Below are positions 1-60,629 of a DNA stretch of 60,629 nt, piece by piece. The stretch's first letter is position 1. Each line of letters opens with the position of its first letter. The position numbers and the translations under genes are program-made. The DNA comes from Blautia sp. (GTDB lineage Bacteria; Bacillota; Clostridia; Lachnospirales; Lachnospiraceae). Where the stretch lies: the NCBI GenBank assembly GCA_017463155.1, contig JAFTPT010000041.1, positions 1 to 60,629 on the forward strand, written 5' to 3'. The notes under the pieces were generated by a model. That model saw only the letters and a list, made by a program, of their open reading frames with translations, made no database searches and was not told the origin of the DNA.

Positions 1-107
1 GATCTACGCCCGGCTCTGCGATCCTCCTTTTAAAAACGCAGGTCGACGGGGCTTAGGTGGATGTTTTGCGCCCTTTTAGAATGAGCCAAAATAATGCGAA
101 TTTTTAC
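1..107. other. window edge, no gene seen
   Basis: This stretch lies downstream of the first minus-strand gene. I see no convincing reading frame, promoter or hairpin in it. It may hold the 3' trailer of the secreted-protein operon. Confidence 0.4.
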
Positions 108-1472
108 TCATTCAGGTCTTGACATTTCACCGCTGGACTCCTCCGTTACCTCCGTAACTAACTCAGCTTCAGTGTCTTGTAGCGCAGTGTCTGAGCTATC
201 AGGTTCTGTTTCCTCTGGTAAAACGTTGCTTTCCTCCACTTCTTCAGAATGTTCAGTTTCGGAAATGATATTTGTAGTTTCCTCTGGTTGAGCAGGTTCT
301 GCTGCCTCTGTTTCTGAAGAGATCTCCGTATTCCCTTCGACTTCTACTTCAGAAATTCTCTCTGTTTCAACTGCTTCAGTCGTATCTTCCTTTTCCACTC
401 GTTCCCCATTTTGGCTTGCCATAGCTCCATCAGCAAAAGGCTGCACCCGGAGTTCATTCATTACCGTAGTCCATTTCCCTACAGATCTGTCAGCCTCAAA
501 CTCATAGAATACTCTGCTGGCATCACCCTGATCCACATATTTAATGTTCAGTTTGTTGTAGGGCATTGAAGAAGCGTCATTTCTGTTCAGATAATTGAAC
601 ATATCAAGGGCTGCCGTCATTTGTTCCTTGCTCGCCCAACCAGAATATTTTGTATTCTCTACTGATATCTGCAGCTCAATGGAGTCATCATCCATATTGA
701 CGATCTTACAATTATCGACATCAAAGCATGAGAATACCCAGAAACGGCCATTGCGGTATTCTTCAGGCACATCCGACTGTGTGCCGGAATACTGGTCATA
801 GATATCGTTCATGCCTTTTTCAAGCTGGACACTGGTATCGTGTGCTCCGAAAATACCTGAATAGAAAATCGGAAATGCAAATTTTACATTAGCATCAGAT
901 GAGAACGCCCCCGGATAGAACGTTGTAAACTCATTTATTCCTTCGATCTTGTTAATTGAAATGACTTCCACAGAATTGTCAGCAAAGAACGATGCCATGA
1001 TAGAAGAATAGTCTTTCCAAGCAGCAACATTTTTTATAAATTTACAGACAATACCGTAAAAATTATCGACATTATCAAGTCCGTTTTCCCCATAATCTCT
1101 CTCGATATACAATGTTGTAGAAGTAGCAGAAAGCACTATCTCCGGATCCAGGTTGTCTGCCACTTTTCTATAAAAGCCCTCTGTAATTTCTTCTGGCTCT
1201 TCAGTTGCAATCCCCAGTGAAAGAAGCAATTCATCCGTTATCTCAGATGTTTCTTCACTTAGCTCCTTGTCAGTTTTATATTGTGCGATTGCGGTATTTG
1301 TCTTAGAGCCTGCCACTCCATCAGGTGTCCCACAATCATAACCATTTTCGTTTAAGGCTTCCTGTACTTTCTGGACTGTTTCTTTGTCAGAATATCCTTT
1401 CGCGAAAGCCATGCATGCCGTAGTTGTGGCTATGATAAGAATGCTTATTAACCCAAATATCAGCTTTTTCAT
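108..1472 (-). CDS. secreted protein with peptidoglycan-binding-like domain
   Basis: A 454-residue protein. The chosen ATG follows a GGGGAGGA ribosome binding site; an upstream in-frame codon would add 22 residues that do not look like a protein N-terminus. Residues 1-24 are a hydrophobic signal segment containing a Cys (TTACMAFA), which could be a weak lipobox. Residues about 28-75 match the PG_binding_1 pattern (VQEALNENGYDCGTPDGVAG), a three-helix fold that usually binds cell wall. The middle 260 residues are not recognised. The last 90 residues or so are a low-complexity acidic tail rich in Glu, Thr and Ser. It is the last gene of the secreted-protein series, 47 bases after its neighbour. 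A wall-associated role is inferred; no catalytic motif is visible. Confidence 0.75.
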   Translation of the reverse strand: MKKLIFGLISILIIATTTACMAFAKGYSDKETVQKVQEALNENGYDCGTPDGVAGSKTNTAIAQYKTDKELSEETSEITDELLLSLGIATEEPEEITEGFYRKVADNLDPEIVLSATSTTLYIERDYGENGLDNVDNFYGIVCKFIKNVAAWKDYSSIMASFFADNSVEVISINKIEGINEFTTFYPGAFSSDANVKFAFPIFYSGIFGAHDTSVQLEKGMNDIYDQYSGTQSDVPEEYRNGRFWVFSCFDVDNCKIVNMDDDSIELQISVENTKYSGWASKEQMTAALDMFNYLNRNDASSMPYNKLNIKYVDQGDASRVFYEFEADRSVGKWTTVMNELRVQPFADGAMASQNGERVEKEDTTEAVETERISEVEVEGNTEISSETEAAEPAQPEETTNIISETEHSEEVEESNVLPEETEPDSSDTALQDTEAELVTEVTEESSGEMSRPE

Positions 1473-1518
1473 TCTATCCTCCCCCTGTTTCTTACCTGCA
1501 CATCCGAATGACCAGCTT

Positions 1519-2325
1519 TTACTCAACAGCAATCTCAAGTGGCTCTTCTATCTTTTCAATCACAGAGAAGCCTTTTGCGTATATGATAAAACCACTTTCA
1601 ACATTATCAATGCTTTCCAGATCATTGTCTTCTAAATCAGAAGGGGAGAATTTCATACGATCAATAATATACGCTCCAGCGGGTATTTCAAAAGACATTG
1701 TCGGGTCAACCATAAACCCATCTATAGAAGTATCCCGGGCTTGAAGAATAATGAAATCATCCGTTTTGTTATGCGAATACAGCATTATTGCTGTCCCACT
1801 TTCATCTAACCCCTTGCTTACTATTTCTATGACGTCATCTTCATATACAATTACACCAGAATTATCATATTCCTGCACATAATCCTCATTTCCTTCAAGG
1901 GCAACGTCTATGATATCCGTATAATATGATTCCGAAAAGCTGTTCACATAAACGATAAACTGGAATTGAATTGCATTAATTTCTTTTATTCCGAATAAGC
2001 TTTCAAAATCCTTCGTCATAAATTTGATTATTCCATTTGCTTTTTTACCAGGAGCCACTTCCTCTGAAATACTCGTATCAACAACAAATCCATTAATGCA
2101 AAAGTTCCTGACCTGAACAATAAGCTTATCTGAAGTACCATTCTCTATGAGTGCCTTTATTTCACCTCTGCCCGAATCCATTTCCAAGTTTTTCAGAGTA
2201 ATGGTCAATCCCTCCGAATCATAAACAACCTGGTCTGGTAATACCGGTACTTCTGCCAAAGTGACCAGTGATGTTCCCATTACCACCAGAATTACCATAA
2301 CCATAAAATGCAAAACTTTTCTCAT
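1519..2325 (-). CDS. secreted protein with two tandem beta-type repeats
   Basis: A 268-residue protein from an ATG preceded by GAGGAGGGAGAAGC. Residues 1-24 form a signal peptide. Two internal repeats of about 110 residues align: the first carries LIVQVRNFCINGFVVD, the second FIILQARDTSIDGFMVD, each followed by a P(A/G)G turn and a hydrophobic strand. The pattern suggests two immunoglobulin-like beta domains, as in extracellular DUF4352-type proteins, but I do not recognise a named family with certainty. It starts 19 bases after the Ltp-repeat gene and is followed by the peptidoglycan-binding-like gene, so the three are probably co-transcribed and all exported. No enzymatic residues are evident; a binding or structural surface role is inferred. 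Confidence 0.7.
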   Translation of the reverse strand: MRKVLHFMVMVILVVMGTSLVTLAEVPVLPDQVVYDSEGLTITLKNLEMDSGRGEIKALIENGTSDKLIVQVRNFCINGFVVDTSISEEVAPGKKANGIIKFMTKDFESLFGIKEINAIQFQFIVYVNSFSESYYTDIIDVALEGNEDYVQEYDNSGVIVYEDDVIEIVSKGLDESGTAIMLYSHNKTDDFIILQARDTSIDGFMVDPTMSFEIPAGAYIIDRMKFSPSDLEDNDLESIDNVESGFIIYAKGFSVIEKIEEPLEIAVE

Positions 2326-2344
2326 AGCTTCTCCCTCCTCTTTT

Positions 2345-3040
2345 TCAATACCCAACAGCAGTCACACCGTATTCGGCCTGTTCCGCTGTAAAGCCTTCAT
2401 ATTCAAGCTGCTCTATCAATCCGCTCCTTGAAAACGATGTGTAATTCAAATAGTTTTCAGCGCACTTTGCCGCCTGTTCATTCCAGTCCGCTCCGCAGTT
2501 ATCTGCTCCATACACTGCCTCTTCGTGGGAATACCCTTCATATTCCAGCTGTTCGATCAAACCAGTATAAGAAAAAGCTGTGTAATTAAGGTACTGGTGT
2601 GCATTTGACAACGCGTTCTTCTCGCCCATTGTTGTTTCAGATGTGCTTGCCGCAGATGGCGTGGCTTCTTCAGGAGTTTCTGCCAAAGACGCTGGCATTT
2701 CCATATCAAAATCCTGTGTTCCTGCAATTACGGAATTTCCCTGAAGATCCTCATAGATATATATCAAACAGTACCCATCTGCCTCATTGGTTACTGAATC
2801 AGTAACCCGGCAAAGGAAGCAATAGTTTGTTCCAGAAACTACCTGAGTTCCAAGCAAGGCAACAGCATCGTAACTTACGTCTTCAACACCTTTTGTGGCA
2901 TAGTCGAATGCTGCCTGAGCATTTTCAGGGATTGTGATATCGTTTGTTACAGACCATCCACCAACCATGTCTGATGCATATGTTGGAAATCCAAAAGCAA
3001 GAACTAAGGTTACGACTGCAATGATCGTTTTCTTCATCAT
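2345..3040 (-). CDS. secreted protein with cystatin-like region and two Ltp repeats
   Basis: A 231-residue protein with a signal peptide (residues 1-22). Residues about 25-115 resemble a cystatin-like fold (VVSGTNYCFLCRV followed by a second beta hairpin). After a Thr/Ser-rich linker, residues about 142-188 and 190-231 are two copies of the Ltp repeat: AHQYLNYTAFSYTGLIEQL and AENYLNYTSFSRSGLIEQL, each followed by EGY/EGF and an A-x-YG motif. The repeat is that of the host-surface lipoprotein Ltp of Streptococcus thermophilus phage TP-J34, which blocks injection of superinfecting phage DNA. That function is inferred here, because the repeat also occurs in many clostridial surface proteins of unknown role. 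The start has tandem ATGs behind GGAGAGGAGAAG. Confidence 0.8.
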   Translation of the reverse strand: MMKKTIIAVVTLVLAFGFPTYASDMVGGWSVTNDITIPENAQAAFDYATKGVEDVSYDAVALLGTQVVSGTNYCFLCRVTDSVTNEADGYCLIYIYEDLQGNSVIAGTQDFDMEMPASLAETPEEATPSAASTSETTMGEKNALSNAHQYLNYTAFSYTGLIEQLEYEGYSHEEAVYGADNCGADWNEQAAKCAENYLNYTSFSRSGLIEQLEYEGFTAEQAEYGVTAVGY

Positions 3041-3069
3041 CTTCTCCTCTCCTGAATGCCTATTTGGTT

Positions 3070-4170
3070 TTATGGATTACAATTCCCACATGGTTCATAG
3101 CCCTGCGCGATCAGGTCTTCCCGGCTAAGGTCTGTATATAACCTGTTCTCTTCCTTCATCTGTTTGACGCTGTTGCAATCCGGATAGTGAAATTTCTTTG
3201 TGTTTGTATTGCAGACATACTGGAAGGTTTCCTCCTCTTCCGGCATCCCCCGGGTTACTTCTCCGCCTGCCTCTGCGCCTGTCCCTTCCAGGCTTATTAC
3301 TCCATTCCCGGCTGTCCAGTCATCGCAAGGATCAGTATTGAACCAGATATCGGAGCCATCAGAATACGCCACTATCGTTCCCTGCTTATCCGTTCGGAAC
3401 ATAGCGGTTCCATGATTCTGAAACCGTTGCAGGGTCTCCATCGAAGGATGGCCGTATCCATTATCCGCGCCGCAGCTGATCAGCGCATATGTCGGTGACA
3501 CCGCATCGAGGAAAGCATCCATGCTGGAAGTACTGCTACCGTGATGGTTGACAACATACACATCTGCTTTCAGATTGGTACCGCTTCCAACCATATCGAT
3601 CTCGCTCTGCTGCTCAGCATCTCCGCAGATAAGGTACGCCGTGTCTCCGTAAGAGATCCGCACAGAAAGGGAACAGTCATTGCCGGATGTATACTCTCCG
3701 ACCGGTCCTACTATCTCAATGTTTGCATTTCCTACTTGAAACTGCCATCCAGCCACAGGATGCATTACTACGCAACCGTTTGAGAGAGCTGCAACTGCCA
3801 GTGACTGATATAAGTCTCCCTCACCAGCATAAGCTGGGGCAAGGAAAACATCCGTGTGAAAAACAGATAGCGCACCAATCAGGCCGGCCATATGGTCCTC
3901 GTCATAGTGCGATAAAACCATGCAATCCAGATTGTCCACGCCCTGCTGTCTGAGGTAACTGACCACAAATGATGACGCATCCCTGCCACCGCCATCGATC
4001 AGCATATAGTGACCGTCCGCTTTGATTAGCACGCTCTGCCCCTGGCCTACATCGAGAAGATGAAGTTCAAAGGGTTCTGCCGCTGATACCGATAAATTAA
4101 ATCCTGAAAGCGTCAGGATTAAAGCCAGAAGAGTCAAAATCCGCTTGAGCATCAAATGAGCCTTCTTCAT
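3070..4170 (-). CDS. secreted ComEC-like metallo-beta-lactamase-fold protein
   Basis: A 366-residue protein with a signal peptide (residues 1-31). Residues 34-280 are a ComEC/Rec2-type metallo-beta-lactamase domain: LLDVGQGQSVLI, LIDGGG, the metal motif H88-x-D90-x-D92-H93, a later CGDAEQ and an NHHGSS motif. All expected metal ligands are present, so it should be an active hydrolase, possibly a nuclease or phosphodiesterase. There is no competence membrane domain. A C-terminal module (last 50 residues) carries FHYPDC and GYEPCGNCNP. The same kind of module ends the ImmA/IrrE peptidase encoded just upstream, suggesting both act in one extracellular process. Start supported by AGAGGTGTAGC. Confidence 0.85.
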   Translation of the reverse strand: MKKAHLMLKRILTLLALILTLSGFNLSVSAAEPFELHLLDVGQGQSVLIKADGHYMLIDGGGRDASSFVVSYLRQQGVDNLDCMVLSHYDEDHMAGLIGALSVFHTDVFLAPAYAGEGDLYQSLAVAALSNGCVVMHPVAGWQFQVGNANIEIVGPVGEYTSGNDCSLSVRISYGDTAYLICGDAEQQSEIDMVGSGTNLKADVYVVNHHGSSTSSMDAFLDAVSPTYALISCGADNGYGHPSMETLQRFQNHGTAMFRTDKQGTIVAYSDGSDIWFNTDPCDDWTAGNGVISLEGTGAEAGGEVTRGMPEEEETFQYVCNTNTKKFHYPDCNSVKQMKEENRLYTDLSREDLIAQGYEPCGNCNP

Positions 4171-4203
4171 ATGCTACACCTCTTTATCATGTTTTCTTCT
4201 TTA

Positions 4204-4878
4204 TCATTTCTCCGGCTGGCAAACACTACACGGTTCGTATTTCCCTGATTCCACATCCTCTTTTGTCAGCCGCCTTGTTTCATGTCCCTGGATGGTCACG
4301 CAGTTTTCGAGATGGTATTTCTCCCCATGCATGGTTACGTAGTACTCTCCTTCATAGAGCTGCCTGTCGTGGTACTCTTTTGAAGCTACGCCCCCACCCA
4401 CAGTAATACCGACTACGGCACCGCCAATGATCAGCAGCTTCTTATGCCGCGCGGCTCTTTTTTTTACTCGGGATCTGAAGTTCTCCCGAAGAAGATAATG
4501 AGCAAATTCATTTGCTTCCTGTTCTTCGGTCACGCTATGGCCGATTACGTTTTTTGTGAAAGCATGGCCACAATAATAATGTCCTTCTTCATGGGCAAGG
4601 ACAATCCGCCTCTCTTCTTCATTCAGCTTTTCATTGATGAAGACGAGGCGGTATTTACTATCAGTATAGAGGAAGGCGTTCTCATGAAGAACCATTCCCG
4701 AAAGTCCAAGGTTTTTGATCACAGTCTCAGTATCCGCGTCATTACTAATCGGATTGAAGTCCACAATGGTGAAGCCCTGCTTCTCAAATGCACCTTCCAG
4801 TGATCGGATCGTTGCATCCCTGATCCCGAATTCTGATCGGAATCTCCTCACCTGCTTTTTGACATCTGCATTGTTCAT
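4204..4878 (-). CDS. membrane-anchored ImmA/IrrE-family metallopeptidase
   Basis: A 224-residue protein. The ImmA/IrrE zinc-peptidase domain has H96-E97-E98-G99-H100 and a third-ligand Glu in EEQEANEFAHYLL. These peptidases usually cleave a partner XRE repressor, and here the XRE gene overlaps this one by an ATGA junction, which makes the pair very likely functional partners. Unusually, a basic stretch and one membrane helix (about residues 147-165, LLIIGGAVVGITVGGGVA) follow the peptidase domain, then a short module with YHLENC and YEPCSVCQPE. The predicted topology puts the peptidase inside and the Cys/His module outside. A sensor that links an envelope signal to repressor cleavage is inferred. 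Confidence 0.85.
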   Translation of the reverse strand: MNNADVKKQVRRFRSEFGIRDATIRSLEGAFEKQGFTIVDFNPISNDADTETVIKNLGLSGMVLHENAFLYTDSKYRLVFINEKLNEEERRIVLAHEEGHYYCGHAFTKNVIGHSVTEEQEANEFAHYLLRENFRSRVKKRAARHKKLLIIGGAVVGITVGGGVASKEYHDRQLYEGEYYVTMHGEKYHLENCVTIQGHETRRLTKEDVESGKYEPCSVCQPEK

Positions 4879-5420
4879 TTTTTCTTTTTCTTTATGTTCT
4901 GTAAGGCTTTTTCAGTCGCAGCATCAGGTGCCGCCTCCATGAAATCCACACCGCTGTAGGCCTTCACCACAACATCTCCCGGCAGTTTCTTGCATCTTGC
5001 ATATTCTACCAGAATCATTGTTCGAAGCGAGTGCATTGCCTGGTCATCTAACTCTTTCAGGATGTCATTCAGATCGCTCTGCCCGAACATTCCAGGTTCC
5101 GGGCTCTTACCTTCATTCATCCGGTATAGCAGTTCACGAGGATATGCCGACATGCTGCGGAGCAATTCCCTTGTTTCCGCAAGAGAATCAAAGAAATAAA
5201 TCAGCGTGAGATATGTAGGCCACATCATACGCTTCTTACCCGTCTCAATGGCGGAGTACGTCTGGCGGGAAACACCGATCACATTGCAAAGCTCAATCTG
5301 TGATATCCCTGCCTTTACACGCAGCACAGCAAGATTTTCATTGAGAGCATCAATGTATTTATCGCGCTCTTCTTCGGTTAAAATCCATCTTGACAGCATT
5401 TTGAACCCCATTTTTCTCAT
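4875..5420 (-). CDS. XRE-family transcriptional regulator
   Basis: About 181 residues. A Cro/C1-type helix-turn-helix spans residues 25-70 (LRVKAGISQIELCNVIGVSR, then TYSAIETGKK). The C-terminal half is helical and ends in a lysine-rich tail; I recognise no sensor domain there. The start is uncertain: GTG at 5426 and ATGs at 5420, 5411 and 5399 are all in frame, and none has a strong ribosome binding site. It is the first gene behind a near-consensus promoter and overlaps the peptidase gene by four bases. The likely role is repressor of its own operon, released by ImmA/IrrE cleavage. The AT-rich imperfect palindrome between promoter and start could be its operator. Confidence 0.85.
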   Translation of the reverse strand: MRKMGFKMLSRWILTEEERDKYIDALNENLAVLRVKAGISQIELCNVIGVSRQTYSAIETGKKRMMWPTYLTLIYFFDSLAETRELLRSMSAYPRELLYRMNEGKSPEPGMFGQSDLNDILKELDDQAMHSLRTMILVEYARCKKLPGDVVVKAYSGVDFMEAAPDAATEKALQNIKKKKK

Positions 5421-5451
5421 GATCACATATGTATATGTCGTCTTACTACTC

Positions 5452-5480
5452 AGTATAGTTCTTGCCTATTAATTTGTCAA
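5452..5480 (-). promoter_or_regulatory. sigma-A promoter of the XRE-ImmA operon
   Basis: On the minus strand, TTGACA at 5480-5475, a 17-base spacer and TATACT at 5457-5452. The predicted transcript begins about 20-45 bases before the candidate start codons. An imperfect palindrome (ACATATACATATGT) overlaps the start region and is a possible operator. Confidence 0.75.
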
Positions 5481-5611
5481 TCTGTGTTTCATTTGTATCT
5501 TGTAAGTTTACACTTAGAATTGTCACCATCTGCATCCATCTTCAAACACTGACAATAGTTACCGTAGATTAGTCAATCATTATCGATGGAGAGAAGCATT
5601 CCCTATGATAC

Positions 5612-5643
5612 TGCCAGAAACTACACACAAAGGATTTCTGGCA
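5612..5643. repeat. inverted repeat, 9-bp stem
   Basis: TGCCAGAAA at 5612-5620 pairs perfectly with TTTCTGGCA at 5635-5643 across a 14-base loop. No U-tract follows on either strand, so it is not an obvious terminator. Confidence 0.6.
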
Positions 5644-5694
5644 CTCAGAGAGCATACTATTATCACTTAATATCAATGTGCCTCAAATAGAAGA

Positions 5695-5764
5695 ACCCCT
5701 GTACAACACTCACCAACAGGACGGAAATAATGTTCCGGCATCCTGTTATTGTGCGTACAGGGGT
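5695..5764. repeat. three-tier palindromic structure
   Basis: Outer stem ACCCCTGTAC (5695-5704) with GTACAGGGGT (5755-5764), middle stem AACAGGA (5715-5721) with TCCTGTT (5741-5747), inner stem CGGAA (5722-5726) with TTCCG (5733-5737). All three are perfect. The layout resembles the end of a palindrome-type transposable element or a structured RNA; an A-rich run follows on the plus strand. Confidence 0.6.
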
Positions 5765-5848
5765 ATAAAAAGTTATAATCAGGCTTGGTTTTCAGCTGTC
5801 TGTCAGATGCTGTCAGTCTCACTGAAACACAGCGTAAATGTAGCGAAG

Positions 5849-6700
5849 TTACGCTGTAACAGCTTCTCTCGGATAGACGAACGTCCGTGCCTGATAATCA
5901 TTCAATTGGAAATATTCCATAATTTCCTTTACAATATCCTCATTATTCTTGTGAAGAACATTTCTCATATACTCCACAACACCGATTATCTTTCCTTCAT
6001 CTACAAAGCTCTGAGTAATTGCACACATAGGCTCCTCTCCTTCCGGGTCGCATTTGAGAAGATGGACCCTGTCTGATAATTCTCCATGCGTCAGGTCATA
6101 TGGATCGGCAAGCTTGAAATAATCCATGAGCTTCGCCACTTCCGACTGATCGTTCACGGCGGCATTTACGAAATAGATCGATTTTCCGTCATCATAAACC
6201 TTATCTTCATCCCCGATGTAGCTCCTGACTTTTGCGATCGGAGCTTTCAGGTTCATGAAATCATTCATGCTGATGTAGAAGATATGGGTGTTCGGAAGAT
6301 CTGTATACCTCGTACCTTTCTCCAACAATTCGCTATCCGTCATAGCCGAATAGAAACGCACACGCAGGATATGGTCATCACTGTCAGCAAGCTGGATCTC
6401 AATATGGTAAACGACGCCTCTGTCATCTGCCGCAAGCACATCAAGCACGGCATCCCGGGAATCAATCTTTGCAATCCTGTACTCTGTCAGGTTTTCCCGG
6501 ATAATCAGATCCGGTTTACCGGTCAGGATCCGCAGCACATACTGTGTAGCCTCTTTATCCTTGAAAACCTCCCTCATGAACGGTGTGCTGAACAGATTCA
6601 TGCTCCGGGCAAAAGCCAGTCGTTCTTCTCTTGTCCGCAGTACTCTGTATTCCTTCTCTGCCAAGTCATCACCTCCATTGTACCATGATAGAGAGGACAT
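5849..6700 (-). CDS. Rpn-family PD-(D/E)XK nuclease/transposase-like protein
   Basis: A 283-residue protein of the Rpn/PD-(D/E)XK family often annotated as putative transposase. Residues about 35-110 show the family order: FKDKEATQYVLRILTGK, RDAVLDVLAAD with the conserved Asp, and VVYHIEIQ with the Glu-x-Gln of the nuclease core. RVRFYSAMTDSELLEKG and a helical tail follow, as usual. The E. coli Rpn proteins cut DNA and promote recA-independent recombination; that function is inherited by family only. The start is set by AGGAGGACA and the gene has its own promoter. It lies between the structured spacer and the mobilization genes and could be cargo of the same element. Confidence 0.85.
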   Translation of the reverse strand: MSSLSWYNGGDDLAEKEYRVLRTREERLAFARSMNLFSTPFMREVFKDKEATQYVLRILTGKPDLIIRENLTEYRIAKIDSRDAVLDVLAADDRGVVYHIEIQLADSDDHILRVRFYSAMTDSELLEKGTRYTDLPNTHIFYISMNDFMNLKAPIAKVRSYIGDEDKVYDDGKSIYFVNAAVNDQSEVAKLMDYFKLADPYDLTHGELSDRVHLLKCDPEGEEPMCAITQSFVDEGKIIGVVEYMRNVLHKNNEDIVKEIMEYFQLNDYQARTFVYPREAVTA

Positions 6701-6715
6701 TGTCCTCCTGATACT

Positions 6716-6744
6716 ATATTACCTCGAAATATGCCGTTTTTCAA
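6716..6744 (-). promoter_or_regulatory. promoter of the Rpn-family gene
   Basis: On the minus strand, TTGAAA at 6744-6739, a 17-base spacer and TAATAT at 6721-6716, with the ribosome binding site and ATG immediately after. Confidence 0.6.
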
Positions 6745-6782
6745 GGAAAAACGGCTGAATGCTGCCACAGCATCCGCCCGAA

Positions 6783-7805
6783 TTAATATTGGCTGTTCTT
6801 GCTGGCGGAAATCATCATGCGGATCAGGATATACGCGCTGTGAATGAGCAGCCATACGAGAACCAGGTTCCAGGTGAGCCAGGTCAGTCTATCTGCAGAC
6901 CAGACAAGTATACCCAGACTTTCAAGGGCAACAACAGCGCTGGCAAGATCCCAGAACTCGGTATGATAGAATCGGACTGTTTCAAACACAACGAAACCAA
7001 CGATACCATAGATCAGTCCCGTAATCAAAACAAATGCCAGAATTACCAGGAGAGCAGCGGTAAGTACACCCAGAATCTGATAAGGGATCATATCCCTCAC
7101 TTTCCATATGGTTTTGCATGCTTCTATTGCCAACGGAACCGGTCCGGAAATCAGCCGCCACAGTATAGTCACAAACGCTGAAGCATCTTTTTCAATCCTG
7201 ACCGAATTGCAGGCTGTCAGAATGGTCGCAAAGAAGCCGTAGAGAAGGCTTCCGACAGTAACGCCGTAAATGGCATTCCGCTTCTTCTCATATTCGTTCT
7301 CTACTTCTTCAGTTTTCCGTCTGCAGGCACGTTCAGCTGCCTCACGAATGCCTTCTGTTATTCTTTTCGCTTCGGCATCAATTCTGACATTATATTCCAT
7401 TTCTACCTCACGGGCTTTCTTTTCCCGCTGCAGAGTTTTGTCAAGCTGGCGTTCCAGCTCCTGTTCTTTTTTCGAACACTCTTTTTTAGCGGCTGACACC
7501 TCTGCTGCGGCTTCGTCCCTGGCTTTCTGCGCTCTGCGCTGCAGCTCTCTGTTCTGCCTCGCGAGCTGCTCGTTCTGCTTCCATACGAGATCGCTCCCGC
7601 TCAGCTTTTCGATCCGCGCGTTCAGAGATACGATCGTCGCGCTTTTCTTCTGCAGCTCGTTCTTCAGCACGGAGCTCTCGGATGAAAGCCGCGATATCGT
7701 CCGCTGTGCTTCTAAGGTCTGTTCCTGCAGGCTCTCGTTCTCGTCCTGCATCTCTTCCAGCATTGTGAGAAGCTCGTCTTCCCTTGAGCCGTTTAAGTCT
7801 CTCAT
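6783..7805 (-). CDS. coiled-coil integral membrane protein of mobilization region (DUF6040-like)
   Basis: A 340-residue protein. Residues 1-175 are a long charged coiled coil (LLTMLEEMQDENESLQEQ and similar heptads). Residues 180-335 contain four or five membrane segments, including VLTAALLVILAFVLITGLIY and LTWNLVLVWLLIHSAYILI. It resembles the DUF6040-type proteins found behind MobA/MobL relaxases in clostridial elements; its role is unknown but a link between relaxosome and membrane is plausible. Its ATG has AAAGGAGG at good spacing. Its first 319 bases overlap the 3' end of the relaxase frame, and it is in the same frame as the small coiled-coil gene just before it, separated by one stop. 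Confidence 0.7.
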   Translation of the reverse strand: MRDLNGSREDELLTMLEEMQDENESLQEQTLEAQRTISRLSSESSVLKNELQKKSATIVSLNARIEKLSGSDLVWKQNEQLARQNRELQRRAQKARDEAAAEVSAAKKECSKKEQELERQLDKTLQREKKAREVEMEYNVRIDAEAKRITEGIREAAERACRRKTEEVENEYEKKRNAIYGVTVGSLLYGFFATILTACNSVRIEKDASAFVTILWRLISGPVPLAIEACKTIWKVRDMIPYQILGVLTAALLVILAFVLITGLIYGIVGFVVFETVRFYHTEFWDLASAVVALESLGILVWSADRLTWLTWNLVLVWLLIHSAYILIRMMISASKNSQY

Positions 7806-9030
7806 TGCGTTCTGCCTCCTTTACGCCAGCAAGCTGCCTTAACTCTTCAATTCTCTGATCTGTCCCATCAATTTCTGATTCTGCCCGTTCAATCTCTTCA
7901 CCTGTGCAGTCAGTTGTTCGTTTAAGCTCATGGATTCGTCCAGCTGTTCTTTCAATCTCCGATTCTTCGACAGAAGTTCCTCGATCTCGTCCTGCTGTTT
8001 CTCCAGGATATCCTGCATCTGCTCCTGCACGTTCAGCATCTCGAGGATTTCCTCTAAATTCTTTAATTCGCCCATATAATGCCCTCGCTTTCTCAATTAT
8101 CAGTTTTGTCAGTTCAGCCGCAATTTCCTTCAACTGTTTTCGGACAGAATTCCGTTCTCGGATTTCCCGGTTCATCTCGCAACGGTCTGCGCTCTTTCCC
8201 TCTTTTTCCATTTGTCTCGCCGTCACACCCTCGTGAATGGTCGGCTCCTGATCAATCCCCCGGCGTTCATAGCTGCGATGGTCGATCTGGTGATCCTGAT
8301 CAAGGTATCTGTTGCAGTGTTCTGACCAGGATGCTCTCCATGTTTCAGCCAGCGAATGCTGGTTCCAATCGTTTGCCGGAATCGAAATCTTCTCCCACAG
8401 ATATTCCGTCCCCTTGCCTTTCCGTTCACGCGTTTTTTGCCTGCCGTTTTTGTCAAGCGCCGGGATGCGGTACCGGGAAGTGCGTTCTTTATCTTTCGGA
8501 TCATAACCGGGGAGGGAAGGATCATAGATGGGACGGCCATTCCCGTCGCGGGCATTTGCGAAAACTGTTTTCTGTTTCTGCAGCCACTGCTCATGCTCGT
8601 CAATCCCGCGCATTGTCAGAATGATATGTGCGTGAGGATTACCATCACCTTTATCATGCAGCGCCCAGTCCGCGATCATTCCTTTGCTTACAAAATTGTG
8701 CTGAATATACGCTCGTACACAGGTAATCTGATCACTACATTTCATTTCTACGGGGAGCGCCACTTCGATTTCCCGGGCAAACTGTGCATCGGATCTCTTC
8801 TCGATTTTCTGCACTTCATTCCACAGCGTTTCGCGATCCGCATAACGATCCGGTGCATTCTCCGGCAGGAGGATCTCATTCATCACAACTCCGCCTTTCC
8901 GTGTGAAGTCGTGAGTAATACCGGTTTCATCATTGTATAATCTTTCTCCGGAGCGATAGGCTGCTGACGCAACTGCAGAACGCCCGCCGGATCGGCTGAT
9001 GATCTTGATGGAACAATGATAAATTGACAT
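7486..9030 (-). CDS. mobA: MobA/MobL-family (MobQ) relaxase
   Basis: A 514-residue relaxase that nicks oriT and pilots the strand in conjugal mobilization. The N-terminus has YHCSIKIISRSGGRSAVASA then AYRSGE with the candidate catalytic Tyr25; the HUH metal motif is in NPHAHIILTMR near residue 135. The domain ends at about residue 320. The remaining 200 residues are extremely rich in Arg, Glu and Ala and are encoded across the two downstream coiled-coil genes in another frame. The start follows AAAGGAGTGATGCAAA. The oriT lies immediately upstream. Whether the full C-terminal extension is made is not certain, but the frame is open without a stop. Confidence 0.9.
   Translation of the reverse strand: MSIYHCSIKIISRSGGRSAVASAAYRSGERLYNDETGITHDFTRKGGVVMNEILLPENAPDRYADRETLWNEVQKIEKRSDAQFAREIEVALPVEMKCSDQITCVRAYIQHNFVSKGMIADWALHDKGDGNPHAHIILTMRGIDEHEQWLQKQKTVFANARDGNGRPIYDPSLPGYDPKDKERTSRYRIPALDKNGRQKTRERKGKGTEYLWEKISIPANDWNQHSLAETWRASWSEHCNRYLDQDHQIDHRSYERRGIDQEPTIHEGVTARQMEKEGKSADRCEMNREIRERNSVRKQLKEIAAELTKLIIEKARALYGRIKEFRGNPRDAERAGADAGYPGETAGRDRGTSVEESEIERTAGRIHELKRTTDCTGEEIERAESEIDGTDQRIEELRQLAGVKEAERNERLKRLKGRRASHNAGRDAGREREPAGTDLRSTADDIAAFIRELRAEERAAEEKRDDRISERADRKAERERSRMEAERAAREAEQRAAAQSAESQGRSRSRGVSR
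7839..8075 (-). CDS. small coiled-coil protein nested in the relaxase gene
   Basis: A 78-residue protein that is almost entirely coiled coil (LEKQQDEIEELLSKNRRLKE). The ATG at 8075 follows GAGGGCATTAT. The whole gene lies inside the relaxase gene in another frame and ends 33 bases before the coiled-coil membrane gene, with which it shares frame and heptad style. The two may once have been one protein. Function unknown; the regular heptads and its own ribosome binding site make it credible as a real product. Confidence 0.6.
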   Translation of the reverse strand: MGELKNLEEILEMLNVQEQMQDILEKQQDEIEELLSKNRRLKEQLDESMSLNEQLTAQVKRLNGQNQKLMGQIRELKS

Positions 9031-9304
9031 TTTGCATCACTCCTTTCGTCATACTCACATCGCAAAATGCTGCCGACCGCCGAAGGATTTCATGCAGGCT
9101 AAAGCTGCCGCTGTCCACGCAGGACCGCCGTCTGCGAGGGATCGCCTCCCCGGCGCAAGGGGCCTGCATGGAATGCCCGTCGACGGAACGCGCCCGGCAG
9201 CCCTGGCTGACCGGTTGGGGCTTGCCCCAAACTTATGCAATGTGGGCTCCGCCCACATATAAGTGCGCCCTTAAGGTATTAAGGGAATCCACAAAACCTC
9301 CGCG
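9031..9304. other. relaxase upstream region containing oriT
   Basis: This 274-base gap between the relaxase and the DUF3847-like gene has no credible gene. The part at 9100-9210 is GC-rich with short palindromes; the part at 9213-9290 is the predicted oriT. Confidence 0.6.
9213..9290 (+). other. oriT of MobQ type with nick site
   Basis: The plus strand has TAAGTGCGCCCTTA at 9259-9272, matching the nick-region core of RSF1010/MobQ-type origins (AAnTGCGCCCT). It is preceded by a perfect hairpin, ATGTGGGC (9240-9247) and GCCCACAT (9251-9258) with loop TCC, and by another, TTGGGGC/GCCCCAA (9215-9230). CTTAA/TTAAG (9270-9283) follows. If the cut falls before CCCT, the transferred strand leads with the DUF3847-like and polymerase genes and the relaxase enters last, the usual orientation. 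Confidence 0.85.
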
Positions 9305-9595
9305 TCAGTCTTCTTTTCTTTCAGTCGGAGCGACTTCCGTATTCATCGCCCTTGTAAAATACTTCCCGTTTGCTTCCTGCTTATTCAGGAAATTCAGCAG
9401 CCGGATCTTGTCATCATCTGTTACCGGCCTCTCCAAAACAGATTCAATGATTCCACCCATTTCAATCAGTCTTTTTGTCCGCTTCTTCCGTTCATCTGCA
9501 GACTGCCGTTTCTTTAAAGCTTTTTCCTGTGCCTTTAACTGTTCCTGCCGTTTCTGCAAATCGGCAATCCGTTCATCATAATTTCTTGCTGCCAT
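9305..9595 (-). CDS. DUF3847-like relaxosome-associated protein
   Basis: A 96-residue protein starting at the ATG at 9595 behind AAAGGATAAGAAAT; the open frame extends upstream to 9739 but that part overlaps the polymerase stop and has no ribosome binding site. The N-terminal half is a basic coiled coil (LQKRQEQLKAQEKALKKRQ). The C-terminal half has IESVLERPVTDDDKIRLLNF, the signature of the DUF3847 family that accompanies MobA/MobL relaxases in Firmicutes. Probable accessory DNA-binding protein of the relaxosome, by position next to oriT. Confidence 0.8.
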   Translation of the reverse strand: MAARNYDERIADLQKRQEQLKAQEKALKKRQSADERKKRTKRLIEMGGIIESVLERPVTDDDKIRLLNFLNKQEANGKYFTRAMNTEVAPTERKED

Positions 9596-9735
9596 ATTTC
9601 TTATCCTTTCTTTCATGCATGTGCGCTGATATTGGTGCTCATTCGTGTTGCGCAAAACCGCAGTGCGGGACAAAACCGCTTCATTCTGCTGTCCATAGTT
9701 TCTTTCATTCTGTGTGTCATCTGTTTTCTCTGCCC

Positions 9736-12700
9736 TCATGAGGAGGTTCCATTCACAAAGCAGAACTCTTCAAGCAGGTCCGTGATAACTTCCTGCGGAA
9801 GCATTTGGGACGCTCTCTCCGGTTTACGTGAATTCTTCCAGGCATTTTCGTTGAAGGTCTTGCCGGAATGGTTGTGCTTATTGATCACAACGAGTTTTTC
9901 AGAGACGGATCCGCAGGCCGTGATTTCCGGAATATCCCACAGGCCCATGCGATACCCCTGCACAACGGAGAACAGCTTTGTCCATTCCAGGTCGGAAAGA
10001 TTGCGCTTATAACCGGTTTTATGATCCTCAAGCCGAAGCCAGAATTTCTGCCAGTCAGGGACAGTCCTGAGGCAGTTGAAATTTTCATTGATACGGCGGT
10101 ATGCTTCATATTCTTCGATGGTATCGAACGGCTCGGTATCGAAGTTCATATACTCATACACCACCCTGCCGATCTCGCCGCTTACCGCCTGAAAGCTTTC
10201 CCGGACCGGCTTCCGCTTAAAGTCAAAATCCAGCCGGATACTTCGCTTCTGCTCGAAGGTGTAGAAGTCACAGCCGGTGGTCACCATCTCTTTCTGATTG
10301 ACAAATTCGAGAGTCGTATAAGTTACCCTGCCGGTTCGCGTAAGAATTATTTCCGCCATCTTAGCTGCATCCTCTTTCGTGTCTTTTTTCTCACCTGTGA
10401 CAAAACCACCGTGGGCAAGAACGCCCTTCTTCCCGCCAAAACCAACATTGCAGCGTGTCGTAGGGTTGATCAGTGTATACTGGTCATGCTTTTCCGCCCA
10501 GATGGTCGGATCACCGCCGGTCAGCCAGAGCCTGGCGTCTTCAAAATATTTCCGGAATCCGCAGCAGTCACAGGCATTTACATCATCCAGGGAGGCTTCC
10601 GTTATGAAACCGTCTGTTGTCACAGAGAAGGTTCTAAGCCCCCAGTCTGACAGCTGGTTCATCGTTCCGATCAGCATACATCGCACGATATCCGTGATCA
10701 GCGCCGCCCTTTCCGGAGAAGTGATGGAGGAACAGCCGATATCGTCCATCTCCTCCCGCCAGCCATCCCAAGTGTGCTTCTCAATGACATTCTGTGCGAT
10801 CTTTCCATAAGCGCCATTCACGAAGAGCTTTAAGAGTTTTTCTTCGATGCTGCCCTTGCCGTAGGTTTTTCTGGCGATTGTCCTGTCGGAAACCATCTGG
10901 CGGCAGGCTGCGCGCAGACTCATGGAAGGCCCCGTGCCTTTGAAGAGGATCCTTGCCACATAGCCGTAGCGGACATGGATCTTTGCGCCGAGTTTAAGTG
11001 CCAAAAACATGGACGGACCGGATGCATAAACCGCTTCTGCTTTTCTTGGAAAGATAATGCTTCCCCTGTTATGAATGGCGATGCACGGATACTTCACACT
11101 CTTCGGAAACTCAAAATCGATCAGGCAGAACATCGGATCCATCGGTGTGTGGAAGGCCTGAAGGCTCAGGTCCTCGTTCTTAAAGTCCCGTTCTATAGGA
11201 TGATCCCAGTCAATATCAAAGATCAGGCACATGGCCGTCGGGTAAGCGTTCTCCAAGTCAAAATCGAAGGTGTGGATGCCTTCATAAACGCCCGGGAAAC
11301 AGCAGGTGTTGTATCCGCCGCAGTAGGAATTGGCAGCAAACATATGGAGTTGCCCGGCTTCATAACTGATTGGTTCTTCTGCCCTGGTCGGCCGTAATCC
11401 GACCGGTGTGCTGATCATTCCTTTCTTCACTTCTGTATACCCCCTGTATTTTCTGTTGAATTCTTCATGATCGGTTCTGCCGTGTTTGTCCTTTAGAACC
11501 TCCAGGTATTCGATGATACTTTGTTTCATAGCGAATGCGCTTCCGGATGTTGCTGTCAGGCACCATTCTTTGTTGATGCCCCACAGGCGGGATCCATACA
11601 TGATGGTCACCAGCGCATCCTGCGCGGCATAGGCCAGGAAGTCGGACCTGCTATCCTCCAGGTATGACTGCATATTGCCAATCACGCCCTCCGGAAGCAC
11701 GATCTTCGGGACGTCCACACAGTTTCCGAGGACGGCAAGGCTCTTCCCCTCTATCGGCGCGAAGCACATGGTGTCCCGGAACAGGATGTTGACCGGATAA
11801 AATTTCCAATATTCCTTTGCGGTCGGCACATTTGTAAAATACGGATAGATAGATGTCATTCCGCCCTGTACGGATTTGAGATACGGCATGATATGGCCGT
11901 CTTTTTTTCTGAATCCGAACACATCATCCTTAAATGCGGAGAGATCCACGATCCCCGCATGGCAGACCAGCGTAATGTCCATCGCGCACTTCCGGTAATC
12001 ACCAAAGTCGTTGCTCCTGCGGATGTTATCCTTATCGATCACAAGAAGCGGATTATCTGTCACGGAAAACTGCTCAGCCTCTTCAATGGATTTGAACCGT
12101 TTGACCGTCCTGTACCGGTCATCGGAGCCCTCAAAGTACGGCGACTCCATGGCCAGGTTATACCTTCTGGTAAGCGCGTAAGCATAGTTGATATACTCAA
12201 ATCCGAACTGAAGCCGCAGCAAATCCAGGATCGCGCCAAGACAGGTCCTCAGATACAGCCGGTTACCTTCCGTGAAGTTTCTCGTGATGAACACCACTTC
12301 CAGGATCTTCGTTTCCGTCATATAAAGTGCAAACTGATACGACAGAATGATCCGGTGCCCGGGGTTGATCTCCTGATATTCACAGTCATAGGCGATGTTC
12401 AGACTGGCCGCTTCCTTGCGGGCAGCCTGGACGCTTGCCAGACTGCCAAAAACGGCGAGCTTATTTTCGACTGCGGAAGGAAGCTGCCGTCCGGGGTCGG
12501 GGTCACAGGCGGTAGTTGGGTGACCCATACTTATATCCTGACCCCCGCGTAAATACTGGGGTTCTGCCGCATTTTTTACCGGACCTTTCTGAAAGTCCGG
12601 TAAAATCCGGTCAACAGAAACGACCCGATACAGCATCCGGAAGCTGTTGTTATAGTCCTGCTTCTTTGTCATGCCGGTGTTCCCCGTTTTCCACGGCGTA

Positions 12701-12831
12701 GCAGCAAACACTTCCTGCTCAGCAGGACGCGGAAGCACAGTATTCAGTTGTAAAGCTGCCGTTCCATCCACAATGACGGACGGTCGCAGAATATTCCGCA
12801 TTTCTGAAAAGAGATTGTTCGCTGCAAACAT
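9736..12831 (-). CDS. family-B DNA polymerase of a mobile element
   Basis: A 1031-residue polymerase. The 3'-5' exonuclease domain has motif I YDCEY (D149, E151), a DTMCFAP...SLAVLGN segment and motif III YAAQDA (Y401, D405). Polymerase motif A is DFDLENAYPTAM (about 523-534), motif B is KLFVNGAYGK (668-677) and motif C is SVTTDGF (736-742), with TTDG in place of the usual DTD(S/G). The order and spacing between motifs B and C resemble protein-primed polymerases such as that of phage phi29, and a piPolB-like (pipolin) enzyme is possible. It would replicate the element. No terminal protein gene was recognised. A strong terminator-like hairpin abuts the start codon. Confidence 0.85.
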   Translation of the reverse strand: MFAANNLFSEMRNILRPSVIVDGTAALQLNTVLPRPAEQEVFAATPWKTGNTGMTKKQDYNNSFRMLYRVVSVDRILPDFQKGPVKNAAEPQYLRGGQDISMGHPTTACDPDPGRQLPSAVENKLAVFGSLASVQAARKEAASLNIAYDCEYQEINPGHRIILSYQFALYMTETKILEVVFITRNFTEGNRLYLRTCLGAILDLLRLQFGFEYINYAYALTRRYNLAMESPYFEGSDDRYRTVKRFKSIEEAEQFSVTDNPLLVIDKDNIRRSNDFGDYRKCAMDITLVCHAGIVDLSAFKDDVFGFRKKDGHIMPYLKSVQGGMTSIYPYFTNVPTAKEYWKFYPVNILFRDTMCFAPIEGKSLAVLGNCVDVPKIVLPEGVIGNMQSYLEDSRSDFLAYAAQDALVTIMYGSRLWGINKEWCLTATSGSAFAMKQSIIEYLEVLKDKHGRTDHEEFNRKYRGYTEVKKGMISTPVGLRPTRAEEPISYEAGQLHMFAANSYCGGYNTCCFPGVYEGIHTFDFDLENAYPTAMCLIFDIDWDHPIERDFKNEDLSLQAFHTPMDPMFCLIDFEFPKSVKYPCIAIHNRGSIIFPRKAEAVYASGPSMFLALKLGAKIHVRYGYVARILFKGTGPSMSLRAACRQMVSDRTIARKTYGKGSIEEKLLKLFVNGAYGKIAQNVIEKHTWDGWREEMDDIGCSSITSPERAALITDIVRCMLIGTMNQLSDWGLRTFSVTTDGFITEASLDDVNACDCCGFRKYFEDARLWLTGGDPTIWAEKHDQYTLINPTTRCNVGFGGKKGVLAHGGFVTGEKKDTKEDAAKMAEIILTRTGRVTYTTLEFVNQKEMVTTGCDFYTFEQKRSIRLDFDFKRKPVRESFQAVSGEIGRVVYEYMNFDTEPFDTIEEYEAYRRINENFNCLRTVPDWQKFWLRLEDHKTGYKRNLSDLEWTKLFSVVQGYRMGLWDIPEITACGSVSEKLVVINKHNHSGKTFNENAWKNSRKPERASQMLPQEVITDLLEEFCFVNGTSS

Positions 12832-12876
12832 AAGAAAAAGGACACCCTCCGTTTACTCGAAACAGAGTGTGTCCTT
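12831..12876 (-). terminator. intrinsic terminator overlapping the polymerase ribosome binding site
   Basis: On the minus strand a 17-base stem (arms 12876-12860 and 12854-12838, loop CGAGT) has one mismatch and one G-U pair and is followed by TTTTTCTT that runs directly into the polymerase ATG. The only Shine-Dalgarno-like sequence, GGAGGGTG, is in the 3' arm. It either ends an upstream transcript or works as an attenuator of the polymerase gene. Confidence 0.7.
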
Positions 12877-12895
12877 CACATTTGTCCACACAAGT

Positions 12896-12935
12896 CCACC
12901 AGGGGTTACCCCTTTTTGGTGTCAAACTGGTGTCA
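12896..12935. other. probable right end of the mobile element
   Basis: Between the polymerase leader and the lysS stop codon are a hairpin AGGGG/CCCCT (12901-12913) and two direct repeats TGGTGTCA (12917-12924 and 12928-12935) one helical turn apart. Such arm-type repeats often lie at tyrosine-recombinase attachment sites. The matching left end is not in the window, so the exact junction is undefined. Confidence 0.35.
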
Positions 12936-12976
12936 TATTCAATTGAAAATGCCTGAAAGCTTTGATTTTACTGATG

Positions 12977-14467
12977 TTATTCCTTGATACTCTTCATCGT
13001 CGGGAAAAGCAGCACGTCGCGGATAGCGGCGGAATCCGTCAGCAGCATACACATACGGTCGATGCCGTAGCCGATGCCGCCTGTCGGGGGCATACCGATA
13101 TCAAGTGCGTTCAGGAAGTCTTCGTCGGTCGTGTTGGCTTCCTCATCGCCCTGGGCCAGCTGCTCCTCCTGCGCTTTGAAACGTTCGCGCTGATCCAGCG
13201 GATCGTTCAGCTCGGAGTAGGCGTTGGCCATCTCCCAGCCGTTCATGAAGAACTCAAAACGCTCCACATATTCGGGATCGTCCGGCTTCTTTTTGGTGAG
13301 CGGGCTGATCTCGATCGGATGGTCCATGACGAAGGTCGGCTGGATCAGATGCTCCTCCACAAATTCCTCGAAGAACAAGTTCAGGATATCTCCCTTCTTG
13401 TGGCGTTCCTCGTACTCCACGTGGTGTTCCTTCGCCACGGCACGGGCCTCCTCCAGGGTATGGATCTCGTGAAAATCCACGCCGGAGTACTTTTTGACCG
13501 CGTCCACCATGGTGATGCGCTCAAAGGGCTTGCCCAGATCCATCTCCACACCGTTGTAGGTGATGGTGGTCGTCCCGAGGACCTCCTGCGCCACATAGCG
13601 GTACATGTTCTCGGTCAGGTCCATCATGCCGTGGTAATCGGTGTAGGCCTGGTAGAGTTCCATCAGGGTAAACTCCGGATTATGGCGGGTATCAAGGCCC
13701 TCATTCCGGAAAACACGGCCGATCTCGTAGACACGCTCAAGGCCGCCGACGATCAGGCGCTTCAGATAAAGCTCCAGCGAAATACGGAGCTTGAAGTCCT
13801 CGTCAAGTGCGTTGAAATGCGTCTCAAAAGGCCTTGCCGCAGCGCCGCCGGCGTTGGCGACCAGCATCGGCGTCTCGACCTCCATAAAGCCCTGGGTGTC
13901 CAGATAACGACGGATCGCGCTGATGATCCTGGAACGCTTGATAAAGGTATCCTTGGCTTCCGGATTCATGATCAGGTCCACATACCGCTGGCGGTAGCGG
14001 GCGTCACGGTCCGTAAGGCCGTGGTACTTTTCGGGAAGGATCTGGAGGCTCTTGGAAAGCAGCGTCAGCTCTGCGGCATGGATGGAGATCTCGCCGGTCT
14101 TCGTCTTAAAGACCTCGCCTCTGATCCCGATGATATCGCCTACATCCAGCTTTTTGAATTCCTTGTAGGCTTCCTCGCCCAGACTGTCCCGGGCTACGTA
14201 GGACTGGATCGTTCCCTGCAGATCCTGCACATGGCAGAACGAAGCCTTACCCATGATCCGTTTGGACATCATACGGCCTGCCATGCTGACCGTCTTTCCC
14301 TCAAGGCTGTCAAACTGATCCTTGACCTCCTGGCTGTGGTGCGTTACGTCATACTTTACGATCTGAAAGGGATCCTTGCCGTTCGCCTGCAGCTCCGCCA
14401 GCTTTTCCCTGCGGACCTTTAAAAGCTGGTTCAGATCCTGTTCTCCCTGCATCCTCTGTTCTGCCAC
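12977..14467 (-). CDS. lysS: lysyl-tRNA synthetase, class II
   Basis: A 496-residue enzyme that charges tRNA-Lys. The OB-fold anticodon domain spans residues 58-135. Class II motif 1 is near 180-201 (FMEVETPML), motif 2 near 246-270 ([20 protein letters not shown]) and motif 3 at the C-terminus ([14 protein letters not shown]). Length is typical. The start codon is GTG, chosen because GAGGAGGAAAGAACA precedes it. It is the last gene of the dusB-greA-lysS series, a common clostridial order, and its 3' end borders the mobile element. Confidence 0.97.
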
Positions 14468-14505
14468 TGTTCTTTCCTCCTCTTAGTATCTTATAGTAGA
14501 GAAAC

Positions 14506-14534
14506 CGCGGAAAAACCTTCCGGGTCCTTCCGCG
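14506..14534 (-). terminator. stem-loop between greA and lysS
   Basis: CGCGGAA (14506-14512) pairs with TTCCGCG (14528-14534); on the minus strand it is followed by GGTTTCT. A weak terminator or processing stem between greA and lysS. Confidence 0.35.
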
Positions 14535-14541
14535 ACATTAC

Positions 14542-15024
14542 TTACACGTTTCTCTGGATCTCCAGCACCTTGTACCGGATCAGTCCGGCCGGTGTTTCCA
14601 CCTCGACATCGTCACCGAGCATCTTGCCCAGCAGCGCCTTGCCGACCGGAGATTCATTCGAGATCTTGCCGTCCAGGCTGTTGGCTTCCGTGGAACCGAC
14701 GATCTTCATCTCAACTTCTTCATTATATTCGTAATCAAGCAGCTTGACCTTGCAGCCCACGTTGATCTTGTCGAGGTCTACCTCCTCCTCGACCACCACT
14801 TCCACGTTCTTGAGGATCTTTTCGATCTCCTCGATACGGGCTTCGATATCGCGCTGCTCGTCCTTGGCGGCATCGTACTCCGCATTCTCGGAAAGATCAC
14901 CCTGCTCGCGGGCTTCCTTGATCTTGTCTGCGACTTCTTTTCTTCTGATCACTTTGAGTTCGTGCAGCTCCTCCTCAAGCTTCTGAAGGCCTGCATATGT
15001 CAGAACGTTCTTTTTCTCCTCCAT
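14542..15024 (-). CDS. greA: transcription elongation factor GreA
   Basis: A 160-residue protein that rescues backtracked RNA polymerase by stimulating cleavage of the transcript. The N-terminal coiled-coil hairpin (residues 8-75) contains EAREQGDLSENAEYDAAKDE with the acidic tip, and the C-terminal FKBP-like domain contains ISNESPVGKALLGK. Full length. It lies between dusB and lysS, in the usual clostridial order. Confidence 0.97.
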   Translation of the reverse strand: MEEKKNVLTYAGLQKLEEELHELKVIRRKEVADKIKEAREQGDLSENAEYDAAKDEQRDIEARIEEIEKILKNVEVVVEEEVDLDKINVGCKVKLLDYEYNEEVEMKIVGSTEANSLDGKISNESPVGKALLGKMLGDDVEVETPAGLIRYKVLEIQRNV

Positions 15025-15171
15025 GTCTGTTACACCCTTTCTGGCCCCGGAACCATGGTTCTGTACCGGGATTGCAATACCTGAAACGACAGGGCATATG
15101 CCCTGTTCATAATTCCTGTATTATACCGAATCAGCCTCTGGATGTCAAGCCATATCGATGTCCGGCGGCTG

Positions 15172-16137
15172 TCACGAAAGCCTCTCCAGCAGTTTCTCCA
15201 GCTCTTCATAGGTACCGAGCGTGTTGGATTCCCTCCGGAGGGCGGAGCTGTGAGGAAGCCCGGCGGTATACCAGGCCACATGCTTGCGCATTTCCCGCAT
15301 GGCGGGAAGCTCTCCCTTCAGATCGATCTGGAGTCTTGCGTGGCGGAGGATCATTTTTTTCAGCTCCTGCCTGCCGGGACGGGGAAGCTCCTCCCCCGTT
15401 TCAAAATAATGGAGCATCTCCCGGAAGATCCAGGGATTTCCCTGCACGGCCCGGCCGATCATGACCGCGTCACAGCCGGTCTCCGCAAACATCCTCTCGG
15501 CCGCCTTCGGCGAATCCACGTCCCCGTTGCCGATGACCGGGATCCCGACGGCTTCCTTCACCCGGCGGATCGCCTCCCAGTCCGCACGGCCGGAGTAATA
15601 CTGCTGCCGCGTCCGTCCATGGACGGCGATGGCCGCCGCGCCCGCGTCCTCCACTCGCTTTGCGATATCCACGATATCCACGGGTGCGTTCTCAAAACCG
15701 ATCCGCATCTTGACCGTGACCGGCTTGCCGGCGGAGACCGCCACATGCCTTACGATCGCCGAGATCCGTTCCGGGTCCTTTAAGAGCGCGGAGCCTTCGC
15801 TGTTGTTCACCACCTTGGGAACAGGGCAGCCCATGTTGATGTCCAGGATGTCAAAGGGCCTCTCCCGGATCATGGCGGCCACCTCGCCCATCAGCTCCGG
15901 CTCACTGCCGAACAGCTGCATGGACACCGGATGCTCCGAAGGATCCACCTGCATCAGCTCCTCCGTATTTTTGTTTTTGTAGGAGATGGCCTTTGCGCTC
16001 ACCATCTCCATACAGATAAGACCTGCCCCCTGCTCTTTACAGAGCGTCCGGAAGGGCAGGTCTGTCACGCCGGCCATCGGGGCCAGCACAAACCGGTTGG
16101 GTACGGTTACGTTTCCGATCTTCCAGTTCTGTTCCAT
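15172..16137 (-). CDS. dusB: tRNA-dihydrouridine synthase DusB
   Basis: A 321-residue flavoenzyme that reduces uridine to dihydrouridine in the tRNA D-loop. The TIM barrel shows LAPMAGVTDLPFR, DINMGCPVPKVVNN with the catalytic Cys, VTVKMRIGF, AVHGRTRQQYYSG and the FMN-binding PVIGNGDVDSP and MIGRAVQGNPWIF. Complete by length. It is followed by greA after about 150 bases and preceded by the small conserved gene. Confidence 0.95.
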   Translation of the reverse strand: MEQNWKIGNVTVPNRFVLAPMAGVTDLPFRTLCKEQGAGLICMEMVSAKAISYKNKNTEELMQVDPSEHPVSMQLFGSEPELMGEVAAMIRERPFDILDINMGCPVPKVVNNSEGSALLKDPERISAIVRHVAVSAGKPVTVKMRIGFENAPVDIVDIAKRVEDAGAAAIAVHGRTRQQYYSGRADWEAIRRVKEAVGIPVIGNGDVDSPKAAERMFAETGCDAVMIGRAVQGNPWIFREMLHYFETGEELPRPGRQELKKMILRHARLQIDLKGELPAMREMRKHVAWYTAGLPHSSALRRESNTLGTYEELEKLLERLS

Positions 16138-16143
16138 GACGAA

Positions 16144-16470
16144 TTATTCTCCACCAAGGAAAAAGACACGATAGTACATTTCCAGTGCTTCCAGCAGCTC
16201 CTTTTTGTCCTCCCGAAGCTGCTTGATCCGAAGTCCGCTGCCTATATCGTCATAGCGGGCGTCGGCTTCGAGCGCTTCGGTGCGGAACTGAAGATTGCCT
16301 TCCTCGTCAAATTCCAGGGTCAGGATGCCGCCCACGTCCTCCGTAAAAAGGACGCACATGATCTGCAGCTCCTGCCTGACGCTCTCCGGAAGAGAGCTGA
16401 AATCCGGATTAAAATAATATTTCTGCTCATAGGCGCTGGCGCCGCAGAGCACGATATTCTCCTGATACAT
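16144..16470 (-). CDS. small conserved Lachnospiraceae protein (DUF6145-like)
   Basis: A 108-residue soluble protein starting at MYQENIVLCGASAYEQKYYF. The frame is open farther upstream, but that part overlaps argF and is an Arg/Ser-rich shadow. It resembles the DUF6145 family, conserved in Lachnospiraceae next to dusB and of unknown function. It ends six bases before the dusB start, so the two are co-translated. The ribosome binding site is weak (GGAAACGGAATAAGC). Confidence 0.8.
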   Translation of the reverse strand: MYQENIVLCGASAYEQKYYFNPDFSSLPESVRQELQIMCVLFTEDVGGILTLEFDEEGNLQFRTEALEADARYDDIGSGLRIKQLREDKKELLEALEMYYRVFFLGGE

Positions 16471-16528
16471 ACGCTTATTCCGTTTCCGCAGAATGGACGG
16501 GCTGCCCCGTCCATTCTTACATTGACAT

Positions 16529-17536
16529 TTATACCTGCAGCTCCTTTGGCTCCCCGAGGGTGGCGACCATGACGGCCTTGATGGTGTGCATACGGTTCTC
16601 CGCCTCGTCAAAGACTCTGGACTGCGGGGATTCGAACACCTCGTCCGTGACCTCCATCTCGGTGATCCCGAAACGCTCGCCCATCTCCTTGCCGATCTTT
16701 GTCTTCCAGTCATGGAAGGCCGGCAGGCAGTGAAGGAAGATGGCCTTGTCTCCCGCGTTCTTCATCACATCCATCGTCACCTTGAAGGGCGAAAGCTCGC
16801 GGATCCGTTCCTCCCAGATTTCGTCCGGCTCACCCATGGATACCCAGACGTCCGTGTAGATCACATCGGCGCCTTTGGTGCCTTCCATGACGTTGTCGGT
16901 CAGGGTGATGGTCGCTCCGGACGCGGCCGCGTAGGCACGGCATTCTTCCACAAGGGCCTTGTCGGGGAAGTATTTTTCACTGGTGCAGGCCGTAAAGTCC
17001 ATGCCCAGCTTGCTGCAGACGATCATCAGGGAATTCCCCATATTGTAGCGGGCGTCGCCCATATAGACCAGGTGCAGGCCTTTCAGAGTCCCGAATTCCT
17101 CCCGGATCGTCAGCATATCCGCCAGCATCTGCGTCGGATGGTATTCGTTGGTCAGGCCGTTCCACACCGGCACACCGGCATATCTGGCCAGTTCTTCCAC
17201 GATCTCCTGCCCGTAGCCGCGGTACTCGATGCCGTCATACATACGGCCAAGGACGCGGGCTGTGTCCGCAATGCTTTCTTTTTTGCCGATCTGGGAAACG
17301 GCGGGATCAAGATACGTGCTCCCCATGCCCAGATCATGCGCCGCCACCTCAAAGGAGCAGCGGGTGCGGGTGCTGGTCTTTTCGAAGATCAGCGCGATGT
17401 TCCTGCCGCGGTAGTATTCATGCAGTTCCCCGGCCTTTTTTTTGGCCTTGAGCGCCGCGGCCAGATCCACCATATGAAGGATCTCCTCCGGTGTAAAATC
17501 CTTGAGTGTCAGAAAGTTCCTGCCCTTTAAGTCCAT
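16529..17536 (-). CDS. argF: ornithine carbamoyltransferase
   Basis: A 335-residue enzyme that makes citrulline from ornithine and carbamoyl phosphate. The carbamoyl-phosphate loop [11 protein letters not shown], the [11 protein letters not shown] motif and the ornithine-site HCLPAFHD are all present. Length is normal. No other arginine genes are in view, so the biosynthetic and the catabolic (arcB-type) assignments cannot be separated from context; the catabolic enzyme is also of this length. The start is just after the SPFH gene. Confidence 0.93.
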
Positions 17537-17540
17537 CCTG

Positions 17541-18488
17541 TTATGCCTCCTTATCTGTCTCCACGATGCCTTTCAGGGAAGACGCAAGTCCTGCGATCCC
17601 CTGAATGTCGGACGGGATGATGATCTTGGTCGCTTTTCCGTCTGCCGCCTTCGCAAAGGCTTCCAGGCTCTTCAGTGTCAGCACGGCCTCGTCCGCGCCG
17701 GCTTCCCTGATCATGCGGATTCCTTCCGCATTGGCGTTCTGTACCTTAAGGACGGCCTCCGCCTGACCTTCGGCCTCCTTGATCATCTTCTCCTTCTGGG
17801 CCTCCGCACGCAGGATCGCGGCCTGCTTTTCGGCCTCGGCATCCAGGATCGCGGATTCCTTTTTACCTTCGGCCACAAGGATCGCGGAACGCTTCTGGCC
17901 TTCGGCGATCAGGATCGCCTCACGGCGTTCACGCTCGGCCTTCATCTGTTTTTCCATGGCTTCCTGGATGGCCGCCGGCGGAATGATATTCTTCAGCTCC
18001 ACACGGTTGACCTTGATGCCCCAGGGGTCCGTGGCCACGTCCAGGGACGCGCGCATCTTGGTGTTGATGACCTCACGGGAGGTGAGGGTCTCGTCCAGCT
18101 CCATGTCACCGATGATGTTACGGAGTGTTGTCGCCGAAAGATTCTCGATGGCCATGATCGGGTTCTCCACGCCGTAGGCATACAGCTTGGGATCCGTGAT
18201 CTGGAAAAAGATGACCGTGTCGATCTGCATGGTAACGTTATCCTTGGTGATAACGGGCTGCGGCGGGAAATCCACCACCTGCTCCTTCAGGTTCACACGG
18301 CGGGCCACCCGCTCGATGAAGGGCATCTTGAAATGGATGCCGGTCCCCCACGTCGCCTTGTAGGCGCCCAGGCGTTCGAGCACGATGGCGTAGGCCTGCG
18401 GGACCACCTTGATGCAGGAGATCAGGATCAACACTGCCAGGATAATGAGTACGATCAGGAAAATTGCTCCGATTCCGAAACCAGTCAT
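17541..18488 (-). CDS. SPFH/stomatin-type membrane protein
   Basis: A 315-residue protein. The ATG at 18488 follows AAGGAGGATAACTAAC. Residues 5-26 are a single membrane helix. The SPFH (band 7) domain follows, with [34 protein letters not shown] and [19 protein letters not shown]. After residue 190 is a long Ala/Glu/Lys-rich helical region typical of the stomatin-QmcA family. These proteins scaffold membrane microdomains and often pair with NfeD, which here is the gene immediately upstream (1-base gap). Substrate or partner protease is unknown. Confidence 0.92.
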
Positions 18489-18489
18489 G

Positions 18490-18930
18490 TTAGTTATCCT
18501 CCTTCTTTTCAACGATCAGCTTGACCCCTTCGACTCTGCAGATCTGCACCACGGACCCCTTCGGGATCCGTACGTCGTCCGTAAGTGACCGGGCCAGCCA
18601 GTCTATATCATTGATATGCACCTTGCCCTGCTGGGCCAGGTTATCAATGTCCTCCGTCACCACCGCCATGGTGCCGATCAGGCTGTCCACATTGGTGGAA
18701 GTGGTTTCGTTCTTCATATGCTTGATCGCAATCGGTCTCGTAAAAATGAGAAGAACCACCGAGACCCCGATGAACAGCAGCAGCTGCGGCACCAGGGATG
18801 CACCCAGGTATGCGGCCAGCGCGGCAACGAGCGCTCCTCCCGCAAACCAGATCGTCGTGAGCCCTGCCGTCATTCCTTCGATGACCAGGAATGCCACCAG
18901 GAGCCCGAGCCATACATAAATGTTGATCAT
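18490..18930 (-). CDS. NfeD-family membrane protein
   Basis: A 146-residue short NfeD. Three or four membrane helices fill residues 1-68 (YVWLGLLVAFLVIEGMTAG and onward); the C-terminal OB-fold domain (80-146) has GKVHINDIDWLAR and the usual GSVVQICRVEGVKLIVEK. Short NfeD proteins lack the Clp-like serine protease domain and act with SPFH proteins in membrane quality control. The gene overlaps the methyltransferase gene by four bases and is followed directly by the SPFH gene. Confidence 0.93.
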   Translation of the reverse strand: MINIYVWLGLLVAFLVIEGMTAGLTTIWFAGGALVAALAAYLGASLVPQLLLFIGVSVVLLIFTRPIAIKHMKNETTSTNVDSLIGTMAVVTEDIDNLAQQGKVHINDIDWLARSLTDDVRIPKGSVVQICRVEGVKLIVEKKEDN

Positions 18931-19724
18931 TTTGCTCCCTCCTTCTGCCTCCTCTGCCGGGAGGCTTCATAGAGCAGGATGCCGCAGGCCATGGCCGCGT
19001 TCAGCGATTCCACCTGCCCGTGCATGGGGATCCGGATCCGCTGGTCCGAAAGCCGGATGGCTTCGTCCGAAAGACCGTTTCCCTCGTTTCCGACCAGGAA
19101 GGCACCCGCTCCCGCGTAATCTTCGCTGTCGTACGGCACGCTCCCTTCGAGACAGGCTGCGTACAGCCGGATGTTTTTTTCCTTCAGAAGTCCGGCGACG
19201 GACCGGACGTCCTCCACATAGACGTAGGGGACGCGGTAGACGGACCCCATCGTCGAACGGATCACCTTGGGATTGGTGATGTCCACGCTTTGGCGGGTCA
19301 GGATGACGCCGGAGATCCCCGCGCCCTCGCCGGTACGCAGGATCGTGCCCGCGTTGCCCGGATCCTGCAGATCCTCAAGGATCACCAGAAGGGGATCCTC
19401 CCCCTGCAGTACGTCCGCAAGGCTCCAGGAAGGCTTGCGGAGCACCGTCAGGATCCCCTGCGGGGTCTGGGTGTCGCTCATCTGCCGGAAAACATTGTCG
19501 GCTACCGTCTCGTAGGCAAGCTGTTCCCGGCTGATCCGCTCCCGGACAGACGTCTCGCGGGCGGCCTCCTCCGTCAGGTACACCTTGTGGATCCAGCTGT
19601 GGGGGGCTTCTTCGAACATCTTGCGGCCTTCCGCCACAAACAGTCCCATGTCCCTGCGTGCCTTCGCCTTCTGGTTCAGCTGTATGATATTTTTGACCTG
19701 TGTATTCGCCAGACTTGTGATCAT
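18927..19724 (-). CDS. TrmH/SpoU-family RNA 2'-O-methyltransferase
   Basis: A 265-residue methyltransferase. The N-terminal substrate-binding region (LFVAEGRKMFEEA) is followed by the SPOUT knot: LVILEDLQDPGNAGTILRTG, VDITNPKVIRSTMGSVYRVP, and a C-terminal SLNAAMACGILLYEASRQR that binds S-adenosylmethionine. Such enzymes modify 23S rRNA or tRNA ribose; the target cannot be fixed from sequence. The ATG at 19724 is chosen over an upstream TTG. It overlaps NfeD by ATGA. Confidence 0.9.
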   Translation of the reverse strand: MITSLANTQVKNIIQLNQKAKARRDMGLFVAEGRKMFEEAPHSWIHKVYLTEEAARETSVRERISREQLAYETVADNVFRQMSDTQTPQGILTVLRKPSWSLADVLQGEDPLLVILEDLQDPGNAGTILRTGEGAGISGVILTRQSVDITNPKVIRSTMGSVYRVPYVYVEDVRSVAGLLKEKNIRLYAACLEGSVPYDSEDYAGAGAFLVGNEGNGLSDEAIRLSDQRIRIPMHGQVESLNAAMACGILLYEASRQRRQKEGAK

Positions 19725-19738
19725 AAAGGTTCCGTAAG

Positions 19739-19774
19739 ACAAAACAGCCCCCGATCAGACCGAGGGCGTTTTGT
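19739..19774 (-). terminator. terminator after pfkA
   Basis: ACAAAACGCCC pairs with GGGCTGTTTTGT around a GC-rich middle. On the minus strand the stem lies just after the pfkA stop and just before the methyltransferase start. The U-tract is part of the stem, so read-through is likely. Confidence 0.55.
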
Positions 19775-19785
19775 AAAATTCAGCG

Positions 19786-20781
19786 TCAGTTGTTTTTCTT
19801 GTAATTGTGGGAAAGAGAATTGCAGACCTCCCACTGGTATTCATCCACACTCTTCTGCATGGCCAGGGCTTCGTTGATATCGAAGTCTACAAAAGCGCCG
19901 TGACGGTATCCCACCACGCGGCAGGATTTGCCCTCCAGCAGAAGATCCACAGCCATGGCGCCCATCATGGAGGCGTACACACGGTCCTTGCAGGTCGGGC
20001 TGCCGCCCCTCTGCATGTGGCCCAGGATAGTCGCCCTGGTCTCGATGCCCGTCGCCGCTTCGATACGCTTGGCCATAGCCTCGGAATGGCCGATACCTTC
20101 CGCATTGACGATGATGTGATGCTTCTTGCCTTTTTTGCGGCTGTCGATGATGTTGTTGATGAGCCTCTGCTCGTCGTAATCGTATTTTTCGGGGATCAGG
20201 ATATCCTCCGCGCCGTTGGCGATACCGCACCACAATGCCAGATAGCCGGCCCTGCGGCCCATGACCTCGATGATGCTGCACCTCTCATGGGAGGTGGAGG
20301 TATCGCGCACCTTGTCGATGGCGTCCATGGCCGTATTGACAGCCGTGTCAAAGCCGATCGTATACTCGGTACAGGCAATATCCAGATCGATCGTTCCCGG
20401 AACGCCGATCGTATTGACACCCAGGTTGGCCAGCTTCTGCGCGCCGGCAAAAGAGCCGTCGCCGCCGATGACCACCAGGCCGTCGATCCCGTGCTTCCTG
20501 CATACTTCCGCGCCCTGTCTCTGACCGTCCTCCGTACGGAACTCCGCACAGCGGGCCGTGTACAGGATCGTGCCGCCCCGTTCGATCGTATCGGAGACGT
20601 CCTTGGCGGTCATGTCCACGATCTCTTCGTTGAGAAGTCCTGCGTAGCCTTTGTATATTCCCTTTACATTCAGTCCCTTGGAAAGGCCTCTCCTGACAAC
20701 GGCACGGATCGCCGCGTTCATGCCCGGCGCGTCGCCGCCGCTTGTCAGCACGCCAATGGTTTTGATCTCTTTTTCTGCCAT
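19786..20781 (-). CDS. pfkA: ATP-dependent 6-phosphofructokinase
   Basis: A 331-residue glycolytic enzyme phosphorylating fructose 6-phosphate. LTSGGDAPGMNAAIRAVVR is the nucleotide loop, GGDGSF has the Gly that marks ATP rather than pyrophosphate dependence, TIDLDIACTEYTIGFDTA holds the catalytic Asp and MGRRAGYLAL the substrate Arg. The start at 20781 follows GGGGGACATATCG and is preferred over an in-frame ATG five codons upstream. It follows dnaE, the standard order in clostridia. Confidence 0.96.
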   Translation of the reverse strand: MAEKEIKTIGVLTSGGDAPGMNAAIRAVVRRGLSKGLNVKGIYKGYAGLLNEEIVDMTAKDVSDTIERGGTILYTARCAEFRTEDGQRQGAEVCRKHGIDGLVVIGGDGSFAGAQKLANLGVNTIGVPGTIDLDIACTEYTIGFDTAVNTAMDAIDKVRDTSTSHERCSIIEVMGRRAGYLALWCGIANGAEDILIPEKYDYDEQRLINNIIDSRKKGKKHHIIVNAEGIGHSEAMAKRIEAATGIETRATILGHMQRGGSPTCKDRVYASMMGAMAVDLLLEGKSCRVVGYRHGAFVDFDINEALAMQKSVDEYQWEVCNSLSHNYKKNN

Positions 20782-20862
20782 CGATATGTCCCCCATACTG
20801 TAAAAAATCCAACAACAAGAGTGTATCTCATTTCGAACGCTTTTTCAATACACATTTGATAA

Positions 20863-23800
20863 TTACAGTGATTTCAGCTTCCTCTGTACGACCCTGACAT
20901 TCTCCTCCCCGTACTTGGCGCGCATGGCCTGCAGCCATTCATCCTCCGCCGTCACGCAGTAGTCGGCGGGAAGCTTTTTCATGGCGCGAACGTCCTTGAG
21001 ATAGACGACCACGATATCCGGCCCCGGCGAAGCCTTCAAATCCAGCAGAAAGCCCTGCTCGGCGCTGCCGTAGGCCTCCCGGTCCGCAAACTGCACCCAG
21101 ATCTCCTGCGGAATGTCCTCAAACCGCCGGAGCTTCTCCAGGATCAGCTTGCTCGGCTTGTCGTCCTCGGCCGAGATCCGCCCCTCGATAAAGACTTTCT
21201 GGTCTTCCTCGAGGAACATCTGCCATTTTTCGTAGTCTCTCGGAAATACCACGATCTCCACCGTCCCGACCAGATCCTCCAACGTCAGGAAAGCCATGAT
21301 CTTGTTCTGCTTGGTGAACTTGATGGTCTTTTCCGTGATCATACCGCCGACGATCGCCTTTCTTCCGTCCTGGACCCGCGGAAGCCCGGTCTCCTCGTCC
21401 GGCTGAAAATCAATGCTCCTGACCGTGGTGATCTTTTCCATGGAATCCCGGAACTTCTCGAGCGGATGGCCGCTCAGGTAGATCCCCAGCACCTCCTTCT
21501 CAAAGGCGAGGATCTGCTCCTTTTCGTATTCGGGGATATCCGGCAGGCGGATCTCGAAATCCTTCTTGTCCTCCTCACTCACGATGTCGAAGAGGCTGAT
21601 CTGGCCGGCCATGGTGTTTTTGCGGTTCTGGTTGGCGCTGTCCACCACCTGCGGATAGATCGCCATCTTCTGCCGCCGGCTGCCCTCCAGGCAGTCCAGC
21701 GCGCCGGCCTTGATAAAGTTCTCGATGGCCCGCTTGTTGACCTGGGCCGAGTTCCGCGTGATGAAATCCTCGAGGGTCTTGTATATGCCGTGGGCCTGCC
21801 GCTCGGCCACGATGCTCTCGATGACCGGACGTCCCACATTTTTGATGGCGGACAGACCGTAGCGGATCGCCCCGTTGTCCACGGAAAACCCGTACAGGCC
21901 CGTGTTGATGTCCGGGGGAAGGATCCGGATGCCCATCTGGCGGCAGACAAGGATGTACTCGGAGACCTTGCTCGGCATTTCGATGACGGACGTCATCAGT
22001 GCCGCCATGAACTCCACCGGATAGTAATACTTCAGATAGGCGGTCTGGTAGGAGACCACCGCGTAGGCCGCTGCGTGGGACTTGTTGAAGGCATATTTGG
22101 CAAAATCCGTCATGTCGTCATAGATCTTGTTGGCGGTCTTTTCGGGAATGCCGTTGGCGATGCAGCCGGGCACCCCTTCCTCCGGATTTCCGTAGACGAA
22201 ATTCCGGCGCTCCTTCTCCATGACGGCGGCTTTTTTCTTGGACATGGCACGCCGCACCAGGTCGCTACGGCCAAGAGTGTAGCCCGCCAGGGACCGGACG
22301 ATCTGCATGACCTGCTCCTGGTACACGATACAGCCGTAGGTCGGCTTCAGGATCGGCTCCAGCTGCGGACAGTCGTACCGGATCGTATCCGGACGGTTCT
22401 TGCCGCGGATATACTGGGGGATAAAGTCCATGGGGCCCGGCCGGTACAGCGAGATCCCGGCGATCACGTCCTCCAGGCTCTGGGGCTTCAGTTCCTTCAT
22501 GAAGCTCTTCATCCCCGCGCTTTCAAGCTGGAAGACGCCGTCCGTACGTCCGGTCCCAAGCGAATCCAGCACCTTTTTGTCATCATAATCGATCTGCTTC
22601 ATATCGAGCACACGCCCGGTATCCCGCTCGATGAGCTTGACCGCGTCCTGGATCACCGTCAGCGTCCGAAGTCCCAGGAAGTCCATCTTGAGAAGCCCAA
22701 GCTCCTCCAGCGTGGTCATCGTAAACTGGGTCGTGATGGAACCATCCTGTGCCCGGGAAAGCGGCACGTATTCATCCACGTCCTTCTGGCTGATGACCAC
22801 GCCCGCCGCATGCATGGAGGTATGCCGCGGGAGGCCTTCCAGGCGCTTGCCCATATCGATCAGCCGCTTTACGTCCTCCTGCTCCTCGTAGGCTTTCCTG
22901 AGCTCGGGGTTCATGGTCAGCGCCTTGTCGATCGTGATGTTCAGCTCCTGAGGGATCATCTTTGCGATCACGTCCACCTGGGCGTAGGGCATGTCGAGCA
23001 CGCGGCCCACATCCCGGATCACGCCCCGGGCGGCCAATGTACCGAAGGTCACGATCTGCACCACCCGGTCCTTGCCGTATTTGCGGACCACGTAGTCGAT
23101 GACCTCCTGCCTCCGTTCGAAGCAGAAATCCACGTCGATATCGGGCATGGATACACGCTCCGGATTCAGGAAGCGTTCAAACAGCAGGTCGTAGCGGATC
23201 GGATCCAGCTGGGTGATGTCGAGGGTGTAAGCCACCAGGGATCCGGCGGCGGACCCGCGTCCCGGCCCCACCATGATGTCGTGCTTGCGGGCATAGTGGA
23301 TAAAGTCCCACACGATCAGGAAATAGTCCACATAGCCCATGTTCCGGATCGTGTCAAGCTCGTAGGTAAGACGCTCGTTAAGCTCCGGCGGGACCGGATC
23401 ATAGCGCTCGGCGAGACCGTCCCGGCACAGCTTGTTCAGGTATTCCCAGCTGGTGTAGCCGTCCGGCACGTCAAACCGGGGCAGCTTGGTCACGCCGAAT
23501 TCGATCTCAACGTGACACCGCTGTCCGATCTTATATGTGTTTTCCAGCGCCTCCAGGGCGTACGGAAACCGCTCTGCCATCTCCTCCGGGGATTTGACAT
23601 AGTACTGCCCGCCCTCGTAGCGCATGCGGTCCTCGTCCTGCAGCTTTTTGCCGGTCTGCAGGCACAGGAGCACGTCGTGGGGCTCCCAGTCCTCCGCATA
23701 GGTGTAATGCACATCGTTGGTGGCCACCAGATCGATGCCGGTCTCCTTGTGCATCCGGAGCAGCTGCTGGTTTACCATCTGCTGCTCGGGGATCCCGTGA

Positions 23801-24330
23801 TCCTGCAGCTCCAGGAAGAAGTTTCCCTTTCCGAAGATCTCCTGATAACGGAGCGCCGCGGCCAGGGCGTCGTCGTACATCCCGCGCTTCAGATAGCGGG
23901 CCACCTCGCCGGCCAGACACGCGCTGAGGGCGATGATCCCCTCGTGGTATTCCCTGAGCACCTCGAGATCCACCCTGGGCTTATAATAAAAGCCCTCCAC
24001 AAAGCCCTTGGAAACGATCTTCATCAGGTTGCTGTAGCCTGTATTGTTTTCGGCCAGAAGCACCAGGTGATAGTAGCGGTCGTCCCCGCTGCCGGCTTCG
24101 CGGTCGAACCGGGATCCCGGAGACACATAGACCTCACAGCCCAGGATCGGATTGATCCCGGCCTCCCTGGCGGCCTTGTAAAAATCGATCACGCCGTACA
24201 TCACGCCGTGGTCGGTGATGGCCGCGCTGTCCATGCCGAGCTCCTTGACCCTCGCCACGTATTCTTTTATCTTGTTGGCACCGTCCAGAAGGCTGTATTC
24301 CGTATGGACATGCAGATGTGTAAAATTCAC
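20863..24330 (-). CDS. dnaE: DNA polymerase III alpha subunit, DnaE type
   Basis: A 1155-residue replicative polymerase. The N-terminal PHP domain starts HLHVHTEYSLLDG. The polymerase core contains GPGRGSAAGSLVAY and the catalytic PDIDVDFCFERR; the fingers region has GIVYQEQ-like CIVYQEQVMQIV. The helix-hairpin-helix and OB-fold regions follow, with VGGMITEKTIKFTKQNKIMA. DnaE is smaller than PolC and in Firmicutes works early on the lagging strand. It is 10 bases after cvfB and ahead of pfkA. Confidence 0.97.
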   Translation of the reverse strand: MNFTHLHVHTEYSLLDGANKIKEYVARVKELGMDSAAITDHGVMYGVIDFYKAAREAGINPILGCEVYVSPGSRFDREAGSGDDRYYHLVLLAENNTGYSNLMKIVSKGFVEGFYYKPRVDLEVLREYHEGIIALSACLAGEVARYLKRGMYDDALAAALRYQEIFGKGNFFLELQDHGIPEQQMVNQQLLRMHKETGIDLVATNDVHYTYAEDWEPHDVLLCLQTGKKLQDEDRMRYEGGQYYVKSPEEMAERFPYALEALENTYKIGQRCHVEIEFGVTKLPRFDVPDGYTSWEYLNKLCRDGLAERYDPVPPELNERLTYELDTIRNMGYVDYFLIVWDFIHYARKHDIMVGPGRGSAAGSLVAYTLDITQLDPIRYDLLFERFLNPERVSMPDIDVDFCFERRQEVIDYVVRKYGKDRVVQIVTFGTLAARGVIRDVGRVLDMPYAQVDVIAKMIPQELNITIDKALTMNPELRKAYEEQEDVKRLIDMGKRLEGLPRHTSMHAAGVVISQKDVDEYVPLSRAQDGSITTQFTMTTLEELGLLKMDFLGLRTLTVIQDAVKLIERDTGRVLDMKQIDYDDKKVLDSLGTGRTDGVFQLESAGMKSFMKELKPQSLEDVIAGISLYRPGPMDFIPQYIRGKNRPDTIRYDCPQLEPILKPTYGCIVYQEQVMQIVRSLAGYTLGRSDLVRRAMSKKKAAVMEKERRNFVYGNPEEGVPGCIANGIPEKTANKIYDDMTDFAKYAFNKSHAAAYAVVSYQTAYLKYYYPVEFMAALMTSVIEMPSKVSEYILVCRQMGIRILPPDINTGLYGFSVDNGAIRYGLSAIKNVGRPVIESIVAERQAHGIYKTLEDFITRNSAQVNKRAIENFIKAGALDCLEGSRRQKMAIYPQVVDSANQNRKNTMAGQISLFDIVSEEDKKDFEIRLPDIPEYEKEQILAFEKEVLGIYLSGHPLEKFRDSMEKITTVRSIDFQPDEETGLPRVQDGRKAIVGGMITEKTIKFTKQNKIMAFLTLEDLVGTVEIVVFPRDYEKWQMFLEEDQKVFIEGRISAEDDKPSKLILEKLRRFEDIPQEIWVQFADREAYGSAEQGFLLDLKASPGPDIVVVYLKDVRAMKKLPADYCVTAEDEWLQAMRAKYGEENVRVVQRKLKSL

Positions 24331-24340
24331 TGTCTTATCC

Positions 24341-25183
24341 TCATTTGCGCAGATAGATGTGGCCGTCCAGGATCTCCGCCTTTCCTTCCTTCATCAGATG
24401 TCCGACAGCCCGTTTGAAGGCATTCTTGGTGAGGCCGAATTCCCTGCGGATCACCTCGGGGGAGGCCTTGTCGTCAAAGGGAAGGACGCCGGCATATTCA
24501 TTGAGGACCTTCTCGACCAGCTCCGCGTCGTCATTGATCTGGAGATAGGCCTTCTGCCGGTCGCTGACCGAAAGCTTCCCGTCCTCCTTGACCTCCGTGA
24601 CCCGGAGAGAAAGGATCTGGCCCGGCGTATAATGCCCCGCGGCTTCACGCTTTGGGATCAGGCCGCTGTACTTGTCCTCCACGGCCACAAACACGCCGAA
24701 ATTACCGCTGATCTCATAGATCCGTCCCTGTACGGTATCGCCCACCTGGTAAGGCGGACGGCTTGCCAGATAATGGTACACCTTCATGGTGGCGCAGAGG
24801 CGGTGGCTCTTGTCCTCGTAGAGGGCGCAGAGCACCTCGTCCCCTTCCCTGACCCGGTACGTCTGCTCGTGGAACGGAAGCAGCAGATCCTTTTCGAGGC
24901 CCCAGTCAAGAAAAGCTCCGATCCTCGTCACCTGCCGGACCGTAAGGACGGCCGTCCCGCCGAGTGTGATCCGTGGCTGTGCCGTCGTGGTGATCAGCCG
25001 GTCTTTTGAATCCTTGTACAGGAAGACCTCCACGGAATCGCCTTCCACGGCTCCGTCCGGGATCTGCTTTTTGGGAAGAAGCACCTGCTCCTCCCGCGGT
25101 GCGCCCGCCTCCTCGGCCAGGTAGGCGCCGAAGTCCACGGTCTTTATGATCGTAAGTGTCTGTTTTTTACCCAGTTCCAGCAT
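24341..25183 (-). CDS. cvfB: CvfB-family S1 RNA-binding protein
   Basis: A 280-residue protein with three S1-type OB domains and a C-terminal winged helix: residues 8-60 (IIKTVDFGAYLAEE), 70-140 (VTRIGAFLDWGLEKDLLLPF), 145-210 (GRIYEISGNFGVFVAVEDKY) and 220-280 (EVIRREFGLTKNAFKRAVG). This order is that of CvfB, an RNA-binding regulator first linked to virulence in Staphylococcus aureus. The gene precedes dnaE by 10 bases, so the two are co-transcribed. Confidence 0.9.
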   Translation of the reverse strand: MLELGKKQTLTIIKTVDFGAYLAEEAGAPREEQVLLPKKQIPDGAVEGDSVEVFLYKDSKDRLITTTAQPRITLGGTAVLTVRQVTRIGAFLDWGLEKDLLLPFHEQTYRVREGDEVLCALYEDKSHRLCATMKVYHYLASRPPYQVGDTVQGRIYEISGNFGVFVAVEDKYSGLIPKREAAGHYTPGQILSLRVTEVKEDGKLSVSDRQKAYLQINDDAELVEKVLNEYAGVLPFDDKASPEVIRREFGLTKNAFKRAVGHLMKEGKAEILDGHIYLRK

Positions 25184-25213
25184 ATTCTCTCCTACTTGCT
25201 CACATAGTTCAAA

Positions 25214-25238
25214 AGAGCCGCTTTAAAAAAGCGGCTCT
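25214..25238. terminator. bidirectional hairpin between araD and cvfB
   Basis: AGAGCCGCTTT (25214-25224) pairs perfectly with AAAGCGGCTCT (25228-25238) around AAA. T-runs on both sides are short but suit termination of araD transcription before cvfB. Confidence 0.8.
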
Positions 25239-25280
25239 CTGTTCTTATCAGGTTCTTGTTCTGCCGCCACGTGGCAGGAA

Positions 25281-25973
25281 TTATTTGTTCTGTCCGTAAT
25301 AAGCGCCGGCGCCATGCTTTCTGTAATAGTGCTTATCCTGCATGGACTGCGGAGCCGGTTTTACGTCCGGATTGATCATCTCGGTCCGGGCCGCCATCTT
25401 GGCAACCTCCTCGAGCACAACGGCGTTGTGGACGGCTTCATGTGCGTCCTTTCCCCAGCTGAAGGGACCGTGGTTCTTGAACAGGACCACCGGTACGGCG
25501 TTATAGTCCCGGCCCTTGAAGTACTCCGCGATCACGATGCCGGTATTCTGCTCGTAGCCCTCGTCGATCTCCTCCTTGGTCAGGTTCCGCACGCAGGGGA
25601 CTTCACCATAGATGTAGTCCGCATGGGTGGTACCGTAGCAGGGGATCGCGCGTCCCGCCTGTGCCCAGCTGGTGGCCCAGGGAGAATGGGTGTGAACGAT
25701 GCCGCCGACCTCGGGAAATGCCTTGTACAGCTCGATGTGGGTCAATGTATCGGAGGAAGGATTGTAGTCACCTTCGACCGTGTTGCCGTTCAGGTCCACG
25801 ACGACCATGTTCTCGGGAGAAAGCTCGTCATACTCAACGCCGCTCGGTTTGATGACGAACAGGCCGGATTCCCGGTCGATCCCGCTGACGTTGCCCCAGG
25901 TAAAGGTGACAAGACCATATTTTGGAAGATCCATATTGGCTTTATAGACTTCTTCTCTCAGTTTTTCAAGCAT
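25281..25973 (-). CDS. araD: L-ribulose-5-phosphate 4-epimerase
   Basis: A 230-residue class II aldolase-fold enzyme that interconverts L-ribulose 5-phosphate and D-xylulose 5-phosphate. [10 protein letters not shown] and [20 protein letters not shown] bind the substrate phosphate; [12 protein letters not shown] gives two zinc-ligand His residues, with a third in the C-terminal [19 protein letters not shown] region. The start follows AAAGGAGAATCGTC. No other arabinose genes are nearby, so it probably serves general pentose or ascorbate flux. Confidence 0.93.
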
Positions 25974-26095
25974 GACGATTCTCCTTTCGTTGGACAGTAT
26001 TGTCTCTTTTCCTTTTTTATTTTGATTCAAATACCAGAAGGATAATTACGGATCGCTCCGCTCCCCATAATCTTCTAACCTGTATTCTAACACAT

Positions 26096-26809
26096 TCAGG
26101 CCCTGTCTGTAAACTCCGCAACCGCATATGGATCGCCCTTTTTATCGAGAATGGCCACGACGGTCCGGTTATCTTCCCTTCCGATCACCGGGCAGAAAAG
26201 GTCGCCGAGCCTCCCCTGCTGCCTGTACTCCGCCCGGAGCCGGCTGAAGGTATAGCCGTCCGGCAGATAATCCGCGGCAATATGCACATACTGTCCGTTG
26301 TTCACATGATGGTTCGCGTCCAGATGGTGCTTCTGCACCTCGAAGGGTTCACACTCCTGCATGTCTTTTGGGAGGGCGATCTTGCGGGGCAGGTACTCCA
26401 TGTCGAGTTTCTCATCCAGCACGTAGCCCTCCAGGTCCTCCTCCCGCAGCTTCTCGGGAATGCCGGTGGACAGATTCAGGAACGTCCAGAAGGAATTGGC
26501 CCAGGCCAGCCGTTCGCCGTCCTTTGTATCCATCGTAAAGTTGCGGAGCCCGATAAAGCCGTGGAGCTTGTAGGGATAGGTCGCGGTCACGATGGACTCG
26601 CCGTGCTCGGGAAAACGAGCCACGTCGATCTGCCACGCGGACAGGACCCAGACCCGGTTCCGCTTTGCCAGCTCCTGCTGTCCCTGGTTGATGGAATCCG
26701 CCTGGAAGGTGCAGCAGTCCTGAAAATAATCCAGGATTCCCGGCAGGGTCAATCGTCCGTTCTCCCCCGCCTCGCTGAACCGTACCCGGCTCTCAAATGT
26801 ATATGGCAT
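26096..26809 (-). CDS. acyl-ACP thioesterase
   Basis: A 237-residue double hot-dog protein that releases fatty acids from acyl carrier protein. The N-terminal hot dog has GILDYFQDCCTFQADSI; WVLSAWQIDVARFPEHGES and NFTMDTKDGERLAWANSFWT are family-typical. The second hot dog has HHLDANHHVNNGQYVHIA, which carries the Asp/Asn/His catalytic group of plant FatA/FatB-like bacterial thioesterases. The start follows AAAAGGAGAG. It comes 27 bases after the Cys-rich gene. Confidence 0.9.
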   Translation of the reverse strand: MPYTFESRVRFSEAGENGRLTLPGILDYFQDCCTFQADSINQGQQELAKRNRVWVLSAWQIDVARFPEHGESIVTATYPYKLHGFIGLRNFTMDTKDGERLAWANSFWTFLNLSTGIPEKLREEDLEGYVLDEKLDMEYLPRKIALPKDMQECEPFEVQKHHLDANHHVNNGQYVHIAADYLPDGYTFSRLRAEYRQQGRLGDLFCPVIGREDNRTVVAILDKKGDPYAVAEFTDRA

Positions 26810-26835
26810 GTTGTTTTCTCTCCTTTTCCTGCCGG

Positions 26836-27060
26836 TCAGCAGAAGATCCCGAGATTTTCCAAGAGGTCGATCACGTCGTCCCTGTCTGCATCCGGGGATT
26901 CCAGGGACAGAGTCCTGTTCTTCTTCAAGTCCAGCTGTACATCCTGCATACCGGCCTTTGTCATCTCCGAGGTCAGATCCCTGCGGCAGATATTGCAGTT
27001 GACACCGGAAGAACAGGATGAACACTTATAATAGGTTACATTGTCAAATGTAAATCTCAT
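26836..27060 (-). CDS. small Cys-rich protein, possible metal or sulfur chaperone
   Basis: A 74-residue protein. It has CSSCSSGVNCNIC near the N-terminus, then a region that resembles half of a heavy-metal-associated ferredoxin-like fold (MTKAGMQDVQLDLKKNRTLS), and ends in DLLENLGIFC. The paired Cys motif suggests metal binding. I do not recognise a named family. ATG at 27060 follows AGAGGATCTGTGTC. It is first in a two-gene unit with the thioesterase. Confidence 0.65.
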   Translation of the reverse strand: MRFTFDNVTYYKCSSCSSGVNCNICRRDLTSEMTKAGMQDVQLDLKKNRTLSLESPDADRDDVIDLLENLGIFC

Positions 27061-27128
27061 GACACAGATCCTCTCTTCTTCTTTTTGTAAGTATAAAGAA
27101 ACTTTTCCCATCATGTCAAGGGGTTCCA

Positions 27129-27697
27129 TTCTATATAATGTATTAAATGGGGGCTCGCTTGCCTGCCGCTTGGGGGGGGGACGAGATATGTGGCTGCTCG
27201 GGACACGCTTGTCTCCTTGGGATCGCTCCGCCGTCGTTTATCATACGCTCCGGCCAAGCCTTGGAACAAAAAGCCAGTGTTGTTGAATGTGTAACGCTAT
27301 GCGTTCCAAGGCGGCCTGCGCGTATGAAACTATGCTCGCGATCCCCGGCGTCGACTGCAAGTGCCCCTACGCAGCCAGCATATCTCTGTACCCTTCCCCC
27401 AACGCGGCAGGCTGCGCTCGCTGTGGATCTCAGCTGTCGGCCAGGGGTTATCTCAAGCAAGTGGAACGCTCCGCGTTCCAACAAATCAGATAGCCACTGG
27501 TCTCGAGCTGCGACACCTCTTGAGCGAACCGATTAAAGTGACGTAGCGGCTGGACGGAACAGCTGCCGGAGGGCGAAGATCATCTCTGCCATAGCAAGGG
27601 CTTTTGAGGGCGCTTTTAGGAGAAGCGAAATCCCCGTCAGCGTCCGTCCTATTCCTCTACTCCTTTAAACTGTGAGCGATAATACGTTAAATTAGAA
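27129..27697. repeat. long hairpin repeat, copy 1 (with extra right-hand segment)
   Basis: This 569-base segment shares its first 270 bases with copy 2 at 43800-44114 at high identity. Its left end TTCTATATAATGTATTAAAT and right end AATACGTTAAATTAGAA match the ends of copy 2. Like copy 2 it folds back on itself: GCCTGCCGC near the left pairs with GCGGCAGGC at about 27410, and GCCTTGGAAC pairs with GTTCCAAGGC in the centre. It has about 250 extra bases before the right end, including a perfect hairpin TGGAACGC/GCGTTCCA. Reading frames inside it are poor and not conserved. It also fills the gap upstream of the ParB-BMP gene. Confidence 0.85.
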
Positions 27698-27803
27698 TGT
27701 TGTAGATTTTTGGTTGATTCTGTGGTACGGTTATAGGCGATTCAAAATGATTGATCTCATCGCTGCTGGTGATGACTGCAAATACAAAGGATTTGATGAC
27801 AAT

Positions 27804-29735
27804 ATGAGAGAAGATTATCTGAAAGCTCAGAAAAAAGGCCGCCGTGCCTATCAGAAGGCCGTTGTCAACGGCCAATATCCTTTCCTTCCGGCCCTGGATG
27901 ACATCCTGCAGGGGCAGCCCGTCTCTTCCGAGATGCCGCAAGGCCTGATGGAGATTCCCCTGTCCATGGTGACCGGTACCCGGACGAGAGGACGCCAGGA
28001 GGCTTTTTCCAATGATTTTATGCCCCTTCTGGATATCGAATCGGAGTTTGCCACGAAATGGATCAAGCTCTACGATTCGCAGATCGAGGAAGGGATCCGC
28101 GATCCCGTCAAGGTCTATGAATACCTGTGGAATTTTTATGTGCAGGAGGGGAACAAGCGTGTTTCCGTCCTTAAATATATGGATGTCCCCATGATCATGG
28201 CGGACGTCATCCGCATCATGCCAGTCGGAAGAGACGACGACGAGATCCGCATCTACGATGAATTTCTGGATTTTTTCCAGGTGGTGCCGCTCTACGAGAT
28301 CCGCTTTACGCAGGAGGGCTCCTACCGGAAGCTGGCTGCCGCCCTCGGGCAGAACCTGACCGATCCCTGGCCGGAGGAACGGATCCTGGATCTCAGGTCC
28401 GCTTTCTCCACCTTCCGCGAGCTCTACGAAGCACAAGGCGGGGACAAGCTCCGCATCACACCGGCGGATGCCTTTCTGACCTACATCGGGATCTATCATT
28501 TTGACAGCCTGCTTAACGACCCGAGGAAGACCATCGACAAACAGATCGAAAAGATCTGGGATGAATTCCTGGTTGAGGCAGCCGATGACAACATTTCCTT
28601 CCAGGAACAGCCTTCCCCGGAGAAAAAAGACTCTCTCCTGAGTCCTCTCCTGAACAAACTGATCCCGGAGTATACCGAAGCGCATCCTCTGCGGATCGCA
28701 TTTATCTACGACCGGAACCCGGCGGATTCGCGCTGGATCTACGGCCATGAGCTGGGGCGCAATCACCTGTCGGAGTCCTTTGGCCCCCTGGTCAGGACCA
28801 TCGCCTACGAGGACTGCAATACCGAAGAAGAATTCAACCAGGCCGTCGCGGAGGCCGCCGTCCGGGAGGCGGACCTCGTCATCACGCCTTCCGCGGCACA
28901 GATGGATTATACGCTGCGCGCAGCGATCCAGTACCCGAAGATCAAATTCCTGAACTGCTCCATCAACCAGTCCCACAATGCCGTCCGCACCTACTACGGA
29001 CGGATGTACGAAGCCAAATTCATCATGGGCGCCCTGGCCGCGTCGATGGCCCACAACCATGTGATCGGCTATGTCGCGGACTATCCGATCTTCGGATCCC
29101 TGGCCAACATCAACGCATTTGCCATCGGAGCCGCCATGATCGATCCCTATGCCAGGATCCATCTGACCTGGTCCTCCTACAAGGACCGGGACTGGAAGGA
29201 AGACATGCGGGAAGCGAACGTGCGCGTCCTCTCCGGCCCGGACCTGATCAAGCCGACCGAAGCCTCGCGGGAATACGGCCTTTATTACATCAACGATGAC
29301 CATACCATCCAGAACCTGGCCATGCCGGTCTGGGACTGGGGCAAGTATTACGAACTGATCGTCAGGACGATCCTCAATGATACCTGGCCCGAGAAGACCT
29401 CCGTCCGCAAAGACCAGGCCCTCAATTACTGGTGGGGCATGTCCGCGGGCGTGATCGACGTGATCTTTTCAAAATCACTGCCCTACTACTCCGTCAAGAT
29501 GATGAACGCGCTGCGCCGGAACATGATCTCCGGAAGCATCCATCCCTTCGAAGGCGAGCTGCACAGCCAGACAGGCATTGTACGTCCCGCCGGAACCGAA
29601 GGACACCTCTCCAACGAGGAGATCGTGGCGATGAGCTGGCTGAATGACAATATCATCGGCTCTCTGCCGGAGGCGTCCGCGCTGACGGATGCCGGCAAAA
29701 AGACCATCACCACCAGCGGAGTCATCGAACAGTAA
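27804..29735 (+). CDS. ParB-like/BMP-family substrate-binding fusion protein
   Basis: A 643-residue protein from the ATG at 27804 (AAAGGA 12 bases before); ATG 27747 or TTG 27714 are alternatives. There is no signal peptide. Residues about 50-140 resemble a ParB/sulfiredoxin-type fold (NFYVQEGNKRVSVLKYMDVP). Residues about 290-620 are a BMP/PnrA-type periplasmic-binding domain that normally captures nucleosides (RIAFIYDRNP, EADLVITPSAAQMDYTLRA, NAFAIGAAMIDP). The combination suggests a cytosolic sensor rather than a transporter component. The metallophosphoesterase gene follows by 43 bases. Confidence 0.85.
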   Translation: MREDYLKAQKKGRRAYQKAVVNGQYPFLPALDDILQGQPVSSEMPQGLMEIPLSMVTGTRTRGRQEAFSNDFMPLLDIESEFATKWIKLYDSQIEEGIRDPVKVYEYLWNFYVQEGNKRVSVLKYMDVPMIMADVIRIMPVGRDDDEIRIYDEFLDFFQVVPLYEIRFTQEGSYRKLAAALGQNLTDPWPEERILDLRSAFSTFRELYEAQGGDKLRITPADAFLTYIGIYHFDSLLNDPRKTIDKQIEKIWDEFLVEAADDNISFQEQPSPEKKDSLLSPLLNKLIPEYTEAHPLRIAFIYDRNPADSRWIYGHELGRNHLSESFGPLVRTIAYEDCNTEEEFNQAVAEAAVREADLVITPSAAQMDYTLRAAIQYPKIKFLNCSINQSHNAVRTYYGRMYEAKFIMGALAASMAHNHVIGYVADYPIFGSLANINAFAIGAAMIDPYARIHLTWSSYKDRDWKEDMREANVRVLSGPDLIKPTEASREYGLYYINDDHTIQNLAMPVWDWGKYYELIVRTILNDTWPEKTSVRKDQALNYWWGMSAGVIDVIFSKSLPYYSVKMMNALRRNMISGSIHPFEGELHSQTGIVRPAGTEGHLSNEEIVAMSWLNDNIIGSLPEASALTDAGKKTITTSGVIEQ

Positions 29736-29778
29736 TACTCGCTTCCTGCACTACGGGGAATCTCAATGGAGCAAAAAG

Positions 29779-30444
29779 ATGAAGATACTGGCCATCTCTG
29801 ATGTGGAAGAAAAAATACTGTGGGATTTTTATGATAAAGAACTGACAAAAGATGTGGATCTCATCATCTCCTGCGGCGACCTGAACCGTCATTACCTGGA
29901 ATTTCTCGTGACGATGGTAAACTGTCCCCTCCTTTATGTTCCCGGGAACCATGACAGCTCGTACGAGAAGGACCCGCCGCAGGGCTGCATCTGCATCGAC
30001 GACCAGGTCTTCGACTACAAGGGCCTGCGCATCCTCGGGCTGGGAGGTTCCATGCGCTACAAACCGGGCCCCTACATGTACTCCGAACGCGAAATGCGCA
30101 GCCGCTACCGTCGGCTCAGACCCCGGATCTCCATGATGAACGGCTTCGACATGCTGGTGACCCACGCCCCGGCCAAGGGCTACGGGGATCTGGACGATCT
30201 TCCGCATCATGGCTTTGAGACCTTCAACGAGATCCTCCTGCAGCACCGCCCGGCCTATATGCTGCACGGGCATGTGCATTCCCAGTACGGGCGGATCACC
30301 CGGGAGCATCAGCATCCGGGCGGAACAAAGATCCTGAACGTCAACGGCCACCAGGTGCTGGAGCTCGGCGAGGATGCCCATCCGGCCCACGGCAAGACCG
30401 GCTCCTTCCTGTATGACCTGTATGTATCCCTCACCGCAAAATAA
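29779..30444 (+). CDS. metallophosphoesterase
   Basis: A 221-residue calcineurin-like phosphoesterase. The metal motifs are present in order: ISDVEEK (Asp but no His of the usual DxH), SCGDLN, PGNHDSSYE, THAPAKGYG and LHGHVHSQYG. The first motif has V-E in place of x-H, which is seen in some members and may change metal use. The start at MKILAISD follows TGGAG. It is probably co-transcribed with the ParB-BMP gene and is followed by a terminator. The substrate is unknown. Confidence 0.9.
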   Translation: MKILAISDVEEKILWDFYDKELTKDVDLIISCGDLNRHYLEFLVTMVNCPLLYVPGNHDSSYEKDPPQGCICIDDQVFDYKGLRILGLGGSMRYKPGPYMYSEREMRSRYRRLRPRISMMNGFDMLVTHAPAKGYGDLDDLPHHGFETFNEILLQHRPAYMLHGHVHSQYGRITREHQHPGGTKILNVNGHQVLELGEDAHPAHGKTGSFLYDLYVSLTAK

Positions 30445-30453
30445 AAGGAATGG

Positions 30454-30498
30454 AAAAAGCGTCCATGTGTGCCCTCTGCACACCTGTGGGCGCTTTTC
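30454..30498 (+). terminator. terminator after the phosphoesterase gene
   Basis: AAAAGCGTCCATGTGTGC pairs with GCACACCTGTGGGCGCTTTT with three mismatches, followed by CTTCTG. It closes the two-gene plus-strand unit. Confidence 0.75.
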
Positions 30499-30586
30499 TT
30501 CTGTTATAATGTCTTCATAGATCAGAAAAGAGGAGCAGCATGGGCGTTACCTCGAGAATATGGATGTGGTTTCCAGATATGAATAA

Positions 30587-30608
30587 GGGGGACGATTCCT
30601 CATCCCCC
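30587..30608 (-). terminator. short hairpin after the coiled-coil gene
   Basis: GGGGGA (30587-30592) pairs with TCCCCC (30603-30608). On the minus strand it follows the stop codon of the coiled-coil gene by six bases and precedes TTATT; a weak terminator. Confidence 0.45.
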
Positions 30609-30613
30609 TCATT

Positions 30614-31384
30614 TTACTCTGTCAAAGCCTCTGCGGCTTCTTTGATCTCTTCGACAGCTTCGCCGGCTGTCTCTGCCGCTTCACTTGCTGCCTCGGCAGC
30701 CTCCTCCGCGTCCTTTGCGCAACAGCAGCCATCCTCCGCTGCTTCTTCTGCGGTCTCTCCGTCAAAGACCTCGGCTTCGATCTGTTTTTCGATCTCCTCG
30801 GCACTTCCGATCAGGACCAGGCCGTCACTGTCGTTGCGCAGGCTGTCGGTGTCGGTCTTGATCTTGTTCATCATCTCCTGGCCGATCTGGACCTTGAGAT
30901 CCTTGTGGTCGGCAGAGAAGAGAGCTTCACCGGTACGGGAGGCCACATCACCCAGCGCATCCATCAGAAGCTTGATCTGGTTCAGATAATAGTTGTAGCT
31001 CTCGGTAAAGTTCTTGACCGTGTTGGACACGAACTCCTGGTTTGCCTGACGGTTATCGTGGATCTCATTCTCAAGATTGTGTCTCTTGACGGCGGCCTCT
31101 TTTGCGAATTCCTGTTCCTGCTCCTCTTTGGTATCGTTGAAGTCCTGGATCTTCTGAGAATACATGTCCTTCAGGCCTTCGAATTCAGCCTGTTTGGTGC
31201 GCGCCTCTTCCTTCAGCTGCTCCAGATCCATGTCGGTCAGCTGTGATTCCAGTTCGGATACCTTGCGGTTGGCGGCCGTCAGCTTCTGCTCGAGATCATT
31301 TTTCTCTCTTGTCACACGGTCGAGCCTGTCATTGAGATCACTGATCTGAGATTGCAGCATCTGAATCTTTCCACTTCCAAACAT
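30614..31384 (-). CDS. coiled-coil protein with Ala/Glu-rich tail
   Basis: A 256-residue soluble protein. Residues 8-120 are a continuous coiled coil (LQSQISDLNDRLDRVTREKN onward). Residues 120-200 are helical with VSNTVKNFTESYNYYLNQIK. The last 50 residues are nearly all Ala and Glu with a CCCAK cluster. There is no signal or membrane segment. It looks like a conserved clostridial cytoskeletal or scaffold type protein but I recognise no named family. Start supported by GGAGGTACTCAT; it has its own promoter. Confidence 0.8.
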   Translation of the reverse strand: MFGSGKIQMLQSQISDLNDRLDRVTREKNDLEQKLTAANRKVSELESQLTDMDLEQLKEEARTKQAEFEGLKDMYSQKIQDFNDTKEEQEQEFAKEAAVKRHNLENEIHDNRQANQEFVSNTVKNFTESYNYYLNQIKLLMDALGDVASRTGEALFSADHKDLKVQIGQEMMNKIKTDTDSLRNDSDGLVLIGSAEEIEKQIEAEVFDGETAEEAAEDGCCCAKDAEEAAEAASEAAETAGEAVEEIKEAAEALTE

Positions 31385-31422
31385 ATGAGTACCTCCTCCT
31401 TTTGATTTCACCCGTTACTCAT

Positions 31423-31451
31423 ATTATAAGTTGATTTTGCCAACTAGGCAA
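31423..31451 (-). promoter_or_regulatory. promoter of the coiled-coil gene
   Basis: On the minus strand, TTGCCT at 31451-31446, a 17-base spacer and a perfect TATAAT at 31428-31423. Confidence 0.65.
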
Positions 31452-31504
31452 CCAGAAATTCGTCTTTTGTACAACCTGTTCGCGAGGCATTCCTGTACCG
31501 CAAA

Positions 31505-31592
31505 GGCAGGCAGACCTTTCCGGATCCCGTTTTGTTTGACATGCACATGCCTCCATAGAACGCAGGCTGTTTCCTGTAGGTGTCTGCCTGCC
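31505..31592. repeat. 11-bp inverted repeat downstream of the C39-like gene
   Basis: GGCAGGCAGAC (31505-31515) and GTCTGCCTGCC (31582-31592) are perfect inverted repeats 66 bases apart, between the C39-like stop codon and the coiled-coil promoter. Possibly a transcription end or a binding site; no U-tract follows. Confidence 0.5.
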
Positions 31593-31616
31593 TGTGCACT
31601 GTTGACCCTGTCTGTC

Positions 31617-32525
31617 TCACGACTTGTAGTAGGATGGCTTCTTCCACTTTCCTGCTATCCCGTCATGTTTCCATGTATTTGCTTCCTCATCCATGTCCGT
31701 GACGACCATGTACTGATATTTGTCCGATGTCTTCAGCGCATCGTAGACGTAGCGGAGAGGGATCCGCTGCCGGTTGTGATCCGGGTTGCCGGAATCCCCG
31801 AGAAGGACCGTATCGTCGCTTTTGTCGTACAGCCACAGATTGACGTAGTGTCCCTCGACGTCCTGCCAGTAGGTACTGTCCTCATAGCTGGTGACAAGGG
31901 CGATCGTGGTGGCTGCGCCCGCGATGTTTTTCTGAAACTCCTCGTAGGTCTTGTCCTTCTTTTTGAGTTCGCTGCTGATCCCGGTCGCGCTGAGCGTGTC
32001 CCGCATTTCCGGCCAGTCGATGGCCCCGTAGCCGTCAGACGGGCTGTAGGTGGACACCTCCCTGGCAAAGTCGTACATATCGAGCGGGGAGCAGTCATAG
32101 GGCGTCAGCGTGCTGTAGATGTTGGCAAGATCACAAAGGCCGCAGCCGAAAACGCTGAAATACTGCCCGGCCAGGATCTCCTGGCACCATTCGCCGGACC
32201 AGTCCGTCTTCGAATTCCAGGCCTTGGGGCCCTGCAGAAACGTGTAGATATCCGTCTCGACGAGATCCGCCGCGAAGGAGGGCACCTTTGTTTCTTCCCC
32301 GGTCTTTTGGGGCTTCTCCTCTTCTGTCTCCTCCGTCAGACCGGCCGTCGTCTCCTCCGTCTTTTCCTGCACAGACTCCTTCGGACCGATGTAATACCGG
32401 ACAAACAGGTACAGCCCGCCCACCAGGGCAGCCAGCAGAAGCAGGTTCAGCAGCGGGATAAGGAAAGAACGCCGCTGTCTTCGTTTTCGTCGTTTGTATG
32501 TGCCTGGCCTTCGACTGTCCGGCAT
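31617..32525 (-). CDS. membrane-anchored C39-like peptidase family protein
   Basis: A 302-residue protein. A very basic N-terminus (residues 1-20) precedes one membrane helix (about 21-46), so the rest is outside. After a Glu/Thr-rich linker, the Peptidase_C39_2-like domain shows FSVFGCGLCDLANIYSTLTP with the candidate catalytic Cys, and EGHYVNLWLYD with the His, followed by LLGDSGNP (Asp region). The predicted triad is therefore present. Extracellular Cys peptidase or wall amidase is inferred. Start supported by AGGAGGTAGCC. REP-like repeats follow upstream. Confidence 0.85.
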   Translation of the reverse strand: MPDSRRPGTYKRRKRRQRRSFLIPLLNLLLLAALVGGLYLFVRYYIGPKESVQEKTEETTAGLTEETEEEKPQKTGEETKVPSFAADLVETDIYTFLQGPKAWNSKTDWSGEWCQEILAGQYFSVFGCGLCDLANIYSTLTPYDCSPLDMYDFAREVSTYSPSDGYGAIDWPEMRDTLSATGISSELKKKDKTYEEFQKNIAGAATTIALVTSYEDSTYWQDVEGHYVNLWLYDKSDDTVLLGDSGNPDHNRQRIPLRYVYDALKTSDKYQYMVVTDMDEEANTWKHDGIAGKWKKPSYYKS

Positions 32526-32597
32526 GGCTACCTCCTGACGTGTGCATGATCGATAATACTGGCATCATCATATCATCTTTATATGATGTGGTCAAAG

Positions 32598-32700
32598 AAA
32601 AAAGACAGGGGACGGTTCTCTGTCTTTTTTTGAGCAAAAGAAAAAGACAGAGAACCGTCCCCTGTCTTTTTCGAGAACCGTCCCCTGTCTTTTTCTGTCT
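32598..32700. repeat. cluster of three REP-like palindromes
   Basis: Copy one (32598-32631) reads AAAAAAGACAG, core GGGACGGTTCT, CTGTCTTTTTT: an 11-base stem. Copy two (32641-32671) is the same in inverse orientation, and copy three (32673-32700) lacks its left arm. The core recurs elsewhere in the window. It sits between the C39-like and isomerase genes and could terminate transcription either way. Confidence 0.85.
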
Positions 32701-32716
32701 GTTTAAAAGCTGCTGC

Positions 32717-33592
32717 TTAGCAGTATTTTTCGATAAAGGCCTTGGTGACCTCTGCGGATTTCCTGACGTTGTCCTCCTGGTCCATCTCGTAGTATTCCGG
32801 ACGGAAGATCTCGATCGTCGCGCAGGCGTCGTCGTTCAGGAAGCCGATCTTCTTAAGAGTGTCGGCGTAGCGTGCATGAGGCAGGCAGTCGCCTTCGGCG
32901 TCCATCCACATACGCTTCTCATCGTTGTTGTAGTATGCGCCGCAGGGAAGATCCTCGGTTCCGTTCACGTGCCAGACAAAAATCTTCTTGCCATTGGCCT
33001 GCTCCAGGGTATCCCATCTGGAGGACATCGCATAGAAATGATACTGGTCGAGGGTCACGCCTACCAGCGGATGATTGACCTCCTGCACGATCGCGTACGC
33101 GTCGTCAAAGCGGTTGATGGTCATGGCCGGCTCGCCGCAGAACTCGATGGAGAGCTTGATGCCGTGGGGCTCCACGTGCTTCAGCATCTCGCGGATCACG
33201 GCCACCGCATCCTCGCGGATCTCCTTGCGGGACGGGGTCAGGCCTCTTTCCTTCATGTCCTTGCTGGGAACGACGACGATCATCTTGCAGCCGAGGATGT
33301 TGCAGCGGCGGATGATCTCATCCAGCTCCGCGATCACGGCGTCCTTTTCCTCCTGCGTCTGCTTCATGTTGAAGAAGCACAGTGCATTGTAGGAAAGCAT
33401 CTTCAGATGATGGGTGGCAAACCACTCACCCAGCTCTTCGACCGTGACGACGCCTTTTTCAAGGTCGCGGTCCAGGCACTCGGACTGGATGTCGATATAG
33501 TCAAATCCGTACTTTTCGCAGAATTCAAGATCCTTCATGACGCTGTGATCCTTGCAGAATCTGTCGTTGGCCTCGTTAAAACCCATTTTCAT
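32717..33592 (-). CDS. sugar phosphate isomerase/epimerase family protein
   Basis: A 291-residue TIM barrel of the AP-endonuclease-2/xylose-isomerase-like family (IolE/IolI, UlaE type). Metal-ligand candidates are the Glu in LSIEFCGEP, the Asp and His of VTLDQYHFY, the His of FVWHVNG and the Glu in ATIEIFRPEYY. The reaction (epimerisation, isomerisation or dehydration of a keto-sugar or inositol) cannot be set from sequence. It is the last gene of the ABC transporter operon, 18 bases after the UroD-family gene, and therefore likely acts on the transported sugar. Confidence 0.88.
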   Translation of the reverse strand: MKMGFNEANDRFCKDHSVMKDLEFCEKYGFDYIDIQSECLDRDLEKGVVTVEELGEWFATHHLKMLSYNALCFFNMKQTQEEKDAVIAELDEIIRRCNILGCKMIVVVPSKDMKERGLTPSRKEIREDAVAVIREMLKHVEPHGIKLSIEFCGEPAMTINRFDDAYAIVQEVNHPLVGVTLDQYHFYAMSSRWDTLEQANGKKIFVWHVNGTEDLPCGAYYNNDEKRMWMDAEGDCLPHARYADTLKKIGFLNDDACATIEIFRPEYYEMDQEDNVRKSAEVTKAFIEKYC

Positions 33593-33609
33593 AGCCTATG
33601 GTCCTCCTT

Positions 33610-34866
33610 TTAGTTTTCTCCGTTAAATTCCTTGACTGCATCCAGCATGGCAATGATGTTCGGGATCGGCGTATTCGCCTGGATGTTGTGGATCGTGTTG
33701 AACATGTAGCCGCCGTCCTTGGAGAAGATCTCCAGTCTCTCCAGGACCTGGTCATGTACCTCCTGCGGGGTTCCGAAGGGAAGCACATGCTGGGTATCGA
33801 CGCCGCCGCCCCAGAACAGGATATCCTTGCCGTATGTGTCTTTTAACGCCTGGGGATCCATGCCTTCCGCAGAGCACTGGACCGGATTCAGGGCGTCAAA
33901 TTCCGCCTCGATAAAGTAGGGGATGATCGGGAAGACGCCGCCGCAGCAGTGCTTGTAGGTCTTCCAGGTGGTATTCTCGTGGATCCAGTGATTGATCGCC
34001 TTATAGTAGGGAAGGTACATTTCCTTGAAGGTCTCGGTGGACATCATGGGTCCTCTCTGGGTGCCGAAGTCGGTACCGCAGACGGTGATCATGTCGATGT
34101 CGGAGCCGAAAGCGTCCCAGTATTTCTTGAGGTTCGCGATGGAACGCTCAATGCCGAGCTGGAAGACCTCCTCCACATAGTCCGGATACAGAAGCGGTGC
34201 CGTGTACCACTCCGCGATGTCACGGATGCCCTTGGGGTGCTTGATGTTCGGTCCGGGGATGTTGTTGGCATCGCCGGCACCCATGTAGGCCGGACCTACG
34301 CTGACCCAGAGGTTCAGGTCCTTCACCTCGGACAGGACCTTCTTGTGGAAAGCGATCTGGTCGTCGGATACGGGCATGTAGTCCTCTGCGTTGTCTTCCG
34401 GATCCGCCTCATCCTCATCGAATTCCGGGGTACGGGTCAGATTGTCAAAATACCAGCCGCCGGCCGGCATATGCCCGCTGGGAGCCACCGTGTCGTCACC
34501 GTCCGGATATACATAGTATCCGCCGTGGCCGTCCTCATGGATCGTGCAGTTCTGCGGGATCAGGATCGGGGTGCCGTGGTACTCCCATTCCTTCCAGGAG
34601 GTATTGATATGGCCGTATGTATCGCCATAGTTGTAAAGCTGCTGGACATCTACTCCCATGGCCGCTGCCAGATCAGGCTCTACAAAAGCCGTCATGGTAG
34701 ACATGTCATTGATCTTGGGGAGCTTCTTTTCAAGCCCGAAATAATCCCGCAGCTGGGCAACCACCTGGCAGTTGACCATGGACGTGCTGGTCCCGCCAAA
34801 ATCCACAGGTACTCTGTCCGGCTGTTTGTGCTCAAAGGCACAACGGACGCGTTCTTTTGAAGTCAT
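33610..34866 (-). CDS. uroporphyrinogen decarboxylase-family protein
   Basis: A 418-residue TIM-barrel protein of the UroD superfamily. Haem genes are absent and the sequence (MTSKERVRCAFEHKQPDRVP, KHCCGGVFPIIPYFIEAEFD, ILFWGGGVDTQHVLPFGTP) is of the methyltransferase-like branch related to MtaA rather than HemE. The His-Cys-Cys motif could bind zinc. Such proteins move methyl groups between cobalamin or thiols and a substrate. It sits between a sugar ABC permease gene and the isomerase/epimerase gene, which suggests a catabolic role on a methylated or otherwise modified sugar. Start supported by AGGAGGCAGGAA. Confidence 0.88.
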   Translation of the reverse strand: MTSKERVRCAFEHKQPDRVPVDFGGTSTSMVNCQVVAQLRDYFGLEKKLPKINDMSTMTAFVEPDLAAAMGVDVQQLYNYGDTYGHINTSWKEWEYHGTPILIPQNCTIHEDGHGGYYVYPDGDDTVAPSGHMPAGGWYFDNLTRTPEFDEDEADPEDNAEDYMPVSDDQIAFHKKVLSEVKDLNLWVSVGPAYMGAGDANNIPGPNIKHPKGIRDIAEWYTAPLLYPDYVEEVFQLGIERSIANLKKYWDAFGSDIDMITVCGTDFGTQRGPMMSTETFKEMYLPYYKAINHWIHENTTWKTYKHCCGGVFPIIPYFIEAEFDALNPVQCSAEGMDPQALKDTYGKDILFWGGGVDTQHVLPFGTPQEVHDQVLERLEIFSKDGGYMFNTIHNIQANTPIPNIIAMLDAVKEFNGEN

Positions 34867-34943
34867 TTCCTGCCTCCTAACCAAGCCGTCTACCATCGGC
34901 TCGCAATGGAATTTTTATAAGTTTTGTAATTTCGTTGTCTACG

Positions 34944-35930
34944 TTACACGCGCTTCGCGTTCTTACGCATATCAAGGATAACGGATCCGACGATGATCAG
35001 ACCTTTGACGATGTTCGTCATGTTGTCATCGACCTTCAGCATGACCAGGCCGTTGTTGATAACGCCCAGGATCAGGATACCGGCAAGTACGCCGGAAGCA
35101 CGGCAGATACCGCCCGTATGGGAGGTGCCGCCGACGGTCGCAGCCGCGATGGCGTCCAGCTCGTAGTTAAGACCTGTGCTGGCCGGGGTGGCGGAACCGG
35201 TCTTGCCTGTCAGCAGGATCGCGCCGAGAGCCGCGCAGAAGGAACACCATACATACACGAGAACGGTCGTTCTTTCAACATTGATACCGGCCACTCTTGC
35301 CGCCTGGTCGTTGCCGCCGATGGCGAACACGTTCTTGCCGAACCGGGTCTGGGTCAGCAGGAAGGCGGAGATCGCGAACATCAGGAAGAACACGATGATG
35401 ATGACCGGAACCGGGCCGATCTTGGCGTGGCCGAGGAAACGATAGCTCTCCGTCAGCTTGGAGATCGGGCTGTCCGAATACATCTTGGCACCGGCACGGC
35501 AGATCAGCTGGCCGCCCAGGGTCGCGATGAAGGCCGGGATCTTGGTGTAGGCGATGATCGCGCCGTAGATCGCACCGATCACAACACCGATCGCAAGGCC
35601 GATCAGGATCACGAGGATGGCCGGAAGGGGCTTGCCGCCTTCGAAGTATCTGTTGGCGTAGTCAGCCTCCTGTGCAAAGGAAGCCGTGATGACCGCGACC
35701 AGAGCTGCCGTCGAACCGATGGTAAGGTCGATGCCCTTGGAAAGGATCGCGAACATGACGCCGAAGGCCATGATGCCGCGGACCGCTTCACCGGAGATCA
35801 GGGTCACCATGTTTCCGACCGATAAAAACTTAGGCTGAATAACTCCGACCGCGAGGATCAGGATGATCAGGATCAGCCAGATGGAATTCCGGGAAACGAA
35901 TCCCTTGATATCTTTTGAATTGCCGCCCAT
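34944..35930 (-). CDS. sugar ABC transporter permease, RbsC type
   Basis: A 328-residue integral membrane protein with about ten helices, of the BPD_transp_2 family. It includes the conserved GIDLTIGSTAALVAV, PAFIATLGGQLICRAGA, AIGGNDQAARVAGI and GLNYELDAIAAATVGGTS. This is the permease of a ribose/galactose/xylose-type importer. It overlaps the ATPase gene by one base (TAATG). Confidence 0.94.
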   Translation of the reverse strand: MGGNSKDIKGFVSRNSIWLILIILILAVGVIQPKFLSVGNMVTLISGEAVRGIMAFGVMFAILSKGIDLTIGSTAALVAVITASFAQEADYANRYFEGGKPLPAILVILIGLAIGVVIGAIYGAIIAYTKIPAFIATLGGQLICRAGAKMYSDSPISKLTESYRFLGHAKIGPVPVIIIVFFLMFAISAFLLTQTRFGKNVFAIGGNDQAARVAGINVERTTVLVYVWCSFCAALGAILLTGKTGSATPASTGLNYELDAIAAATVGGTSHTGGICRASGVLAGILILGVINNGLVMLKVDDNMTNIVKGLIIVGSVILDMRKNAKRV

Positions 35931-37435
35931 TACTGCGCCTCCTTTACGTACTTTTCATCTGAGGTTGCGAACTTCAGGATCAGCTCGGAATCGAATTCAT
36001 TCCGGTCCAGAATGCCCGTCATCAGGCCTTCATGCATGATCACGATCCTGTCGCTCATGCCCATGACCTCCGGCATCTCACTGGAGATCATGATGATGGC
36101 CTTTCCTTCCCCGGCCAGCTTGCTCAGCAGGGAATGGATCTCGGCCTTGGCACCGACGTCGATGCCTCGCGTAGGCTCGTCGACGATCAGCACATCGGGG
36201 GCGGTCAGCAGCCATCTGCCCACCAGCACCTTCTGCTGGTTTCCGCCGGACAGGTTCTTGATCGGCGTATCCACGCTGGGCGTCTTGGTGTTCAGCGCCT
36301 CCACATATTTTTCGGTATCGGCGCGCATCTTCTTGTGATTCAGCGGGAAGCCGTACTTCTTGAGATCCGCGATGACCGTATTGTCAATGATGCTGAGAAG
36401 GCCGATGATCCCGCTGCCGCGCCGGTCTTCTGTCAGAAGCGCGATCCCGTTCTTGATCGCCTGCTCGGGCGATTTGATGTGCAGCTCCTTGCCGTCCTTG
36501 TAGATCTTGCCTCCGGTAATATGTCTCATGCCGAAGATGGCCTCCGCGGTCTCGGTACGTCCAGCACCGACCAGTCCGGCCATGCCCAGGATCTCACCTC
36601 TGTGCAGTTCAAAGGAAACATTCCTGACTGCTGTCCCGGCACTCAAATTTTCAACCTTCAGGACCACATCACCGATGGGACAGTCCACCTTGGGGAACAT
36701 GTCGGTCATTTCACGGCCAACCATCAGTGTGATCAGTTTGTCGATATCCAGGTTTTTGGCTTCTTCAGTGGCTACATGGCAGCCATCCCGGAAGACCGTC
36801 ACATCATCCGCGATGCGGAAGATCTCTTCCATCTTGTGGGAAATGTAGATCACGGCCACGTTACGGGCTGTCAGATCCTCGATGATCTTGAAAAGATGCT
36901 CCACCTCGGTCTCCGTGAGGGAGGAGGTCGGCTCATCCATAACGATCACCTTGCTGTCATAGGAGACAGCCTTGGCGATCTCAACCATCTGCATTTTGGC
37001 TACGGTCAGGCTCCCCATCTTCGCGTCCGGGTTGACGTCCAGATTAAGCCTTTTAAAGAGATCCAGGCTGTCCTGGCGCATCTTCTTGTGATCGACCTTG
37101 AAGCCCTTGACCGGTACACGGCCCAGCCACAGGTTCTCGCTCACGTTGCGCTCGGGGACCGGAGAAAGCTCCTGATGGATCATGGAAATACCGGCATTCA
37201 GAGCTTCCTGCGTATTCTTGAAATGGACTTCCTTTCCATCGTAGATGATCTTTCCGGAATTTGCCTGGTAGATGCCCAGAAGGCATTTCATCAATGTCGA
37301 TTTACCGGCACCGTTCTCTCCCATCAGCGCGTGCACCTTGCCGGGACGCACCTTCAGCGTGACTCCCTGCAGAGCCTTGACGCCGGGGAACTCCTTGACG
37401 ATGTCGATCATCTCCAATACATACTCCTGCTGCAT
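35930..37435 (-). CDS. sugar ABC transporter ATPase, RbsA/MglA type
   Basis: A 501-residue protein with two ATPase domains, as in RbsA/MglA. The first has a full Walker A (GENGAGKSTLMK) and DEPTSSLTETE; its signature (GSLTVAKMQMVEI) is degenerate. The second domain has a degenerate Walker A (LVGAGRTETAEA), but signature LSGGNQQKV and DEPTRGIDVGAK. This asymmetry is normal for the family. Start at 37435 follows GGAGTTGAAGTC; the frame upstream is not protein-like. An intergenic stem-loop separates it from the binding-protein gene. Confidence 0.94.
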   Translation of the reverse strand: MQQEYVLEMIDIVKEFPGVKALQGVTLKVRPGKVHALMGENGAGKSTLMKCLLGIYQANSGKIIYDGKEVHFKNTQEALNAGISMIHQELSPVPERNVSENLWLGRVPVKGFKVDHKKMRQDSLDLFKRLNLDVNPDAKMGSLTVAKMQMVEIAKAVSYDSKVIVMDEPTSSLTETEVEHLFKIIEDLTARNVAVIYISHKMEEIFRIADDVTVFRDGCHVATEEAKNLDIDKLITLMVGREMTDMFPKVDCPIGDVVLKVENLSAGTAVRNVSFELHRGEILGMAGLVGAGRTETAEAIFGMRHITGGKIYKDGKELHIKSPEQAIKNGIALLTEDRRGSGIIGLLSIIDNTVIADLKKYGFPLNHKKMRADTEKYVEALNTKTPSVDTPIKNLSGGNQQKVLVGRWLLTAPDVLIVDEPTRGIDVGAKAEIHSLLSKLAGEGKAIIMISSEMPEVMGMSDRIVIMHEGLMTGILDRNEFDSELILKFATSDEKYVKEAQ

Positions 37436-37462
37436 GACTTCAACTCCATTTTTTGTAAGGAG

Positions 37463-37486
37463 AAAGGGGCAGTCAAATGCCCCTTT
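37463..37486 (-). promoter_or_regulatory. intergenic stem-loop in the ABC operon
   Basis: AAAGGGGCA and TGCCCCTTT form a perfect 9-base stem with a 6-base loop between the binding-protein stop and the ATPase ribosome binding site. Such stems usually stabilise the upstream message or partially terminate, giving more binding protein than ATPase. Confidence 0.65.
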
Positions 37487-37540
37487 CAAACCAATGCTTA
37501 CCTACTCTATTTACCTTTAAAGGAGTTACTTAACAGTTTA

Positions 37541-38524
37541 TTATTTCTCGTAGTCTGCAACGTTGTCCGGATAGACAGGCTCGAACGGAACCCAAACGAT
37601 GTAGGGATTCTCTTCGTCAGCGGAGAAGCTGGTTCCCTCGGTGAACTCTTTGCCTTCCAGCATGTTGACAGCTGCCATCAGAGCGCCCATGCCCTGTCCA
37701 ACCGGATCCTGGAATACGGTCATGGCAAGAGTGCCGTCCTTGATAGCCTGGATACCATCAGCGGTAGCGTCGATACCGACGATCGGGATGGAAGCGGGAT
37801 CAAGATCAGCGTCAAGCATAGCCTCGACAGCGCCAAGAGCCATGGCGTCGTTGTTGGCGATGATGCAGTCATACTCGGTGGTGGTAAGAAGCGGAGCGAT
37901 CATTTCCTGTGCGGTTGCACGGTCATAGTCAGCTACCAGCGGAGCAGCAGCTTCTTCGATGTTCAGGCCGCCGTCCTTCATGTGCTGAAGAACAGACTCG
38001 GTACGCTGGGTGGTGTGAACCAGGCCAAGAGTACCCTGCAGAAGGATGTACTTGACATCGGTCTGGCCCTTCTCGTTGAAGTAGTCAGCAAGGAAATCGC
38101 CCTGGAAGCCGCCGCTGGTCATTTCGTTGGAACCAACGTAGACGACGTTCTCGTTCAGGATGGAGGTATCGGATGGGCAGCGGTTAACGAATACGACCTT
38201 CATGTCGCCGGCCGCCTCAACACACTCTGCGCCGGTCTCGGCATCAACCAGGTTGATGATGACAGCATCTTCGCCTGCGTTTGCGGCAGCTTCGATGAAC
38301 TGAAGGACCTTAGCCGGGTCATTGTTTGCGTCCTGTGTGGAGATCTCGATACCGCCGATCTCGGCTGCAGCATCGGTAGCACCCTTTTCCAGTGTGCTCA
38401 GGAACTCGTCACGGGAGGACATGATCACGGTCATCTTGTAATCATCTGCAAGTGCGGGAGCCGCGACTCCGAAAACCATTGCGGATGCTGCCAGACAGGC
38501 AAGAACTCTCTTGGACATCTTCAT
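37541..38524 (-). CDS. sugar ABC transporter substrate-binding protein
   Basis: A 327-residue extracellular binding protein of the Peripla_BP_4 (ribose/galactose) family. Signal peptide residues 1-27 end in APALA|DDY; the lipobox Cys is missing at the expected place, so anchoring is unclear (a Cys occurs inside the hydrophobic core, VLACLAAS). The mature part has VIMSSRDEFLSTLEKGA, VDAETGAECVEAAGDMKVVF, IIANNDAMALGAVEAM and IPIVGIDATADGIQAIKDG. The sugar is unknown. It is first in the operon. Confidence 0.93.
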   Translation of the reverse strand: MKMSKRVLACLAASAMVFGVAAPALADDYKMTVIMSSRDEFLSTLEKGATDAAAEIGGIEISTQDANNDPAKVLQFIEAAANAGEDAVIINLVDAETGAECVEAAGDMKVVFVNRCPSDTSILNENVVYVGSNEMTSGGFQGDFLADYFNEKGQTDVKYILLQGTLGLVHTTQRTESVLQHMKDGGLNIEEAAAPLVADYDRATAQEMIAPLLTTTEYDCIIANNDAMALGAVEAMLDADLDPASIPIVGIDATADGIQAIKDGTLAMTVFQDPVGQGMGALMAAVNMLEGKEFTEGTSFSADEENPYIVWVPFEPVYPDNVADYEK

Positions 38525-38862
38525 TGTTGTACCCTCTCTTTCTTTTATCAAGATTATAAGATTTGGTTGCGAAAGCACTTCTCCAGGTGCTTCCGTTGTC
38601 ATCAGGAAATGCTACACCCCTGATCTCCTGACACAAACAGAATAGCATAAAAAATTGACAAAAATATACTTCTTACCTGTTCGTTTTATGGTCAATTTTT
38701 AACGCAAAAAGGCAGATCAGGAAAAGTTGCCCTTTCAAGACCTGCCTTATGCTTGTTATTTGATATAAATCGATCATGTTTCTGATATTATTCAGATCGT
38801 CATTTCTGCATTATGTTGATTTCATGATTTAATAAGCCCATTCATTGTTAATAATTTATCTA
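38525..38862. other. AT-rich spacer between ABC operon and its regulator gene
   Basis: It contains the regulator's terminator at 38706-38748 and, nearer the binding-protein gene, an AT-rich stretch with TTGTCA and TATTCT-like elements at poor spacing; this should be the ABC operon promoter and may need the AraC activator. No gene is seen. Confidence 0.5.
38706..38748 (-). terminator. terminator of the AraC-GH39 gene
   Basis: On the minus strand AAGGCAG pairs with CTGCCTT across a long loop and is followed by a T-run (TTTTTGCG). It lies about 115 bases after the regulator stop. Confidence 0.65.
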
Positions 38863-41328
38863 TCAGTTGAAGATCGGAGTCAGAATGACCACGCAGATCT
38901 CGTGAGCCTCCAGTTCCTCGGAAACCGTGATCACCCCGTTCTCCGCCTGATAAAAGTCCGTATGGTAACTCGGCAGGGATCTCTGCCGAAGATATTCCGC
39001 CTGTTCGGGTTCCAGCGTACGCGGACTGCCCATATCACGCCAGACCTCATAGCTGCTGCCGCCCTTGCTGCGGGATACGCTGTATCTGTCCGCCCGGTAA
39101 TTCCGGCTGGTCACGGACAGCTCCAGATGATATTCCCTGGAGATCTCATTCTTGAACATCTCATAGCGGTTGTCCTTGTCGCCCTCGATAAAGACGTTCT
39201 GTCTGGAAAAGGTATCATAATGACAATAGTTATACATCGCAATCTGGATACTACCGTCCTTCTTGCGTGTGACATAGTAGCCATCGCCCCTCTGGACAAA
39301 ATAATTGCCGAGCTTTTTGAGAAGCCAGAAGGCATAATAGCCAGCCTTGGGGATCCCGTTGTAGGTCAGAAGGCCGTACCCGCCGTGGAACAGCTGGGAC
39401 GAGGCGTGGACCTCCTCGAACATGTCGCTCAGGACCCAGTAGCCGAAGCCCTGCAGGGTGCCGGCGTTCTCCAGCATGTTCTTGAACAGAAAGGCTGCCT
39501 TGAAACAGATATCATTCCGGGGATCCCGCTGCCACATGGTCGCATTCCAGGTATCCAGGATGACCGGACGGTTCTTATCGTCGTAGGCGCGGAGCTTTTT
39601 GCGGATCTTTTTAAGATTGTTCGCCATATAGTCTTCATCCGGGCTCAGGGCAAAGGGCTCTGTCCGGTGGCTCAGGGCGGAGATCCGGGACGACTCATAA
39701 TCCGGGCTGTACACATTGTGAAAGCACTGGAAGCTGAAAAAATCCGGATGGCATCCATGTCCGGCAAGGCCCGCCAGATATTTGTCCAGATCCTGCTGGT
39801 CCGTGACCTGCAGCTGGCCGAAATCCAGGTTCAGGCCGCCGAACTGCAGGCTTTCATCCACCTCCTTCACGGCGCGGTAGGTACTGGAAAAAAGCTCCAT
39901 ATACTCTTCGAAGGCCATGCGGCGGAAGTAGACATTGATGCCCTCCCCGGCGCGGAACCACCACTCCCGGACCGTACTGAGGCCATAACGGTCAATACAG
40001 TGACGGACGGTCGCCTTGACCAGGTCGCACCATTTTTTCATGGATTTGGGGAGACCCCGGATATAGCTGCGCCGGTGGTAGACCGGCTTTTCGTCCTGAG
40101 CCAGCTCGCTCGGGTAATAGCTGAATTCCACGAAGATCTTGAAGCCCAGGCTCACCACATAGTCGTAGACCATGTCCAGATAATTGAAATTGTACTTGGG
40201 CCTGCCCTTTTCATCCTCACTGTAGATCATCATGTCGTCATCGAAGATCCCGTGAAAACGGATATACTCGAATCCCAGCTCGTCCTGGCAGAGCTTCAGC
40301 TGCTTCTGGATGGGCGCGTACAGGATATCTTTGGCAAAGCCGACATTGATGAGCTTGAAAAAGCCCGGGGTATATTTTTTCCCTTCACAGGTGTTCTCGA
40401 CCCGGTAATAGAACCGTTCGACCGGATGCGCGTCCAGCGATAGACCGGGAACGACCTCCGCTTCTTTTTCCGCGTAGGAAAGCAGATGATCCAGGATCTC
40501 CTTCTGCGCGTCGATCTCCAGCGGCTGCTTTTCGTACGTCAGTTTACGCAGCTTGCCCGGCGTCGCGCCGTAGTAGCGCTTGAAGCCGTCGATCATCTGG
40601 TTGACCGAACCGAAGCCCGTTTCCATGGCGATATCCGCCAGGGATTTCTCCTCATCGTGAAGCAGCCGGTAGGCGTTGGTCGTCCGGAGCTCCCGCAGGT
40701 AATCCACAAAGGTGGTCTGCAGATGCCGCGTGAACAGCCGGGAAATATGTCCCGTGGAAAGGTAGAACTGGTTGGCCAGATCATTCAGGGTCAGCTTCCA
40801 GCCGCTGTTCTCCTGGATGTAGGTGAGGATCTGCTCCATCTGGCTCAGGCTGCTGTCGGCGTGGAGGACCCCTTCGTCATGAACGCTGAAGTATTTCTGC
40901 AGGATATCCAGCATGGCAAACAGCCGGCTGTAGATCTGCATGCGGTTATTCTCCGCGTCCTTGTAGTACAGCTGGAAGATCCGGGCGAGCTTTCCACGGA
41001 TCTGGTGATAGATCTCATCGGGGATCCTTTTGTCACCGGACATGCAGTTGATACGGTTCTTCAGATTTCCCAGCAGATGGGAGGAAATGGAGAAGGTGAC
41101 CACGTAGCAGGAATTCTCCGCGAAGGTGTGATACAGCTCCATGGAATTGACCACGCAGAAGTGGTTCGTCACCACCACCGCCTTTTCCCGGACCGTCGTG
41201 ATCCGGAGAACGCCGGACAGTACGAACAGGATATCCATCCGCGGGTGGTTGCGGATCCGGGTATCCTTGAAATCGTCCAGCGTGATCTCAAAATCTTCGG
41301 CATAGCTTGGCTTATCTATCTCGATCAT
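38863..41328 (-). CDS. AraC-family regulator fused to a GH39-like domain
   Basis: An 821-residue protein. Residues 1-100 are a cupin-like sensor (VLSGVLRITTVREKAVVV). Residues about 165-270 hold two AraC helix-turn-helix motifs (LTLNDLANQFYLSTGHISRL and SLADIAMETGFGSVNQMIDG). Residues about 290-810 resemble a GH39 beta-xylosidase: GFEYIRFHGIFDDDM, VREWWFRAGEGIN and ILDTWNAT. The usual acid/base NEP is replaced by GEG and the nucleophile Glu of TE(F/W)N is replaced by Thr, so the barrel is probably a non-catalytic sugar sensor. Likely activator of the ABC operon downstream. Confidence 0.88.
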   Translation of the reverse strand: MIEIDKPSYAEDFEITLDDFKDTRIRNHPRMDILFVLSGVLRITTVREKAVVVTNHFCVVNSMELYHTFAENSCYVVTFSISSHLLGNLKNRINCMSGDKRIPDEIYHQIRGKLARIFQLYYKDAENNRMQIYSRLFAMLDILQKYFSVHDEGVLHADSSLSQMEQILTYIQENSGWKLTLNDLANQFYLSTGHISRLFTRHLQTTFVDYLRELRTTNAYRLLHDEEKSLADIAMETGFGSVNQMIDGFKRYYGATPGKLRKLTYEKQPLEIDAQKEILDHLLSYAEKEAEVVPGLSLDAHPVERFYYRVENTCEGKKYTPGFFKLINVGFAKDILYAPIQKQLKLCQDELGFEYIRFHGIFDDDMMIYSEDEKGRPKYNFNYLDMVYDYVVSLGFKIFVEFSYYPSELAQDEKPVYHRRSYIRGLPKSMKKWCDLVKATVRHCIDRYGLSTVREWWFRAGEGINVYFRRMAFEEYMELFSSTYRAVKEVDESLQFGGLNLDFGQLQVTDQQDLDKYLAGLAGHGCHPDFFSFQCFHNVYSPDYESSRISALSHRTEPFALSPDEDYMANNLKKIRKKLRAYDDKNRPVILDTWNATMWQRDPRNDICFKAAFLFKNMLENAGTLQGFGYWVLSDMFEEVHASSQLFHGGYGLLTYNGIPKAGYYAFWLLKKLGNYFVQRGDGYYVTRKKDGSIQIAMYNYCHYDTFSRQNVFIEGDKDNRYEMFKNEISREYHLELSVTSRNYRADRYSVSRSKGGSSYEVWRDMGSPRTLEPEQAEYLRQRSLPSYHTDFYQAENGVITVSEELEAHEICVVILTPIFN

Positions 41329-41344
41329 TGTTCTTCTTCCTCAT

Positions 41345-41370
41345 GGAACAGGGGATGGTTTCGCTGTTCC
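41345..41370. repeat. degenerate REP-like palindrome
   Basis: GGAACAG and CTGTTCC flank a degraded core (GGGATGGTTTCG) between the amidohydrolase stop and the regulator start. Confidence 0.5.
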
Positions 41371-41392
41371 GCCCGTTGGCTGCTCTCCGGCT

Positions 41393-43123
41393 TTATCGTG
41401 CGTATTCTGCCTGCAGTTCCTGCAGGCAGGTCTCATAGTAGGGATCGTCCGCACCACGGACACCGCTGACCGTAACGCCGGCGGCCATCAGGAACATCCT
41501 GTAGTCATGTTCAAGATCCGAAAGGGTGCTGCCTGCAAACAGCTCCGGGATCAGGAAGTATTTATTTTCCAGGCCTTCGACGTCTGTCGTGAACTGTCCG
41601 TAGACCTGGGAGCTGTCTTTTTCCGTCAGGGCATTCACGGTCTTCTCCTCCCCGTAGACCGGGCGTCCGTTCACCAGCACTGCCTCCACATCACTGTCCT
41701 CTGCATTTACAAACAGCTCCAGTGCCTTTTCCGCGTCGCCGTCCATGGGCTCTGCGCCCCGCAGAATAAAGAGATCCGCGTAGGCATCCGGCCTGATATT
41801 TCCGGCCTTCTCACTGCCGCTCATGGCCGCCGCGTCATAGGTAGCGGCCTTCAGAAGCTTTTCAGGGATCTTCTCCTGGTCCGATGCATGGGCCTGCATG
41901 AAGGCATACGCGAATTTACACTCGTCCCAGACATTTTTGGAACCGCTGGGCGACCAGTCGGAACCGACCGCGATCCGGAGGCCTTCCTCGCCCATGTACT
42001 CGTAAAAGTCCGGTGTGTCCGCATACAGGATCAGGTTGGAGACCGGCGACCACACAATGCCGATCCCGCAGTCCTTGACAAACTGCCTGTCGTCCTCGTT
42101 ATCCAGATGAATGCCGCAGGCATGGATCAGGATAATATGGGCGTTCCGGACATCCTCCGCGGTGAAATCGCCCGCCTCGATGCCCTGGCGGACCGTCTCC
42201 TTGAACTGCTCGAACTCCCTGCGGGAATAATCGTCACCGCTCCCGGTCAGATTGCCGGCACGGCCTTCCGCCAGATGGATCAGGTAGCCTCTGTCCTTTT
42301 TGTCCTTCAGATCCTGCAGGAGTTCTTCCAGATACTCTCCTCCCGTAACCTTGTCCGGCGCGTTCGCGATCCCCCATGCCGAGGTGTCGATCGGCGGAAG
42401 GTAGGTCGAGGGATCCTCGGTGGACAGAAGCGGATCCGGCACAAAGACCTGGGTAATGCTCAGGACCCCTTCCTCAGCGCCGACGTCTTCCTCGTCGCCG
42501 GTGCTCCTGACGATGCGGAGCTTTTTGTGGCTGTCCGCGCTGTTGTAGGTATCCGGACGGTCATTCTTGCCCTGAATGAGCGTCGTTCCGCCGGCCGCCG
42601 CCTGAAGCTCTTCAAAATAATCGACCAGATCGCCCATGGTGGCATTCTCGGTGAAATAGGCATTTTCCCATTCATCGGAAAGGATATCGTCTTTTTCGCT
42701 GATCGCCTTCATATACTCCTGGGCGGCGCGCCACTCAAAGCGGTTGTCCCAGGGGCTTTCGTTCTCCTCGGAGTACCAAAGCTGCATCCCGTTATAGCCG
42801 AAATGGGTGTGCAGGTCCAGAAGCCCCGGCAGGATCAAGCATTCGTCATCCAGATAGACGACGCCCTCCTCGCCCTCACAGTAGTCTTCGACCGCCGTGA
42901 TCAGGCCGTCCTGCATCGTGAGGATTCCCTGCGAAAGAACCGCCGGGGCACCTTCGGCCTCCTCGTCAAAGCTTACATACCATCCGGCGACCCTGGCTGC
43001 CTCCTTTGCTGTCGGCTCTTCCGCGTCACCGGCATAGCTAAGGCTCCCTGTACCGATCACAAGGGATGTAAAAAGAAGCACGGCGATGGCCGTAGAAAAA
43101 GGCCTTCTGCATTTTCTGTTCAT
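41393..43123 (-). CDS. secreted amidohydrolase
   Basis: A 576-residue metal-dependent hydrolase of the amidohydrolase superfamily with a signal peptide (residues 1-31, ending LSYAG). The metal motifs are ordered: LDLHTHFGYN, YLIHLAEGRAG, ILIHACGIHLD and VGSDWSPSGS, so all His and Asp ligands are present. Most relatives of this shape are cytosolic deaminases or hydrolases; the exported form is less common. The C-terminal 100 residues are an added helical region. Its substrate is unknown. Start supported by GAGGAGAAAAACAA. It is the gene upstream of the AraC-GH39 regulator. Confidence 0.87.
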   Translation of the reverse strand: MNRKCRRPFSTAIAVLLFTSLVIGTGSLSYAGDAEEPTAKEAARVAGWYVSFDEEAEGAPAVLSQGILTMQDGLITAVEDYCEGEEGVVYLDDECLILPGLLDLHTHFGYNGMQLWYSEENESPWDNRFEWRAAQEYMKAISEKDDILSDEWENAYFTENATMGDLVDYFEELQAAAGGTTLIQGKNDRPDTYNSADSHKKLRIVRSTGDEEDVGAEEGVLSITQVFVPDPLLSTEDPSTYLPPIDTSAWGIANAPDKVTGGEYLEELLQDLKDKKDRGYLIHLAEGRAGNLTGSGDDYSRREFEQFKETVRQGIEAGDFTAEDVRNAHIILIHACGIHLDNEDDRQFVKDCGIGIVWSPVSNLILYADTPDFYEYMGEEGLRIAVGSDWSPSGSKNVWDECKFAYAFMQAHASDQEKIPEKLLKAATYDAAAMSGSEKAGNIRPDAYADLFILRGAEPMDGDAEKALELFVNAEDSDVEAVLVNGRPVYGEEKTVNALTEKDSSQVYGQFTTDVEGLENKYFLIPELFAGSTLSDLEHDYRMFLMAAGVTVSGVRGADDPYYETCLQELQAEYAR

Positions 43124-43157
43124 TTTGTTTTTCTCCTCGCTTTTGTTTTTAATAGAA

Positions 43158-43183
43158 GGAACGGAGGGACGGTTCTCCGTTCC
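43158..43183. repeat. REP-like palindrome at the IS5 remnant
   Basis: GGAACGGAG and CTCCGTTCC form a 9-base stem around GGACGGTT. It marks the point where the IS5 transposase gene is cut off. Confidence 0.75.
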
Positions 43184-43196
43184 TCAACTGCATCTA

Positions 43197-43691
43197 TCAG
43201 GTTTCTGTCCGTTTGCCGGCGGGTGACTTCTTCAAATTCTTTGGTACCCTGACAACAACGGCATCCGTAATCAATCCTTCATGGATCACAAACCCTGCTT
43301 TCCGGATGGCTTCTGCTTCTTCCTCTGCGATCTGCTCATCCATGTGATGATTCTCAAGCAGATGGCGGAACCGGAGGAGCGTGGAGGCATCCGGCGTCTG
43401 CTCATCAAGAAAGTTGATCCCCAGGAACCGGCGCATGGCATAGCTGTCACTGACCGCCTCCTCGATCCCCTCCGCGGAAAGGTGATACCATCTCTGCAGA
43501 AGATACATGCGGAGCATGACCTCGATCGCCTTGGGTTTACGACCACGTGTATTCCTGTAATAATATGGCCGGATCATCTCGATCCACTTTTCCCACGGAA
43601 GCAGCTCCTCCATGGAATCAAGAAACCGCTCACGCCGGGTCTTGCCCCTGCGGTTGGAATATTCAACGTCACTGAATGTCTGCTGTTTCAT
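43197..43691 (-). pseudogene. IS5-family transposase, N-terminal remnant
   Basis: A 164-residue frame matching the N-terminal half of IS5-type transposases: EELLPWEKWIEMIRPYYYRN, RRFLGINFLDEQTPDASTLL and RFRHLLENHHMDEQI. Only the first Asp region of the DDE catalytic core (ITDAVVV) remains; the rest, normally up to about 330 residues, is missing and is replaced by a REP-like palindrome. The start still has a good ribosome binding site (AAAGGCGG). Non-functional remnant. Confidence 0.85.
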
Positions 43692-43799
43692 GCTGTGCCG
43701 CCTTTCTGTCCCCCCTTAGAGGGTATGAACACAAAAAGGATGATTATGCTGCTCTGTTTTTTATTATACAAAACCAGACGCCGCCCGCAAAGTACAATT

Positions 43800-44114
43800 T
43801 TCTAATTTAACGTATTATATGGGGGCTCGCTTGCATACCGCTTGGGGGAGGTACGAGATATGTGGCTGCCCGGGACACGCTTGTCTCCTTGGGATCGCTC
43901 CGCCGTCGTTTATCATACGCTCCGGCCAAGCCTTGGAACAGAAGCCAGTGTTGTTGAATGTGTAACGCTGTGCGTTCCAAGGCGGCCTGCGCGTATGAAA
44001 CTATGCTCGCGATCCCCGGCGTCGACTGCAAGTGCCCCTACGCAGCCAGCATATCTCTGTACCCTCCCCCAAGCGGTATGCAAGCGAGCCCCCATTTAAT
44101 ACGTTAAATTAGAA
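43800..44114. repeat. long hairpin repeat, copy 2 (complete)
   Basis: A 315-base element that is one long imperfect palindrome. Terminal arms TTCTAATTTAACGTATTA and TAATACGTTAAATTAGAA are perfect; pairing continues through GGGGGCTCGCTTGCATACCG, a gap of one base, GAGATATG/CATATCTC and GGGATCGC/GCGATCCC to the centre, where GCCTTGGAAC (43929-43938) meets GTTCCAAGGC (43974-43983) around a loop of about 35 bases. No protein-coding frame is convincing. Behaves like a non-autonomous transposable element with very long inverted ends or a structured RNA locus. Confidence 0.85.
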
Positions 44115-44122
44115 CTTTGTTC

Positions 44123-44151
44123 TTGTGTTCCGTCCGAAAGTGTGTTATGCT
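44123..44151 (+). promoter_or_regulatory. enolase promoter
   Basis: TTGTGT (44123-44128), a 17-base spacer and TATGCT (44146-44151). It begins nine bases after the end of the hairpin repeat. Confidence 0.65.
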
Positions 44152-44158
44152 TTGCGAT

Positions 44159-45534
<1,376 letters not shown>

Positions 45535-45552
45535 TGTAAAAAAAGTTCCGAA

Positions 45553-45594
45553 AAGATCAGCCAGACCCTATGCATGTTGGATCTGGCTGATCTT
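45553..45594. terminator. bidirectional terminator between eno and the WYL gene
   Basis: AAGATCAGCCAGA (45553-45565) pairs perfectly with TCTGGCTGATCTT (45582-45594), with T-rich sequence after it on the plus strand and A/T-rich sequence on the minus strand. Confidence 0.9.
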
Positions 45595-45596
45595 CT

Positions 45597-46598
45597 TTAT
45601 TCCTCATCCCGATACTTCATCAGGACACCTTCCATATATTCCCGATACTGCTCCCTGACAGACACCGGCCCGGTGATCTCCATATCCCTTCCGATAGCGG
45701 TCACCCAGCCGAAGAACTGCGGACTGACCGTGATCATGACCGTCGCTGTAAAATGATCCGGATCCTGGGGCACCATCCAGACGTCGCTTCCGAATCTGTC
45801 AATGACAACTCCGGCAAGATGGTTTTTGCACTTCAGCCGGACCTGCGTGTCCGTTCCGCCGAACATCCCGAAGGTCTTCCTCGAAAAACGGGCCAGATCC
45901 GTCCGGTCGGCTGCGGATTCCGGGCTTCTCTCCGCATCCAGAAGCTCCATATCCCGCATCTTGTCCACGCGGAAATGCTTGGTCTGCCTTGCGGCCTCGT
46001 CAAAGGCGATCAGGTAGTAGTTCTCGTCATCCCAGACAAGATGCAGCGGCGAAGCCGTATAAAAAGCGCCGTCATGCCGGTATTCCTGTTTTTTGTGGGT
46101 CGTCCATTCCACGTACCGGAACCGGATCTGCCGGTCGTGAAAGATCGCCGAATGCAGCTTGTCCACGTTGTAGTAGATCGTCTCGTTGCCGGTCTTCGGA
46201 CGGTCATAGACGACCACCTGGCTGGCCAGCTGCTTTGCCTCCTCCTTGCTGCAGAGTGCTTCCAGCTTGTCGATCAGCTCCCGGGATTTTTTCTCGGTGA
46301 TAAAGCGGGAGGATTGCACGGCATCCACCAGGAGCTTCAGCTCCGGAAGCTCAAACTGCCGCGAGGCCACATAGTATCCGCCCGTTTTCCCCTCGAGCCG
46401 GATAATGTCCAGCCCGACGGCGGAGAGCTTTTCGATCTCCGTGTAGAGAGTATGGCGGTCGATGGTGATGCCGTATTCACCTGTCAGGATACGCCCGATC
46501 TGCGCCGCGTTCAGGCTGTGCGTCTCATCCGTCCGCTCGAGAAGGACCTGCATAATGTAAAACGATTTGAGCGCGGGGAGGCCGATCTTCATTCCCAT
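45597..46598 (-). CDS. WYL-domain transcriptional regulator
   Basis: A 333-residue regulator of the YafY/PafC type. Residues 8-75 are a winged helix (LNAAQIGRILTGEYGITIDR). The WYL domain follows, with YTASPLHLVWDDENYYLIAF and FRVDKMRDMELLD, and a WCX C-terminal extension. WYL domains sense nucleic acids or small ligands and often control DNA-damage or defence genes. Its targets are unknown; it lies alone between eno and two very small genes. Confidence 0.9.
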   Translation of the reverse strand: MGMKIGLPALKSFYIMQVLLERTDETHSLNAAQIGRILTGEYGITIDRHTLYTEIEKLSAVGLDIIRLEGKTGGYYVASRQFELPELKLLVDAVQSSRFITEKKSRELIDKLEALCSKEEAKQLASQVVVYDRPKTGNETIYYNVDKLHSAIFHDRQIRFRYVEWTTHKKQEYRHDGAFYTASPLHLVWDDENYYLIAFDEAARQTKHFRVDKMRDMELLDAERSPESAADRTDLARFSRKTFGMFGGTDTQVRLKCKNHLAGVVIDRFGSDVWMVPQDPDHFTATVMITVSPQFFGWVTAIGRDMEITGPVSVREQYREYMEGVLMKYRDEE

Positions 46599-46661
46599 TT
46601 TCCATTTCTCCTGTCTTCAGCATCTGCCTTGCGGCTGTATGAGCATGACCCGGTGTATGCG

Positions 46662-46838
46662 TCAGATCTGTTTGCGGACGACCAGATATTCATCGCCGTT
46701 CCGGTAGTAGGGGCAGCTCCGGGACTCACCCCGGGTGACCCGGTAAAAGTCATCCTCGTCCATCTGGCAGTCACAGACATATTCCTCGTAATCTTCGTCA
46801 TAATAAAGGTACGCGCAGGTACTGCACATCGTATCCAT
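46662..46838 (-). CDS. small Cys-rich protein, DUF6472-like
   Basis: A 58-residue protein starting MDTMCSTCAYLYYDEDYEEY behind GGAGGAACAGAGG. It has CSTC, VCDCQ and SCPYY, giving five Cys that suggest a small zinc or iron site. It resembles the DUF6472 family seen in Lachnospiraceae, of unknown function. A longer frame in the same place (46589-46867) is a shadow. Confidence 0.75.
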   Translation of the reverse strand: MDTMCSTCAYLYYDEDYEEYVCDCQMDEDDFYRVTRGESRSCPYYRNGDEYLVVRKQI

Positions 46839-46943
46839 CCTCTGTTCCTCCTGTCTCCCACGGTCATGTACCTATTCTACGATGCCGGCAGCCTCTTGCC
46901 AACCCCATATTTCCATCCTTCTACCATGTATTGCCTTATTCCC

Positions 46944-47045
46944 TCAGCCCGCCAGGTACTCCCTGTAATCGCCCTCCGATGCGAAAAGCATGTACCTGCC
47001 TTCCACATATCCCATGTATCCACTCTCCGTACAATAGCCTTTCAT
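46944..47045 (-). CDS. very small conserved-looking protein (33 aa)
   Basis: A 33-residue frame beginning MKGYCTESGYMGYVEGRYML and ending EYLAG, preceded by a perfect AAAGGAGGTATTTTT ribosome binding site. The Tyr/Gly-rich pattern with MGYV and RYMLF is coherent. Function unknown. It lies between the histidine kinase and the DUF6472-like gene. Confidence 0.65.
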   Translation of the reverse strand: MKGYCTESGYMGYVEGRYMLFASEGDYREYLAG

Positions 47046-47120
47046 AAAAATACCTCCTTTGGCGCTGCTGTTTATCTGTTATAAACAGTATCGCAAAGGA
47101 GGTGGTAAAAAATCCCGCCA

Positions 47121-48362
47121 TCATAAAACGATCCGGATCCTCGTGCCGATCCCGGTCCGGGAGAGGATCTCAAAGTGTCCTTTGTGCTTGTCGACGATCC
47201 ATTTGGCGATGGACAGGCCCAGGCCGGTCCCGTCGTAGGAGCGGACCTCGTCGCTCCGGTAGAAGCGCTCGAACATGTGCGCGACGTCCGCCTCTTCCAT
47301 GCCGATCCCCGAATCCTGCACCTGCAGATAAGGCTGTCCGGCCTCGTTCCGCCCGCAGGAAAGAAGGATCTCGTCCCCTTCGTTGGTATACTTGGCGGCA
47401 TTGTCGATCAAGATACGCACCGCCTGCTTTAAAAGTCCCGGATCGGCCGAGACCGTCAGGCTCTCCTCCGGCGCGGAAAAACGGTACGGATGACGCTCGT
47501 CGATCATGAAGGATTCCTCGTAGGTCTCCTGCATCATCGCCTTCAGGTCCACCGCCTCCAGATTCAGGGAGGTCCTTCCGCTGTCGCCCCTCGCCAGGAA
47601 CAGAAGCTGCTCCACCAGGTGGTTCATATGGTCCGACTCATGCCGGATGGCCGTGATGGATTCCTCCAGGATCTTCTCGTCCTCCTTGCCCCAGCGGTCC
47701 AGCATGTTGGCGTAGCCCTGGATCACGGCGATCGGCGTCCGCAGCTCATGGGAGGCATCGTTGACGAACCGGGCCTGCTGCCGGTAGATGTCGCGCATGC
47801 GCAGCAGCAGATTGTTCATGGCGGTCTCGACGCCGGCCAGGTCGCTGTCCCCGAAGGACAGGGTCTCCTTGCCCTCGGGCGAGATCTTCGCGATGGCTTC
47901 CTCCAGCTGCAGGTATTTATCCTCGGAGAAGGAAAGTCGGCTCAGCTCATCCGCTCTGAGAGCCAGCTGGTCCACAGGGCTCAGGATACGGCGGATCCGC
48001 CGGTCTTCGGGAAAATAAAAGAGCCACTGGGAGAAAAACTGCAGTGCAAACAGACCGGAGACCGCGGCGGAAAGCCACAGAAGATACTGCTGTACCTCCA
48101 GGCGCAGAAGCTCTTTGCCGCTGCTGTCCGCGATAAAGTAGATGATCTGCTTTGCTTTCTCATCATATGTAAAATAGCGGGAGACATCCGCAAAAAACTT
48201 TCCCGTCACCGCCAGTTCCTGTCCCGCAAGGAAACAGACCGCGGCCACGACCGCGAGCAGGATGTCCAGGCGCAGATACAGCCAGACCATCTTCCCGATC
48301 TGATGAAAATGCAGCTTCCGCGTGATCGAACTCACCCTTTTGCGGTTTTCGGTCTGACTCAT
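47121..48362 (-). CDS. sensor histidine kinase
   Basis: A 413-residue membrane kinase. Two membrane helices (about residues 27-47 and 92-117) enclose a short 45-residue extracytoplasmic loop. A HAMP-like linker is followed by the phospho-accepting His in FVNDASHELRTPIAVIQGYA, the N box LIDNAAKYT, G1 VQDSGIGM, F box and G2 GTGLGLSIAKWIV. It is 23 bases after the response-regulator gene. The small loop suggests sensing of membrane or lipid state rather than a large ligand. Confidence 0.94.
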   Translation of the reverse strand: MSQTENRKRVSSITRKLHFHQIGKMVWLYLRLDILLAVVAAVCFLAGQELAVTGKFFADVSRYFTYDEKAKQIIYFIADSSGKELLRLEVQQYLLWLSAAVSGLFALQFFSQWLFYFPEDRRIRRILSPVDQLALRADELSRLSFSEDKYLQLEEAIAKISPEGKETLSFGDSDLAGVETAMNNLLLRMRDIYRQQARFVNDASHELRTPIAVIQGYANMLDRWGKEDEKILEESITAIRHESDHMNHLVEQLLFLARGDSGRTSLNLEAVDLKAMMQETYEESFMIDERHPYRFSAPEESLTVSADPGLLKQAVRILIDNAAKYTNEGDEILLSCGRNEAGQPYLQVQDSGIGMEEADVAHMFERFYRSDEVRSYDGTGLGLSIAKWIVDKHKGHFEILSRTGIGTRIRIVL

Positions 48363-48385
48363 GGCTGATCATCCTCCGCTCTTCT

Positions 48386-49120
48386 TTACAGTTCCTGTTC
48401 AGGACCTTCCTGCCAGGTTTTTATGACATACCCTACGCCCCGCACGGTGTGGATCATCTTGACGGAAAAGACGTCGTCGATCTTTCCCCGGAGAAAACGG
48501 ACGTACACGTCGATGACGTTCGTCTCGCCCACATAATCGTAGCCACAGACCGTATTCAGGAGCGTCTCCCTCGACAGAACGATGTCCTGATTGGAAAGCA
48601 GGGTCTTCAGCATCAAAAACTCCCGGTTGGTCAGGGTGATCTCATGGGAGCCGTAGGTCACCCTGCGCTTCGGTTCATCCAGACGCAGGGGACCCCAGGT
48701 CAGGACCCCTTCTTCCTTTTGTTCCGCATCGGCCCGGCCGGCTGCCTCCTCCGACGCATGATGCAGCTTCAGGGCGACGCGGATCCGGGCAAGCAGCTCC
48801 TCGATGGCAAAAGGCTTGGTGATGTAGTCCACCGCCCCGGCATCGAGGCCTGCCACCTTGTCCATCACGGCATCCCTCGCCGTCAGAAGGATCACCGGCG
48901 TCTGTTTTTCCTTCTGCAGCCTGCGGAGGACCTCCAGGCCATTGAGGCCCGGCAGCATGATATCCAGGAGGACCAGGTCGTACTCCGCCTGCACCGCCTT
49001 GTCAAGGGCGGTCCTTCCGTCAAAGGCCTTGTCGGTCTCATATCCCTCATGTTTCAGTTCCAGCTCCACAAAACGGGCCAGTTTTTCTTCATCTTCTACG
49101 ATCAGAATCTTAGCGCTCAT
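48386..49120 (-). CDS. OmpR-family response regulator
   Basis: A 244-residue regulator. The receiver has DEE near residue 10, the phospho-Asp in YDLVLLDIMLPGLNG, a Thr/Ala switch and the Lys in DYITKPF. The winged-helix output domain has LTNREFMLLKTLLSNQD-like sequence and TVCGYDYVGETNVIDVYVRF. Two tandem ATGs follow GGAG; the second is chosen by spacing. It is encoded between the DUF4870-like gene and the kinase gene in one operon. A direct-repeat box upstream of the operon is its likely site. Confidence 0.94.
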   Translation of the reverse strand: MSAKILIVEDEEKLARFVELELKHEGYETDKAFDGRTALDKAVQAEYDLVLLDIMLPGLNGLEVLRRLQKEKQTPVILLTARDAVMDKVAGLDAGAVDYITKPFAIEELLARIRVALKLHHASEEAAGRADAEQKEEGVLTWGPLRLDEPKRRVTYGSHEITLTNREFLMLKTLLSNQDIVLSRETLLNTVCGYDYVGETNVIDVYVRFLRGKIDDVFSVKMIHTVRGVGYVIKTWQEGPEQEL

Positions 49121-49168
49121 CATTTTCTCCATGCAGGCCTTCAAAAGCCTGTGTCCCTTCGGTCATTC

Positions 49169-49471
49169 TCAGTTCAGGATACGGATGTCACCGATCAGCG
49201 GAAGCGGCTCGCCGCTTGCCTTGGCTCCCCGCACGATGCCCATGATCGACAGGATCAGGCCCACCAGACCGATAATGCCGCCGATCATTCCGAACAGGCC
49301 GCCGATCCGGCTGCAAAAGCTGCCGACCGTACTGAGCAGATTAAGCACGAGCGCCTGATTCAGGTGCTGACGTACGACGCGGTCATCCTTGCTGCTCAGG
49401 AAATAGGCGGCAAACCAGCCGATCCAGGTGATATAACTGATAACGGAATAAAGCTTTGTGTTCTGCTCCAT
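49169..49471 (-). CDS. small membrane protein, DUF4870-like
   Basis: A 100-residue protein with about three membrane segments: LYSVISYITWIGWFAAYFLS, an inner LNQALVLNLLSTVG and a Gly/Ile-rich GMIGGIIGLVGLILSIMGIV. The RQHLNQALVL motif is typical of DUF4870 proteins. It is the first gene of the two-component operon and could be an accessory sensor or an effector for membrane stress. Start follows AAGGAGAAAATC. Confidence 0.85.
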   Translation of the reverse strand: MEQNTKLYSVISYITWIGWFAAYFLSSKDDRVVRQHLNQALVLNLLSTVGSFCSRIGGLFGMIGGIIGLVGLILSIMGIVRGAKASGEPLPLIGDIRILN

Positions 49472-49538
49472 GATTTTCTCCTTCCTAACTGCCTCACCGG
49501 CACCTCTTTGTTTTCTGTACCTAGCATACCCTATATTT

Positions 49539-49577
49539 CTTTAATCATCTTTGAAGAATTATTAAAATTACATTAAA
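49539..49577 (-). promoter_or_regulatory. response-regulator box A (two-component operon)
   Basis: On the minus strand the repeats TTTAATG, TTTAATA, TTCAAAG and ATTAAAG are spaced by 11 bases, followed ten bases later by TATGCT as a -10 box. The -35 position has no consensus. This layout is that of promoters activated by OmpR/PhoP-type regulators. The box overlaps the 3' end of the REP-associated transposase gene. Confidence 0.65.
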
Positions 49578-50213
49578 ACAAGACAGGGTACGATTCTCTT
49601 TCGTTACGCATATCTGACCGGTATTTCCAAATTCCTGTCTGATCCACTCCACGGCCATCTGGTCTGCCGGCTTGTGCCTGCCCTTCTCTGTCAGGTCAAG
49701 ACACTGATCGCCGTTTTCCATCTGAATGAAGTGAATCAGCTCCGGGCCATTTACACTGCATGGAAGATGAATTCCTTGCATAATCTCATCCATATTACTA
49801 TATGGATAATCTTCCGGTTTTCTGCAGAGCCCCGCAGCAACCGGATTACGGAGAATATATCTCAATACACAAAGAAAATACCTTTCATCCTCGACCGGCT
49901 CACTTCGGAAACGATCCTGAAAAAGATGTCCTTCGCGATCGTATTTTGTGTTATACCAATATACAAACGAAGTACCTATCCGTTTGAAGGTCGTCTCGAG
50001 AGCTTCCTCTGTCGTCTTCAGGAGAATATGCACATGATTTCCCATTAAGCAATACGCATATAACTCAAACCGGGAAATTTCCCTGAACCTCTGTAAAGTG
50101 AAAATAAAAGCCTTGTAGTCTTCATCATCGAAGAAGATCTGCTGTCGATTGATCCCCCTCAGCATGACATGATAAATACCACTGACAGCTTTTAGCCGCA
50201 CTCTTCTCGGCAT
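49545..50213 (-). CDS. REP-associated tyrosine transposase (RAYT)
   Basis: A 222-residue Y1-type transposase. The start region PRRVRLKAVSGIYHVMLRGI, the HUH motif GNHVHILL and the catalytic-helix region FVYWYNTKYDREGHLFQDRF are characteristic, followed by YILRNPVAAGL. RAYTs mobilise REP palindromes. A REP-like palindrome lies 136 bases upstream of its start and a degenerate one inside its 3' end. The last residues ENRTLSC are encoded by that REP and the final CFNVILIILQR by the neighbouring operon's regulatory box, so the native C-terminus seems replaced. Activity is uncertain. Confidence 0.88.
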   Translation of the reverse strand: MPRRVRLKAVSGIYHVMLRGINRQQIFFDDEDYKAFIFTLQRFREISRFELYAYCLMGNHVHILLKTTEEALETTFKRIGTSFVYWYNTKYDREGHLFQDRFRSEPVEDERYFLCVLRYILRNPVAAGLCRKPEDYPYSNMDEIMQGIHLPCSVNGPELIHFIQMENGDQCLDLTEKGRHKPADQMAVEWIRQEFGNTGQICVTKENRTLSCFNVILIILQR

Positions 50214-50349
50214 ATGCAACACCTCTGTCTCTCCGGATGCAGGTTAAAGCCAGGCAGATACCGTCCCTCACTTTTCTTCCTGACTCAGCCCTGCCATAGA
50301 ATTATACCATGGTGAAAACGATCCCGTCGATAGGAGGTTTTGTCGAATC

Positions 50350-50379
50350 AAAAAAAGACAGAGAACCGTCCCCTGTCTT
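50350..50379. repeat. REP-like palindrome upstream of the RAYT gene
   Basis: AAGACAG, core AGAACCGTCCC, CTGTCTTG: the inverse orientation of the REP family in this window. Confidence 0.8.
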
Positions 50380-50397
50380 GCTGTCTTGAATTAGCGC

Positions 50398-50426
50398 TTG
50401 ACAAACTGATATCAATTTGATATCAT
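50398..50426 (+). promoter_or_regulatory. promoter and operator of the SPFH gene
   Basis: TTGACA (50398-50403), a 17-base spacer and TATCAT (50421-50426). TGATATCA occurs twice (50407-50414 and 50418-50425), each a palindrome, together a 19-base palindrome that covers the spacer and most of the -10 box. This is a strong candidate repressor operator. Confidence 0.8.
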
Positions 50427-50481
50427 ATCCACATCAAATAAATAACACATGCTTTTCATATAAGCAAAAGGAGGTATTGTC

Positions 50482-51513
50482 ATGACGGAAAAGGTGTTGC
50501 AGGGAAAGAAAAACGGTATGCTCGTGCTGCTCGGCATTATCGTACTGGAGGTGCTCGGGGTCCTCGCCATCGTGTCCGGCGCCGTCCGGCTGGATGCCCG
50601 TGCGGAACCGCTCGGTGTGTTCCTGCTGGTCGTCGGCATCATCCTGGTCGCCGGCGCCCCGATCCTGATCCCCGGACTGAAGGTCCTGAAACCACAGGAA
50701 GCCCTCGTGCTCACCCTGTTCGGCAAGTATGTCGGTACATTAAAGGAAGAAGGCTTCTATTTTGTCAATCCTTTCTGCTCAAGCGTGAATCCGGCCGCCA
50801 AGACCAGGCTGAACCAGAGCGGGGACGTGGACGGCGGAAGCGGCAGCGGCCTTCAAAAGATCCTCATGTCCGGCTCCAACGCCAACATTGAGCTTCCCAA
50901 CAAGAAGATCTCTCTCAAGATCATGACACTTAACAACAACCGCCAGAAGATCAACGACTGTCTCGGCAACCCGGTGGAGATCGGCATCGCCGTCATGTGG
51001 CGGGTGACCGACACCGCCAAGGCGGTCTTTAACGTAGACAACTTTAAGGAGTACCTTTCTCTCCAGTGTGACAGTGCCCTTCGGAACATCGTACGCATCT
51101 ATCCCTACGACGTAGCTCCCAATGTGGATACCACCGGTGACGGCATCGCCGATGAGGGAAGCCTCCGCGGTTCCAGCGAGATCGTGGCACAGCGGATCCG
51201 CGACGAGATCCAGAGCAAGGTGGCGGACGCCGGCCTTGAGATCATCGAAGCCCGTATCACCTATCTGGCTTACGCGCCCGAGATCGCGGCCGTCATGCTG
51301 CAGAGGCAGCAGGCTTCCGCCATCATCGACGCGCGCAAGATGATCGTGGACGGCGCGGTCGGCATGGTCGAGATGGCCCTCGACCGCCTGAGTGAAAAAG
51401 AGACCGTCGTACTGGACGAAGAGAGAAAAGCCGCCATGGTATCCAATCTGCTCGTCGTTCTCTGCGGCAACCATGACGCACAGCCTATCGTAAACACAGG
51501 CAGTCTGTATTGA
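50482..51513 (+). CDS. SPFH-domain membrane protein
   Basis: A 343-residue protein. Two membrane helices near residues 13-35 and 45-66 precede the SPFH domain ([77 protein letters not shown]). The C-terminal helix lacks the long Ala/Glu coiled coil of the other SPFH protein at 17541. It resembles a clostridial SPFH group paired with a small Arc-like protein, which is exactly the downstream gene. Membrane microdomain function is inferred. Start follows AAAAGGAGGTATTGTC. Confidence 0.9.
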
Positions 51514-51557
51514 CGGCCTGACTACCACTCGTAAAGTGCAGGAAAGGAAACACACCT

Positions 51558-51758
51558 ATGGCCGACAACAGAAAAAAGCAGGTTCCGCTCCGGCTTTCCG
51601 AGCAGCTTTACAATGCGATCGCGGCCTGGGCGGAGGATGATTTCCGCTCCGTCAACGGACAGATCGAGTATCTGTTGACAGAATGTGTCCGCCAGCGCAA
51701 AAAGAACGGAAAATATGTTTCGGAGCATCTGGACGAGCCTCCGGAGCTGGACATCTGA
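51558..51758 (+). CDS. ribbon-helix-helix (Arc-like) DNA-binding protein
   Basis: A 66-residue protein. [20 protein letters not shown] gives the beta strand and first helix, and [18 protein letters not shown] the second helix of an Arc/MetJ-type fold. It follows the SPFH gene by 44 bases with AAGGAAACACACCT before the start. Dimeric RHH proteins bind short palindromes such as the TGATATCA pair in front of the SPFH gene, so autoregulation is likely. REP-like repeats follow its stop. Confidence 0.85.
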
Positions 51759-51767
51759 AAAAACCAG

Positions 51768-51833
51768 CGGAACGGGAGGACGGTTCTTCGTTCCAGGCAA
51801 TGCCCGGAACGTAAGAACCGTCCTCCCGTTCCG
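51768..51833. repeat. inverted REP doublet (REPIN-like)
   Basis: CGGAACGGGAGGACGGTTCT and its inverse AGAACCGTCCTCCCGTTCCG flank a short centre with GGAATG-like sequence. Two REP units in inverse orientation are the form known to be mobilised by RAYTs. Confidence 0.8.
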
Positions 51834-51835
51834 CG

Positions 51836-51869
51836 AAAAAAAGACAGAGAACCGTCCCCTGTCTTTTTT
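51836..51869. repeat. REP-like palindrome
   Basis: AAAAAAAGACAG, core AGAACCGTCCC, CTGTCTTTTTT: nearly identical to the copies at 32.6 and 50.35 kb, and immediately after the REPIN-like doublet. Confidence 0.8.
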
Positions 51870-51878
51870 CTATCGTAT

Positions 51879-52418
51879 TTATTCTTCGGTGTCGTTGCTG
51901 CCGGAAAACTCATTCTTGACATAGTTGGCGACATTTTCCGCGGAATTGATCAGTTCGTTTGCCTTGGTGAGATCATCCTTGCCTTCGAAGCTGTACTTAA
52001 ATCCGAGGAACAGTCCGACCAGCAGCACCGGAAGCGCCAGCTTCCAGATAAAGAGCACCACCAGCACCAGGATGCTTACCGGAACGCGGAAGACTTCTCT
52101 CTCCTTGCGGGTCACGACAAACGCGTTGTCCCTGCAGATCCGGATGAAGTCCCGTACGAGAGCCCGGAAGCTGCGGCGCGCGCGCCCTTTTTCCTTCTCC
52201 TCGTTGTAGACCGTCTTCTCGACCGGCGCGTAATCCTCCTGCTGGTCATAGTCCGTCGAGTAGCTGGTCTTCTGCGGACCGGCTGTCTTTCCCTGCTTCT
52301 CCAGCAGCACCATCGCGTCCAGAAGATCCCAACCGCTCTGCTCCAGCGCGCCCTTTGCTTCCTCGTAGCTTACATTGGCTCTTTCTCTCAGCTTTTCGAC
52401 TTTTTCGAAGTTATCCAT
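51879..52418 (-). CDS. UBA/DUF4342-like membrane protein
   Basis: A 179-residue protein. Residues 5-45 are a UBA-like three-helix domain (ERANVSYEEAKGALEQSGWD). A charged linker is followed by FRALVRDFIRICRDNAFVV, a DUF4342-like segment with KEREVFRVPVSILVLVVLFI and two closely spaced membrane helices, then a short acidic tail. The family is common in clostridia and unstudied; an envelope-stress role is suspected because it lies under the same operator as the two-component operon. A frameshifted, internally deleted paralogue lies at 55804-56185. Confidence 0.85.
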   Translation of the reverse strand: MDNFEKVEKLRERANVSYEEAKGALEQSGWDLLDAMVLLEKQGKTAGPQKTSYSTDYDQQEDYAPVEKTVYNEEKEKGRARRSFRALVRDFIRICRDNAFVVTRKEREVFRVPVSILVLVVLFIWKLALPVLLVGLFLGFKYSFEGKDDLTKANELINSAENVANYVKNEFSGSNDTEE

Positions 52419-52518
52419 GATCGTTCCTCCTTCTGATCATCCGCCCTTTTCTCTTGCGGCGGTTCTGTTTTTTCTACCGGGGTGTTCCCCTTACACGATC
52501 ATAGCTTACACTTCTTTT

Positions 52519-52557
52519 CTTTAATCATCTTTGAAAAAACATTAAAAACACATTAAA
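52519..52557 (-). promoter_or_regulatory. response-regulator box B (DUF4342-like gene)
   Basis: TTTAATG, TTTAATG, TTCAAAG and ATTAAAG repeats at 11-base spacing, then TAAGCT ten bases on as a -10 box. The order and distances match box A. Confidence 0.65.
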
Positions 52558-52584
52558 GTAAAACATAATTACCCTTAATGATCA

Positions 52585-52776
52585 TCAATTCAAGGTTCCG
52601 CAGATCTTGCAGACATAGCCGTTTCCCACTTCAATGCAGAGTGTTCTTTTTCCGCACTTGCTGCAAAAATGAACTTCCGTCCTGGCGCCATAAACTCCCA
52701 TTCCACCTTCTACCTTCTCCAGGTCTTCTTCATCGATCTTAGTATCAAGTCTGCTGTCGGTTCCATCTTTCATCAT
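52585..52776 (-). CDS. double-glycine-leader zinc-ribbon peptide 1
   Basis: A 63-residue peptide. Residues 1-25 end in IDEEDLEKVEGG, which fits the double-glycine leader consensus of exported peptides. The 38-residue core has FCSKCGKRT and YVCKICGTLN, two Cys pairs of a zinc ribbon. Start behind GGAGGTCAACAGG. It follows a decayed relative and the C11 peptidase gene A. No leader-cleaving ABC transporter is in view. Export and processing are inferred from the leader. Confidence 0.75.
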   Translation of the reverse strand: MMKDGTDSRLDTKIDEEDLEKVEGGMGVYGARTEVHFCSKCGKRTLCIEVGNGYVCKICGTLN

Positions 52777-52800
52777 TTCCTGTTGACCTCCTTCTTTGTA

Positions 52801-52968
52801 TCAATACTTGTTCAGCGTTTGACAGGTCTTACATACATACCCGTTCCCTGCGGGATACACGATTCTGTACACACCGCACTTCTGACAGAAACGCACATCT
52901 GTCTTCGCGCCATATTCCGGATCTTCCCATCCTCCGGCAAATCTTCGTATCCATATTACAACCTGATA
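52801..52968 (-). pseudogene. leaderless zinc-ribbon peptide remnant
   Basis: In this frame the sequence AGGWEDPEYGAKTDVRFCQK, then CG, YVCKTCQTLNKY is clearly a relative of peptide 1, but no ATG, GTG or TTG precedes it before an in-frame stop; the leader is lost or frameshifted. It lies between peptide 1 and C11 peptidase A. Confidence 0.7.
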
Positions 52969-53025
52969 CTAACACAGGTTCTGTCACATTTCTGTCACAG
53001 GATTTATCCGGGAGTACTGAACGTC

Positions 53026-55122
53026 TCATGGCGCATCCTGTTCTGTGTTCTGTGAAAAGGCCGTACCGTCCCAGTGGATATATTGCATCTCCTGTGCACG
53101 TTCCCGGCCGTGAAGATCCGTAATGATATACCGGATGGCATAATCTCCCGCCGGCAGCTCCATCTCCTCGATATAAAGATTCCGGAACATGGTCATGTCT
53201 TCGCTTTCGACATAATGCCTGACGGAATCCGTGCCCTCCTCATATATCGGATACAAAAACCGGTAATCCCTGCCCTGGTAATCGGCCATCGTCACAACAT
53301 TCCGGGACGGCATTCCCGTATCGGCGTCATAGCCGTTCCAGATTCCATAGACCTCGTAGCCCAGATTATCTTCATCCGATATGAGATCTCCCGACTCATC
53401 CCCGATCATCTCCTTAAGTCCGCAGCGCAGATTAAAGATCTCATTGTTCATGCGGATCGGTATATTGTAGAGATCTTCGGTATCCGAAGAATTAATCATC
53501 TCCAGAGCGCACAGTACCCCGTCGATCGAAACCCATGTTTCCGGTTCATCCGGCTGGAAGATCATCATCTGGGTCTCTTCGTCGTAGAAAAGCTTGCATT
53601 CATCCTTGCCAAGGCGCATGTACCCGCCGGTATCCTCATCCTTCATGTACCATTCATAGTAATGCGTCTTTCCAACGCCGGTCATCTGGTCGAGGGAAAC
53701 GGCAGCTGCCGGGAATCCCTCATGTTCCACGTTCTCCACAGTGAATTGATAGATCTCACTTTCACTGATCTTCGTCAGCCTCGGGACCTTATCATAAACA
53801 CTCTCCGGAGCCTCCCAGTCGCTGATCGCATCGAGATAAGACAGATAATGAGGACTTCTGCAGTTCCGGGAGTAAACCTCCATCTCATGCACCCCAAAGT
53901 TGATGGCATAGCAAAAGGACAGTCCGGACGCCCCCGATCTTGCTTTTCCACGGACACAGTAGGGCACACAATCATTGAGTGTATTCTGGGCCCTGGCCCG
54001 CAGTTCGAGAGGAAGCACGGTGAGTGCCCCCTTGCTGTACAGAAAGCCTCCGATATCCAGCATCGGCGTTTTTTCTCCGCCGAATTTGTCAACATTTTGC
54101 GTCATATCATCCAGATAACTCAGAACATCCGGATATTTCATGTAAGCCTGATCCACATAGTCAAAGATCTCGTCAAAGCAGTGCTCCATACTTTCGACAT
54201 GAGAAAGGTCCAGAACAGAGTAAGTCTGCAGATCCATCCTCTGGTCATCACCGATCTGCGAATACTTACGGATGGTCGTGTCGCAGACGCACATCCCGAA
54301 CTGTCTGCCGTCCCGCTCCGGATTCCGGTACAGCTCCCACAGCCAGTCGCCGAAGGCACTCCCGTAGCCGGAGGTCGACTCCTCGGAGGCGACCATATAG
54401 GAGGCCTGCGGTGCGACGGCCAGAGCCGTTTCAAGGTTTGCCATCATACAGGCGTCCATAACGACCGTCTCAAAATGCACGCCGCCGTCTTTAAGGGCGG
54501 TTTCAAGCTCGTCGAGGTACAGGATGTCCTTGTTGAACAGTTCATCGACAAAGATTCCGGTGGCGCCTCCGCCGCCATGATCCCAGAGCACCAGCGCATA
54601 TTTCTCCGCGGGATAGTTTTCGGCTCCCCAGCTGATGAAATCCGAGAGTGTCTCCGGCTCGGACATGCTGGCCAGAGGCTTTTCCTCAAGGAGCGTAAAC
54701 GGATTCTCCCCGGAATCCTCCTCAACCGGCGAAAAGCGCCATCGCTGCAGCTTTTCCGTGGAAATGTCCAGTCCCAGCGTATCCTTCGCGTGCCATTCCT
54801 TACAGCCGCCGGTCTCAAAAACGACGTTGACCCTGTCGAAATAGTACGGCGTCTCAATATCTTCTTCGTAGACCAGCCTGATAAATTCCTCTCTGGTCAT
54901 GTCCGGATGGATCTTCGACATCTCCTCCAGATTGTAGGTAGCCATGCCATGGACCGATTCCAGGTCGGAACCGCAGAAATACATCATGACCGTCCACTCG
55001 GCCATGTCATCGGTGCCCTGCTCCTCTGCCGGTACGGAAAAAACGAGCATCAGAACAAGGGCCCACGTCAATATTGCGAGCCCTGGCAGATATCTGTACT
55101 GATGACCTCGTAGTCCTCTCAT
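53026..55122 (-). CDS. secreted C11 (clostripain) cysteine peptidase A
   Basis: A 698-residue secreted peptidase. Signal peptide residues 1-32 end in FSVPA|EE. The C11 caspase-like domain has WTVMMYFCGSDLES, the catalytic His182 in VLWDHGGGG and catalytic Cys225 in VVMDACMMANLE. A 350-residue C-terminal beta-rich extension follows. Clostripains cut after Arg or Lys, and the calcium-dependent members self-activate. It is about 60 percent similar by eye to peptidase B at 56665 and shares the same gene neighbours, so it arose by tandem duplication. Start follows GGAAGGAGATATC. Confidence 0.9.
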   Translation of the reverse strand: MRGLRGHQYRYLPGLAILTWALVLMLVFSVPAEEQGTDDMAEWTVMMYFCGSDLESVHGMATYNLEEMSKIHPDMTREEFIRLVYEEDIETPYYFDRVNVVFETGGCKEWHAKDTLGLDISTEKLQRWRFSPVEEDSGENPFTLLEEKPLASMSEPETLSDFISWGAENYPAEKYALVLWDHGGGGATGIFVDELFNKDILYLDELETALKDGGVHFETVVMDACMMANLETALAVAPQASYMVASEESTSGYGSAFGDWLWELYRNPERDGRQFGMCVCDTTIRKYSQIGDDQRMDLQTYSVLDLSHVESMEHCFDEIFDYVDQAYMKYPDVLSYLDDMTQNVDKFGGEKTPMLDIGGFLYSKGALTVLPLELRARAQNTLNDCVPYCVRGKARSGASGLSFCYAINFGVHEMEVYSRNCRSPHYLSYLDAISDWEAPESVYDKVPRLTKISESEIYQFTVENVEHEGFPAAAVSLDQMTGVGKTHYYEWYMKDEDTGGYMRLGKDECKLFYDEETQMMIFQPDEPETWVSIDGVLCALEMINSSDTEDLYNIPIRMNNEIFNLRCGLKEMIGDESGDLISDEDNLGYEVYGIWNGYDADTGMPSRNVVTMADYQGRDYRFLYPIYEEGTDSVRHYVESEDMTMFRNLYIEEMELPAGDYAIRYIITDLHGRERAQEMQYIHWDGTAFSQNTEQDAP

Positions 55123-55135
55123 GATATCTCCTTCC

Positions 55136-55190
55136 GGAACGCGGGGACGGTTCTCCGTTCCAGCGGAACGAGGGGACGGTTCTCCGTTCC
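55136..55190. repeat. two REP-like palindromes in tandem
   Basis: GGAACGCGGGGACGGTTCTC, then CGTTCC (55136-55161), and GGAACGAGGGGACGGTTCTC, then CGTTCC (55165-55190), directly upstream of peptidase A. Confidence 0.8.
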
Positions 55191-55194
55191 GCCT

Positions 55195-55437
55195 TTACGC
55201 GGCGTCCGCCAGCTCCTGTTCCGCGTATTTTTCTTCAATCTCCGGGAACGCGTCGATGGCGGACTCGAAGAGTTCCATCAGATCATCCTCGGCGATCATG
55301 CCGTCCTCATTTGTCTCCACGCCTTCAAAGGAAAGAGGTACGACCATGGGCGTCGTGGACTCGATGGCTCCCGGCAGCATGTAATCCTCAACACCGAGGG
55401 CCGCAAGCACGGAGGGCGCAAGCGATATTTATACAAG
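55195..55437 (-). pseudogene. histidine phosphatase remnant
   Basis: The 71-residue open frame 55195-55410 matches the last part of the histidine phosphatase at 58800, including VEDYMLPGAIESTTP and MVVPLSFEGVET, but the 43 residues normally between these blocks are absent. Everything upstream, including the RHG motif and signal peptide, is gone, and the promoter of the gene is joined almost directly to this fragment. Non-functional as a phosphatase. Confidence 0.85.
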
Positions 55438-55441
55438 ATTT

Positions 55442-55470
55442 ATTATACACCCTGCCCCGTCAAGATACAA
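55442..55470 (-). promoter_or_regulatory. duplicated phosphatase promoter (copy at the remnant)
   Basis: TTGTAT at 55470-55465, a 17-base spacer and TATAAT at 55447-55442, almost identical to the promoter of the intact gene at 60205-60233. Confidence 0.65.
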
Positions 55471-55517
55471 GAAAAACAAGGCCCTGTCGACCCCTGTCCC
55501 CGCGACTCAAAAACAAG

Positions 55518-55542
55518 ACGAGGGGACGGACCGTCCCCTCGT
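55518..55542. repeat. perfect REP-type palindrome
   Basis: ACGAGGGGACGG and CCGTCCCCTCGT meet around one central base, a 25-base palindrome next to the zinc-ribbon peptide 2 stop. It can also end that transcript. Confidence 0.8.
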
Positions 55543-55547
55543 TTCGC

Positions 55548-55739
55548 TTAATTCTTTTTACCGCAGGTCTGGCACACCAGCCCGTCCGACGTGACATACA
55601 TCACCCTGTACGCTTTACATGTGCTGCAATACTCCACTCTCGTCTGCCAAGCACTTTCCGGTTTGTTCGGATTCTGAGCCCCGCCCTGGATCTGCTCCAG
55701 AGTCTCTTCGCCGAGTACCTTGCTCTTCTCTTTGTTCAT
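55548..55739 (-). CDS. double-glycine-leader zinc-ribbon peptide 2
   Basis: A 63-residue peptide. The leader ends in GEETLEQIQGG and the core has YCSTCKAYR and LVCQTCGKKN. It is the most divergent of the three intact peptides. Start follows AAAGGGTATGAGGCT. It comes after the decayed DUF4342-like gene, where the other copy of the cluster has no equivalent, so it may be an added or relocated copy. Confidence 0.72.
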   Translation of the reverse strand: MNKEKSKVLGEETLEQIQGGAQNPNKPESAWQTRVEYCSTCKAYRVMYVTSDGLVCQTCGKKN

Positions 55740-55803
55740 AGCCTCATACCCTTTCCGACAGATCAGCAGCAGCGATCCTCCAAAGCGTCACGGCTGCCGT
55801 CTG

Positions 55804-56185
55804 TCACTGTTCATCTTCCTTGTCTTCTTCTTTTCCGGCAAATTCCTTTTTTACATAATTGGCCACATTTTCTGCGGAGTTCATCAGCTCGTTGGCCTTT
55901 TCGAGATCGTCCTTGCCTTCAAAGCTGTACTTGAAGCCGAGAAACAGTCCGATGATCATGGCGGGAAGCACCAGCTTCCAGGCCAGCAGAACGACCAGCA
56001 CCAGGATGCTCACCGGAACGCGGAAGACCTCCCGCTCCTTGCGGGTCACCACAAAGGCGTTGTCCCTGCAGATCCGGATGAAATCCCTGACAAGGCTCTT
56101 GAAGCTCCGCCGTGCGCGTCCTTTGCCTCCTCGTAGCTTACATTGGCTCTTTCTCTCAGCTTTTCAACCTTTTCGAATTATCCAT
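55804..56185 (-). pseudogene. DUF4342-like gene, frameshifted and internally deleted
   Basis: A decayed duplicate of the gene at 51879. The start context and first codons are kept, but one base is lost after ATGGATAA. About 166 bases between two copies of GCGCGCCCTTT present in the intact gene are missing, removing the UBA end and linker. The remaining 82-residue frame 55804-56052 still encodes the DUF4342-like and membrane part (VFRVPVSILVLVVLLAWK). Confidence 0.88.
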
Positions 56186-56282
56186 GATCGTTCCTCCCTT
56201 TGATCATCTGCCCGCCTCAGGCGGCAGCTCTTTTTTTCTTCCGGGGTGTTCCCCTTACACGATCATAGCTTACACTTCTTTT

Positions 56283-56321
56283 CTTTAATCATCTTTGAAA
56301 CAACATTAAAATCACATTAAA
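56283..56321 (-). promoter_or_regulatory. response-regulator box C (upstream of the decayed DUF4342-like gene)
   Basis: Same repeats and spacing as box B; the region from box to start codon is nearly identical in the two copies, so it was carried in the duplication. Confidence 0.6.
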
Positions 56322-56368
56322 GGTAACCGAATGGATCCTTAACCTGCAGGCGGCCTTGCCCGGCCGGA

Positions 56369-56584
56369 TCATGACTGGATAAACTGTCCGCAGGACTTGC
56401 AGACATAGCCGCCGTTTACCCGGATCGAGATCCTTTCTCCCTTGCATCGGCTGCAGTAACGAATCTCCTTCTTGACCGCATACATGCCTCCCAGCAGCTC
56501 TACATCGTCTTCTGCTGTCAGCCCGCCGGTTACATTTTCAAGTGCTTCCTCGCTGATTTCTTTTTTTACTTCTTCGCTATTCAT
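56369..56584 (-). CDS. double-glycine-leader zinc-ribbon peptide 3
   Basis: A 71-residue peptide from the ATG at 56584 behind GGGGGTGGTGATT. The leader ends in ISEEALENVTGG, and a second GG follows (ELLGG), so two cleavage points are possible. The core has YCSRCKGERISIRVNGGYVC followed by KSCG. It lies directly after C11 peptidase B, the same place as the remnant and peptide 1 after peptidase A. Confidence 0.75.
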   Translation of the reverse strand: MNSEEVKKEISEEALENVTGGLTAEDDVELLGGMYAVKKEIRYCSRCKGERISIRVNGGYVCKSCGQFIQS

Positions 56585-56664
56585 AATCACCACCCCCATC
56601 ACTGTTATATCTTACGAGCAGATCTTATCACATGTCTTATCACAATAGTGTCACAGAAAGCCGG

Positions 56665-58737
56665 CTATTTTCTGGTAAAGGTCTGCCCGTCCCAATGCAG
56701 ATACTGCATCTCCTGTGGAAGCTCCCGGTTATGAAGATCCGTAACGATATACCGGATGGCGTAGTCCCCTTCGGGAATCACGGTCTCCGTCACATAAAGC
56801 CGGCGGTACATGGTCATATCCTTGCTTTCCGCATAATAGCCTTCCTCGTTCCAATCATCTCTGCTGACCGGATACAGCAAACGGTAATCCCTGCCCTGGT
56901 ATTCGGACATGGTCACAACATTCCGGGAAGGCATGCCCGTATCCGCATCATACCCGTTCCAGATCCCGTAGATCTCGTACTTATTTCCGCTGTCTGCGAT
57001 GATGTTTCCGGCCTCATCCATCATGGGAAGCCTGTGGCCGCACCGAAGGTTGAAGATCTCGTCATTCATACGGATCGGGATGTTAAAGATGTCTTCGGTT
57101 TCACTGAATTCCACGATCTGCAGGGAACACAGCGTCCCCTCGATCGAAGGCCAGTTTTGTGGATCGGCCGCGGCAAGCACGATCTCCTGGGTTTCCTCAT
57201 TATAGTTGGACTGGCATTCCATCCTGCCAAGACACACATATTGCTCGGTCTCCTCATCCAGCTTATACCATTCATAAAAATTCGTATCCCCCACGCCGGT
57301 CATCTGGCTTAATTGGATCGAAGCCGCGGGGAAGCCGTCATACTCCACGTTTTCGACATCAAACTGATAGATCTCGTTTTGCCTGATCTCGGTCAGCTCC
57401 GGGACCTCTTCATAGAGACTGTCCGGTGCCTCCCAGTCACTGATCGCATCCAGATAGGCCAGATAATGCGGGCTCCTGCAGTTTCGGGCATAGATCTCGA
57501 TCTGGTCCACAGGCATGTTGATGGCATTGCAGAAGGAGATCCCCGACGAGCCGGCTCTTCCTTCACCCCGGACGCAGTAGCTCACGCAGTTGCTGAGGGC
57601 GTTCTGTGCTCTGGCGCGCAGCTCCGCCGGAAGCAGGGTGATGGCTCCCTCACTGTCCAGAATACCTCCTATGTCGATCATGGGCGTCTTTTTGCCGCCG
57701 AACTTATCCGCATTCCTGAACATGTCGTCCAGATAGTTCAGGAGATCGGGATACTTCTCATACGCCTCGCCTATACGGAAAAAAATCTCGTCAAAGCACT
57801 TTCCCATCTCCTCTATACGGGAAAGATCCAGAACCGCGTAGGTCTGCAGATCATTGATCTGGTCATCGCCGATCTCCAGATATTTGCGGATCGTCTGGTC
57901 ACAAACACACATTCCTAACTGCCGGCCGTTCTGTCCCGGATTCCGGTACAGCTCCCAGAGCCACTCGCCAAAGGCACTCCCGTATCCGGAGGTCGTCTCC
58001 TCGGACGCGACCAGATAGGAGGCCTGCGGAGCGACCGCCAGCGCGGTTTCGAGGTTGGCCATCAGACAGGCGTCCAGGATCACGTCCTCAAACCGGACGC
58101 CGCCATCCTTCAGGGCTTTTTCCAGCTCATCCAGGTACAGAATGTCCTTCTCGAACAATTCGTCGATAAAGATCCCGGTTGCGCCTCCCCCATGATCCCA
58201 GAGCACCAGCGCATATTTCCTGGCCGGGTAGTTTTCGGCTCCCCATCGGATAAAATCCGCCAGCGTCTCCGGATCGGACATACTTTGCAGCGGCCTGTCT
58301 TCGACAAAAGTGAACGGACTTTCCCCCGAGTCCTTCTCTACCGGAGTAAAGCTCCACCTCTGCAGCTTTTCGGAAGAAATGTCCAGCCCCAGCCCGCTCA
58401 GGGTATGCCATTGCCTGCAGCCGCCCGTTTCGATGACGACATTGACCTTGTCATAGGAAAAGGCTTCGTCGACATCTTCTTCATAGACCATGCTCATAAA
58501 ACGCTCTCTCGTGAGATCCGGATGGATCCCGGCCATCTCCTTCAGGTTATAGGTGGCCATCCCGTGGTTTGATTCCAGGTCGGAGCCGCAGAAATACATC
58601 ATGACCGTCCATTCGGCCTTCCCATCGGTTTCGATATCCTCGGCCGGTACGGAAAAAGAGGACATAAGAACAAGAGCCCATGTCACAAATGCAAGCCGCA
58701 AAAGATGATTCCTGTTCGATCCCTGTGATCCTCTCAT
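56665..58737 (-). CDS. secreted C11 (clostripain) cysteine peptidase B
   Basis: A 690-residue secreted peptidase with a signal peptide ending SFSVPA|ED. Catalytic His182 is in VLWDHGGGATGIF and Cys224 in VILDACLMANLE. The C-terminal beta-rich region matches that of peptidase A over its full length (NGYDADTGMPSRNVVTM in both). It is flanked by the intact histidine phosphatase gene upstream and zinc-ribbon peptide 3 downstream. An Arg-specific extracellular or wall-associated protease is inferred; start follows AAGGAGACAGT. Confidence 0.9.
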   Translation of the reverse strand: MRGSQGSNRNHLLRLAFVTWALVLMSSFSVPAEDIETDGKAEWTVMMYFCGSDLESNHGMATYNLKEMAGIHPDLTRERFMSMVYEEDVDEAFSYDKVNVVIETGGCRQWHTLSGLGLDISSEKLQRWSFTPVEKDSGESPFTFVEDRPLQSMSDPETLADFIRWGAENYPARKYALVLWDHGGGATGIFIDELFEKDILYLDELEKALKDGGVRFEDVILDACLMANLETALAVAPQASYLVASEETTSGYGSAFGEWLWELYRNPGQNGRQLGMCVCDQTIRKYLEIGDDQINDLQTYAVLDLSRIEEMGKCFDEIFFRIGEAYEKYPDLLNYLDDMFRNADKFGGKKTPMIDIGGILDSEGAITLLPAELRARAQNALSNCVSYCVRGEGRAGSSGISFCNAINMPVDQIEIYARNCRSPHYLAYLDAISDWEAPDSLYEEVPELTEIRQNEIYQFDVENVEYDGFPAASIQLSQMTGVGDTNFYEWYKLDEETEQYVCLGRMECQSNYNEETQEIVLAAADPQNWPSIEGTLCSLQIVEFSETEDIFNIPIRMNDEIFNLRCGHRLPMMDEAGNIIADSGNKYEIYGIWNGYDADTGMPSRNVVTMSEYQGRDYRLLYPVSRDDWNEEGYYAESKDMTMYRRLYVTETVIPEGDYAIRYIVTDLHNRELPQEMQYLHWDGQTFTRK

Positions 58738-58799
58738 ACTGTCTCCTTAATAAAAAGCACCTCGCCTGCGCAGGCAGGATCTTCTTTGTGCGCAGGATA

Positions 58800-60155
58800 T
58801 CAGGCGGCGTCGGCCAGCTCCTGCTCCTGATACTCTTCTTTGATCTCATCGAAGGCATCGATCTTCGATGCAAAGAGCCCCAGCAGATCCTCCTCCGCGA
58901 TCATGCCGTTCTCGGCTGTTTCGATCCCTTCAAAGGACAGCGGAACGACCATGGGCGGGTTTTCAAGCGAAAGCGGCTCGATCGACCGGAGCTGCTCCGT
59001 GCTCTGGTAGACAAGTGAAGCCGTGTACCAGGAGCTTCCCTCCGGATCCTCCCACCTCTCCAGCACGAATTTGGCTCCGATGGGCGTGGTGGGCTCGATG
59101 GCCCCCGGCAGTTCGTACTCCTCTACGCCCAGGGCGGCCAGAACGGCGGTGATCGTGGAATCATGCCCGCACAGGAAGGAGAACTGCCGTCCCTGGGCGT
59201 TCAGCTCCTGATAGAACTCCTTGAGCATCGGGTGAGCCAGGTTCGGAGCAAGCAGCGGCGAGGAAAACAGGATCTTCTCATAGTTCGCGAGAACCGATCC
59301 GATGCTCTTCCACTGCTCCTCGGTCAGCTCATGGCCGAAGGCTGCCTTTACTTCGTCCGGCTCCTCATAATACTGCAGGACCAGCGCGTCCGCGATGGAG
59401 GTAAACGACTTGATGGGGCCGGACATGCCGGGCTCCTTGCCCTCCTCCAGCGAAAGCGTCGTCTCATCCGAGAGCAGGTCGCCGTAGGTGCCGTCCGCAT
59501 ACGCTTCGGTCTCCTCCATGTCCGTCACGTCCACGATCAGCCGGAAGGCGTCATCGAGGGATTCCCTGTATCCGGCAAGGCCCTCGCCATTGCCGCGCTC
59601 GGCGATCTCGGCGCTCACATCCGCCGCATATTCCTCATTCATAAAGTTGATGATGGGCAGGAAGGTCGCATCAAGCTCATTGTACTCCTCATGCCTCTCC
59701 ACCGGAACGACCGCCACCGGAAGCAGGCCCGTGGAAAAATAATGGGCCGTCGCCTGGGTGCGCTGCAGGGCGTTGGCATAGAACCGGACCGCCCCGTCTT
59801 TTGGAAGATAATTCTCGGGGAAAAGTCCTTCTTTTTCGAGCTTCAGGCGGAAATACTGGCCCATCGTGGTCTCCAGCATGGCACCGCGCAGCGAAAGTTC
59901 ACCCGCGTTGGAGGTCCAGTCGAACCACTCATGGGGCGTGATCTCGCTGATCATCGAGCCCTTCTCGGAAAGCGGCGAACGGATGTTGTGGCGGCTCAGG
60001 ACCACCATCTGCGCCAGGGTATAATCGGAAGAAACGGACTCCTCCGCGGCCGCGGCCGCATCAGCCGCCGGCGCCTCCGCCATGACAGCCGTGGAAAAGA
60101 CGGTGCCCAGAAGCAACGTTCCTGTCAGGATCGATGTGATGATTCTTTTATTCAT
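58800..60155 (-). CDS. secreted histidine-type phosphatase
   Basis: A 451-residue exported phosphatase of the branch 2 histidine acid phosphatase type (phytase/glucose-1-phosphatase-like). Signal peptide residues 1-26. The active-site motif is LSRHNIRSP (R55, H56), with Asn where Gly is usual, and the proton donor is in LCGHDSTITAVLAALG. The C-terminus EYQEQELADAA is shared with the remnant at 55195. Its start at 60155 follows AGGGGAACAGTTT. First gene of the cluster, with its own promoter; C11 peptidase B follows by 62 bases. The substrate is unknown. Confidence 0.9.
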   Translation of the reverse strand: MNKRIITSILTGTLLLGTVFSTAVMAEAPAADAAAAAEESVSSDYTLAQMVVLSRHNIRSPLSEKGSMISEITPHEWFDWTSNAGELSLRGAMLETTMGQYFRLKLEKEGLFPENYLPKDGAVRFYANALQRTQATAHYFSTGLLPVAVVPVERHEEYNELDATFLPIINFMNEEYAADVSAEIAERGNGEGLAGYRESLDDAFRLIVDVTDMEETEAYADGTYGDLLSDETTLSLEEGKEPGMSGPIKSFTSIADALVLQYYEEPDEVKAAFGHELTEEQWKSIGSVLANYEKILFSSPLLAPNLAHPMLKEFYQELNAQGRQFSFLCGHDSTITAVLAALGVEEYELPGAIEPTTPIGAKFVLERWEDPEGSSWYTASLVYQSTEQLRSIEPLSLENPPMVVPLSFEGIETAENGMIAEEDLLGLFASKIDAFDEIKEEYQEQELADAA

Positions 60156-60204
60156 AAACTGTTCCCCTGTATTCTTAATCAAATCTCATAGTTATACATC
60201 GTTT

Positions 60205-60233
60205 ATTATACACCTTTACCCGTCAAGATACAA
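60205..60233 (-). promoter_or_regulatory. promoter of the histidine phosphatase gene
   Basis: TTGTAT at 60233-60228, a 17-base spacer and TATAAT at 60210-60205 on the minus strand. The sequence around it is kept in the duplicated copy at 55442-55470. Confidence 0.65.
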
Positions 60234-60281
60234 ACGGAACGTGGGTCTGTCGATATTTGTCGATTGCTTTTTGTTGAAAAA

Positions 60282-60326
60282 TAGCTGGCGCATTCTCGTG
60301 ACTTCAGTCGTGAGTTAGCCAGCCTA
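60282..60326. repeat. terminal hairpin of the IS200/IS605 element
   Basis: TAGCTGGC and GCCAGCCTA enclose a second stem CTC..GAC/GTC..GAG with a TTCA loop. It lies 65 bases upstream of tnpA, the usual place for the left-end hairpin that TnpA binds. Confidence 0.65.
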
Positions 60327-60390
60327 CACAAATGAGAACAAATGTTCGATTTTTGCTTGCTTTTTCGATATCATATGGTATAATATAAAT

Positions 60391-60629
60391 ATGAATAAAA
60401 ATGCTTATGCTATTAGCAAGAATGATCTTACATATGGTCGTGGATATGTTTATTCTTTGCAGTATCATATCGTATGGTGTACAAAATTCCGAAAACAGAT
60501 TCTTTGGAACGGTATCGATGAGGAAGTAAAGTCGATGCTCGAGGAGATCGCAGAAGAGTATTCATTTCAGATCCTGGCGATGGAGGTAATGCCGGATCAC
60601 ATTCACCTTCTCCTGGACTGTAAGCCGCA
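60391..60629 (+). CDS. tnpA: IS200/IS605-family transposase TnpA (partial)
   Basis: The first 79 residues of a Y1 transposase, cut by the window end. LQYHIVWCTKFRKQIL and VMPDHIHLLLDC, with the HUH pair, are diagnostic for IS200/IS605 TnpA. The catalytic Tyr would lie beyond the window. A TATAAT box (60379-60384) is seven bases upstream of the ATG, and no ribosome binding site is visible, as often in this family. Confidence 0.9.
   Translation, partial: MNKNAYAISKNDLTYGRGYVYSLQYHIVWCTKFRKQILWNGIDEEVKSMLEEIAEEYSFQILAMEVMPDHIHLLLDCKP

Follow-up and report, generated by a model that had tools for sequence, protein, structure and literature searches.

A tandemly duplicated locus in a Blautia genome sets two genes for clostripain-family (C11) peptidases beside genes for short peptides that combine a double-glycine leader with a four-cysteine (Cys4) ribbon. 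The C11-peptide pairing recurs in the genus and in two other genera, and it is not general. We consider it an even call whether the working core of the locus is a secreted C11 peptidase together with the double-glycine Cys4 peptides, an arrangement in which a C39 exporter would remove the leader and the C11 peptidase would trim the product outside the cell. The stretch of DNA analysed (hereinafter designated the window) is 60,629 nucleotides long.

The preliminary description had proposed a tandem duplication of four genes in the order phosphatase, C11 peptidase, zinc-ribbon peptide and DUF4342-like gene. The duplication is confirmed: two minus-strand units each contain a phosphatase, a C11 peptidase, Cys4 peptides and a DUF4342-like gene (Table 1), direct repeats of 75–94% identity pair 51901-52578, 53056-55352 and 55425-55490 with 55835-56342, 56677-58957 and 60188-60253, respectively, and the right and left C11 proteins are 68% identical over 692 columns. 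Repeats and genes bear out the proposed unit order, but not its two ribbon peptides, since there are four, three intact (A, B and D) and one decayed (C). Peptide B has the broken right DUF4342-like gene on one side and the left phosphatase remnant on the other. The left peptidase is adjoined by the decayed peptide C, which D follows. Neither the double-glycine leaders of the intact peptides nor the fourth, decayed peptide had been noticed earlier. The left phosphatase is indeed a remnant (71 aa versus 460 aa on the right) and the right DUF4342-like gene is indeed decayed, with a frameshift just past its start and an internal deletion that leave 82 aa of frame (55804-56052) versus 179 aa on the left, so that 3 of the 10 recognisable genes of the two units are wrecks. 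Judged by the synonymous divergence of ~0.98 between the two peptidases, the duplication of the locus is old. REP-like repeats and a transposase occur near the locus.

Table 1 Features of the two units, listed from the right unit to the left unit
Feature	Position	Strand	Evidence or remark
Histidine acid phosphatase (branch 2), right unit, intact, 460 aa	58800..60182	-	PF00328, 69.2 bits versus 23.6
C11 (clostripain-family) peptidase, right copy, 690 aa	56665..58737	-	PF03415, 94.4 bits versus cut-off 25.8
Peptide A, double-glycine leader (ISEEALENVTGG) and Cys4 ribbon core, intact	56369..56602	-	ORF as read and leader pattern
Promoter box, right DUF4342-like gene (TTTAATGTGATTTTAATGTTGTTTCAAAG)	56293..56321	-	
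DUF4342-like gene, right copy, broken (frameshift, internal deletion)	55804..56185	-	
Peptide B, double-glycine leader (LGEETLEQIQGG) and Cys4 ribbon core, intact	55548..55739	-	ORF and leader pattern
Phosphatase remnant, left unit, C-terminal 71 aa	55195..55410	-	Former upstream region 55425-55490
C11 peptidase, left copy, 698 aa, catalytic motifs intact	53026..55122	-	PF03415, 96.6 bits versus 25.8
Peptide C, decayed (Cys4 ribbon readable; leader and conventional start codon missing)	~52801..52950	-	
Peptide D, double-glycine leader (IDEEDLEKVEGG) and Cys4 ribbon core, intact	52585..52776	-	ORF and leader pattern
Promoter box, left DUF4342-like gene	52529..52557	-	
DUF4342-like membrane protein, left copy, intact, 179 aa	51879..52418	-	

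Both C11 copies carry the motifs WDHGGG and DAC[LM]MA, the His and Cys of which we take to be the catalytic residues (in the right copy His182 and Cys224, within WDHGGG and DACLMA). The two motifs align with those of the solved clostripain PDB 9cip. The TIGR02806 clostripain equivalog model is far from being reached (32.4 and 32.6 bits versus 550), and the predicted structure, with a mean pLDDT of 34, is too low in confidence for use. The right copy begins with a signal-like N-terminal segment, as read by eye, and both copies are probably secreted. Between the copies dN is 0.22 and dS 0.98 (dN/dS ~0.23), with dN below dS in 6/6 segments, supporting divergence of the two peptidases under constraint. 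With these values and intact catalytic motifs in both copies, the earlier claim that both peptidases have been kept stands.

The leaders of peptides A, B and D end in Gly-Gly with hydrophobic residues at –12, –7 and –4, and the leader length is 20–27 residues. A strict leader pattern ([ILVMF] at –12, a hydrophobic residue at –7, [VILM] at –4, Gly-Gly and at least two acidic residues) matches exactly these three among the 35–135 aa ORFs of the window. The Lachnospiraceae C39 protease LahT150 is sensitive to residues –4, –7 and –12 of the leader and did not tolerate Lys or Asp at –7 (PMC6363468); as judged by this mutagenesis A, B and D have the leader features of C39 (PCAT) substrates. In the leaders of three genus relatives (G061:C315, G061:C215 and G030:C22) residue –7 is Glu, Ser or Thr. 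The Nif11/NHLP leader models PF07862, TIGR03798 and TIGR03793 gave no match to A, B or D up to E 1, and none of the leader family models exceeded its cut-off with any peptide scanned, including three peptides of genome G370 with weak, below-cut-off Nif11 matches.

All four peptides contain the Cys4 pattern of two CxxC knuckles, and the predicted structure of peptide A comprises a low-confidence helix at residues 18–25 and strands from residue 41 (block-mean pLDDT 76–86). Pfam ribbon matches of the peptides all fall below cut-off, and a fold search with the peptide model returned nothing at E 0.001. A Lys or Arg stands ahead of the first CxxC in 21/21 ribbon peptides listed, most of them not C11-adjacent, and is therefore not diagnostic of C11 sites. 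By eye, no RiPP modification enzyme was recognised among the ORFs around the locus; such an enzyme could act in trans. The view that the peptides have been kept applies to A, B and D, which are intact, and fails for C.

Export of peptides A, B and D is likely, with moderate support; the case is weakened by the occurrence of leader-ribbon peptides on only 2 of the 30 NHLM stretches fetched. PF03412 has one match in the 92%-complete genome, the sole C39 transporter detected, which is an NHLM_micro_ABC1 protein (905.5 bits; cut-off 853.3) adjoining an NHLM_micro_ABC2 protein (719.3 bits; cut-off 709.4). The exporter is not called complete, because a short HlyD-like protein scores far under its cut-off (26.7 versus 156.2 bits). 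Exporter and window lie on different contigs (G000:C27 and G000:C43), so that the exporter is not peptide-adjacent, and the 20 kb read around it contain no leader-ribbon peptide and no small ORF matching the strict leader pattern. NHLM_micro_ABC1 exceeds its cut-off in 5/5 genus genomes with a close C11, versus 19/64 genus genomes overall (hypergeometric P 0.0015, assuming independent genomes). G052, which was read on account of its NHLM genes, has two leader-ribbon peptides at distances of 1.7 and 4.1 kb from an NHLM pair; in G048, which is 88% complete, a peptide is present and no exporter was detected at the threshold used.

Within the genus, a double-glycine-type peptide gene (one of them decayed) lies on the same strand as 6/14 close C11 genes, either overlapping or at a distance of at most ~80 bp, and no peptide was detected at the other 8/14, including all five of G062. 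The reading by eye covered ~900 bases downstream, and the regex missed three peptides that were seen by eye, so that 'none detected' is soft for the eight, above all with regard to ribbonless peptides. A flag downstream of G062:C65 was dismissed by eye. Around the third C11 gene of the window genome, 17 kb searched with the strict leader pattern contain no matching small ORF.

Because profiles A1 and A3 derive from peptides that adjoin C11, it is in part circular that they recover C11 neighbours. The independent matches are G048:C29 and G030:C114, both without an adjacent C11 on the stretch read, together with the family-wide matches of the peptide-only profile A4. On 397 family genomes A4 found four other genera. 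Two of them (G370 and G311) have the peptide immediately beside a C11 gene that exceeds the PF03415 cut-off, and a third (G448) encodes an NHLM_ABC2-like subunit ~0.7 kb from the peptide. A match in G496, inside a 617-aa frame, was dropped. Weaker profile matches (E 2e-4 to 0.05) were left out except for G038, where a leader peptide without a ribbon adjoins C11 and one C11 lies ~7 kb from two NHLM pairs, with a sigma factor and a sugar transporter between them (by eye). The four G370 stretches read carry 16 leader-ribbon peptide genes. Peptide clusters without C11 on the stretch read occur on three of those four stretches and in G197, G030:C114 and G048.

Among other family genomes, 0/59 C11 genes have a ribbon peptide on the stretches read, which extend as far as 6 kb to either side and in several cases stop earlier at a contig end. 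These 59 are the 60 fetched of 76 C11 matches listed outside the window genome, minus L248, which has a stop in the C11 frame. The first regex recovers 11/14 known peptides and a looser regex, run afterwards, 12/14; the sole looser-regex match in the 60 stretches (L211) is upstream DNA read into an ordinary ribbon protein and was not counted, and two ribbonless flags in L205 were dropped on reading, one being a STAS-type protein. Only 2/60 C11 stretches matched an NHLM query at >38% identity, over ~250 residues each. The absence of the peptide from these 59 C11 genes rules out a general C11-peptide rule and implies that most C11 peptidases serve other roles. It also favours a reading in which the peptides are exported and the C11 enzymes are general secreted proteases that share their neighbourhood or regulation without processing them, as do the eight close genus C11 genes lacking a detected peptide and the several peptide clusters read without C11. 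We think this reading unlikely, the counterweight being immediate adjacency that recurs in the genus and in two genera found independently of C11.

Secreted cysteine proteases can have inhibitors as their small neighbours, and the Cys4 proteins might be inhibitors or chaperones of the adjoining protease, either intracellular or co-exported. Their tight same-strand placement downstream of C11 would suit such a role, and the Cys4 ribbon could serve as a stable binding scaffold. However, the leader is of an export type at the C39 recognition positions, like peptides lie near exporter genes without C11, one genome has 16 of them, and the peptide adjoining C11 in G038 has a leader and no ribbon; we regard inhibition or chaperoning as improbable.

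A comparably low probability attaches to the proposal that a four-gene functional cluster underwent duplication and later shrank to a pair of peptidase/peptide sets sharing one phosphatase and one membrane protein, which the repeat structure and decay pattern in the window would fit. Phosphatase homologues occur in six other genus genomes, and C11 is absent from the four stretches examined (G062, G061, G030 and G039); of 20 DUF4342-like homologues, 3 were examined (G062, G030 and G039), and C11 is absent from the stretches of all three. Some of the stretches are short, at contig ends. The DUF4342 label is itself weak (PF14242, 15.7 bits, under the cut-off of 25), and the gene has its own promoter box, in common with a gene beside a two-component system. 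Homologues without C11 and the separate promoter box make both genes better read as neighbours: the phosphatase is probably not a system part, and the left DUF4342-like protein is probably a member of a two-component regulon outside the peptide system. The conserved four-gene order anticipated earlier is absent in the relatives read, which rules out the cassette as a conserved unit on those stretches. As for selection on two pairs plus single copies of the other parts, peptidase constraint and C11-peptide recurrence survive, and the four-part unit and the one-to-one pairing do not, the latter because the left peptidase-adjoining peptide is decayed. That there is no selected system, and that an old tandem duplication is slowly decaying and retained by chance, would accord with three wrecked genes in ten and with the repeats and transposase nearby, but is very improbable against a peptidase dN/dS of ~0.23 at dS ~1, intact catalytic motifs and three intact leader peptides.

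Among known systems, the LahA/LahT system of Lachnospiraceae C6A11 resembles the window system in its double-glycine leader with hydrophobic –12/–7/–4 residues, its C39-type exporter and its several peptides per system; LahA leaders are of the Nif11 type (PMC6363468) and belong to a lanthipeptide operon with its own exporter, whereas the window system has short leaders, Cys4 ribbon cores, an exporter elsewhere and a C11 neighbour. The genome has the ABC1/ABC2 pair of the NHLP/NHLM export system (TIGR03794/03796/03797) over curated cut-offs, and the NHLM exporter is more widely spread than the NHLP family (Haft 2010, PMC2887384). Unlike that system, the window peptides match neither NHLP nor Nif11 models and are not exporter-adjacent, and the HlyD-like protein is below cut-off. 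In two class II lanthipeptide clusters (bai and cro), a clostripain C11 close to double-glycine precursors, as here, was proposed to cut second, after PCAT processing (PMC13343206); those clusters include a lanthipeptide synthetase, whereas none was recognised by eye around the window locus, where the cores are ribbons. Two solved proteins, clostripain (PDB 9cip) and a C11 protease in the form of an inactive zymogen (PDB 6mzo), contain the Peptidase_C11 domain as well, although similarity is weak (E 4e-8 and 4e-7 over ~100–130 residues). A term search of the main text of a review of RiPP leader proteases (PMC10885120) did not find C11 or clostripain, and in the open-licence literature we found no paper on NHLP with peptidase C11 or on a Nif11 leader peptide with a zinc ribbon.

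If a secreted C11 peptidase does act on exported ribbon peptides, the peptides would be made with a leader of 20–27 residues, which NHLM_micro_ABC1 and its ABC2 partner, encoded at another locus, would recognise and cut after Gly-Gly while exporting the ribbon core. Having left the cell by means of its own signal segment, the C11 peptidase would then make an extracellular second cut, probably at a basic residue that lies after the Gly-Gly site and ahead of the first Cys. We infer export by the NHLM transporter in trans, metal binding by the Cys4 core and peptide cutting by C11; the released ribbon might serve as an antimicrobial, a signal or a metal binder.

The Lachnospiraceae count among the major bacteria of the gut and often encode C39-type exporters; in the genus, NHLM_micro_ABC1 exceeds its cut-off in 19/64 genomes. 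For such exporters the locus supplies a concrete cargo class, a leader plus a Cys4 ribbon, and a candidate finishing protease. We put forward tentatively, as somewhat short of an even chance, that NHLM C39 exporters of Lachnospiraceae release small metal-binding zinc-ribbon peptides in trans and that in some lineages a dedicated secreted C11 finishes them, which would constitute a two-protease route to folded, metal-bound mini-proteins acting between gut bacteria or on the host. The separation of locus and exporter suggests that cargo genes can lie far from the exporter, beyond the reach of cluster-based mining.

The tandem duplication proposed in the preliminary description is real: two units, right and left, repeat within 51879-60233 of the minus strand at 75–94% DNA identity, in a 3.07-Mb genome of 55 contigs (92% complete). 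The two clostripain-family (C11) peptidases share 68% identity, with a dN of 0.22 and a dS of 0.98, the latter close to saturation (Nei-Gojobori), and each of the six 115-codon segments along the pair has a dN lower than its dS, indicating that the duplication is old and that the pair diverged under constraint. Repeats of REP type (AAGACAGAGAACCGTCCCCTGTCTT, together with relatives recognised by eye) lie at 50350-50379, 51836-51865, about 51765-51830, 55138-55190 and 55505-55550, near a REP-associated tyrosine transposase (49545-50222; 79.8 bits, cut-off 80). At the end of the contig, immediately upstream of the phosphatase, 60391-60627 carries the first part of a small transposase-like ORF, judged by eye to be of IS200/IS605 type.

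Features of the duplicated locus and associated promoter boxes
Feature	Unit	Coordinates	Strand	State
Phosphatase	right	58800-60182	-	intact
C11 peptidase	right	56665-58737	-	
Peptide A	right	56369-56602	-	
DUF4342-like gene	right	about 55804-56185	-	broken
Peptide B, after the broken DUF4342-like gene	right	55548-55739	-	
Phosphatase	left	55195-55410	-	remnant
C11 peptidase	left	53026-55122	-	
Peptide C	left	about 52801-52950	-	decayed
Peptide D	left	52585-52776	-	
DUF4342-like gene	left	51879-52418	-	
DUF4342-like-type promoter box		49561-49576	-	
DUF4342-like-type promoter box		52541-52556	-	
DUF4342-like-type promoter box		56305-56320	-	

The further claim that phosphatase, peptidase, peptide and DUF4342-like gene form one functional cluster was not borne out. 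Homologues of the phosphatase and of the DUF4342-like gene occur in 7 and 21 of the 64 genus genomes, respectively (the window's own included in each), and none of seven stretches of 6–18 kb around them (four phosphatase, three DUF4342-like) contains a C11 match. Both DUF4342-like copies have their own upstream promoter box, TTTAATGT..TTTTAAT...TTCAAAG (TTTAATGTnnTTTTAATnTTTnTTCAAAG), also found upstream of a gene for a 100-aa membrane protein that neighbours a sensor kinase and a response regulator (47121-49471, assigned by eye; kinase/regulator pair at 47121-49144). Allowing up to two mismatches, the box core matches five times in the window versus 0.21 expected. Of the loci centred on DUF4342-like homologues, the box regex matches 12 of 19, versus 0 of 60 other loci (697 kb). 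Given this recurrence and the kinase/regulator neighbour, the DUF4342-like gene seems to belong to a two-component regulon.

Peptides A, B and D carry double-glycine leaders, ending ISEEALENVTGG, LGEETLEQIQGG and IDEEDLEKVEGG, followed by cores with two CxxC pairs; no other ORF in the 60-kb window matches the leader regex. Across 177 loci, a combined leader-plus-ribbon regex returned 25 rows, all of leader-ribbon type and many of them repeats of the same genes, and five rounds of shuffled proteins gave no match. Mutagenesis work on LahT150, a Lachnospiraceae protease, established the importance of leader positions -4, -7 and -12 and showed the final 13 residues of the leader to be enough (PMC6363468); the A, B and D leaders fit the requirements at these positions. 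A structure predicted from three sequences has a short, low-confidence helix ahead of the Gly-Gly and strands across the core (block-mean pLDDT 76-86), and a PDB fold search with it gave no match at E 0.001.

Both C11 copies score well above the PF03415 cut-off and far below the clostripain equivalog model, and retain intact His and Cys motifs that align with solved clostripain; the one named relative found, from an uncultured Blautia, is 41% identical, and on this basis the family is taken to be Lachnospiraceae. By eye, each copy has a hydrophobic, signal-like stretch at its N-terminus, so both are probably secreted. Clostripain prefers Arg, and a Lys or Arg lies between the Gly-Gly and the first CxxC in 21 of 21 ribbon peptides compiled; this is no proof of C11 cutting, because the residue is also present in peptides that have no C11 beside them.

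The 64 genus genomes contain 14 close C11 genes, the window copies included, and six of these directly adjoin a co-oriented gene for a double-glycine-type peptide: the two window copies (the left one's peptide being decayed), G061:C315, G061:C215 (one CxxC only), G030:C22 (Ser-Gly in place of Gly-Gly) and G038:C11 (a contig; peptide ahead of the peptidase, without ribbon), G and C numbers denoting genomes and contigs. The leader pattern is broken at -7 in the G061:C315, G061:C215 and G030:C22 peptides. A second leader peptide lies about 1.6 kb upstream in G061:C315; the order there (locus L036, 5427-7135) is leader peptide with a core ending DDDILLPEL, 483-aa protein, C11 and ribbon peptide, the 483-aa protein being by eye secreted, with LPEL/MPEI repeats like that core end. 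No such peptide was detected beside the other eight genes, of which G061:C548 is truncated by the contig end, nor any leader-type peptide within the 17 kb read around the window genome's third C11 (contig C15).

A profile from nine peptides, searched against 397 family genomes (E 1e-5 or better), matched six: the window's own, G496, which was rejected, and four in new genera. Two of 16 leader-ribbon peptides on four stretches of G370 lie directly 3' of a lipoprotein-like C11, and the G311 peptide lies 122 bp from a divergent C11. In G448 an NHLM_ABC2-like subunit lies about 0.7 kb away from the peptide, and neither C11 nor NHLM subunit was found in 11 kb around that of G197. The 16 G370 peptides (L191-L194) combine long Nif11-like leaders (under cut-off), alike among themselves, with very different Cys4 ribbon cores. 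Stretches fetched around C11 genes of other family genomes held a ribbon peptide in 0 of 59 cases, unchanged with a looser pattern recovering 12 of 14 known peptides; by these sequence searches the C11-peptide rule is clearly limited.

The window genome has one detected C39 domain, in NHLM_micro_ABC1 (905.5 bits, cut-off 853.3), with NHLM_micro_ABC2 (719.3, cut-off 709.4) after it and, ahead of it, a short HlyD-like protein far under cut-off (26.7 vs 156.2); a search of the surrounding 20 kb found no leader peptide. NHLM_micro_ABC1 exceeds its cut-off in 19 of the 64 genus genomes, including 5/5 with a close C11 (P 0.0015, assuming independent genomes, which genus genomes are not). Five further peptide-bearing genomes were tested: G311, G197 and G448 exceed the cut-off, G370 falls just under it (826 bits, full length) and G048 has none at the threshold used. 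Only 2 of 30 NHLM stretches fetched hold a leader-ribbon peptide, which counts against the exporter link; both are from G052, a genome picked for its NHLM genes, where NHLM pairs lie 1.7 and 4.1 kb from two such peptides. Two more double-glycine-leader peptides with another Cys pattern lie directly beside the NHLM pair of G052:C46 (L155, 5879-6453). Regulators that by eye are of the STAS, anti-sigma or SpoIIE type recur near C11 loci in G370 and G171 and near NHLM exporters in G448, G052 and the window genome (L192, L205, L195, L155, L168, L065), and may reflect shared control.

The simplest account is that the C39 exporter would remove the leader and export the peptide, after which secreted C11 would make a second cut. 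Export is likely, given the leader and the single candidate exporter; for C11 cutting we see an even chance, given recurrent adjacency and one published proposal of such a second cut for other clusters (PMC13343206). Antimicrobial, signalling and metal-binding functions are all candidates for the ribbon outside the cell. The G048:C29 peptide adjoins what by eye is an oligopeptide-type ABC importer operon (L139, 2-8560), which would suit a re-imported signal. None of the titles and abstracts that our searches of an open-licence library returned describes C11-linked, probably exported ribbon peptides. The system belongs with known double-glycine peptide export systems and adds no new principle; the real interest of the locus lies in the ribbon peptides, probably exported, that make up a subset linked to C11.
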